Below, piece by piece: positions 1 to 32,988 of a stretch of 32,988 nt of DNA. Position 1 is the first letter of the stretch, and every line of letters begins with the position of its first letter. The DNA is taken from NCBI GenBank assembly GCA_035531755.1, contig DATKSK010000051.1, positions 1 to 32,988 of the forward strand, read 5' to 3'. The notes beneath the pieces were generated by a model. It ran no database searches, was not told where the DNA came from, and was given only the letters and a program-made list of their open reading frames with translations. Source of the stretch: Acidimicrobiales bacterium (GTDB lineage Bacteria > Actinomycetota > Acidimicrobiia > Acidimicrobiales > UBA8190). Both the position numbers and the translations under genes were made by a program.

Positions 1-333
1 CTCGCCGACCACCCGGGTGTCGCCCACGTCGCCGTCGTCGCACGGCCCGACGAAGTCATGGGGGAGATCGGCGTCGCCGTCGTCGTCCCCCGGCGCGCCG
101 CCGACATGCCGACGCTCGAGTCACTGCGCGAGCACGCCCGCGCCCGGCTGGCCGCCTACAAGCTCCCCGAGGCGATCGTCCTCACCGACGACCTCCCCCG
201 CACGGCCATGGAGAAGGTCGACCGGCGCGCCCTGCACACCCTGGTGACGGGGCCCGCCACCGCCGCGCCCGCGACCGCCACCGCGGCACCGGCACCGGCA
301 CCGGTCGACCCGTCGTCAGCCCGTCGCCGGTGA
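1..333 (+). CDS. Acyl-CoA synthetase (AMP-binding family), C-terminal fragment
   Basis: This is the 3' end of an AMP-forming acyl-CoA synthetase; the reading frame is open from base 1, so the N-terminus lies outside the window. About 110 residues are visible. They match the AMP-binding C-terminal subdomain: a HPGVAHVAVVARPDEVMGE-type strand/loop, then the LPRTAMEKVDRRAL segment, which is the A10 motif carrying the invariant lysine that orients the acyl-adenylate. The enzyme should therefore be catalytically competent in its missing part as well, activating a carboxylic acid with ATP and CoA. The tail after A10 is an Ala/Pro/Thr-rich low-complexity stretch. Its last 18 bases overlap the 3' end of the convergent SDR gene. 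The substrate cannot be told from this fragment. Confidence 0.85.
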   Translation, partial: LADHPGVAHVAVVARPDEVMGEIGVAVVVPRRAADMPTLESLREHARARLAAYKLPEAIVLTDDLPRTAMEKVDRRALHTLVTGPATAAPATATAAPAPAPVDPSSARRR

Positions 334-1080
334 CGACACGTCGGCGCCTGCGATGAGCAGGTCGTCGGGCCCGGCAGGGTCGAGGACCGCCGCCACGATG
401 GCGTCCGCCATCTCCGAGGACTGCAGCACCTCGTAACGCAGCAGGCCGTCGGCGACCCACTGCTCGAACGCCCGGGCCGCCACGGCCGGGTCCCAGGCGT
501 CGGCGAACGACGAGGCGGTGTTGCCCACCGCCACGCACAGCACGCGCACCCCGGGCTCCTCCGCCCGCAGGGCGCGCGCCAGCTCGGCCAGGGCCGCCTT
601 GGTGGCGCCGTAGACACCGAGCCACGGCCAGGGCGCGCCCATGGAGTGGGTGGTCACCACCACCACCGGGTCCGGGGCGCGTCGCAGGTGCTCGAGCGCC
701 CTGGCGACCACGAGCGCCGCCCCCACCAGGTTGGTGGCGAGCATGTCGTGCCACAGGGCGGCGGTGGCGTCGGGCACCCGGACGAGCGGCGAGCTGCCCG
801 CCATGTAGAGCAGGACGTCCATGCCGCCGAGCCACTGCGCGGCCTCGTCGACCACGCGGGCGCAGTCGGCCTCCACGGTGACGTCGCAGCGCCAGCCGCG
901 CGCCTCACCGCCGGCGGCGCGGATCTCGGCGGCGGCCTCCTCGACGAGCGCCTCGCGCCGGGCGGCCAGGGCCACGCGCGCCCCGGCGCTCCCGGCGGCG
1001 ACGGCGAGGGCGCGGCCGATGCCCGACGACGCGCCGACGACGAGCACCCGCCGGCCCCCGAGACTGGCGCCCTCTGCCAC
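316..1080 (-). CDS. Short-chain dehydrogenase/reductase (SDR)
   Basis: 254 residues, normal for a classical SDR. The Rossmann motif GASSGIG is at about residues 16-22, followed by an AARR segment that suggests NADP(H) preference. Catalytic Y157-x3-K161 is in VYGATK, and N117 lies in MLATNLVG. Two positions deviate from the family: the NNAG motif reads YMAG, and the residue 13 before the Tyr, normally Ser, is T144 (a Ser is at 146). The GTG start at 1080 was chosen because a -10-like TACTGT lies 6 nt upstream, giving a leaderless mRNA, and because residues before it would run into the divergent DUF35 gene. The gene shares the promoter region and palindrome at 1104-1119 with that gene. It probably oxidises a hydroxyl or reduces a keto group on a CoA-bound intermediate (inference). 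Confidence 0.85.
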   Translation of the reverse strand: MAEGASLGGRRVLVVGASSGIGRALAVAAGSAGARVALAARREALVEEAAAEIRAAGGEARGWRCDVTVEADCARVVDEAAQWLGGMDVLLYMAGSSPLVRVPDATAALWHDMLATNLVGAALVVARALEHLRRAPDPVVVVTTHSMGAPWPWLGVYGATKAALAELARALRAEEPGVRVLCVAVGNTASSFADAWDPAVAARAFEQWVADGLLRYEVLQSSEMADAIVAAVLDPAGPDDLLIAGADVSSPATG

Positions 1081-1086
1081 GGGCGC

Positions 1087-1092
1087 ACAGTA
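1087..1092 (-). promoter_or_regulatory. -10-like box of SDR gene (leaderless)
   Basis: TACTGT on the minus strand ends 6 nt before the GTG start at 1080, so transcription should begin at or next to the start codon. No Shine-Dalgarno sequence is visible. Confidence 0.45.
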
Positions 1093-1103
1093 GCCCCGCG
1101 AGC

Positions 1104-1119
1104 CTGACGGCGCCGTCAG
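1104..1119. promoter_or_regulatory. Palindromic operator, site 1 (CTGAC-N6-GTCAG)
   Basis: CCTGACGGCGCCGTCAGG at 1103-1120 is a perfect 18-bp palindrome. Its core, CTGAC, six bases, GTCAG, recurs at five other intergenic places in the window. It lies between the divergent -10-like boxes of the SDR (1087-1092) and DUF35 (1137-1142) promoters, so one dimeric repressor or activator could control both. Confidence 0.7.
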
Positions 1120-1136
1120 GTTCAACGCCGGTGACG

Positions 1137-1142
1137 TAGCAT
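1137..1142 (+). promoter_or_regulatory. -10-like box upstream of micro-ORF and DUF35 gene
   Basis: TAGCAT lies 8 nt before a GTG at 1151, which would be at the 5' end of the transcript. It is downstream of operator site 1, with 17 bp between the two. Confidence 0.4.
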
Positions 1143-1150
1143 CTCGCTCC

Positions 1151-1177
1151 GTGACCCGCCCCGAGACCACCCGGTGA
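1151..1177 (+). CDS. Possible leaderless 8-codon leader ORF
   Basis: GTG at 1151 opens a frame of eight codons (M T R P E T T R) that ends in TGA at 1175-1177. The stop overlaps the GTG start of the DUF35 gene (1174) in a GTGA arrangement, as in translationally coupled genes. The upstream -10-like TAGCAT would place the transcript start at or next to this GTG. The DUF35 start has no Shine-Dalgarno sequence, so termination on this mini-ORF could deliver the ribosome to it. The peptide itself may have no function. The arrangement may be chance, since GTG is frequent in such GC-rich DNA. Confidence 0.35.
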   Translation: MTRPETTR

Positions 1178-1635
1178 CCACGCCCGGGGCCGCCGCGGGG
1201 CCGGCGCGCGGGCCCGCCGTCCGCCTGCTGCCGCGCCTCGACGACGCCAACCGGTTCTTCTGGACCTCGGGCGAGGACGGCCGGCTGCGCTTCCTGCGCT
1301 GCGGCGCCTGCCGGCGCTACGTCCATCCCCCCGTGCCGCGCTGTCCCTACTGCCTCGAGGGCCCACTGGTGCCCGAACCGGTGAGCGGGCGCGCGGTGGT
1401 GCACTCCTTCACGGTCAACGTCCAGCAGTGGATACCGGGCTCCGACCCCTACGTCATCGGGCTCGTCACCATCGCCGAGCAGGACGACGTGCGGCTGACG
1501 ACCAACCTGGTGGACTGCGCGCCGGAGGACGTCCACATCGGCATGGCCGTCGACGTCACCTTCGAGCACGCCGACGACGTGTGGCTGCCGTTGTTCCGGC
1601 CGGCCGAGCGGCCGGTGGACCGGTCGGCCCGATGA
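1174..1635 (+). CDS. DUF35 / OB-fold protein with zinc ribbon
   Basis: 153 residues. It has an N-terminal helix (LDDANRFFWTSGEDGRLRF), a rubredoxin-like zinc ribbon with C43-x2-C46 and C57-x2-C60, and then an OB-fold (SGRAVVHSFTVN through VDVTFEH). DUF35 proteins act as obligate partners of thiolase-fold enzymes. In steroid side-chain breakdown the DUF35 domain of ChsH2 binds the aldolase Ltp2 and helps hold acyl-CoA. The following gene encodes an Ltp2-like thiolase fold and overlaps this one by 4 nt (ATGA), which supports a complex of the two products. The GTG start at 1174 is the one that keeps the N-terminal helix; no clear ribosome-binding site precedes it, and translation may be coupled to the 8-codon frame upstream. 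Confidence 0.85.
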   Translation: MTTPGAAAGPARGPAVRLLPRLDDANRFFWTSGEDGRLRFLRCGACRRYVHPPVPRCPYCLEGPLVPEPVSGRAVVHSFTVNVQQWIPGSDPYVIGLVTIAEQDDVRLTTNLVDCAPEDVHIGMAVDVTFEHADDVWLPLFRPAERPVDRSAR

Positions 1636-2846
1636 GCCGGCCCGAGCTGCTGGAGCGCCGGTCGGTCATCTCGGGCATCGGGCAGTCCGACGTCGGGCGC
1701 CGGCTCGGGCGCAGCGACCTGGACCTCACCGTCGACGCCTGCCTGGCGGCCATCGCCGATGCCGGCCTCACCCGCGACGACATCGACGGGCTGGCCACCT
1801 TCCCCGGCGCCGGCGTGGGCACCGCAGGCTTCGCCGGCCCGTCGAGCCCCGAGGTGCAGGACGCGCTGCGCCTCGCGCTCAACTGGCACGACGGGGGGCT
1901 CGAGGGCCCGGGGCAGCTCCGGGCGGTGTTCGCCGCCTGCATGGCGGTGGCGGCCGGGCTCGCCCGCCACGTGCTCGTGTACCGCACGGTCACCGAGTCG
2001 ACGGCCCAGGGCGAGGGGGGCCGCCAGGGCATCGGCGGTGGGGGCGGGGACGGTCGGGGCGTGCCCCGCTTCTCGGGCTTCCTCCAGTGGACGATCCCCT
2101 ACGGGGCCGTGTCCGCCGTCAACTGGCTGGCCTGGATCGCCCAGCGCCGCATGTACGAGTACGACCTCACCCGGGAGCAGCTGGCCTGGATCTCGCTCAA
2201 CGGCCGGCGCAACGCGGCGCGCAACCCCAAGGCCATCTACCGCGAGCCCCTGTCGCTCGACGACTACCTGGCCGTGCGCATGATCTCCACGCCCCTGTGC
2301 CTCTACGACTGTGACGCCCCCTGCGACGGGTCGACGGCGGTCGTGGTCTCGCACGCCGACTACGCGCCCGACGCGCCACGGCCCGCGTGCCACGTCAACG
2401 CCGTCGGCACGGCCATCCGGGGCCGGCCGAGCTGGGACCAGTTCGACGACATGACCACCTTCTCGGCGCGCGACGCGGCGGCGAGCATGTGGGCGCGCAC
2501 CGAGCTGCGCCCATCGGACGTCGACGTCGCCGAGCTCTACGACGGGTTCAGCATCCTCACCATGGTGTGGCTCGAGGAGCTCGGCCTGTGCGCCAAGGGC
2601 GAGAGCGGGCCCTTCGTGGAGGGGGGCGCCCGCATCGCGCTCGACGGCTCGCTGCCGCTCAACACGAGCGGGGGCCAGCTCTCGGCGGGACGCCTGCACG
2701 GCTTCGGCATGCTGCACGAGGCCTGCCTGCAGCTGCGCGGCGAGGGCGGCGAGCGCCAGGTGGCGCGCCCGCCCGAGGTGGCGGCGGTGGCCGCCGGCGG
2801 CGGGCCCATCGCCGGCTGCATGCTGCTCACCCGCGGCCCGTCGTGA
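1632..2846 (+). CDS. Thiolase-fold lipid-transfer protein, Ltp2-like (probable retro-aldolase)
   Basis: 404 residues with the thiolase/SCP-x fold: N-terminal SVISGIGQSDVGRRLG, a second half from about residue 255, and a C-terminal NTSGGQLSAGRLHG segment. By eye alignment, the nucleophilic Cys of true thiolases is replaced by Gly (around G93-G95), and the HDCF motif is ELYDGF with Tyr303. Loss of Cys and a Tyr at that site are, as I recall, features of the steroid aldolase Ltp2, which cleaves a beta-hydroxy acyl-CoA rather than doing thiolysis. The start ATG at 1632 overlaps the stop of the DUF35 gene, so the pair is probably co-translated and forms a complex. A glycine-rich loop (about 129-143) is unusual. 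A plain non-catalytic lipid-transfer role is the alternative. Confidence 0.8.
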   Translation: MSRPELLERRSVISGIGQSDVGRRLGRSDLDLTVDACLAAIADAGLTRDDIDGLATFPGAGVGTAGFAGPSSPEVQDALRLALNWHDGGLEGPGQLRAVFAACMAVAAGLARHVLVYRTVTESTAQGEGGRQGIGGGGGDGRGVPRFSGFLQWTIPYGAVSAVNWLAWIAQRRMYEYDLTREQLAWISLNGRRNAARNPKAIYREPLSLDDYLAVRMISTPLCLYDCDAPCDGSTAVVVSHADYAPDAPRPACHVNAVGTAIRGRPSWDQFDDMTTFSARDAAASMWARTELRPSDVDVAELYDGFSILTMVWLEELGLCAKGESGPFVEGGARIALDGSLPLNTSGGQLSAGRLHGFGMLHEACLQLRGEGGERQVARPPEVAAVAAGGGPIAGCMLLTRGPS

Positions 2847-2878
2847 CCCGGGGCCCGGCCGAGACCCGTCTTCGTTAG

Positions 2879-2894
2879 CTGACGCGGACGTCAG
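2879..2894. promoter_or_regulatory. Palindromic operator, site 2
   Basis: CTGACGCGGACGTCAG: the same 5-6-5 arrangement as site 1. It lies just upstream of the -10-like TACGAT (2900-2905) of the acyl-CoA dehydrogenase gene, roughly over the -35 region, where a bound protein would block RNA polymerase. A further TCAGT repeat follows at 2892-2899. Confidence 0.7.
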
Positions 2895-2899
2895 TCAGT

Positions 2900-2905
2900 T
2901 ACGAT
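2900..2905 (+). promoter_or_regulatory. -10-like box of acyl-CoA dehydrogenase gene (leaderless)
   Basis: TACGAT ends 6 nt before the GTG start at 2912. This predicts a leaderless transcript and an internal promoter within the 1174-7012 gene run. Confidence 0.5.
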
Positions 2906-2911
2906 CCCCCC

Positions 2912-4114
2912 GTGCGCCTGCACTACGACGAGGAGACCGAGGCGTTTCGCCGGGAGCTGCGGGCCTGGATGGAAGCGAACCTCCCTCCCTCCTCCGAGCG
3001 CACCGAGCGGGTGACGTCCTCCGCCCACATCCCCGAGTGGGCCCGGGCCTGGCAGCGCAAGCTGTTCGACAACGGCTGGCTCGTCCCCGGCTGGCCACCG
3101 GAGTACGGCGGCCGCAACGCCACGCCGGTGCAGCAGATGGTCTACTTCGAGGAGCTCGCCAACCTGGGCGTCCCGCGCAGCTGCAACCCCCAGGGCCTGT
3201 CCATCATCACCCCCTCCATCCTCGACTGGGGCACCGACGAGCAGAAGGAGCGCTACGCGCTCCCCACGCTGAAGGCCGACATCAGCTGGTGCCTGGGCAT
3301 GAGCGAGCCCGACGCCGGTAGCGACCTGGCGGGGCTGCGCACCCGCGCCGAGCTGCACGGCGACCACTTCGTGGTGAACGGCCAGAAGGTGTGGACGTCG
3401 GGGGCGCACCACGCCGACTACTGCTTCTGCTTCGTGCGCACCGACCCCGAGGCGTCCAAGCACGCCGGGATCAGCGTCCTCATCATCGACATGTCGACGC
3501 CGGGCATCCAGACGCGGCCCATCGCCGAGCTCACCGACCGCGAGCACACCGACTTCAACGAGGTCTTCTTCACCGACGTGGAGGTCCCGGCGGCCAACCT
3601 GGTGGGCGAGCTGCACCGCGGCTGGTCGGTGGCGGGCGGGTCGCTGGCGCACGAGCGCGGCATGCTGTGGATCAACGAGGCGACGGGGACCGAGAAGATC
3701 ATCGAGCGCGTCGTCACCACCGCCACCACCCCCCTGCCCGGCGGCCGGCGGCTGGCCGACGACCCCGCCCTGCGGACGGTGGTGGCACGCGCCTACGTGC
3801 AGTCCCAGGCGCTCAAGCTGCTGGGGTACCGCGGGTTCGCGAAGTTCGCCAAGGGGATGGCCTCGCCCGAGCACTCGGTGCTCAAGCTCCTCGGGAGCGA
3901 GCTGCGTCGCGGCCTGGCGCTCGACGTCGGCGAGGCCCTCGGCGCCAACGGGCTCGACCTGTCCCGGCACGATGCGCCGTCGGTGGGTCGGGGCGACAGC
4001 GAGGCATGGCTCGTGCACTGGTTGCAGAGCTTCGCCGGCACCATCGCCGGAGGGACGTCGGAGATCCAGCGCAACATCATCGCCGAGCGCGTGCTCGGGC
4101 TGCCGCGCAGGTAG
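2912..4114 (+). CDS. Acyl-CoA dehydrogenase (FadE type, helix-G Glu)
   Basis: 400 residues, full length for the family. It has an N-terminal helical domain (1-120), a beta domain with SEPDAGSDLAGL (131-142, FAD/substrate contacts) and WTSGA (161-165), and a C-terminal helical domain ending in AGGTSEIQRNIIAERVLG. It oxidises an acyl-CoA to the 2-enoyl-CoA using FAD, passing electrons to ETF. The Glu of the common YEGT motif is absent (AGGT), but E248 in SLAHERG is where the catalytic base of isovaleryl-CoA-type enzymes lies, so it is likely active. The GTG start follows a -10-like box by 6 nt. It resembles steroid/branched acyl-CoA dehydrogenases that work as heterotetramers. Its final nine codons are tandemly duplicated just beyond the stop. 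Confidence 0.9.
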   Translation: MRLHYDEETEAFRRELRAWMEANLPPSSERTERVTSSAHIPEWARAWQRKLFDNGWLVPGWPPEYGGRNATPVQQMVYFEELANLGVPRSCNPQGLSIITPSILDWGTDEQKERYALPTLKADISWCLGMSEPDAGSDLAGLRTRAELHGDHFVVNGQKVWTSGAHHADYCFCFVRTDPEASKHAGISVLIIDMSTPGIQTRPIAELTDREHTDFNEVFFTDVEVPAANLVGELHRGWSVAGGSLAHERGMLWINEATGTEKIIERVVTTATTPLPGGRRLADDPALRTVVARAYVQSQALKLLGYRGFAKFAKGMASPEHSVLKLLGSELRRGLALDVGEALGANGLDLSRHDAPSVGRGDSEAWLVHWLQSFAGTIAGGTSEIQRNIIAERVLGLPRR

Positions 4115-4140
4115 CGCGTGCTCGGGCTGGCGCGCCGGTA
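4087..4140. repeat. 27-bp tandem duplication over a stop codon
   Basis: Bases 4087-4113 and 4114-4140 are two adjacent 27-bp copies differing at two positions. The first copy encodes the acyl-CoA dehydrogenase C-terminus (RVLGLPRR). The second, after the TAG stop (4112-4114) and in the same frame, encodes RVLGLARR and then TAA. It looks like a slippage or unequal-exchange duplication of the gene end. Confidence 0.9.
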
Positions 4141-4160
4141 ACGACAACAGGGGAGGCACC

Positions 4161-5483
4161 ATGCCGAGCTACGGACCCGAGGTCCTGGGGCCCCCGCCCC
4201 GGGACCCGGCGCAGAGATACTGGGACCCCGACGTCCAGACCATGGACCCCGAGCGGTTGCGGGCGCTGCAGGACGAGCGCCTGGGCGTGCTGCTGCGCAA
4301 GGTCTTCGACACCCCGGTCCCGCTGTTCAAGGAGAAGCTCCTGTCCGCAGGCATCGGTGCGCCCGAGGACGTCAAGACGGTCGAGGACCTCCGCCACGTG
4401 CCGCTGACCATGAAGCAGGACCTGCGCGACTCCGAGGAGGCGACGCCGCCCTTCGGCGAGTACCGCTTCACCGATCCCCGCGCCGCGGTGCGGGTGGGGA
4501 CCTCCACGGGGACGACGGGGACGCCGACCATCTCGTTGTGGACGCGGCGCGACCTGTGGATCGAGTACGAGTCCTCGGCGCGCACCTGGTGGCGCTACGG
4601 GTACCGGCCCGGGATGATCGCCACCCACGCCCACCCCGCCTACCTCTACGGCGGCGGGCCCATGCTGTCGGGCTCCTACGAGTACTTCGGGATGCTCAAC
4701 ATCTGGGTCCCCCCGCCCGACACCGACGAGCTGGCGGAACAGGGGCTGCGGTTCTGGACACGGGTCAAGCCCGACATCCCCTTCATGGGCTTCTCCACCG
4801 GACGCTTCTTCGAGGTGGCCGCCAAGGTGGGCATCGACCCCAAGGACGCCGGCCTCGAGTTCAAGGGGATGCCCGGCTTCGGCATGGGCAAGGGCATGCC
4901 CCTCATGACGGCGGGCGCGGAGTGCTACGCGTACGTCGGCGGCGCCTGCGGCCAGCTGCCGGGCGCGCACATCAACCAGGACTGGGCCGTCGTCCAGGCC
5001 GTCGACCCCGCCACCGGCGAGGACGTCCCCGACGGGGAGTGGGGCGACCTCGTCGTCACCACGCTCGACCGCGACAACGGTCTGCTGCGCTACGACCTCG
5101 AAGAAGCGTGCGCCATCCTGCGCGAGCCGTGCCCCTGCGGCGAGACGAGCATCCGCGGGCTGTGGGGCGGGCGGTTCAAGGACCTCATCGCCGTGCAGGG
5201 CAAGCGCTTCCAGGCCACCGAGGTGGAGACCGCCCTGCGCGGCGTCGGCGACGTCACCGAGCCCACCCTCGAGTGGCAGATGGTGCGGCCCGGCGACGAC
5301 ACGAGCCCCCTGCGGGTGCGCGTCGAGCGGGGCACCGGCGCCTCCGCCGACGGCGCCGAGGTGGCGGGCCGCTGCGCCACGGCCATCCGGGAGCGCCTGG
5401 GCATCGACTCCGACATCGAGGTGCTCGAGCGCGAGACCATCCCCCGCTCGGGGTACAAGGCGGCCCGGGTGGTCGACGAGTGA
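4161..5483 (+). CDS. Phenylacetate-CoA ligase-like enzyme (PaaK family)
   Basis: 440 residues, typical for PaaK (about 430-445). It activates an aromatic or related carboxylic acid to its CoA thioester through an acyl-adenylate. The ATP P-loop TSTGTTGTP is at 114-122. A CPCG pair lies before the GRFKDLIAVQGKRFQ hinge, and a C-terminal AMP-binding_C_2-like domain follows. ATG 4161 is preceded by a good ribosome-binding site (GGGGAGG, 5 nt away). The last codons overlap the next gene's GTG start (GTGA), implying coupled translation. Phenylacetate itself is not assured: no paaABCDE monooxygenase genes are nearby, so the substrate may be another ring acid. Confidence 0.88.
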   Translation: MPSYGPEVLGPPPRDPAQRYWDPDVQTMDPERLRALQDERLGVLLRKVFDTPVPLFKEKLLSAGIGAPEDVKTVEDLRHVPLTMKQDLRDSEEATPPFGEYRFTDPRAAVRVGTSTGTTGTPTISLWTRRDLWIEYESSARTWWRYGYRPGMIATHAHPAYLYGGGPMLSGSYEYFGMLNIWVPPPDTDELAEQGLRFWTRVKPDIPFMGFSTGRFFEVAAKVGIDPKDAGLEFKGMPGFGMGKGMPLMTAGAECYAYVGGACGQLPGAHINQDWAVVQAVDPATGEDVPDGEWGDLVVTTLDRDNGLLRYDLEEACAILREPCPCGETSIRGLWGGRFKDLIAVQGKRFQATEVETALRGVGDVTEPTLEWQMVRPGDDTSPLRVRVERGTGASADGAEVAGRCATAIRERLGIDSDIEVLERETIPRSGYKAARVVDE

Positions 5484-7012
5484 AAGACGCCCTGCACGAC
5501 CTCACCTTCGCCGACGTCCTGCGCACGCACGTCGGGACGCGCCCGGCGTCGCTGGGCGCGGTGTGCGGCGGGCACCGACTCACCTACGAGGCCCTCGACG
5601 AGCGCGTCAACAAGCTCGCCAACGCGCTGGCGGGCGCCGGGGTGGGGCCCGGGGACCGCATGCTGTGGCTCGGGCAGAACTGCCACCGGCTGCTCGAGGG
5701 GCTGCTGGCGGCGGCCAAGCTCGGGGCGGTGTTCTGCCCCGCCAACTGGCGGCAGAGCGCGGCCGAGCTCGCCTTCGTGATCACCGACAGCGACCCGGCC
5801 GTGGTGTTCTGGCAGGAGGCCGAGATCGGCGACGCCCTGCGCCAGGCCCGCGCCGAGACGGGCTCGGCGGCCCTGTGGCTCCAGCACGACGGGGCGGGCG
5901 GCGGCGGCTACGAGGCCTTCCTGGCCGGCGGCGCCGCCCACGACCCCGCCGGCGACACCGACGAGCGCGCCGCCGTGCTCATGATGTACACCGCGGCGTT
6001 CACCGGCAGCCCCAACGGCGCGCTGCTGTCGAGCCGGGCGCTCGTCCTGCAGGGATCGTTCATCGCCCAGATCCAGGGCGTGGGGTCCGACTACGTGTAC
6101 CTGAACTGCGGGCCGCTGTTCCACGTGGCCACGTTCATGACGACGCTCGCCACCTTCCTGTCGGGGGGCACCAACGTGTTCACCCCCCGGGTGGACGCCG
6201 AGGAGCTGTGCCGGCTGATCGCCGGGGAGCGCTGCACCGGGGCGTTCGTGATGCCGCCGACCATGGACCAGATCCTCGAGCTCAACGCCGGGGGCCGCTA
6301 CGACCTGAGGAGCCTGCGGGGGTTCGCCGGCAAGCCGGAGTGGACGGCCATGATCACGGTCGACGACAGCCCCTGGGGCCGGCGCCCCGCCGGCTACGGC
6401 CAGACCGAGGTCATGGGGCTCGCCACCTTCAACGCGCTGCAGCCGAGCCTGGGCTCGAGCGGGCGCCCCGCGCCGTTCCTGCGCATCGCCGTGGTCGACC
6501 CCGACGGCACGGTGCTCGGGCCGGGGGAGACCGGGGAGATCGTGGCCCGCGGGCCCACGGTCATGAACGGCTACTTCAACCGCCCCGAGCTCAACGCCCG
6601 GCGCCAGGCGGGCGGGTGGCACCACACCAACGACCTGGGCCGCATCGAGCCCGACGGGTCGCTCACCTTCGTGGGGCCCAAGACCCGCCTCATCAAGTCG
6701 GCGGCCGAGAACGTCTACCCCACCGAGGTGGAGGGCTGCCTGCGGTCGCACCCGGCGGTGGCCGACGCCGCCGTCATCGGCGTGCCCGACCCCACCTGGG
6801 GCCAGAACGTCACGGCGGTCGTGGTGCTGCGCGACGGCGAGAAGGCGTCGGTCGAGGAGATCATCGACCACTGCCGCCAGCGCATCGCCTCGTACAAGAA
6901 GCCCAAGAGGGTCGAGTTCGTCGACGCCCTGCCCCGGCAGGGCTTCGCCGTGGACTACGACGCCCTCGACGAGCGCTTCGGCGGGGGCGGGTACCCCGGC
7001 ACCGGTCGCTGA
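5480..7012 (+). CDS. AMP-binding acyl-CoA synthetase family protein with degenerate motifs
   Basis: 510 residues with the whole ANL fold: A5 motif YGQTE, A7 NDLGRIEPDGS, and A8 LIKSAAENVYPTEVE. However, the ATP P-loop, normally TSGTTGxPKG, reads TAAFTGSPNG (171-180) and lacks the Lys. The A10 lysine segment is LPRQGFAVDYDAL and also lacks its Lys. Without these two residues adenylation should be weak or absent, so the protein may act as a scaffold, a thioester-forming half-enzyme or a regulator, or use other residues. The start is GTG 5480, overlapping the PaaK-like gene's stop by 4 nt, so the two proteins may form a pair. It is the last gene of the run; a GC-rich repeat follows. Confidence 0.82.
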   Translation: MKDALHDLTFADVLRTHVGTRPASLGAVCGGHRLTYEALDERVNKLANALAGAGVGPGDRMLWLGQNCHRLLEGLLAAAKLGAVFCPANWRQSAAELAFVITDSDPAVVFWQEAEIGDALRQARAETGSAALWLQHDGAGGGGYEAFLAGGAAHDPAGDTDERAAVLMMYTAAFTGSPNGALLSSRALVLQGSFIAQIQGVGSDYVYLNCGPLFHVATFMTTLATFLSGGTNVFTPRVDAEELCRLIAGERCTGAFVMPPTMDQILELNAGGRYDLRSLRGFAGKPEWTAMITVDDSPWGRRPAGYGQTEVMGLATFNALQPSLGSSGRPAPFLRIAVVDPDGTVLGPGETGEIVARGPTVMNGYFNRPELNARRQAGGWHHTNDLGRIEPDGSLTFVGPKTRLIKSAAENVYPTEVEGCLRSHPAVADAAVIGVPDPTWGQNVTAVVVLRDGEKASVEEIIDHCRQRIASYKKPKRVEFVDALPRQGFAVDYDALDERFGGGGYPGTGR

Positions 7013-7097
7013 CCGCCCCGCCCCGCCGCCCCGCCCCGCCCCGCCGCCCCGCCGCAACGCCGCCCCGCCCCGCCCCGCCGCAACGCCGCCCCGCCGG
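7013..7097. repeat. GC-rich low-complexity repeat between convergent genes
   Basis: About 85 bases made almost only of CCCCG/CCG units, with a 19-bp segment repeated exactly at 7051-7069 and 7077-7095 (period 26). It lies between the stops of a + and a - strand gene. No clear hairpin with a T-run is visible. It may hinder transcription or simply be a slippage-prone spacer. Confidence 0.8.
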
Positions 7098-7102
7098 CCC
7101 GG

Positions 7103-7894
7103 TCAGGACTCCATCCGCCGCATCACCTGCGCCGAGATCCGGCGCACCAGGCCCCGGGGGGCGAACCGGGGCGACGCCGCGGTGATCTTGTTGAGGGCGC
7201 CGGGGACGCACACCGCCTGGTTGCGCTCCAGGGCGGCCAGGCCGTGGTCGACGACCGACTGGGCGTCGCTCCAGGCAAAGCTCGGGAGCCGGTCGGTGCG
7301 CACCCCGGCGCGCTGTTGGAAGTCCGTGCGCGTGAAGCCCGGGCACAGCACCGTCACGTGCACGCCCCGGGGCGCCACCTCGTCGTGCAGGGCCTCGGAC
7401 AGGAAGATGACGAACGACTTGGTGGCCGAGTAGGTGGCGCTGTGCGGCGTCGGGGCGAAGCCGGCGATCGACGCCACGTTGAGGAGGCTGCCCGACCCTC
7501 GCCGCACCATGGCGCCGAGGGCGGCGTGGCTGAGGACGAGCACCGCCAGCGCGTTGACCGTCACCTGGCCGGCCTCGCCGTCGACGGCGAGGTCCACGAA
7601 CCGCCCGTAGTGGCCGAAGCCGGCGTTGTTGACGACGACGTCGACGGGGTCGCCCGTGCGCAGGCGCTCCGCCACGCCGTCGAGCTGCGCGGCGTCGGCG
7701 AGGTCGGCCGCCATCACCTCGCTGGCGGTGCCGTGCTGCTGCTCGAGCTCGAGGCCCAACCGCTCGAGGCTGGACCGGCCCCGGGCCACGAGGACGAGGT
7801 CGTACCCCGTGGCGGCCAGGGTCCGGGCGAAGCATTCCCCCAGCCCCGACGACGCGCCCGTGACGAGCGCCGTTGGTCGAGTTCCCGTTCCCAT
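7103..7894 (-). CDS. Short-chain dehydrogenase/reductase (SDR)
   Basis: 263 residues, a canonical classical SDR. TGASSGLG is at 12-19, an LVARGR turn suggests NADP(H), NNAG is at 89-92, and the catalytic Ser142, Tyr155 and Lys159 are in ASIAG and YSATK. ALNKITAASPRFAPRG follows at the C-terminus. This resembles actinobacterial SDRs annotated as ketoacyl or dihydroxy-lipid reductases (DltE-like), but the substrate is unknown. ATG 7894 is preceded by a -10-like TAGCGT with 9 nt between, so the message is probably leaderless. The gene is divergent from the lipoprotein gene and convergent with the CoA ligase run. No copy of the palindrome found elsewhere is seen at its promoter. Confidence 0.9.
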   Translation of the reverse strand: MGTGTRPTALVTGASSGLGECFARTLAATGYDLVLVARGRSSLERLGLELEQQHGTASEVMAADLADAAQLDGVAERLRTGDPVDVVVNNAGFGHYGRFVDLAVDGEAGQVTVNALAVLVLSHAALGAMVRRGSGSLLNVASIAGFAPTPHSATYSATKSFVIFLSEALHDEVAPRGVHVTVLCPGFTRTDFQQRAGVRTDRLPSFAWSDAQSVVDHGLAALERNQAVCVPGALNKITAASPRFAPRGLVRRISAQVMRRMES

Positions 7895-7903
7895 GGGACA
7901 ACG

Positions 7904-7909
7904 ACGCTA
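7904..7909 (-). promoter_or_regulatory. -10-like box of SDR gene 7103-7894 (leaderless)
   Basis: TAGCGT on the minus strand ends 9 nt before ATG 7894. The same hexamer precedes the DUF2889 gene. Confidence 0.45.
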
Positions 7910-7961
7910 GCCTCCACCCGGACCTCGACCCCGGCCTCGGCCCTCGACGACAGGAGCCCCC

Positions 7962-8717
7962 GTGCACACAGCGTCTCGCACCACCCGACGTCGCGCCCTC
8001 GTGGCGCTCGGTGCCGCCGGCCTGACCGGGCTCCTGCTGGCGGCGTGCGGCAGCTCCACCAACGCGGCGTCGAGCACGACCGCGACCTCGTCGTCGGGCG
8101 CCGGCTCCGGAGCCACCACCACGTCCGCCGGCGGGTCCTCGGGCTCGTCGAGCTCGTCGCAGCTCCACGCCCTGTCGTCGTCGATCCAGACCGCCGAGCA
8201 CGCCACGTTCAAGGCCGTCTACACGTCGCAGTCCTCGAGCGGCACCGAGACGATCACCATCGAGCAGAAGCCGCCCAAGTCGGTCTTCGGGTCGGGCACC
8301 ACGTCGGTCATCAACGACGGCACCCACACCTACGTGTGCACACCGACGGGCGGCTCGACGCAGTGCATGTCGGAGTCGGGGAGCACGAACCCCCTGAGCT
8401 CGCTGGCCACGCTCTTCAGCCCGCAGGCTCTGCTCTCCGTCTTCCAGCAGGCCGAGGCCCAGGCGGCCGCCCATGCCCAGGGCTACACCCTGACCTTCTC
8501 GGACGGCACGTACGCCGGACAGCACGCCAAGTGCGTCTCGGCCACCGGTGGGGCCCAGGGCAGCGGCAAGTACTGCGTGACCGACTCGGGCATCCTCGCC
8601 TACGTGCAGTCCTCGTCGAACACGTTCCAGCTGTCGAGCTACTCGTCGTCCCCCCCCGACAGCGACTTCGCGCTCCCGTCGGGCGCCACGGTCATCACCG
8701 TCCCGGCCATCCCGTAA
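7962..8717 (+). CDS. Putative exported lipoprotein of unknown function
   Basis: 251 residues. The N-terminus is basic (TTRRRALVAL, possibly Tat-compatible), followed by a hydrophobic stretch and the lipobox LLAAC. Cys29 would be lipidated and anchored on the outer face of the cytoplasmic membrane. A Ser/Thr/Ala/Gly-rich linker (30-68) leads to a beta-rich domain (about 69-251) with further Cys residues, e.g. in CTPTGGSTQC and GKYC, which may form disulfides. The overall shape recalls LppX/LprG-like or LolA-like lipid-carrying lipoproteins, but no family motif is decisive, so the function is left open. The GTG start has AGGAG about 6 nt upstream. It stands alone, with its own promoter region shared with the divergent SDR. 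Confidence 0.8.
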   Translation: MHTASRTTRRRALVALGAAGLTGLLLAACGSSTNAASSTTATSSSGAGSGATTTSAGGSSGSSSSSQLHALSSSIQTAEHATFKAVYTSQSSSGTETITIEQKPPKSVFGSGTTSVINDGTHTYVCTPTGGSTQCMSESGSTNPLSSLATLFSPQALLSVFQQAEAQAAAHAQGYTLTFSDGTYAGQHAKCVSATGGAQGSGKYCVTDSGILAYVQSSSNTFQLSSYSSSPPDSDFALPSGATVITVPAIP

Positions 8718-8722
8718 GCGGG

Positions 8723-8738
8723 CCGGGGCCATCCCCGG
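8723..8738. terminator. Short hairpin between convergent genes
   Basis: A 6-bp perfect stem (CCGGGG / CCCCGG) with a CCAT loop lies just after the lipoprotein stop and before the stop of the opposing gene. There is no T-run, so it is only a weak candidate for a two-way terminator. Confidence 0.3.
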
Positions 8739-8751
8739 GCCTCGGCGGCCG

Positions 8752-9198
8752 TCACGACACCGGGTCGGTGCCGGCACCCCTCCCGGCCCCGCGCGGCCGT
8801 GGTGCACCGTCGACGACCTCGGCGACGCCCAGCGGGGCCCGGCCGTCCTCCCGCACGTCGGGGCGCGGGGCGTGGGCGTCGACCATCCGGCGCGCCGCAT
8901 CGGCGACGTCCCAGCCGGCATGGTCGGCCCGCACGTAGTTCTGCGGCCCGACGCGCGTCGGACGGCCGTACTTGCGGAGCATGTCCAGCTCGACGAGGCG
9001 CTCCAGCTCCTTGGCCACCTCGCCCGACGAGTTGTACCCCACGCCCCGGGCCGCCTCCGACTGGTTGAAGGCGACGGTCTGCTCCGATGCCCACAGCAGG
9101 ACGCGCAGGCGCAGGCGGCGACCGAAGAGCAGCTCGCCCACGGCGTCGACCCGGTCCCTGTCCACTACGCGGATCCCCAGCGACTCAGCACTAGTCAC
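8752..9198 (-). CDS. Small winged-helix-like putative DNA-binding protein
   Basis: About 148 residues from a GTG at 9198. The central part (RLRLRVLLWASEQTVAF, then NQSEAARGVGYNSSGEVAKELERL, then DMLRKYGRPTRVGPQNYVR) reads as a winged helix-turn-helix of ArsR/MarR-like form: helix, recognition helix, then a wing ending in a beta strand. The last 50 residues are polar and disordered-looking. The start is uncertain: GTG 9198 lies inside the palindrome ACTAGTCACTAGT, and GTG 9165 or TTG 9243 in the same frame are alternatives; none has a good ribosome-binding site. It could regulate its own gene or neighbouring catabolic genes, but nothing shows that it binds the CTGAC-N6-GTCAG sites. The family assignment is tentative. 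Confidence 0.55.
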   Translation of the reverse strand: MTSAESLGIRVVDRDRVDAVGELLFGRRLRLRVLLWASEQTVAFNQSEAARGVGYNSSGEVAKELERLVELDMLRKYGRPTRVGPQNYVRADHAGWDVADAARRMVDAHAPRPDVREDGRAPLGVAEVVDGAPRPRGAGRGAGTDPVS

Positions 9199-9202
9199 TA
9201 GT
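9190..9202. promoter_or_regulatory. Palindrome ACTAGTCACTAGT
   Basis: Two ACTAGT half-sites are separated by one base, an AT-rich island in GC-rich DNA. It lies at or just before the start of the winged-helix gene, as an autoregulatory operator would. Binding is not shown. Confidence 0.4.
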
Positions 9203-9338
9203 TTGTCGTGAGTCGGGAGGCGCGGTCCAGGGGTTGATGGCAATTCAGCCCGAAGTATGGCGTTGACCTGGTGCAACGCAGGAGCGGCGGCCGCTCTCGG
9301 CTCGGCCCCACCGGGCCCTGTCCCCCCGGCCGGCCCGA

Positions 9339-9352
9339 CGAACGATCGTTCG
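9339..9352. promoter_or_regulatory. 14-bp perfect palindrome CGAACGATCGTTCG
   Basis: A perfect inverted repeat followed by an AT-rich stretch (ATAACTACAATT). As far as I remember, it fits the consensus CNAACGNNCGTTNG reported for the TetR-family regulator PaaR of Thermus. It lies between the end of the acyl-CoA dehydrogenase gene and the winged-helix gene, about 140 bp upstream of the latter on the minus strand. The target gene is uncertain. Confidence 0.45.
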
Positions 9353-9371
9353 ATAACTACAATTCCCCCCG

Positions 9372-9415
9372 CCCGGTTCCCCGTCGCCCCCCTCGCCCCG
9401 GTTCCCCGTCGCCCC
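9372..9415. repeat. 25-bp tandem repeat
   Basis: A 19-bp core occurs exactly at 9372-9390 and again at 9397-9415 (period 25), with a decayed third copy running to about 9433. It occupies the 3' end of the six-gene minus-strand run, just past the stop of the acyl-CoA dehydrogenase gene. Confidence 0.85.
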
Positions 9416-9433
9416 GGCGCCCCCGTCGCCCGG

Positions 9434-10561
9434 TTACAGGCCGAGAAGGTGCGAGAGCTCTTCGAGGTGCTCGGCCCCGGTCCCGAACAGGGCGGCACCG
9501 GCCTTGGCCCGCTTCACGTACAGGTGCATGTCGTGCTCCCACGTGTAGCCGATGCCGCCGAGGCACTGGATCCCCTCCTGGGCGACGAGCTTCTGGCAAT
9601 CGCCCACGCTCGCCTTGGCCATGGCCACGGCGACGTCGCGGCGCTCGTCACCCTCGGCGATGGCGGCGGCCGCGAAGTACGCCGTCGCCCGCGCCGACTC
9701 CAGGGCGACGAACATGTTGGCCAGCTTGTGCTTGATGGCCTGGAACGAGCCCACCTTCACGCCGAACTGCTCGCGCTCTTTGACGTAGGCGTGGACGATG
9801 TCGAAGATCGCCTGGCACGTCCCCACCATCTCGGCCGCCAGGGCGGCGGTCGCCTGCCGCACGACGGTGCGCAGCACCGGCCCGGACGCGCCCGGCGTAC
9901 CGAGCACGCGGTCGGGGCCCACGCGCACGGCGTCGAGGACGACCGTGGCGTAGCTGCGGCTGGCGTCGAGGCTCGCCATCGGCGTGCTGTCGAGCGACTC
10001 CCCGGGGACGACGAACAACCCGATGCCGTCCTCACCCGTGCTGCCCGCCAGGCGGGCGGCCACCACGACCTCGTCGGCCCGGTCCCCGTCGAAGACGAAG
10101 CGCTTCTCCCCGTCGAGGACGAATCCGTCGCCGTCCGCCGTCGCCACCGTGGCGATGCCGGCGGCGTCGAAGCGGCCGGGCCCCTCGGCCACCGCCAGGC
10201 TGCCCACGATGCCGTCACGCGCCACCGCCCCGAGGAAGCGGCTGCGCTGCCCGGCGTCGCCCGCGGCCAGCACCGCCGGGACGAACTGGGCCGCCGTGGC
10301 GAGGAAGGGCGCGGGGGCGATGACCCGGCCCAGCTCCTCGGCCACCACGGCGAGCTCCACGAACCCGAGCCCGAGCCCGCCGTCCTCCTCGGGAACGGCC
10401 AGCGCCGGCCAGTCGAGCTCGGTGATGCGGCTCCACAGCTCGTCGGCGCCCTTGTGCTCCTCGACCACGCACCGGACCAGCGAGATCGGGCACTCGCGCA
10501 CCAGCACGGCGCGCACCGAGTCCTGGAGCGCGTGCTGGTCGTCGGAGAGCTCGAGCTCCAC
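9434..10561 (-). CDS. Acyl-CoA dehydrogenase family protein (possible non-catalytic subunit)
   Basis: 375 residues with all three ACAD domains: N-terminal helices (ELSDDQHALQDSVRAVL), a shortened beta domain, and a C-terminal helical bundle with REQFGVKVGSFQAIKHKLANM and CLGGIGYTWEHDMHLY. The usual catalytic Glu is missing at both known places: the YEGT loop reads LFGTG, and helix G (RTVVRQATAALAAEMVG) has no LER motif. The GEPDAGSD-type segment of the beta domain is also weak. This is the pattern of the non-catalytic partner in two-gene heterotetrameric actinobacterial ACADs. A catalytic partner could be the enzyme at 2912-4114 or one outside the window (inference). GTG start 10561, 3 nt after the CoA ligase stop, so it is the last gene of the operon. 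Confidence 0.88.
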   Translation of the reverse strand: MELELSDDQHALQDSVRAVLVRECPISLVRCVVEEHKGADELWSRITELDWPALAVPEEDGGLGLGFVELAVVAEELGRVIAPAPFLATAAQFVPAVLAAGDAGQRSRFLGAVARDGIVGSLAVAEGPGRFDAAGIATVATADGDGFVLDGEKRFVFDGDRADEVVVAARLAGSTGEDGIGLFVVPGESLDSTPMASLDASRSYATVVLDAVRVGPDRVLGTPGASGPVLRTVVRQATAALAAEMVGTCQAIFDIVHAYVKEREQFGVKVGSFQAIKHKLANMFVALESARATAYFAAAAIAEGDERRDVAVAMAKASVGDCQKLVAQEGIQCLGGIGYTWEHDMHLYVKRAKAGAALFGTGAEHLEELSHLLGL

Positions 10562-10564
10562 GGG

Positions 10565-12664
10565 CTATCCCGCCGCCACCACGAGCGAGTCGACGGCCAC
10601 GGCGCCCTCGGGGCGCACGACCACCGGGTTGAGGTCGAGCTCCGCCAGCCGGTCACCGCACGCCGCGGCCAGGCGGGCCACGCCCAGCACCACGTCGACG
10701 AGGGCTTTCACGTCCCCGCGGGCACGCCCGCGCGCCCCCGCCAGCAGCGGGTAGCCGCGCAGGGAGCGCACCATCTCCTCGGCGTCGCGCCGGTCGATGG
10801 GCAGCGGGCGCACGGCCACGTCCGCCAGGATCTCGGCGAACACCCCGCCCGTGCCCACCAGCACGGCGGGCCCGAACACCGGGTCGCGGGTGACCCCGAC
10901 GATCATCTCGGTGCCGCCGGTCACCTGCTCCTGGATCTGCACGCCCTCGATACGCGCCCTGCGGTTCGCCTCGAGCGCCCGGGCCACCAGCTCGGCGTAG
11001 ACCGCCCTGGCCTCGCTCGCCGACCCCACCGACAGGCGCACGAGGCCGGCGTCGGACTTGTGCGGGAAGTCGGGCGAGGCGATCTTCATCACCACCGGGA
11101 AGCCGATGTCGCCGGCCACGCGCGCCGCCTCCGCCGCCGAGCGGGCCAGGCCCTCACCGGCCAGTGGCACCCCGAAGGCCTCGAGCAGCCGGCGCGAGGC
11201 GTCGGCCCCCAGGGGACCGGAGCCGTCGCCGCCCACGTCGGCGAGGGCGGCCGCCGCCTCCCTGGGGAGTCGGCTCGCCCCGGCGTTGCGGGGCCGGAAC
11301 GACCCCGACGCCTCCTGGTAGGCGGCGAAGTCGCGCAGGGCGGTGAAGCAGTTGCGGAAGGACCGGAACAGCGGCACGCCCGCGTCGACCAGCGTGGTGA
11401 AGCCCTGCTCGTCGGTCTTGAAGGAGTTCCACGTGACGACGACGGGCTTGGACAGCTCGTCGATGAAGGCCACGATGTCCTCGGCGAAGCGGTCCGTGAG
11501 CCGCCCCAGCGCCCCGGTGAGCCCCACCACGATGACGTCGACCGAGGGGTCGGCGGCCACGAGGTCGAAGACGCGCTTTCTGTCCTCGACCGGGGCGGAC
11601 ACCAGGAACTGGGCGCCGTTGTCGACGGGGTTGGCGACGGTGAGGTAGTCGGGGATCATCTCGCGCAGCGAGGAGCGCGTCCGCTCCGCCAGCTGCGGGA
11701 CGGGGACGCCGCTCGACTCCGCCACCTCCGCCATGAGCGTCCCCGACCCACCCGAGATGGAGTACAAGCAGCACCGCCCTCCGGTCCCCGCCGGGAGCTT
11801 GGCGAACAGGGCGGCCGTCTCGAGCAGCTCGTCGAGATCACGCACGCGCACCACCCCGTACTGGGCGAAGAGCCCCTCCACCACGGCGTCGGATCCCGCC
11901 AGGTGGCCGGTGTGCGAGCTCGCCATGCGCGTGCCCGCGTCCGTGCTCCCCATCTTGAGCGCCACCACGGGCTTGCCCTGGGCGTTGGCGGCCTCCAGGG
12001 CGCGGCGCAGCTTGGCGGGGTCCTTGAACCCCTCGAAGTAGCCGGCGATCACGGCCGTGTCGTCGTCGTAGGCGAAATACTCGATGAAGTCGGCCGCTTC
12101 GAGGTCGAGCTCGTTGCCCGTCGGGACCCAGCGCGAGAACGCCACCCCGAACTCCGTCCCCTGCACGAGGGGCCGGCCCTGGTGCCCACTCTGGGTCACG
12201 AGCCCGATGCGCCCGCCGCGGCGGCGGGGGGGCTCGGGCAGCTTCTCGAAGGCGTTGGTGTTGGTGTTGGGACCGAAGACACGGATGCCGTAGCGGCGCG
12301 CCATCTCGCCCACCTCGCGCTCGAGCGCGGCGCCCGCCTCGCCCACCTCGCTGAACCCGGCGGTGAAGACGAGCACGTAGGGCACGCCGTGCTTGCCGCA
12401 CTCCTCCACGGTCTTCGCCACCAGGCGCGTGCCCACGTTGACCACGGCCAGCGTGATCTCGGCGGGGATGTCGGTGACGTGCTCGTAGACGGGGATGTCG
12501 CCGATGCTCCCGCCCTTGGCGTTCACCAGGTGCCAGTTGTCGCCCCAGCGCTCGCGGTACGAGGCGCGCAGGCGCTCGGGCTTGGCGTTGCGGTTCACGG
12601 ACCCGACGAGCGCCACCGCCTTGGGGTGGAAGAACTCCTCGAGATCGCGGCGCTGCTGGGCCAC
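10565..12664 (-). CDS. ADP-forming acyl-CoA synthetase (acetate-CoA ligase-like, fused alpha-beta)
   Basis: 699 residues. In order: a CoA-binding Rossmann domain (about 10-135, ending FGPNT), two succinyl-CoA-synthetase-like flavodoxin domains (about 150-290 and 300-450), and a C-terminal ATP-grasp domain (about 480-699; FPVVMKIASPDFPHKSD, then QEQVTGGTEMIVGV). His251 in SSHTGHLAG is the phosphohistidine of the family. It makes acyl-CoA from acid, CoA and ATP, releasing ADP and phosphate, and can run in reverse. No C-terminal acetyltransferase (Pat) domain is present. The GTG start at 12664 is 13 nt after the upstream SDR stop, so it is within the operon. It may activate the ring or side-chain acid, or salvage energy from an acyl-CoA product. 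Confidence 0.9.
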   Translation of the reverse strand: MAQQRRDLEEFFHPKAVALVGSVNRNAKPERLRASYRERWGDNWHLVNAKGGSIGDIPVYEHVTDIPAEITLAVVNVGTRLVAKTVEECGKHGVPYVLVFTAGFSEVGEAGAALEREVGEMARRYGIRVFGPNTNTNAFEKLPEPPRRRGGRIGLVTQSGHQGRPLVQGTEFGVAFSRWVPTGNELDLEAADFIEYFAYDDDTAVIAGYFEGFKDPAKLRRALEAANAQGKPVVALKMGSTDAGTRMASSHTGHLAGSDAVVEGLFAQYGVVRVRDLDELLETAALFAKLPAGTGGRCCLYSISGGSGTLMAEVAESSGVPVPQLAERTRSSLREMIPDYLTVANPVDNGAQFLVSAPVEDRKRVFDLVAADPSVDVIVVGLTGALGRLTDRFAEDIVAFIDELSKPVVVTWNSFKTDEQGFTTLVDAGVPLFRSFRNCFTALRDFAAYQEASGSFRPRNAGASRLPREAAAALADVGGDGSGPLGADASRRLLEAFGVPLAGEGLARSAAEAARVAGDIGFPVVMKIASPDFPHKSDAGLVRLSVGSASEARAVYAELVARALEANRRARIEGVQIQEQVTGGTEMIVGVTRDPVFGPAVLVGTGGVFAEILADVAVRPLPIDRRDAEEMVRSLRGYPLLAGARGRARGDVKALVDVVLGVARLAAACGDRLAELDLNPVVVRPEGAVAVDSLVVAAG

Positions 12665-12677
12665 GGCGTCCTCGCCC

Positions 12678-13511
12678 TCAGCCGGCCGGGGTCTCGCCCG
12701 CCAGCACCGAGAAGTCGAGGCGGCTCGTGAGCATCCCGGCCGAGAACCCCCCGTCGGCGTAGACGTTGGTGCCGGTGATGTACCCGGCGGCGTCGCCGTT
12801 CAGGAACACCACCAGGTGGCCCTGCTCCTCGGGCGTGGAGTTGCGGCCGCCCAGGGGCTTGGGGAACCGGTCCATGAAGTCCTTGCCCATGTACGTCTCG
12901 AACGCCGGCATCATCGGGGTCTGCGTGGGGCCGGGGCTGGTGCAGTTCACGCGGATGCCCCGGGGGGCGAGGTCGAGCGCGGCGTGCAGCGTCCATACGA
13001 TGATGGCCTGCTTCGACAGGAGGTAGCCCTCGCCCACGGCGCCGGGGTTGTCCTCGCACCACTGCTTCGCCTCGGCGTAGCCCGGGGTGCTGACGAGGGG
13101 CATCACCTGGTCGATGGTGTTCTCCCACCCGAACGCCCCGGCGGACGAGATGGTGACCACCGCCGCGCCCGGGGACATGAGCCCGGCGGCGAGCCCCGTC
13201 AGGTGGCGGGCGGCCACGAAGTTGACCAGCATCACGTCGAGGCCGCTGAAGGGCGGCCCGGGCAGCCCCGCGCAGTTGAACAGCGCGTGCAGGGGCCCAC
13301 CCAGGTCGGCCACGGCGGCATCGATGGCAGCGGGGTCGCGCAGGTCCACGGACCGGAAGCTCGCCACGTCGGCCGACGACTCCAACACGTCGAAGACGTG
13401 CACCTCGGCGCCGAGCTCGAGCAGGTCGCGCACGGCCGCGGCACCCATGCCCGCACCCCCGCCGCCGCTCACGAGCACCCGCTTGCCCTCGTAGCTCCAC
13501 ACGCTCGCCAT
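12678..13511 (-). CDS. SDR of the 3-alpha-hydroxysteroid/coniferyl-alcohol dehydrogenase type
   Basis: 277 residues. The glycine-rich motif SGGGGAGMG is at 15-23, followed by VFDV with an acidic residue, which suggests NAD(H). NCAG is at 79-82 and ISSAG at 121-125. The catalytic YLLSK is Y163-x3-K167. About 40 residues lie between Ser and Tyr, where ordinary SDRs have 13; this insert is characteristic of the Comamonas 3-alpha-HSD/coniferyl alcohol dehydrogenase branch. A typical ITGTNVYADGG end strand follows. It probably oxidises an alcohol on a bulky cyclic or aromatic substrate. ATG 13511 has a GGGAGG ribosome-binding site. It sits between another SDR and the ADP-forming CoA ligase in the minus-strand operon. 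Confidence 0.88.
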   Translation of the reverse strand: MASVWSYEGKRVLVSGGGGAGMGAAAVRDLLELGAEVHVFDVLESSADVASFRSVDLRDPAAIDAAVADLGGPLHALFNCAGLPGPPFSGLDVMLVNFVAARHLTGLAAGLMSPGAAVVTISSAGAFGWENTIDQVMPLVSTPGYAEAKQWCEDNPGAVGEGYLLSKQAIIVWTLHAALDLAPRGIRVNCTSPGPTQTPMMPAFETYMGKDFMDRFPKPLGGRNSTPEEQGHLVVFLNGDAAGYITGTNVYADGGFSAGMLTSRLDFSVLAGETPAG

Positions 13512-13562
13512 CGTCGTCCTCCCTCGGACCGGCCCGGCACCCGCCCGGTCACTTCGTCGTGG

Positions 13563-13586
13563 CGCCCGGGGCCGTCGGCCCGGGCG
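13563..13586. other. Strong intercistronic hairpin
   Basis: A perfect 8-bp inverted repeat (CGCCCGGG ... CCCGGGCG) around an 8-nt loop that can itself pair lies in the 92-nt gap between the two SDR genes of the minus-strand run. It lacks a T-run, so a role in RNA processing or partial termination is more likely than a full stop. Confidence 0.45.
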
Positions 13587-13603
13587 TGATCAGTGTGGCG
13601 CGC

Positions 13604-14530
13604 TCAACCGCCCATCTGCAGGCCCGGCGCGCGCGACCCGAACACGTGGGCGTTCACGGCGGGGCCGATGGCCTCGGGCTCCCAGCGCGCCGGCTTGCCC
13701 TTGGGCTCGATCGTGGGGCCGAGGGACCAGGGGACGTAGTGGGTGATGCGGTGCCCGACGGCCCGGAACACCTGGCCCGTCACGTGCAGGGCGTCGTCCG
13801 ACGCCAGCCACGCCACCATGGGGGCCGAGTTGGCCGGGTTCATGGGGTCGTACTCGCCCTCGTCGAGCTGGTCGGGCTCGCGCACCTCGGCGTCCTTGCG
13901 CAGGGTGGCGGTGATGCGCGTCATGCCGCCCGGCGCCACCGCGTTCGCCCGCACGCCGTAGCGCGACAGCTCGAGGCTCGAAATGACGGTGAGCGCGGCG
14001 ATGCCCGCCTTGGCCGCCCCGTAGTTGGCCTGGCCCACGTTGCCCTGGAGCCCGGCCGACGAGACCGTGTTGACGATGGCGGCGCGGGGCTGGCGGCCGG
14101 CCTTGGACTCCTCGCGCCAGTAGACCGACGCGTGGTGGGTCGTGGCGAAGGTCCCCTTGAGGTGCACGCGCACCACGGCGTCGAAGGCGTCCTCGGTCAT
14201 GGAGAAGATCATGGCGTCGCGCACGATGCCGGCGTTGTTGACGAGCACGTCGAGCCGGCCGAACTCGTCGACGGCCTGGCGCACCAGGGCGGCCGCGCCG
14301 TCCCAGTCGGCCACGTCGTCGTAGTTGGCGGCGGCCTCGCCGCCCCGCCCCCTGATGATCTCGACGACCTCCTCGGCGGGCCGCTTGTCGACCCCCTCGC
14401 CGTGCACCGAGCCGCCGACGTCGTTCACCACGACCTTGGCTCCCTGGCGGGCGAGCTCGAGCGCCTCACCCCGGCCGATGCCATGGCCTGCGCCGGTGAC
14501 GATGGCCACCTTGCCGTCGAGCAGTCCCAT
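13604..14530 (-). CDS. SDR of the MFE-2/HSD17B4-like (3R-hydroxyacyl-CoA dehydrogenase) type
   Basis: 308 residues. TGAGHGIGRGEAL is at 12-24 and VVNDVGG follows, with the acidic residue of NAD-specific enzymes. NNAGIVRD is at 98-105, and the catalytic set is Ser157, Tyr170, Lys174. The VNDVGG and NNAGIVRD motifs and the insertion after strand 2 are typical of the hydroxyacyl-CoA dehydrogenase domain of peroxisomal multifunctional enzyme type 2. It probably oxidises a 3-hydroxyacyl-CoA to the 3-ketoacyl-CoA. The ATG at 14530 has a GGAGGAG site about 7 nt upstream. It lies between the amidohydrolase and the second SDR, in one direction with both. Confidence 0.9.
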   Translation of the reverse strand: MGLLDGKVAIVTGAGHGIGRGEALELARQGAKVVVNDVGGSVHGEGVDKRPAEEVVEIIRGRGGEAAANYDDVADWDGAAALVRQAVDEFGRLDVLVNNAGIVRDAMIFSMTEDAFDAVVRVHLKGTFATTHHASVYWREESKAGRQPRAAIVNTVSSAGLQGNVGQANYGAAKAGIAALTVISSLELSRYGVRANAVAPGGMTRITATLRKDAEVREPDQLDEGEYDPMNPANSAPMVAWLASDDALHVTGQVFRAVGHRITHYVPWSLGPTIEPKGKPARWEPEAIGPAVNAHVFGSRAPGLQMGG

Positions 14531-14588
14531 CTCGTGCTCCTCCCCTTCCCGGTGCTTGCCTCTGCCGCTCCGTGGCGCCGCCGCCGGC

Positions 14589-15737
14589 TCAGCCCAGGCG
14601 GTAGAACTCCCGGGCGTTGTCGCACACCATGCGCCGCCGTTCGGCGGCGGGCACGCCGCCCATCGACTCCTCCACGATCCGCCGGCTGTAGGGCCAGTCG
14701 TGGCGGTGGTGGGGGTAGTCGGAGGACCACATCATGTTGTCGACGCCGATCCAGTGGCGCACGGCCACCGCGAAGGGCTCGCGGATGAACGTCACCTTCC
14801 AGTTCCGCCGGAAGTACTCGCTCGGCAACATCTGCAGCGTGGTGCCCGTCCAGGTGCGGTTGCGCCAGTAGTGGTCGTCCATGTGCTCGAGGAAGTGCGG
14901 CACCCACCCCGCGCCGCACTCCACCGCCACCATCTGCAGGTCGGGGAAGCGGTCGTAGATGCCCGAGTAGATGAACTTCGACATGAACTGCGAGGCGTCG
15001 CCCACGGGGCCACCCATCTCGGCCAGCCCGATGGCCATGCCGGCCGAGGCGGCCGCCTTCTGGAACGAGCCCGCCGTCCGCTTGCCCGCCTGGCGCAGGC
15101 CGCTGTGGATGTGGACGGGCATCTGCTCCTCCTGGGCGGCCTCCCAGAAGGGGTCGTCCTCCGCCGAGAGATCGGCGTGGCCCGAGGGGTAGGCCGAGAT
15201 GATCACCCCGCGGTACCCGGCCGACCTGGCGTCGCGCAGCCACTTCACCGAGGTCTGCACGTCGACGCCGGGCATCTGGGCCAGGCCGATGAGCCGCTCG
15301 GGGCCGGCCGCCATGAACTCGTCGTGCATCCAGGTGTTGTAGGCCTCGAGCCCGGCCAGGTGGTAGTCGTCGTCCTCCTGGGCCATGAAGGCGCCCATGG
15401 TGCGCTGGGAGGGGAAGAGCACCTCGGCGTCGACGCCGTCGAAGTCCTGCTCCTGCAGGCGCGCCGTGCCCAGGAACGAGCCCTGCAGGATGGTGTCGTA
15501 GGTCGAGCCGAACCACTCCAGGTCCTCGTAGCGCTTGCCGAACTGGCCGGCGTTGGTGACGAGGCCCAGGGGCATGGGGGGGGTGCCGGGGACGAGCTCC
15601 CAGGCGTCCCCGCCCTTGTCGTCCTTCACCAGCTTGGGGGCCCGGTCGTGGAACTTCTTCGGCAGGTACTTCGTCCACAGGTCGGGCGGCTCGACCACGT
15701 GCCCGTCCGCCGAGATGAGCCGGTACTCGCGAGCCAT
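14589..15737 (-). CDS. Amidohydrolase_2 family metal-dependent hydrolase/decarboxylase (ACMSD-like)
   Basis: 382 residues, a TIM-barrel protein of the amidohydrolase-2 (ACMSD-like) family, whose members decarboxylate or hydrolyse ring acids. The usual N-terminal HxH metal pair is D11-x-H13 (SADGHVVEPPDLW), the mid-barrel His are H209 and H211 (VHIHSG), and the acid is D340 in SSDYPH. It is paralogous to the two genes at 27242 and 28601. ATG 15737 has a strong AGGGAGGTG site. The gene lies between the hydratase and an SDR in the minus-strand operon, with palindrome site 3 about 65 bp upstream. A role on a CoA-linked or ring-opened intermediate is an inference; the substrate is unknown. Confidence 0.87.
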   Translation of the reverse strand: MAREYRLISADGHVVEPPDLWTKYLPKKFHDRAPKLVKDDKGGDAWELVPGTPPMPLGLVTNAGQFGKRYEDLEWFGSTYDTILQGSFLGTARLQEQDFDGVDAEVLFPSQRTMGAFMAQEDDDYHLAGLEAYNTWMHDEFMAAGPERLIGLAQMPGVDVQTSVKWLRDARSAGYRGVIISAYPSGHADLSAEDDPFWEAAQEEQMPVHIHSGLRQAGKRTAGSFQKAAASAGMAIGLAEMGGPVGDASQFMSKFIYSGIYDRFPDLQMVAVECGAGWVPHFLEHMDDHYWRNRTWTGTTLQMLPSEYFRRNWKVTFIREPFAVAVRHWIGVDNMMWSSDYPHHRHDWPYSRRIVEESMGGVPAAERRRMVCDNAREFYRLG

Positions 15738-15801
15738 GGCACCTCCCTGCCGCCCTCCGCCGGAGGGTGCTGCCGGCGCCCCCGCGGGGGCCCGGAGTTC
15801 T

Positions 15802-15817
15802 CTGACTTTCGTGTCAG
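15802..15817. promoter_or_regulatory. Palindromic operator, site 3
   Basis: CTGACTTTCGTGTCAG, a copy of the 5-6-5 palindrome, lies in the 133-bp gap between the hydratase stop and the amidohydrolase start on the minus strand. It suggests an internal promoter for amidohydrolase and the genes behind it. The flank (CTTATTTCAT) is AT-rich for this DNA. Confidence 0.65.
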
Positions 15818-15870
15818 CTTATTTCATGGGGCCGCACGGGGCGAGGCCGGCCCATGCCTGGAGAGACCGC

Positions 15871-16698
15871 TCAGAAGCCTCTGAACACGGGGTCGCGCCG
15901 CTCGGCGAAGGCGCGCAGTCCCTCGCCGGCGTCGGCGGTGCCCACGATGAGCTCCTGGGCCCAGGCCTCCTCGTCGAAGGCCGTCTGCCGGTCCGAGTCG
16001 AGCGACCGGTTGAGCAGCCACTTCGCCATCCCGATGGCCTTGGTCGGCCCCGCCGCCAGGCGGCCGGCCAGCTCGGCGGCGGCCTGCTCGAGCCGGTCGC
16101 GCGGCACGACCCGGTTGACCAGCCCCAGGGCGGCGGCGTCGGCGGCGTGCAGGTCGTCGCCGAAGAAGATGAGCTCCTTCGCCTTCTGCAGCCCGATCAG
16201 CCGGGGCAACAGGTAGGCGCCGCCTCCGTCGGGGGAGATGCCCCGGCGGACAAAGACCTCGATGAAGCGCGCCGTGTCGGCCGCCACCACCAGGTCGCAG
16301 GCCAACGCCAGGTGGGCGCCGATGCCCGCGGCGACGCCGTTGACGGCGCCCACGACCGGCTTCTCGCAGTCGAGGACCGCCGACACCAGGCGCTGGGCGC
16401 CGCGCCGGATCATCCGGGAGGCGTCGCCCATGATCCGGTCGGGGGCGCCCTCGGGCCTGGGGGGCGCCGGGCGGCGCCCGGCGCGCAGGTCGGCCCCGGT
16501 GCAGAAGCCCTCGCCGGTGGCCGTGAGGACGACCGCCCCCACCCCCACGTCGGCGCTGGCGTCCTCGAGGAGCCCGATGACCCGGTCGCGCTGGTCGGGC
16601 GTCATGGCGTTGCGCACCTCCGGCCGGTTGAGGGTGATCCACGCCACACGGTGCTCGACACGGTGGAGCACCTGCTCCTCGAGGGGCTGGTCCGACAC
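15871..16698 (-). CDS. Enoyl-CoA hydratase/isomerase (crotonase family)
   Basis: 275 residues, full length for a crotonase. The two oxyanion-hole segments are GEGFCTGADL and VNGVAAGIGAHLALACD, and the family block ARFIEVFVRRGISPDGGGAYLLPRLIG follows. The catalytic Glu pair of true hydratases is not obvious; the PDGG segment is like PaaG-type ring-enoyl isomerases, which use Asp. It could hydrate a 2-enoyl-CoA or shift a double bond. GTG 16698 is preceded by AGGAGGAA, 4 nt away. It is the first gene of the six-gene minus-strand run and is divergent from the DUF35/thiolase operon. Its leader of over 100 nt contains a tandem 29/30-bp repeat, and palindrome site 4 lies at 16820. Confidence 0.9.
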   Translation of the reverse strand: MSDQPLEEQVLHRVEHRVAWITLNRPEVRNAMTPDQRDRVIGLLEDASADVGVGAVVLTATGEGFCTGADLRAGRRPAPPRPEGAPDRIMGDASRMIRRGAQRLVSAVLDCEKPVVGAVNGVAAGIGAHLALACDLVVAADTARFIEVFVRRGISPDGGGAYLLPRLIGLQKAKELIFFGDDLHAADAAALGLVNRVVPRDRLEQAAAELAGRLAAGPTKAIGMAKWLLNRSLDSDRQTAFDEEAWAQELIVGTADAGEGLRAFAERRDPVFRGF

Positions 16699-16716
16699 GG
16701 CGTTCCTCCTAGCTGT

Positions 16717-16775
16717 CCGGGGAAGTGCTCCTCCCGGGACGCGCGCCGGGGATGTGCTCGTCCCGGGGATGCGCG
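16717..16775. repeat. 29/30-bp tandem repeat in the hydratase leader
   Basis: 16717-16745 and 16746-16775 are near-identical adjacent copies. Each begins CCGGGGA and contains TCCCGG after an 8-nt loop, so each can form a short imperfect stem-loop. They lie in the untranslated region upstream of the enoyl-CoA hydratase gene. Confidence 0.8.
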
Positions 16776-16819
16776 GCGCGGTGGGGTCGCCGCAGAGTGT
16801 GCCACGCGGGGTCCTCGGA

Positions 16820-16835
16820 CTGACACCCGTGTCAC
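16820..16835. promoter_or_regulatory. Palindromic operator, site 4
   Basis: CTGACACCCGTGTCAC keeps the 5-6-5 spacing with one mismatch in the last base; TGACAC...GTGTCA is a perfect inner palindrome. It lies between the divergent hydratase and DUF35 genes, 9 bp upstream of the -10-like TAGGGT of the latter. Confidence 0.65.
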
Positions 16836-16844
16836 CTCACCGGC

Positions 16845-16850
16845 TAGGGT
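16845..16850 (+). promoter_or_regulatory. -10-like box of DUF35/thiolase/CoA transferase operon (leaderless)
   Basis: TAGGGT ends 8 nt before GTG 16859. No Shine-Dalgarno sequence is visible before that start. Confidence 0.45.
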
Positions 16851-16858
16851 CTGCGCCC

Positions 16859-17266
16859 GTGAGTGACCTGAACGGACGGCGCATCCCGGTGGTCGACTAC
16901 CTCGTGCTCGAGGGCGACCCCCACCTCGAGGCCAAGGCCTGCACGAATTGCGGGGCCCTGTTCTTCGACCGGCGCAACGCCTGCGCCCGCTGCGGGAAGG
17001 TCGGGTTCGAGCGCAAGGCGCTCGCCACCACGGGGATCCTGCGGTCCTTCACCATCGTCCACCGGGCCGCGCCGAACGTGCCCGTGCCCTACGTGTCGTC
17101 GGTGGTCGAGCTCGAGGGCGGCGGTGTGGTGAAGGCCAACATCGTCGACGCCGGCGCCGACCCCGAGAAGTTCGATCTCGGGATGCGAGTGAAGCTCACG
17201 ACCTTCCCGTGCGGCACGGACGCCGAGGGCACCGAGGCGGTCGCCTTCGGCTTCACCCCGGCCTAG
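16859..17266 (+). CDS. DUF35 / OB-fold protein with zinc ribbon
   Basis: 135 residues. A zinc ribbon with C28-x2-C31 and C42-x2-C45 is followed by an OB-fold (ATTGILRSFTIVH, then YVSSVVELEGGGVVKANIVD, then VKLTTFP). It lacks the long N-terminal helix seen in the DUF35 protein at 1174. It is the expected partner of the SCP-x-type thiolase encoded next; such DUF35 proteins are thought to stabilise the thiolase or bind its acyl-CoA. The GTG start is placed here because a -10-like box lies 8 nt upstream and the frame gives a natural N-terminus (MSDLNGRRIPVVDYL). It is first in a + strand operon under palindrome site 4. Confidence 0.87.
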   Translation: MSDLNGRRIPVVDYLVLEGDPHLEAKACTNCGALFFDRRNACARCGKVGFERKALATTGILRSFTIVHRAAPNVPVPYVSSVVELEGGGVVKANIVDAGADPEKFDLGMRVKLTTFPCGTDAEGTEAVAFGFTPA

Positions 17267-17293
17267 CGATCCCGGCCGAGCGATCCCCGCCTG
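17265..17293. repeat. 14/15-bp tandem duplication at a gene end
   Basis: AGCGATCCCGGCCG (17265-17278) is followed directly by AGCGATCCCCGCCTG (17279-17293). The first copy begins within the TAG stop of the DUF35 gene. Confidence 0.7.
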
Positions 17294-17319
17294 AGCGGCG
17301 ACGGACCAAGGAGCGAGCC

Positions 17320-18528
17320 ATGGCAGCAGGAGACGTCTGGATCATCGGGGCCTCGATGACCAAGTTCGGCCGGTACCCCGACCAGGACTCCATCGACCTG
17401 GCCAGCGACGCGTCGCTGGCGGCGATGGGCGACGCCGGCGTCACCATCCACGACCTGCAGATCCTGGCGGCGGGGTGCCTCCTGGAGGCCTCCAACATGC
17501 TGGGCCAGCGCCTCCAGAAGCAGATCGGCCAGACCGGCATCCCCGTCTACAACGTGGCCAACGCGTGCGCCACGGGCGCCACCGCGGTGCGGACCGGCAT
17601 CCTCGCCATCAAGGCGGGCGAGGCCGACATGGCCCTCGCCGTGGGCGTGGAGCAGATGGGCAAGATGGGCCTGCTCGGCAGCGCCGGGCGGGAGCGCTCG
17701 GCCCCCTCGGGCTTCGAGCCCTCGGGCCGCTACGGGTCGGTCATGCCGGTGGAAGGCATCCTCGGCACCCAGCTCATGCCGGGCGTGTTCGCCCAGGCCG
17801 GCCAGGAGTACGCCTCGCGCCACGACGGGGTGGGCTTCGAGCAGTTCGCCAAGGTGGCCGAGAAGAACCACGCCCACTCGGCGCTCAACCCCCTGGCCCA
17901 GTACCGCAAGGTGTTCAGCCTCGAGGAGGTCATGGGGGCGGCCATGGTCGCCTACCCGAACACCCTGCTCATGTGCTGCCCCACCGGCGACGGCGCCGCC
18001 GCCGTGGTCCTGTGCTCGGACGCCAAGCTCCAGACCCTCGACCCCGACGTGCGCCGCCGGGCGGTGAAGATCTCGGCCTCGGTGCTCACCTCGGACCCCT
18101 ACGTCGAGTCCGACACGGCCCAGCCCGACGTGAGCACCCTCACCAAGGTGGCGGCCGCCGCCGCCTACGAGGAAGCGGGCGTGTCGCCCCGGGACCTCGA
18201 CCTGGTCGAGCTGCACGACTGCTTCGCCACCGCCGAGCTCATCCACTACGAGAACCTCCAGCTGTGCGAGCCCGGGGGCGCCGGGGACTTCATCGACCGC
18301 CGGGGCCCGTGGCGCGACGGGCAGACGCCCGTGAACGTGTCCGGCGGCCTCATCTCCAAGGGCCACCCCATCGGCGCCACCGGCGTCGCCAACCTCTACG
18401 AGGTGGCCACCCACCTGCGCGGCGAGGCCGGCGACCGCCAGATCGAGGGCGCCCGGGTCGGCCTGGCCCACGTCATCGGGCTGGGGTCCGCCTGCGGCGT
18501 GCACATCCTCGAGCGCGCCGCGTCCTGA
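17320..18528 (+). CDS. SCP-x-type thiolase (acetyl-CoA acetyltransferase/lipid-transfer family)
   Basis: 402 residues with an intact thiolase active site: nucleophile C83 in NACATGATAV, the ELHDCF His motif, and GHPIGATG near the C-terminus. It should cleave a 3-ketoacyl-CoA with CoA, releasing acetyl- or propionyl-CoA. It is the only one of the four thiolase-fold proteins in this window with a complete catalytic set. ATG 17320 has AAGGAG 6 nt upstream. It follows its DUF35 partner and precedes the CoA transferase. The LIHYENLQLCEPGGAGDF segment is typical of non-specific lipid-transfer/SCP-x thiolases acting on branched or sterol side chains, which fits the other genes here. Confidence 0.93.
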   Translation: MAAGDVWIIGASMTKFGRYPDQDSIDLASDASLAAMGDAGVTIHDLQILAAGCLLEASNMLGQRLQKQIGQTGIPVYNVANACATGATAVRTGILAIKAGEADMALAVGVEQMGKMGLLGSAGRERSAPSGFEPSGRYGSVMPVEGILGTQLMPGVFAQAGQEYASRHDGVGFEQFAKVAEKNHAHSALNPLAQYRKVFSLEEVMGAAMVAYPNTLLMCCPTGDGAAAVVLCSDAKLQTLDPDVRRRAVKISASVLTSDPYVESDTAQPDVSTLTKVAAAAAYEEAGVSPRDLDLVELHDCFATAELIHYENLQLCEPGGAGDFIDRRGPWRDGQTPVNVSGGLISKGHPIGATGVANLYEVATHLRGEAGDRQIEGARVGLAHVIGLGSACGVHILERAAS

Positions 18529-18540
18529 CGGGCTGACGGG
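18525..18540. repeat. 8-bp tandem duplication over a stop codon
   Basis: CTGACGGG occurs twice in a row; the first copy contains the TGA stop of the thiolase gene and the second a further TGA. Confidence 0.6.
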
Positions 18541-18547
18541 GCCCGCC

Positions 18548-20962
18548 GTGCCCGAGTCGCTCCTGGCCGGGCTCCGCGTCCTCGACCTCGCCGGAGAGCC
18601 CGCGGCCATGACCGGCCGCATCCTCGCCGACCTCGGCGCCGAGGTCGTCAAGCTCGAGCCCCCCGGGGGCGACCCGCTGCGGGCGGTGCCGCCCCTCGGC
18701 CCCGACGGCACGTCGCTTCGCTTCGCGGCGTGGAACGCCGGCAAGTCCTGCGGGGAGGTGACCGGGCCCGACGACCCGGTGCTCGTCGCCCTGCTCGCCG
18801 AGGCCCAGGTGGTGCTCACCACTCCGGGGTGGCCGGGGGCCCTGGAGGTCGACCCGGGGGGCGCCCCGGACCTGGTGTGGGTGCAGGTGACGCCCTTCGG
18901 TGCCGACGGGCCCCGCGCCCGGTGGCGGGCGAGCGACCTCGGCGTCATGGCCTCGACGGGGAACATGTACTGCACGGGCGACCCCGACCGGGCGCCGGTG
19001 CGGTGCACCGAGCCCACGGCCTGGGCCCATGTCGGGCCCGAGGCGGTCGTGGCCACGCTCAGCGCGCTGGCGTCGGGCCGGCCCCAGGTCGTGGACGTCT
19101 CCGCCCAGGAGGCGGTGATGATCGCCTCGATGGGCCACGTCGGCCGCTTCCCGCGCACCAAGATGCGCGGCAAGCGCTCGGGGGCGAGCGTGGGCATCAC
19201 CCGAGAGATCTGGCCGTGCCAAGACGGGTTCGTGTCCTTCGGCCTGCGCGGCGGCAAGGCGCGCGTGGCCAACATGCAGACCATCACGCGGCTCGTCGAC
19301 GGCGACGGCCTGGCCACACCCGCGCTGACCGACCGCGACTGGACGACCTACGACCACAACCGGGTGAGCCGCGAGGAGCTCGATGCCATCGCCGCGCCGG
19401 TGGCCGCCTACTTCCTGCGCCACACGATGGCCGAGCTCTACGAGATCGCCTGCGAGACCAACCTGATGCTGGCGCCGGCCAACTCGCCGCGCGAGCTGAT
19501 CGAGAGCCGCCAGCTGGCCTCGCGCGACTTCTTCTGCGACGTGGCGCCCGCCGCCCACTTCCCCCGCTCCTTCGTGCGCGTCACCAGCCCCGGCGACGCC
19601 GTGGCGACCCCCGGGCCGCGCGGGCCGGCACGCGCCGCCGATCCGGCGTGGATCCGGGAGCGGTCGGGCATGGACGGCGACGCGCCGGCCCCCCCGGCGG
19701 CGGGGCGGGCGGCCGCTACCAGGCCGGCGGCGCGCTCGACGGCGGGCCCCGGGCCGGCCGCGGCGTGGGCGGGCACGGCGGTGCTCGAGTTCGGCACGGG
19801 GGCGGCCGGGCCCATCGGGGTGCGCTACTTCGCCGAGAACGGCGCCACCGTGGTGCGCGTGGAGTCGCGCTCGCGCCCCGACTTCCTGCGCACCTACGGC
19901 ATGGGGCCCGGCAACCCGTGCGGCCTCGAGGGGTCGGACATGTTCGACGCCCTCAACGTGGGCAAGCTCGGCGTGACCCTGAACCTGAAGCATCCCGAGG
20001 GCGTGGCCCTGGCCCGGCGCCTGGTGCACTGGGCCGACGCCGTGGCGGAGAACTTCGCCCCCCGGGCCATGCGCAGCTTCGGGCTCGACTACGGCACCAT
20101 GGCGGCCCAGAAGCCCGACCTCGTCATGGTGAGCTCGTGCCTGCAGGGCCAGACGGGGCCGCACAAGGACTACCCCGGCTTCGGCGGCCAGGGCTCCGCC
20201 CTCGGCGGCTACAACCTGCTCACGGGGTGGCCCGACCGCGAGCCGGTGGGCCCCTACGGGACCATCACCGACTCGCTCGCCCCGCGCTTCGTGGCCAGCG
20301 CCTTGGCGGCCGGCCTCCTCTACCGGCGGCGCACGGGGCGCGGTGTGCACCTCGACGTGAGCCAGGTCGAGGCGGCGGTGTACTCGCTCACCCCGTGGGT
20401 GCTCGACTACGACGTGAACGGCCGCACCGGGTCGCGCCAGGGCAACCGCTCCACGCGCGCCGTGCCCCACGGTGCCTTTGCGTGCGCCGGCGAGGACCGT
20501 TGGGTGGCCGTGGCCGCCTGGGACGACGACGACTGGGGGCGCCTGGCGCGGGCCATCGGCGTCGACGACGCCGTGGCGGCGCGCCTGGCCACCCTCGGGG
20601 CCCGGCAGGCCTCGGTGGACGAGGTCGAAGGGCTGGTGGCGGCGTGGACGGCCCCGCAGCGGGCCGAGGACGTGGCCGACACCTTGCAGGCACTCGGCAT
20701 CGAGGCGGTGCCGGTGGCCGACCTCGGCGACGCCTCGGCCGACCCGCAGCTGCACCATCGGGGCCACTTCGTCACCCTGGCCCACCCCTGCATGGGCGAG
20801 TGCGGCTACGAACGCAACGGCTTCCGCCTCAGCGACGCCACCGCCGGCTACGAGCGCACCAGCCCCACGCTGGGGGAGCACAACGAGTACGTGCTGGGCG
20901 AGATCCTGGGACTCGGCGCCGCCGAGCGCCGGCGGCTCGCCGACGACGGCGTGCTGGACTGA
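18548..20962 (+). CDS. Double-domain CaiB/BaiF family III CoA transferase
   Basis: 804 residues, about twice the usual 400, made of two family III CoA-transferase domains joined by an Ala/Pro-rich linker (about 375-405). Domain 1 (1-370) starts LAGLRVLDLAGEPAAM and domain 2 (about 410-804) AGTAVLEFGTGAAGP. The catalytic Asp that forms the acyl-anhydride with substrate is D575 (TITDSLAP) in domain 2; the matching position in domain 1 is Ala160 (TAWAHVGP), so domain 1 is probably inactive. The family normally makes interlocked dimers; a fused pair gives an asymmetric one. It moves CoA between acids without ATP, so it could recycle CoA from a product to the incoming acid. GTG 18548 lies 19 nt after the thiolase stop; it ends the operon. 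Confidence 0.9.
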   Translation: MPESLLAGLRVLDLAGEPAAMTGRILADLGAEVVKLEPPGGDPLRAVPPLGPDGTSLRFAAWNAGKSCGEVTGPDDPVLVALLAEAQVVLTTPGWPGALEVDPGGAPDLVWVQVTPFGADGPRARWRASDLGVMASTGNMYCTGDPDRAPVRCTEPTAWAHVGPEAVVATLSALASGRPQVVDVSAQEAVMIASMGHVGRFPRTKMRGKRSGASVGITREIWPCQDGFVSFGLRGGKARVANMQTITRLVDGDGLATPALTDRDWTTYDHNRVSREELDAIAAPVAAYFLRHTMAELYEIACETNLMLAPANSPRELIESRQLASRDFFCDVAPAAHFPRSFVRVTSPGDAVATPGPRGPARAADPAWIRERSGMDGDAPAPPAAGRAAATRPAARSTAGPGPAAAWAGTAVLEFGTGAAGPIGVRYFAENGATVVRVESRSRPDFLRTYGMGPGNPCGLEGSDMFDALNVGKLGVTLNLKHPEGVALARRLVHWADAVAENFAPRAMRSFGLDYGTMAAQKPDLVMVSSCLQGQTGPHKDYPGFGGQGSALGGYNLLTGWPDREPVGPYGTITDSLAPRFVASALAAGLLYRRRTGRGVHLDVSQVEAAVYSLTPWVLDYDVNGRTGSRQGNRSTRAVPHGAFACAGEDRWVAVAAWDDDDWGRLARAIGVDDAVAARLATLGARQASVDEVEGLVAAWTAPQRAEDVADTLQALGIEAVPVADLGDASADPQLHHRGHFVTLAHPCMGECGYERNGFRLSDATAGYERTSPTLGEHNEYVLGEILGLGAAERRRLADDGVLD

Positions 20963-20998
20963 CAAGCCGGCCGGCGGGCATCGCCCGGCTCTCGGGTG

Positions 20999-21700
20999 TC
21001 ACCGGCCGGTGACCAGTGCCTCCAGCCGGCCGAGCCGGTCGATGATGGCGTCGAGCTTGGCGCTGTCCCGCGCGCCCGCGACCCCCGTGCCGACACCGTG
21101 GACGAGACCGGCCAGGGCGGCGGCCACCGTCCGGCGGGCCACGACGGGCCCGACGCCGGCGCGCCGGAGTGCCCTGCCACCGGCGCCGTGGGGCTGGTCG
21201 ACCACGGCCAGGAGGAGGTGCTCGCAGCCCACGTAGTTGTGCCCCATCCGACCGGCGATCTCCTGGGTTCCCCGCATGGCGTTGGTGGCGGGGGCGTCCA
21301 GGCGGTTCACCGACCGGTCGCCCGACCGGGCCTGGGCCGCATGCTCGAGCTCCACGCGGACCGCGGGGACGTCGATCCCCATCACCTCGAGGACGTGGAC
21401 GGCGAGGTTCTGCCCTTCGTCGATGACACCCCACAGCAGGTGCTCCGTACCGACAGTGCCCCCCTCCCCGGCGACGGCGGCGGCCCGGGTCAGCGCGTCG
21501 GCCAGCGGCGGCGTCGACGGCAGGGCCAGGTGCAGGAAGGGAGGGACGTCGGCACGGGCTGCCCTGGGCTCCTCCCGGAGCGCGGTGACCCGCTGGAGGG
21601 CCTGGACGAGCGCGTGCTGGCACACCGCGGAGACCGGGAGATGGGCGTCCTTCACGGCCTCGGCGAGGGCGTCGGGGAGGTAGACGTTGATCTTCGGCAT
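20999..21700 (-). CDS. Ribbon-helix-helix / double Clp-N domain protein
   Basis: 233 residues. Residues 1-40 (KINVYLPDALAEAVKDAH, then LPVSAVCQHALVQAL) form a CopG/Arc-type ribbon-helix-helix DNA-binding domain. Two Clp N-terminal repeats follow: about 63-120 (VGTEHLLWGVI) and 138-197 (VGCEHLLLAVV). The rest is a coiled-coil-like tail (DAIIDRLGRLEALV). No AAA+ domain is present, so it is not a Clp ATPase; it may bind DNA while its Clp-N domains capture a peptide, a Clp partner or a small molecule. ATG 21700 has no strong ribosome-binding site. The 139-bp upstream region has three short direct repeats that may be its own operator. Its neighbours are all catabolic genes, so it may be a local or stress regulator. 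Confidence 0.85.
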   Translation of the reverse strand: MPKINVYLPDALAEAVKDAHLPVSAVCQHALVQALQRVTALREEPRAARADVPPFLHLALPSTPPLADALTRAAAVAGEGGTVGTEHLLWGVIDEGQNLAVHVLEVMGIDVPAVRVELEHAAQARSGDRSVNRLDAPATNAMRGTQEIAGRMGHNYVGCEHLLLAVVDQPHGAGGRALRRAGVGPVVARRTVAAALAGLVHGVGTGVAGARDSAKLDAIIDRLGRLEALVTGR

Positions 21701-21750
21701 GCCGCTCCGGGGTTGCTCAGGCGTGGGGGTACATTGGGGTTATACCGCAT

Positions 21751-21776
21751 AGCAGGTGTAGCAGGTGAGCAGGGTG
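21751..21776. repeat. Three short direct repeats (AGCAGGTG) upstream of RHH-ClpN gene
   Basis: AGCAGGTGT, AGCAGGTG and AGCAGGGTG follow one another at 21751, 21760 and 21768. They lie 51-76 bp upstream of the start, beside an AT-rich patch (GGTTATACC at 21738-21746) that could hold the promoter. RHH proteins often bind such short tandem sites, so autoregulation is a reasonable guess. Confidence 0.5.
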
Positions 21777-21839
21777 GCGGTACACCCGCCACCAGGCGGT
21801 CACACGCCCACGAGCCCGAGGCGCGGGATGCGAGGACCC

Positions 21840-22856
21840 TCAGCTCCCCCCGGCCAGGAGGAGGAGGCCACGCACGCCTCCCAGCGCCCGGAGCAGGTCG
21901 TTCAGGTGCGTGCACGAGGCGACGCCGGTGAGGGTCTCGGGCACCGCCGCGGCCAGCGTGGCCACGGCCGTGCCCACCAGCGCGCCCACGGTGTCGGCCG
22001 CGGCGGGACACTCGGGGAAGGGCAGGACCCGGGGCTCGGCCTCCACCCAGCCGAGCACCCCGTCGACCCCGCCGGCGCGCACGGCGTACTCGTGCAGCAC
22101 CGCCTCGCCGCCCCCGTCCTCTCCCACGGTGTCGCGGAACATCGCCCAGATGCCGAACTCGCCGCCGGGGCCGGCGGTGACGTCGATGCACCGCCGGCGG
22201 CGCATCCAGTCGAGGCCCAGCGGGGCGAGCTCGTGCCAGGCGTGGGGGTCCGCGCCGGGCGACCCCGGTTCGGGCACCGGCACGGGCGGGCAGTCCTGCA
22301 TGGGCACGCCCTCGCCGGCCACCACGCCCCGGACGGCGGCGCCGCCGGCACGCCAGCCCGAGCACAGGTCGGTCATGTGGTCCAGCGCGCCCGGCGGCAT
22401 CAGGTTGGCGGGGTGGTGCCCCTCGCGCCGGGCCAGGCGCATCCACGCATAGCCCGAGATCAGCGCGGCGGCGGGCATGTCGTCGAGCACCTGGCGCAGC
22501 AGGGACCCCGCCTCGTCCGGGGGCACGACCTCGTCGAGATGGCGCCGGAACCCCCCGCCGGCGCGTGCCCCCACCAGATCCTGGGCCCACGGCGCCCCGG
22601 GGGTGGTGGTGAGCGACGTCAGGCACCGCGCCGTGTCGAAGCCGGCGCGCACGCGCGCCTCGGCCAGGACCGTCACGTCGTCGGGCCCGGCGGCCCCGGT
22701 GCGCAGGTCTCGGGCGGCACCCTCCATGGCCAGGGGCGAGCTCCACTCGCCGCGCCGGCCCACGTCGACGTGCATCGTCCGCCGCACCGACCCGGCGGGC
22801 CGCGCCGGCACGCCGGGCAGCGGGTCGCGCAGCACCACGGGTGTGCCCTCGGTCAT
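21840..22856 (-). CDS. DUF2889 family protein
   Basis: 338 residues. It matches my memory of DUF2889: a TMHVDVGR-type N-terminal strand, a RDLRTG and VLAEARVRAGFD region, and a C-terminal CTHLNDLLRAL motif in which Cys/His are conserved. The middle contains an EFGIWAMFRDTVG segment. The function is unknown; DUF2889 genes occur beside aromatic/acyl-CoA catabolic genes in other Actinobacteria and Proteobacteria. No signal peptide or membrane segment is seen, so it is probably cytoplasmic. ATG 22856 is preceded by a -10-like TAGCGT with a 6-nt gap (leaderless), and palindrome site 5 lies 19 bp before that box, so it is likely in the same regulon as the enzymes. Confidence 0.65.
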   Translation of the reverse strand: MTEGTPVVLRDPLPGVPARPAGSVRRTMHVDVGRRGEWSSPLAMEGAARDLRTGAAGPDDVTVLAEARVRAGFDTARCLTSLTTTPGAPWAQDLVGARAGGGFRRHLDEVVPPDEAGSLLRQVLDDMPAAALISGYAWMRLARREGHHPANLMPPGALDHMTDLCSGWRAGGAAVRGVVAGEGVPMQDCPPVPVPEPGSPGADPHAWHELAPLGLDWMRRRRCIDVTAGPGGEFGIWAMFRDTVGEDGGGEAVLHEYAVRAGGVDGVLGWVEAEPRVLPFPECPAAADTVGALVGTAVATLAAAVPETLTGVASCTHLNDLLRALGGVRGLLLLAGGS

Positions 22857-22862
22857 GGGGCC

Positions 22863-22868
22863 ACGCTA
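22863..22868 (-). promoter_or_regulatory. -10-like box of DUF2889 gene (leaderless)
   Basis: TAGCGT on the minus strand ends 6 nt before ATG 22856. Confidence 0.45.
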
Positions 22869-22887
22869 CCCTTCAGGCCCGCGTTCT

Positions 22888-22903
22888 CCGACGCCGGCGT
22901 CAG
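22888..22903. promoter_or_regulatory. Palindromic operator, site 5
   Basis: CCGACGCCGGCGTCAG keeps the 5-6-5 form with one mismatch in the second base. It lies between the divergent DUF2889 gene (start 22856) and thiolase-fold gene (start 22961). Confidence 0.6.
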
Positions 22904-22960
22904 GTTCGCCGGTGCGGGCGGGCGACGGGGCGGGACACGGGTGCACGGGGAGGGAGCCTG

Positions 22961-24112
22961 ATGGCGAGACGGGTGGCGATCGTCGGTGCGGCGCTGTCGG
23001 ACTGCGGGCGGGTGGACGACAAGTCCGCCTTCGAGCTGCACCACCAGGCCACGAGCCGGGCGCTCGCCGACGCCGGCGTCGACCGGCGCGAGGTCGACGG
23101 CTTCATGTCGCACGGCACCGGGGCCCTGCCCCCCATCGAGCTGGCCGAGTACCTGGGCCTGGCCTCGCACATCGACTACATCGACTCCACCGGGGTCGGC
23201 GGCTCGTGCTGGGAGATGTTCCTCGAGCACGCCGTGGCCGCCATCGCCCAGGGCCAGATCGACACCGTCGTCCTCTCCTACGGCTCGACGTCGCGCGCCG
23301 ACCTGAAGCGCCGCATGCGGACCGCCAACCTCTTCTTCGGGAACAGGGGGCCGATCCAGTTCGACGCCCCCTTCGGCCACACCCTGATCGCCAAGCACGC
23401 CATGTCGGCGCGGCGCCACATGCACGAGTTCGGCACCACCATCGAGCAGCTGGCCGAGATCGCCGTCTCGGCGCGCTACAACGCCGGCTTCAACCCCGAC
23501 GCCTACTACCGCGACCCCATCACCATCGAGGACGTCCAGTCATCGAAGATGATCGCCGACCCCTTCACCAAGCTGCACTGCTGCATCCGGTCCGACGGCG
23601 GGGGCGCCATCGTGCTCACGCACGAGGACCGGGCCCGGGACTGCGCCAGCACGCCCATCTGGGTGCTCGGCACGGGCGAGGCCATCTCGCACACCACCAT
23701 GAGCGAGTGGGCCGACTTCACGGAGTCACCGTGCGTGCGCTCGGCCAAGAAGGCCTTCGGGCAGGCGGGCGTCACCCCCGCCGACATCGACGTGGTGGAG
23801 GTCTACGACAGCTTCACCCTGACGGTGCTGCTCACCCTGGAGGGCCTCGGCTTCTGCCAGAAGGGCGAGGGGGGCGCGTTCGTCGAGGGCGGCGCGCTGC
23901 GGGTGGGCGGGGCGCTGCCGACCAACACCGACGGCGGGGGGCTGTCGTCGTGCCAGCCGGGCATGCGGGGCATTTTCCTTCTCGTCGAGGCCGTGAAGCA
24001 GCTGCGCGGCGAGTGCGGCGACCGCCAGGTCGCCGACGCCCGCCTGGCCGCGGTCAACGCCACCGGCGGGTGGATCTCCTCCACCGGCACGGCCATCCTC
24101 GGCCGGGAGTAG
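22961..24112 (+). CDS. Thiolase-fold lipid-transfer protein, Ltp2-like (probable retro-aldolase)
   Basis: 383 residues, a second Ltp2-like thiolase fold, related to the gene at 1632 but not adjacent to a DUF35 gene. The nucleophile position is Gly (G80/G81 in STGVGGSCW; a Cys lies at 83, two residues on). The usual HDCF is VYDSF with Tyr282, and the C-terminal motif is NTDGGGLSSCQPGMRG. As for its relative, aldol cleavage rather than thiolysis is the likely chemistry, possibly with one of the DUF35 proteins encoded elsewhere in the window. ATG 22961 has GGGAGGGA upstream. It is transcribed alone, divergent from DUF2889, with palindrome site 5 between them. SCP-like lipid transfer without catalysis is the alternative. 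Confidence 0.82.
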   Translation: MARRVAIVGAALSDCGRVDDKSAFELHHQATSRALADAGVDRREVDGFMSHGTGALPPIELAEYLGLASHIDYIDSTGVGGSCWEMFLEHAVAAIAQGQIDTVVLSYGSTSRADLKRRMRTANLFFGNRGPIQFDAPFGHTLIAKHAMSARRHMHEFGTTIEQLAEIAVSARYNAGFNPDAYYRDPITIEDVQSSKMIADPFTKLHCCIRSDGGGAIVLTHEDRARDCASTPIWVLGTGEAISHTTMSEWADFTESPCVRSAKKAFGQAGVTPADIDVVEVYDSFTLTVLLTLEGLGFCQKGEGGAFVEGGALRVGGALPTNTDGGGLSSCQPGMRGIFLLVEAVKQLRGECGDRQVADARLAAVNATGGWISSTGTAILGRE

Positions 24113-24120
24113 TCCACCCG

Positions 24121-25602
24121 TCAGCGCGCCGGCAGGGCGATGGCCTTGACCTCGAGGTACTCCTCGAACCCCTCGATCCCGTTCTCGCGCCCCACGCCGC
24201 TCTGGCGGTAGCCGCCGAAGGGCACGTCCGGGGCGTTCCAGAACCCGCCGTTCACCATGAGCGTCCCCGTCCGCACCCGCCGGGCGACGGCCATGGCCCG
24301 CTCCTCGGACGCGCTCGTGACCGCGCCGGACAGCCCGTAGATGGAGTCGTTGGCGATGCGCACGGCGTCGTCGTCGTCCTCGTAGGGGATGACCACGAGC
24401 ACCGGCCCGAAGATCTCCTCCTGGGCGACGGTCGCCTTGGGGTCGACGTCGGCGAAGAGGGTGGGCTCCACGAAGAACCCCTTGTCGAGGTGGGCGGGCA
24501 CGCCCCCGCCGCGTACCAGCCGGGCGCCCTCGGCCTTCCCCTTCTCGATGTACCCGAGCACCCGCTCGCGCTGCTTGGCGCTGATCAGCGGGCCCTGGAG
24601 GTTCGACGCGTCCCACGGGTCGCCGTAGGGCACGCTCGCCATCATGGCGTCCGCCATTTCGAGGAACTCGTCGTAGCGCGACCGGGGCAGCAGCAGCCGG
24701 GTGGTGATGGCACAGCCCTGACCGGCGTGGGTGCACACGCCGATGGCGCTCACCCCGATGGCCCCGCCGGCCTCCTCGACGTCGTCGAGGACGATGTTGG
24801 CCGACTTCCCCCCGAGCTCGAGGAAGACCTTCTTCACGGTGTCGGCCCCCTTGGCCATGATGCGCCGGCCCGTGGCCGTGGAGCCGGTGAAGGTGATCAT
24901 GTCGACACGCGGGTCGGTGGTGAGGACCTCGCCCACCATGTGGTCCGACGAGGCCACCACGTTGACCACGCCGGCGGGGATGTCGGTCTCCTCGGCGATC
25001 ATCCGGCCGAGCGCGGTCGCCGACCACGGGGTGTCGGGCGCGGGCTTGAGCACCACGGTGTTGCCCGCCGCCAGCGCGGGACCGAGCTTGGCGAGATTCA
25101 GGTTGAGCGGGAAGTTCCACGGGGTGATGGCCCCCACGACACCGACGGCCTCGCGCCGCACCAGCCGTCGCTGGGGCTGGCCGAAGACGTCGCGCTCGGG
25201 CAGCCACCGCTCGTACTCGTACCGTACGGGCTGCTCCACCCAGTACCCGAGGTCGTCGATGGGCAGGTCCACCTGGTTGGCGTACGTCAGGGCGATCGGG
25301 CTACCCACCTCGGCCACGGTGATGGACCGCAGCTCCTCCTTGTGGGCGACGGCGGCGGCGTGCAGCTGCTCCAGGCACCGGCGCCGGAGCTCGTGGTCGG
25401 TGGACCACGCGGTCTCGTCGAAGGCGCGCCGCGCCGCCCCGATGGCGGCCTCCATGTCGGCGGCGGTGCCGTCGGCCGTCTCGCCCAGGACCTTCTCGGT
25501 GGTGGGGTCGATGTTGTCGAAGGTCGCCCCCGAGGCGCTCTCGGTGAGCGTGCCGTCGATGAGCAGGCGCGGCTCGGCGCGCACCTCGTGCTCTTCGGTC
25601 AT
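24121..25602 (-). CDS. NAD(P)-dependent aldehyde dehydrogenase
   Basis: 493 residues with every ALDH landmark: N163 in TPWNFP, K186 in VLKPAP, the GSTATGRR turn, general base E262 in LELGGKS, nucleophile C297 in GQGCAITTR, and EEIFGPV near the C-terminus. It oxidises an aldehyde to the acid. Its ATG at 25602 overlaps the stop of the acyl-CoA ligase by 4 nt (ATGA), so the two are coupled: the acid made here could be the ligase's substrate. It is related to the betaine/aromatic aldehyde dehydrogenase group; the exact substrate cannot be seen. It is the last gene of its two-gene operon and convergent with the Ltp2-like gene (8 bp apart). Confidence 0.94.
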   Translation of the reverse strand: MTEEHEVRAEPRLLIDGTLTESASGATFDNIDPTTEKVLGETADGTAADMEAAIGAARRAFDETAWSTDHELRRRCLEQLHAAAVAHKEELRSITVAEVGSPIALTYANQVDLPIDDLGYWVEQPVRYEYERWLPERDVFGQPQRRLVRREAVGVVGAITPWNFPLNLNLAKLGPALAAGNTVVLKPAPDTPWSATALGRMIAEETDIPAGVVNVVASSDHMVGEVLTTDPRVDMITFTGSTATGRRIMAKGADTVKKVFLELGGKSANIVLDDVEEAGGAIGVSAIGVCTHAGQGCAITTRLLLPRSRYDEFLEMADAMMASVPYGDPWDASNLQGPLISAKQRERVLGYIEKGKAEGARLVRGGGVPAHLDKGFFVEPTLFADVDPKATVAQEEIFGPVLVVIPYEDDDDAVRIANDSIYGLSGAVTSASEERAMAVARRVRTGTLMVNGGFWNAPDVPFGGYRQSGVGRENGIEGFEEYLEVKAIALPAR

Positions 25603-27143
25603 GCCGTCGTCTCCCCTCCACCGCCGGCCGGGGCCGGCTCGGTCATCCCGCCGGCCGGGGCCGGCTCGGTCATCCGCTCTTCCCGCAGTCTCGTCTTCAG
25701 GACCTTGCCGTTGGGCTCACGCGGCAGCTCGTCGACGAACTCGACGGTGCGCGGCAGCTTGAAGTCGGCGAGCCGCCCGGCCAGCCGGGCCGTGAGGGCC
25801 TCGGCGTCGCGGGCGCTGCCGGGCCGCACCTCCACCACGGCGTGCACCTTCTGGCCCATGCGCTCGTCGGGCAGCCCGATCACCGCGGCGTCCACCACCT
25901 CGGCGTCCTCGACGAGGGCGGCCTCCACCTCGGCCGGGTAGATGTTCACGCCCCCGCTGATGATGAGGTCGGTGCGGCGGTCGGCGAGGAAGAGGTAGCC
26001 GTCCTCGTCGAGCCACCCCATGTCCCCCACCGTGAAGTAGTCGCCCTGCCAGGCCTGCTCGGTCTTGTCGGGGGAGTTGTGGTAGCGGAAGCGCTGGCCG
26101 GCGAAGGCCGACACGTACACCGTCCCCACCTCACCGGCGGGCAGCACGGCCCCCTCCGCGTCGGTGATGCGCACCGACAGGCCCGGGAAGGGCCGGCCCA
26201 CGCTGCCGGGCTTCTCGAGCCACTCCTCGGGGGAGATGACCGAGGCCATGCCCTCGCTGGCGCCGTAGTACTCCCACACCGTGCCCGGCGGGAACACGTC
26301 GATGATGCGGCGCTTCACCGGCACCGGGCAGGGGGCGGCGGCGTGGAGGACCTTGCGGACGCTGGAGCGGTCGTAGGCGGCCCAGTCGGCCTCGAGGATG
26401 CGGATGAAGTTGGCCGGGACCATCTGGGAGGTCGTGACCCGCTCGGCCTCGATGAGGCGCAGGCACTCGGTGGCGTCCCACCGGGGCATGACCACCACCG
26501 TGCCCCCTTCCCCCAGGCTCATCAGCGCGTAGGCGCTCGGGGCCGTGTGGTACATGGGCCCGGCCATCAGGTGGACGTCGTCGGGCCGGAACCCCCAGAA
26601 CGAGGCGAAGGGGTTGGGGGGCGTCTCGGTCGCCGGCTGGGGGGCGGGGCGGGCGATGCCCTTGGGGCGCCCGGTCGTCCCCGAGGTGTAGGTCATGGCG
26701 GTCACCGGCGTGCCCAGGAAGTCGGGGCGCGGCGGCGGGCGGCCGTCGGGCAGCGCGAGGTCGGACAGCGACAAGGCGGGCACGCCGGCCTCGACGGCGG
26801 CGCCCGACGCGGCGGCCGAGCCGTCGTGCACCACGAGCGCGGCCCCACAGTCCCGGAGGATGTAGGCCGCCTCGCCCGCGGTGAGGCGCGTGGAGATGGG
26901 CACCACGAGGGCGCCGAGGCGCGCCGTGCCGTGCCAGGCGGCGAATGCCTCGATCGAATTCCCCAACATCATGCCCACCCGCTCCCCGGGCGTGGGCGCG
27001 TGGGGCGCCATGGCGTGCGCCGCGGCGTTGGCGGCCCGGTCGAGCTCGCCGAAGGTGGTGCGGCGCTCCCCGCACACGAGCGCCACCCGCTCGGGGTCGA
27101 CCCGGGCGATCCCTGCCAACCCCCTGGGCGCGTCGGCGTGCAT
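25599..27143 (-). CDS. AMP-forming acyl-CoA synthetase
   Basis: 514 residues with a complete ANL motif set: P-loop TYTSGTTGRPKG, A5 YYGASEG, A7 GDMGWLDEDGYL, A8 DLIISGGVNIYPAEVE, and A10 LPREPNGKVLKTRL with its catalytic Lys. It activates a fatty or ring acid to its CoA thioester. The C-terminus carries a nine-residue unit (MTEPAPAGG) twice, from an exact 27-bp tandem repeat; the unit resembles the start of the ALDH gene that follows (MTEEHEV). A -10-like TACACT lies 9 nt before ATG 27143, so the mRNA is probably leaderless. It shares palindrome site 6 with the divergent amidohydrolase operon. It heads an operon with aldehyde dehydrogenase. Confidence 0.93.
   Translation of the reverse strand: MHADAPRGLAGIARVDPERVALVCGERRTTFGELDRAANAAAHAMAPHAPTPGERVGMMLGNSIEAFAAWHGTARLGALVVPISTRLTAGEAAYILRDCGAALVVHDGSAAASGAAVEAGVPALSLSDLALPDGRPPPRPDFLGTPVTAMTYTSGTTGRPKGIARPAPQPATETPPNPFASFWGFRPDDVHLMAGPMYHTAPSAYALMSLGEGGTVVVMPRWDATECLRLIEAERVTTSQMVPANFIRILEADWAAYDRSSVRKVLHAAAPCPVPVKRRIIDVFPPGTVWEYYGASEGMASVISPEEWLEKPGSVGRPFPGLSVRITDAEGAVLPAGEVGTVYVSAFAGQRFRYHNSPDKTEQAWQGDYFTVGDMGWLDEDGYLFLADRRTDLIISGGVNIYPAEVEAALVEDAEVVDAAVIGLPDERMGQKVHAVVEVRPGSARDAEALTARLAGRLADFKLPRTVEFVDELPREPNGKVLKTRLREERMTEPAPAGGMTEPAPAGGGGETTA
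25621..25674. repeat. Exact 27-bp tandem duplication near a stop codon
   Basis: 25621-25647 and 25648-25674 are identical. They encode MTEPAPAGG twice at the C-terminus of the acyl-CoA synthetase on the minus strand, 20 bp before its stop. The unit length equals that of the duplication at 4087-4140. Confidence 0.95.
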
Positions 27144-27152
27144 CGGGCGGCA

Positions 27153-27158
27153 AGTGTA
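27153..27158 (-). promoter_or_regulatory. -10-like box of acyl-CoA synthetase/ALDH operon (leaderless)
   Basis: TACACT on the minus strand ends 9 nt before ATG 27143; palindrome site 6 lies 21 bp upstream of it. Confidence 0.4.
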
Positions 27159-27179
27159 GGAGGGCGGGGCGCCCTGTGC

Positions 27180-27195
27180 CTGACACGGACGTCAG
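27180..27195. promoter_or_regulatory. Palindromic operator, site 6
   Basis: CTGACACGGACGTCAG, matching the 5-6-5 palindrome exactly in both arms. It lies between the -10-like boxes of two divergent operons (27153-27158 minus, 27199-27204 plus), only 3 bp from the latter, so a bound protein could block both. Confidence 0.7.
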
Positions 27196-27198
27196 GTA

Positions 27199-27204
27199 TA
27201 TGAT
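27199..27204 (+). promoter_or_regulatory. -10-like box of the amidohydrolase operon
   Basis: TATGAT, close to the consensus TATAAT, is followed by about 37 nt and a GGGGAGGGG ribosome-binding site before ATG 27242. Unlike its neighbours, this transcript has a leader. Confidence 0.55.
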
Positions 27205-27241
27205 CGCCCCGTTGCCGGGCACGGTCGGGGAGGGGAACGCG

Positions 27242-28522
27242 ATGCAGGCCGAAGATCTCATCCTCGTGAGCGTCGACGACCACGTCGTCGAGCCCCCCGA
27301 CATGTTCGAGGGCCGCGTCCCGGCCAAGTGGAAGGACCGCGCCCCGCGGATCGTCCACAACGACGACGGCACCGACGTGTGGTCCTTCGAGGGCAACACG
27401 ATCCCCAACGTCGGCCTCAACGCGGTGGTGGGGCGCCCGCCCGAGGAGTACGGCATCGAGCCCACGTCGTTCGCCGAGATGCGTGACGGCTGCTTCGACA
27501 TCCACGAGCGCGTTCGCGACATGAACGCCAACGGCGTGCTCGGGTCGATGTGCTTCCCCTCGTTCGTGCAGTTCTGCGGCCAGCTCTTCGCCCGGACCGA
27601 GGACAAGGAGCTGGCCATCGACATGCTGCGGGCGTACAACGACTGGCACGTCGAGTCGTGGTGCGGCGCCTACCCCGGCCGCTTCATCCCCCTGGCCATC
27701 CCGCCCATCTGGGACCCCACCCTCATGGCCGCCGAGGTGCGCCGGATGGCGGCCAAGGGCTGCCACGCCGTGACGTTCTCGGAGAACCCGTCCAAGCTCG
27801 GCTGGCCGAGCTTCCACGCCGCCCACTGGGACCCGTTCTGGTCGGCGTGCGCCGAGGAGGGGACGGTCGTCTGCCTGCACATCGGCTCGTCGTCGCAGCT
27901 GGCCATCACCGCCCCGGACGCCCCGTTCGACGTGCTCATCGCCCTGCAACCGGTGAACATCATCCAGTGCGCCGCGGACCTGCTCTTCTCCCCGGTCCTG
28001 CGCAAGTACCCGAGCCTGCGCATCGCGCTGTCCGAGGGTGGCATCGGCTGGATCCCGTACTTCCTCGAGCGCGTGGACTACGTCTACCAGCACCACCACA
28101 AGTGGACGGGCCAGGACTTCGGCGACATGCTCCCGAGCCAGGTGTTCAAGGAGCGCATCATCACGTGCTTCATCGACGACGCCTTCGGCGTGGAGAACCG
28201 CCGCTTTCTCGAGCTCGACAACGTCTGCTGGGAGTGCGACTACCCGCACTCCGACTCCACCTGGCCCACGGCCCCCGAGATCGCCATGAAGTACCTGGCC
28301 GGCGTGCCCGACGCCGAGGTGAACAAGATCACCCACGAGAACGCCATGCGCCACTTCCGCTACGACCCCTTCGCCCACCGGGCCCGGGAGCGGTGCACGG
28401 TGGCGGCCCTGCGCGCCGAGTCGGCCGACGTGGACACGTCGCTGCGGCCACGGCGCGAAGGCGCCGAGCGCAGGGTCACCCTGGCGGCGGACCTGACCCG
28501 CATCGGGGACTCGCGCGACTGA
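27242..28522 (+). CDS. Amidohydrolase_2 family metal-dependent hydrolase/decarboxylase (ACMSD-like)
   Basis: 426 residues. The N-terminal metal motif is D12-x-H14 (SVDDHVVEPPDMF). A mid-barrel CLHIGSS carries the next His, and ECDYPHSDSTWP supplies the C-terminal acid. It ends with a polar tail of about 50 residues not present in its relatives. It is paralogous to the proteins at 14589 and 28601. A strong GGGGAGGGG site precedes ATG 27242. It heads a three-gene + operon (second amidohydrolase, thiolase-like protein) divergent from the acyl-CoA synthetase/ALDH operon and under palindrome site 6. Hydrolysis or decarboxylation of a ring-derived acid is inferred from the family only. Confidence 0.87.
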   Translation: MQAEDLILVSVDDHVVEPPDMFEGRVPAKWKDRAPRIVHNDDGTDVWSFEGNTIPNVGLNAVVGRPPEEYGIEPTSFAEMRDGCFDIHERVRDMNANGVLGSMCFPSFVQFCGQLFARTEDKELAIDMLRAYNDWHVESWCGAYPGRFIPLAIPPIWDPTLMAAEVRRMAAKGCHAVTFSENPSKLGWPSFHAAHWDPFWSACAEEGTVVCLHIGSSSQLAITAPDAPFDVLIALQPVNIIQCAADLLFSPVLRKYPSLRIALSEGGIGWIPYFLERVDYVYQHHHKWTGQDFGDMLPSQVFKERIITCFIDDAFGVENRRFLELDNVCWECDYPHSDSTWPTAPEIAMKYLAGVPDAEVNKITHENAMRHFRYDPFAHRARERCTVAALRAESADVDTSLRPRREGAERRVTLAADLTRIGDSRD

Positions 28523-28600
28523 GCCGGTCGGCCCGGCGGGATCGAAACGGCCGATCGGCGGCACCCGGGGCCGCGGCCTGAGCGGACGGGGAGGACACCA

Positions 28601-29818
28601 GTGCCCATCGACGGGGTCAAGGTCATCGACGGGGACGGCCACGTCATGGAGCCGCCCGATCTGTGGTCGAACCGCATGGACGCCGCCACGTGGGGGGACT
28701 GGGTGCCCCACGTGGACCTCGCCACGGGTACGCGTTACGTGGGCGGCGAGGTGCGCAGCGGCGGCGTGGACGCCCTGCGGCGGGCGTCGGCGCTGTCGGG
28801 GATCCCCTTCGAGCGCATCGCCGATAACGTCAAGAAGGTCGGCGCCAGCCTGGGGCGCCTGGGCGGGTGGGACCCCGGCTCGCGGCTCGAGGACATGGAC
28901 CGTGCAGGCATCGACGTGTCCGTGCTCTACCCGAGCGGGGCGATGTTCTTCGGTCCCGCCGACCCCATCAAGGCGCTGCGCAACCCCGAGTTCGTCCGCG
29001 ACTGCCAGCGCGCCTACAACGACTGGCTGGCCGAGTTCTGCAGCGAGGACCGCGGTCGGCTGTTCGGGATCGGGCTCGTCCCGCTGCAGGACATCGGGAT
29101 GGCGGTGGCGGAGGCGGAGCGCGCCGTCGACCTGGGCCTGCGCGGGGTGATCATCCGGCCGTCCGCCTACATCGACGAGCTGCCCCTGTCGCACAGCGTG
29201 TACGACCCCTTCTGGTCCGCGTGCCAGGGACTCGGGCTCCCGGTGGCCTTCCACCCGGGTGTGCACGTGGACACGCCCGGCGCGTGCCGGAAGTTCGGGC
29301 TCGTGGTCGACGACCCCGACATCACGGTGGTGAACAACACTGTGAGCGCCCTCTACGGGGGGTCGGGCTTCGGGCAGGCCATCGGCAACGCCGCCGACAT
29401 GATCGTCACCGTGGGCCGGCTCATCATGGGCGGCGTGTGCGAACGCTTCCCGAGCCTGCGCATGATCTTCCTGAAGTCCGGCGGTGGGTGGATGCCGACG
29501 ATCCTGGAGCGCATGGACGAGCAGGTCGAGGAGTTCCCGCTCGAGGGCGAGCACCTCTCGATGGACCCGAGCGACTACTTCCGCCGGCAGTGTTACGTGT
29601 CGTTCGAGGCCGACGAGTGGAACCTGGCCGCCTCGGCGAAGTGGCTCGGCGCCGATCGCATCCTGTGGGCATCGAACTACCCGCACCCCGAGTACTCGGA
29701 CCAGGTGCTCGAGAAGCTCCTGACGTCGCTGGCCCCGCTCGACGACACCGAGCGGATGCAGATCCTGTGCCACAACGAGGTGGAGGCCTACGGCCTGCCG
29801 ATCCCGGCGACCGTCTGA
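28601..29818 (+). CDS. Amidohydrolase_2 family protein with Asp-to-Asn change
   Basis: 405 residues. The N-terminal motif is D12-x-H14 (DGDGHVMEPPDLW) and the mid-barrel His lie in AFHPGVH. The C-terminal SDYPH motif, whose Asp is a metal ligand or general acid in its relatives, reads ASNYPHPE with Asn359. This may weaken metal binding or change the reaction; it could be a regulatory or partner subunit of its neighbour at 27242. The GTG start has GGGGAGGA about 5 nt upstream. The 78-bp gap to the previous gene has no evident promoter, so the two are probably co-transcribed. Confidence 0.85.
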   Translation: MPIDGVKVIDGDGHVMEPPDLWSNRMDAATWGDWVPHVDLATGTRYVGGEVRSGGVDALRRASALSGIPFERIADNVKKVGASLGRLGGWDPGSRLEDMDRAGIDVSVLYPSGAMFFGPADPIKALRNPEFVRDCQRAYNDWLAEFCSEDRGRLFGIGLVPLQDIGMAVAEAERAVDLGLRGVIIRPSAYIDELPLSHSVYDPFWSACQGLGLPVAFHPGVHVDTPGACRKFGLVVDDPDITVVNNTVSALYGGSGFGQAIGNAADMIVTVGRLIMGGVCERFPSLRMIFLKSGGGWMPTILERMDEQVEEFPLEGEHLSMDPSDYFRRQCYVSFEADEWNLAASAKWLGADRILWASNYPHPEYSDQVLEKLLTSLAPLDDTERMQILCHNEVEAYGLPIPATV

Positions 29819-29915
29819 GCGCCGGGCGCGTGACGCCGTCGGGGTCCGAACGGCTCACGCGCCTGCGGCCGGGCCCCCTCGACGCATCCCCAGGCCCCGA
29901 CACCGACGGAGGAGC

Positions 29916-31466
29916 ATGACGATGGACTGGACCCGCGTCCCGGTGGTCGTGGGCGGAGGACAGGTGACCAACCGCGAGGAGGACCCCCTCGCCGCGCCCG
30001 ACCCGTTCGCCCTGATGGAGGAGGCCGCCCGGCGCGCCGCCGCCAGCGCCACCGGCGGCGACGGGAAGGACGGCCCCGCCCGAGCCGGGGGCGCATCGGG
30101 CGACGTGCTGACGGGCCTCACCCACTGCTTCATGGTGCACTCGCTGTCGTTGCGCCACGGCGACCCCGCCGCCGAGCTCGCCCGGCGCCTCGGCGCCAGG
30201 AAAGCCGAGGCCCGCTGTTCCGGGATGGGCGGGTCGATCCCCCAGTGGCTCGTGAACCGGGCGGCCGAGCTCGTGGCCGCCGGGGACCGGCCCCGCGTGC
30301 TCATCGCCGGAGCCGAGGCCCTGGCCACGCGCCGGCGCGCCAGGACGCTGGGGGTCACGCTGGACTGGCCGACCAGCGACGGCTGGCCCGAGACGTGGCC
30401 GCCGCTCGAGCCCGACCTCGGGGTGCACCCGGTCGAGCGCGCCCACGAGCTCGTGCAGGCCACGACCATGTACGCCCTCGTCGAGTCGGCGGTGGCGCAC
30501 GCCGCGGGCCACGACCCCGCCACCCACAGCCGGGCGGTGGGCGACCTGATGGCCGGGTTCAACGACGTCGCCGTGCGCAATCCGTTGTCGTGGTTCCCGA
30601 CGCACCGCGACGCGGCCGAGATCATGACGGTCACTCCCGACAACCGCATGATCTGCTACCCGTACCCCAAGTACGTGAACGCCGTCATGGACGTGGACAT
30701 GGGCGCAGCCGTGATCGTCACCGACGCCGCCACGGCGCGCCAGTGGGGCCTCGGGCCCGACGAGGTCGCCTACCTGTCGGGCTGGGCCGACGCCCACGAC
30801 CTGTGGTACCTGTCGGAGCGCCCCGTGCTGCACCGGTCGCCGGCGCTGGCCGAGTGCGCTCGCCGGGCCCTCGGCTCCGCGGGCCTCACCATGGACGAGG
30901 TCGACGGCCTCGACCTGTATGCCTGCTTCCCCAGCTCGGTCGAGGTGGCACGCGACAGCTTCGGCATCGCGCCCGACGATCCCCGGCCGCTCACGCTCAC
31001 CGGCGGCCTCCCCTACCACGGGGGCCCGGGGAGCAACTACGTGACCCACGCCGTCGCCAACGCGCTGGCGTGGGTGCGCCACGGCCGGGGCGACTCGGCG
31101 CTCGTGCACGGCAACGGCTACTACCTCACCAAGCACTCGGTGGGCCTCTACACGCGGCGCCCCCCGACCGAGCCGCCCCGTCCCCCCGAGAAGCTCCAGG
31201 AATTCGTGGACGGGCTGGCCTCGCCGTTGGTGGTCGAGCCCTCGGCCGCGAACGCCGGCACCACCGGTGAGATCGTGGCCTACACCGTGCCCTTCGACCG
31301 CGACGGCGCCGCCGCCGCGGCGATCGGCCTCGTCGACGTGGGCGGACGCCGCACGGTGGCGCGCGGCGACAGCGCGCTGACCGACGCCTTGCTGGAGGGC
31401 GACGGCGTGGGGACCGTGGTGGTGCTCGGCGAGTCGGCCGCCGGCAACACCATGCAAGGGGCCTGA
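29916..31466 (+). CDS. Thiolase-like acetyl-CoA acetyltransferase family protein (with extra C-terminal domain)
   Basis: 516 residues, longer than a plain thiolase. The thiolase fold (1-about 400: VPVVVGGGQVTNRE, MGGSIPQWLVNRAAE, ICYPYPKYVNAVMDVDMGAAVIV, DLYACFPSSVEVA, TGGLPYHGGPGSNYVTH) is followed by an OB-like C-terminal domain (about 425-516; EPSAANAGTTGEIVAYTVPF), which may replace a separate DUF35 partner. The canonical nucleophile Cys is not in its usual place (GGS); a Cys lies a few residues earlier. The family occurs widely in Actinobacteria as an acetyl-CoA acetyltransferase, but thiolysis is unproven. ATG 29916 (or 29922) is preceded by GGAGGAGC. It is last in the amidohydrolase operon, 97 bp downstream of the previous gene. 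Confidence 0.85.
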   Translation: MTMDWTRVPVVVGGGQVTNREEDPLAAPDPFALMEEAARRAAASATGGDGKDGPARAGGASGDVLTGLTHCFMVHSLSLRHGDPAAELARRLGARKAEARCSGMGGSIPQWLVNRAAELVAAGDRPRVLIAGAEALATRRRARTLGVTLDWPTSDGWPETWPPLEPDLGVHPVERAHELVQATTMYALVESAVAHAAGHDPATHSRAVGDLMAGFNDVAVRNPLSWFPTHRDAAEIMTVTPDNRMICYPYPKYVNAVMDVDMGAAVIVTDAATARQWGLGPDEVAYLSGWADAHDLWYLSERPVLHRSPALAECARRALGSAGLTMDEVDGLDLYACFPSSVEVARDSFGIAPDDPRPLTLTGGLPYHGGPGSNYVTHAVANALAWVRHGRGDSALVHGNGYYLTKHSVGLYTRRPPTEPPRPPEKLQEFVDGLASPLVVEPSAANAGTTGEIVAYTVPFDRDGAAAAAIGLVDVGGRRTVARGDSALTDALLEGDGVGTVVVLGESAAGNTMQGA

Positions 31467-31493
31467 TCCCGACCCACCGTCGCCCGGGGAGCG

Positions 31494-31518
31494 CGGGCGC
31501 GGGCCGATCCGGCGCCCG
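31494..31518. terminator. Hairpin between convergent operons
   Basis: A 7-bp stem (CGGGCGC / GCGCCCG) with an 11-nt loop lies between the stop of the thiolase-like gene and the stop of the ferredoxin gene. No T-run; a possible two-way terminator. Confidence 0.4.
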
Positions 31519-31533
31519 AGGCGCGAGCGGGGA

Positions 31534-31722
31534 CTACTCGAGGACCAGGGCCTGCTCGGGGCAGTTCTCCACGCCGTTGCGGGCGGCGTCCTCGAGACCG
31601 GGGGGGACGTCGGTGACGAGCAGCACACAGTGCCCGGCGTCGTCTGAGTCGAACAAGTCGGGCGCCAGCGAGTAGCAGCGACCGTGGCCCTGGCACAGCC
31701 CGGTGTCGAGCCCGATGCGCAC
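31534..31722 (-). CDS. 3Fe-4S ferredoxin (P450 partner)
   Basis: 62 residues, typical for the small ferredoxins paired with actinobacterial P450s. The cluster ligands are C10 and C16 in the CQGHGRC motif and C54 in NCPEQAL; the second Cys of a 4Fe-4S site is replaced by H13, as in 3Fe-4S types. It passes electrons from a ferredoxin reductase, not encoded here, to the P450. GTG 31722 lies 8 nt after the P450 stop, so the pair is one operon with the P450 first. Confidence 0.93.
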   Translation of the reverse strand: MRIGLDTGLCQGHGRCYSLAPDLFDSDDAGHCVLLVTDVPPGLEDAARNGVENCPEQALVLE

Positions 31723-31730
31723 GCCGGTGA

Positions 31731-32921
31731 TCAGCCGGCCGGGTCGAACTCGAGCGGCAGGGTGGTGAGCGAGCGCAGGCCGGGCGTGTACTGCAGCACC
31801 GTTCCCGGCACCAGCTGGTAGTCGGGGATGCGGCGGTGGAACTCGCGCAGCGCCACCCGCAGTTCGACACGCGCCAGGTGCGACCCGAGGCAGCGGTGCA
31901 CACCACCGCCGAACGCCAGGTGCGGGTTCGGGTTGCGCCGCAGGTCGACGGTGTCCACCCCGGGGTGCGCGGCGTCGTCGGTGTTCGCCGACCCGAGCAG
32001 GAGCATCACCTGCTCACCGGCCTTCACCGGGCAGCCGCCGAAGTCGACGTCCTGCGTGGCGACCCTGGGGACGGCGGGGACCGGGCTCTCCCAGCGCAGC
32101 AGCTCCTCGACGGCGGAGGGGATCACCGACTCGTCGCGGGCGATGAGCCGGCGCTGCTCGGGCTCCTGCGCCAGGTACGCGAAGAAGCAGTCGAGCGAGT
32201 CGGTGACGGTGTCGAGGCCGGCGATGATGAACAGGTAGCAGACATCCATCACTTCCTCGTCGGTCAGCCGGACGCCGTCGACCTCGCCCTTCATGATCTG
32301 TGTCAGCAGGTCGTCGGTGGGCTCCGCCGCGTGCCGGCGCTTCAGCTCGGTCTCGAAATACGCGTACACGGCCTCGCCCGCCCGCTTGCGCGCCGGCGCC
32401 TGCTCCTCCATGGTCACGCCGTCGGGCCGGATGATGTCGTCCTTCACCGCCAGGAACTGGTCGAGGTCGGCGAACGGCAGCCCCATGAGGCGCAGGAAGA
32501 CCCGGCACGGCAGGGGGACGGCGAACTCCTCGTGCAGGTCGCACGTGCCCCGACCCGCGAAGACGTCGACGAGCTCCTTCACGAGGCCCACGATCTCGTC
32601 CTCGAGCAGCGCCATCTTCTTGGGGGCGAACAACGGGTCGAGGATCCGCCGGTACTTCACGTGCTGGGGCGGGTCGATCTGGAGCGGGATGAGCGGGCGG
32701 ATGTTGCCCAGGTCCATGGGCACCTCGCTCCAGCAGAACGTCGCCGTCTTCCGCAGGGCGTCCTCGACGTCTTCGCGCCGGGTGACGAGCGTGAACATGT
32801 CCCCGATCCGCTGCACGGGCTGCTCCCGCAGTGAGCGGGCGATCGCCCGCGGATCGTCCGAGGAGGCCAGATCGGCCACCATGCCGGCGGAGGCCCCCGA
32901 TGCCTCGTCGTCAGCCTGCAT
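31731..32921 (-). CDS. Cytochrome P450
   Basis: 396 residues, normal for a soluble bacterial class I P450. The I-helix oxygen-binding motif AGLDT is at 234-238, the K-helix ExxR is E273-R276, and the haem-ligand C344 lies in FGGGVHRCLG. It inserts one oxygen atom into a substrate using electrons from the adjacent 3Fe-4S ferredoxin. The ATG at 32921 was preferred over an upstream in-frame start near 32981 because GAGAGGAG precedes it by about 6 nt. It is likely to hydroxylate the hydrocarbon or ring acid that the other enzymes break down (inference). Its promoter region is only partly in the window (32922-32988); no copy of the palindrome is seen there. Confidence 0.94.
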   Translation of the reverse strand: MQADDEASGASAGMVADLASSDDPRAIARSLREQPVQRIGDMFTLVTRREDVEDALRKTATFCWSEVPMDLGNIRPLIPLQIDPPQHVKYRRILDPLFAPKKMALLEDEIVGLVKELVDVFAGRGTCDLHEEFAVPLPCRVFLRLMGLPFADLDQFLAVKDDIIRPDGVTMEEQAPARKRAGEAVYAYFETELKRRHAAEPTDDLLTQIMKGEVDGVRLTDEEVMDVCYLFIIAGLDTVTDSLDCFFAYLAQEPEQRRLIARDESVIPSAVEELLRWESPVPAVPRVATQDVDFGGCPVKAGEQVMLLLGSANTDDAAHPGVDTVDLRRNPNPHLAFGGGVHRCLGSHLARVELRVALREFHRRIPDYQLVPGTVLQYTPGLRSLTTLPLEFDPAG

Positions 32922-32988
32922 GCGCACTCCTCTCACACCAGGGATCTCACGGGGTCGCCACCGCGGCGTCCTGCGTGCCACCAGCGCC

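Follow-up and report, generated by a model that had tools for sequence, protein, structure and literature searches.

A ribbon-helix-helix–Clp-N fusion family: a proposed second class of Clp-N autorepressor among Actinomycetota

Actinomycetes in general make peptides that target ClpC1. The closest described system to the one analyzed here is mycobacterial ClpC2 (Rv2667), which, according to excerpts of PMC10030653, represses its own gene, binds cyclomarin A (a product of Streptomyces) through its Clp_N part, is freed from DNA by this compound, and when in surplus protects ClpC1 as a cyclomarin sponge; it is heat-responsive as well. In M. tuberculosis, three ClpC1-binding peptides bind ClpC2 and only the cyclomarin type induces it (excerpts of PMC12913811), so the sponge role may not generalize. 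The "ClpC2" that appears in excerpts of PMC9765437 is a full Streptomyces Clp-ATPase, i.e., another protein. In trifunctional PutA (PMC5293562), an autogenous repressor, a ribbon-helix-helix (RHH) domain is fused to a ligand-handling enzyme that represses its own genes.

We analyzed a window of 32,988 nucleotides (contig DATKSK010000051.1 of the Acidimicrobiales assembly GCA_035531755.1; "the window" is this whole stretch), in which one gene joins a putative RHH domain to two Clp_N repeats. Its features are as follows:

20999..21700, minus strand: coding sequence of the RHH–Clp-N protein, 233 aa (ORF list, two Pfam Clp_N stretches, AF2 model)
21572..21700, minus strand: residues 1-43, read as an RHH DNA-binding domain (profile matches to 9kkd and VapB26; CcdA in 51/51 members)
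21326..21532, minus strand: Clp_N repeat 1, residues about 57-125 (model match to the ClpC N-domain; residue table)
21101..21307, minus strand: Clp_N repeat 2, residues about 132-200, containing GHNYVGCEHLLL (best Pfam stretch 146-195; residue table)
21008..21073, minus strand: C-terminal helix, residues about 210-231 (AF2 model)
21724..21745, minus strand: predicted operator, GTATAACCCC-AATG-TACCCCCA (conserved in family upstreams)
21750..21767, plus strand: two tandem copies of TAGCAGGTG, the repeats of the original prediction (present in 1/84 upstreams, not conserved)

The gene is a single intact frame of 233 codons in the ORF list, and Pfam Clp_N (PF02861) matches its product over two stretches with an E-value of 5.6e-24 (84.5 bits; curated cut-off 20.7); the single-chain AF2 model has a mean pLDDT of 86.2. 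No AAA+ part is present in the protein, and the ClpC (contig C54) and ClpB (contig C56) of this genome, named from their sequences, lie elsewhere. By sequence and by model, residues 1-43 look like an RHH domain. A PDB search with a profile built on residues 1-46 returned the CopG-family RHH structure 9kkd (E 2.4e-4) and VapB26 (E 4.3e-4), and the RHH family CcdA of Pfam matched the window protein weakly (E 0.015, below the curated cut-off) and all 51 aligned family proteins at up to E 0.1. In the model, residues 1-9 are free of helix and helices span residues 10-18 and 23-43, fitting an RHH domain; strand pairing is not visible in this single chain, and Foldseek with the 46-residue RHH model alone gave one match, too weak to be informative (E 5.5). 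The original description of the product as an RHH domain fused to tandem Clp-N repeats without an ATPase is thus borne out by the Clp_N match, the RHH profiles and helices, and the lack of an AAA+ part in the protein. Neighboring genes (a DUF2889 gene at 21840-22856 on the minus strand, a two-part CoA-transferase at 18548-20962 on the plus strand, a thiolase, and an aldehyde dehydrogenase) give no functional clue. The CoA-transferase is an 804-aa protein that holds two CoA-transferase family III stretches within one chain.

In plan, the protein resembles ClpC2: both are small, with two Clp_N repeats, no ATPase, and an N-terminal part that dimerizes in ClpC2 and is predicted to do so in RHH–Clp-N, and both genes have operator repeats, predicted ones in RHH–Clp-N, near their own start codons. 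They differ in that ClpC2 dimerizes via a four-helix N-terminal domain, with DNA contact proposed for its Clp_N part (excerpts of PMC10030653), whereas the N terminus of RHH–Clp-N is RHH-like; in the operator, which is CGTCAAC-n5-GTTGACG for ClpC2 and TAACCCC repeats for RHH–Clp-N; and in the cyclomarin-binding Phe pair of ClpC2 (F96/F172, taken as ClpC1 F2/F80), where the window protein has F and L. By analogy, RHH–Clp-N may work like ClpC2. It shares with RHH antitoxin-type autorepressors (CcdA, VapB, CopG, RelB) an RHH domain by sequence and an autoregulation predicted to work via repeated half-sites, but lacks a conserved toxin partner gene in the 74 loci compared and ends in Clp_N instead of a toxin-binding tail. 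PutA, likewise an RHH fusion, is a proline oxidation enzyme, while the partner in RHH–Clp-N is a protease receptor domain. With the ClpC N-terminal domain the protein shares the fold, and its family mostly keeps the Phe80 and Glu106 positions; unlike ClpC, it has no AAA+ rings, and several pocket positions are changed.

The RHH part matched in 17 of 148 genomes sampled from the same order, with the fusion in 3 (own genome included), and in 7 of 396 genomes sampled from the phylum, with the fusion in 2, namely G286 and the window's genome. Scanning named genomes confirmed at least 171 relatives, the best 80 of which were analyzed as named loci; their translations (about L070-L076 aside) begin with the RHH part and continue into Clp_N repeats, except for the early-ending frame of L045. 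Hosts among the matches listed include Streptosporangiaceae, Thermomonosporaceae, Micromonosporaceae, Pseudonocardiaceae, Streptomycetaceae, and Actinospicaceae. Residue statistics were taken over 81 proteins (77 of the 80 named, L008, L009, L025, and the window protein; L045, for its early end, and L065 and L082, for unknown residues, are omitted), and the upstream comparison over 84 genes (the 80 named loci, best of at least 171, plus L008, L009, L025, and the window). No conserved neighbor or operon, clp genes included, was found in the 74 usable loci of the 80 (largest cluster 13/74; six loci in which the ORF filter missed the gene were dropped), so the product itself is likely the effector. 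Searches with the N terminus gave 221 pattern matches and no relatives in viral contigs, plasmids gave no match at E 1e-8, and four phage records matched in the Clp_N part only. A Clp_N protein is carried by the mycobacteriophages Myrna (gp251; L153, 1378-2085) and Phabba, where record labels call it an ATP protease or Clp family member; it is possibly a phage decoy of ClpC. The literature searched, in part as excerpts, describes no RHH–Clp-N fusion, and M. smegmatis ClpC3 (excerpts of PMC10864484 and PMC10914731) stands outside the comparison.

With the family upstreams set side by side, TAACCCC/GGGGTTA recurs just before the start codons. At least one exact half-site occurs in 83 of the 84 upstream 200-bp stretches, against a background of 0.0028 per 200 bp over the 4313 control windows that the named loci supplied, and tight pairs (two half-sites at a preferred spacing, no more than one of the 14 bases mismatched) occur in 62/84 upstreams and in 0/4313 control windows; these upstream counts are inflated and non-independent because many of the species are closely related. 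The dominant pair spacings are inverted +10 and direct +11, the strict pair rule is failed by 22 of the 84, and the sole upstream without an exact half-site (L056) has a one-mismatch palindrome, GTACCCCCAATGGGGGTA. As a positive control, the same comparison recovered the published ClpC2 operator in 9/9 ClpC2-type genes, and the ClpC2-type operator GTCAAC-n5-GTTGAC is found in none of the 84 RHH–Clp-N upstreams. The window's own pair, TAACCCC-AATG-TACCCCC at 21725-21742 (TAACCCC at 21736-21742 and TACCCCC at 21725-21731, 11 bp apart), lies in a predicted operator that overlaps TATAAC, which could be a -10 element; a sigma-70 promoter scan of 20900-21900 found nothing at the consensus used. Judged from sequence, the TAACCCC site near the gene's own promoter very probably mediates self-repression.

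A different element had been put forward as the binding site, namely three AGCAGGTG-type repeats with 8-9 bp spacing. What is present are two exact copies of TAGCAGGTG (21750-21758 and 21759-21767) with a 9-bp period, and the supposed third copy at 21768-21775, AGCAGGGT, has two mismatches. Within one mismatch, AGCAGGTG occurs 61 times in the window, and exact copies stand upstream of one family gene of the 84, the window's own; we therefore rejected these repeats as the operator. The conserved element at 21724-21745 was overlooked, though it falls inside the interval originally marked and is nearer the start codon than the repeats.

RHH proteins read DNA through three alternating residues of their strand. 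In the window protein this strand is PKINVYLPD, with K3, N5, and Y7, and the same three residues are found in all 81 full-length RHH–Clp-N proteins, as is Cys27 of the RHH helix. The only non-Clp_N protein found with a K/N/Y strand, L031 (gene start 1614, minus strand, genome G286), joins an RHH domain with K3/N5/Y7 to a GGDEF diguanylate cyclase domain; TATAACCCC lies just upstream of its start, and from its sequence it looks like a second fusion under the same operator. Exact TAACCCC/GGGGTTA is absent from the last 60 bp before all 19 genes for RHH proteins with other strands (K-S-Y, R-Q-Y, R-N-Y). By eye, K-S-Y genes have GGGGGT-type repeats near their starts, R-Q-Y genes a GTATA/TAGGCGT-type motif, and R-N-Y genes an GTGTGTATA-type motif. 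Across the stand-alone RHH proteins of this kind (L010-L032, with L029 and L030 left out), start-proximal motifs vary with residues 3, 5, and 7, possibly representing a natural RHH recognition code. Of all the evidence, this match between strand and operator speaks most strongly for binding of the TAACCCC site by the RHH part.

Genome-wide, the paired site is rare and mostly marks the family's own promoter. With at most one mismatch, the inverted form TAACCCCnnnGGGGTTA has a single place in each of 10 genomes out of 20 searched, and 8 of these places are the own promoter; the control, this pattern read backwards, matched in 5 of 20. The direct form TAACCCCnnnnTAACCCC, again with at most one mismatch in 20 genomes, gave 23 places, of which 13 are at the own promoter and 10 elsewhere (5 of these in genome G538), while the longer direct form TATAACCCCnnTATAACCCC with at most two mismatches gave six places in 15 genomes, all of them coinciding or overlapping with sites already assigned to the own gene. 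The 22-bp form (at most one mismatch) occurs at three places of the window's genome, the own gene, C18:59319-59340 (L204), and C11:36022-36043 (L206), against none for the control; similarity beyond the 22 bp is modest, so the three copies do not belong to long repeats. At C18 the site is 5' of a gene for a 3-hydroxyacyl-CoA dehydrogenase, at C11 it is flanked by a phosphatase-like gene and a DUF4395 gene, and no clp or chaperone gene is near either in the 3-kb loci. On this sequence evidence the window's protein may have up to two further targets.

The Clp_N half was compared with ClpC N-domain structures. Residues 57-202 of the window model match them with Z of about 18-22, including 22.1 to 3fh2, 19.4 to ClpC1 with cyclomarin (3wdc), and 19.1 to ClpC2 (8ad9); in the C-terminal helix that follows, R222 and E227 are invariant in A2. 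Across the family, Glu106 is kept in 81/81 proteins and the second-repeat Phe (ClpC position 80) in 71/81. At position 2, where ClpC has Phe, 65/81 carry Leu, and 74/81 carry Ala in place of Lys85, which the ClpC of the window's genome has, so the ligand preference of the family probably differs from that of ClpC1. A second-repeat Cys (GCEH, where ClpC has GTEH) is present in 79/81, the genome's own ClpC having Thr. The window copy is the most diverged examined, with the longest tree branch (1.83): its pocket has F at position 2, Leu at Phe80, and Ala at Thr6, and the first helix of repeat 1 is degenerate, while GCEHLLL with Glu106 is kept. Its ligand site may thus be altered or lost.

In a 53-row Clp_N tree, from which the ClpC rows L168 and L169 and also L159 were omitted, a branch with support 100/99 sets the 28 RHH rows apart (the root is arbitrary). 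Since these rows separate from those of ClpC and ClpC2, RHH–Clp-N is not ClpC2 by descent. Twenty further Clp_N loci (L184-L203) were taken from 16 RHH–Clp-N genomes; 9 are ClpC2-type, each from a different genome, and L188 is itself an RHH–Clp-N gene, so the two types coexist in at least nine genomes. All nine ClpC2-type genes carry the published ClpC2 operator (at most 3 mismatches), and TAACCCC is absent from the 110 bp compared for each. Beside ClpC and ClpB, small proteins made of Clp_N only are numerous in actinomycete genomes.

These sequences are best read as showing that Actinomycetota have, in the RHH–Clp-N proteins, a second class of Clp-N autorepressor, one built on an RHH domain. 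Comparative data back the architecture, a conserved operator that is nearly unique in most genomes, and the fit of this operator to the RHH strand. We propose that a dimeric RHH repressor would occupy the TAACCCC repeats over its own promoter and keep its own level low, repression by binding being suggested by the position of the sites near or over the promoter, and that the C-terminal half would be a decoy of the ClpC receptor domain. A ClpC-type ligand, such as a ClpC-directed peptide antibiotic or an unfolded or tagged protein, would fill Clp_N and cause the protein to leave its operator; the freed promoter would then make the protein abundant enough to compete with ClpC for the ligand. Both the release by ligand and the sponge are modeled on ClpC2. 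By this analogy we consider ligand-controlled release from the operator probable, and the full sense-and-sponge model slightly better than an even prospect for the family and lower for the window's copy. A transcription factor with a Clp-N sensor, as the original prediction had suggested, is the best fit to the comparative evidence and to the ClpC2 precedent (excerpts of PMC10030653).

Other explanations use the same conserved features. Cys27 (81/81) and the second-repeat Cys (79/81, Thr in the genome's ClpC) could together form a thiol switch that senses redox or electrophile stress and releases the autorepressor from DNA; we consider this quite unlikely, since Cys27 also occurs in the RHH–GGDEF protein L031 and is therefore not tied to Clp_N, and since conserved Cys residues may be structural. 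The protein could instead be a proteostasis regulator whose Clp_N part senses unfolded protein and whose RHH domain controls other genes in addition to its own, as the two extra 22-bp sites in the window's genome, one 5' of the 3-hydroxyacyl-CoA dehydrogenase gene, and the heat response of ClpC2 (excerpts of PMC10030653) would suggest. This reading is unlikely: the own gene is the main or sole place of the paired site in the majority of the genomes searched, and the loci around the C18 and C11 sites are without clp or chaperone genes. RHH antitoxins are frequent protease substrates, a precedent for conditional degradation, in which Clp_N would deliver the regulator to ClpCP for destruction under stress. 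Such a fate is very unlikely, however, as Clp_N is itself a receptor domain, no ClpC-docking motif was identified, and no clp gene is a conserved neighbor in the 74 usable loci of 80; the earlier suggestion that the regulator is handed to the Clp protease found no evidence here. Because Clp_N is a homologue of the ClpC receptor domain, a decoy or sensor is more natural than an adaptor.

For the window copy alone, a decaying relic that retains operator binding and has lost ligand binding by Clp_N is conceivable, in keeping with its longest branch, the altered residues in both repeats, and the absence of the fusion from the three other same-family genomes of the order sample (no match in G045 and G123, an 86-aa RHH frame only in G090). 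Against this stand the intact frame, the confident model (mean pLDDT 86.2), and the preserved GCEHLLL with Glu106 and operator, and we regard decay as rather unlikely. Returning to the autorepressor reading, we raise tentatively, and with some doubt, that a ClpC decoy wired to its own promoter evolved twice in actinomycetes, with a ClpC2-type head in one case and an RHH head in the other, and that the two coexist in one cell as orthogonal sensor-sponges with non-overlapping operators for different ClpC-directed toxins or substrates, possibly serving self-protection in antibiotic-producing lineages.

Drugs against tuberculosis are aimed at ClpC1, and ClpC2 is known to buffer one class of ClpC1 inhibitors. 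If the present reading is true, a second class of Clp-N sensor in actinomycetes, with another DNA-binding head, would mean that such decoys evolve repeatedly. The family would then offer ready-made biosensors for ClpC-binding natural products, each made of one promoter and one protein, and a natural set of RHH strand–operator pairs for work on DNA recognition by RHH proteins.
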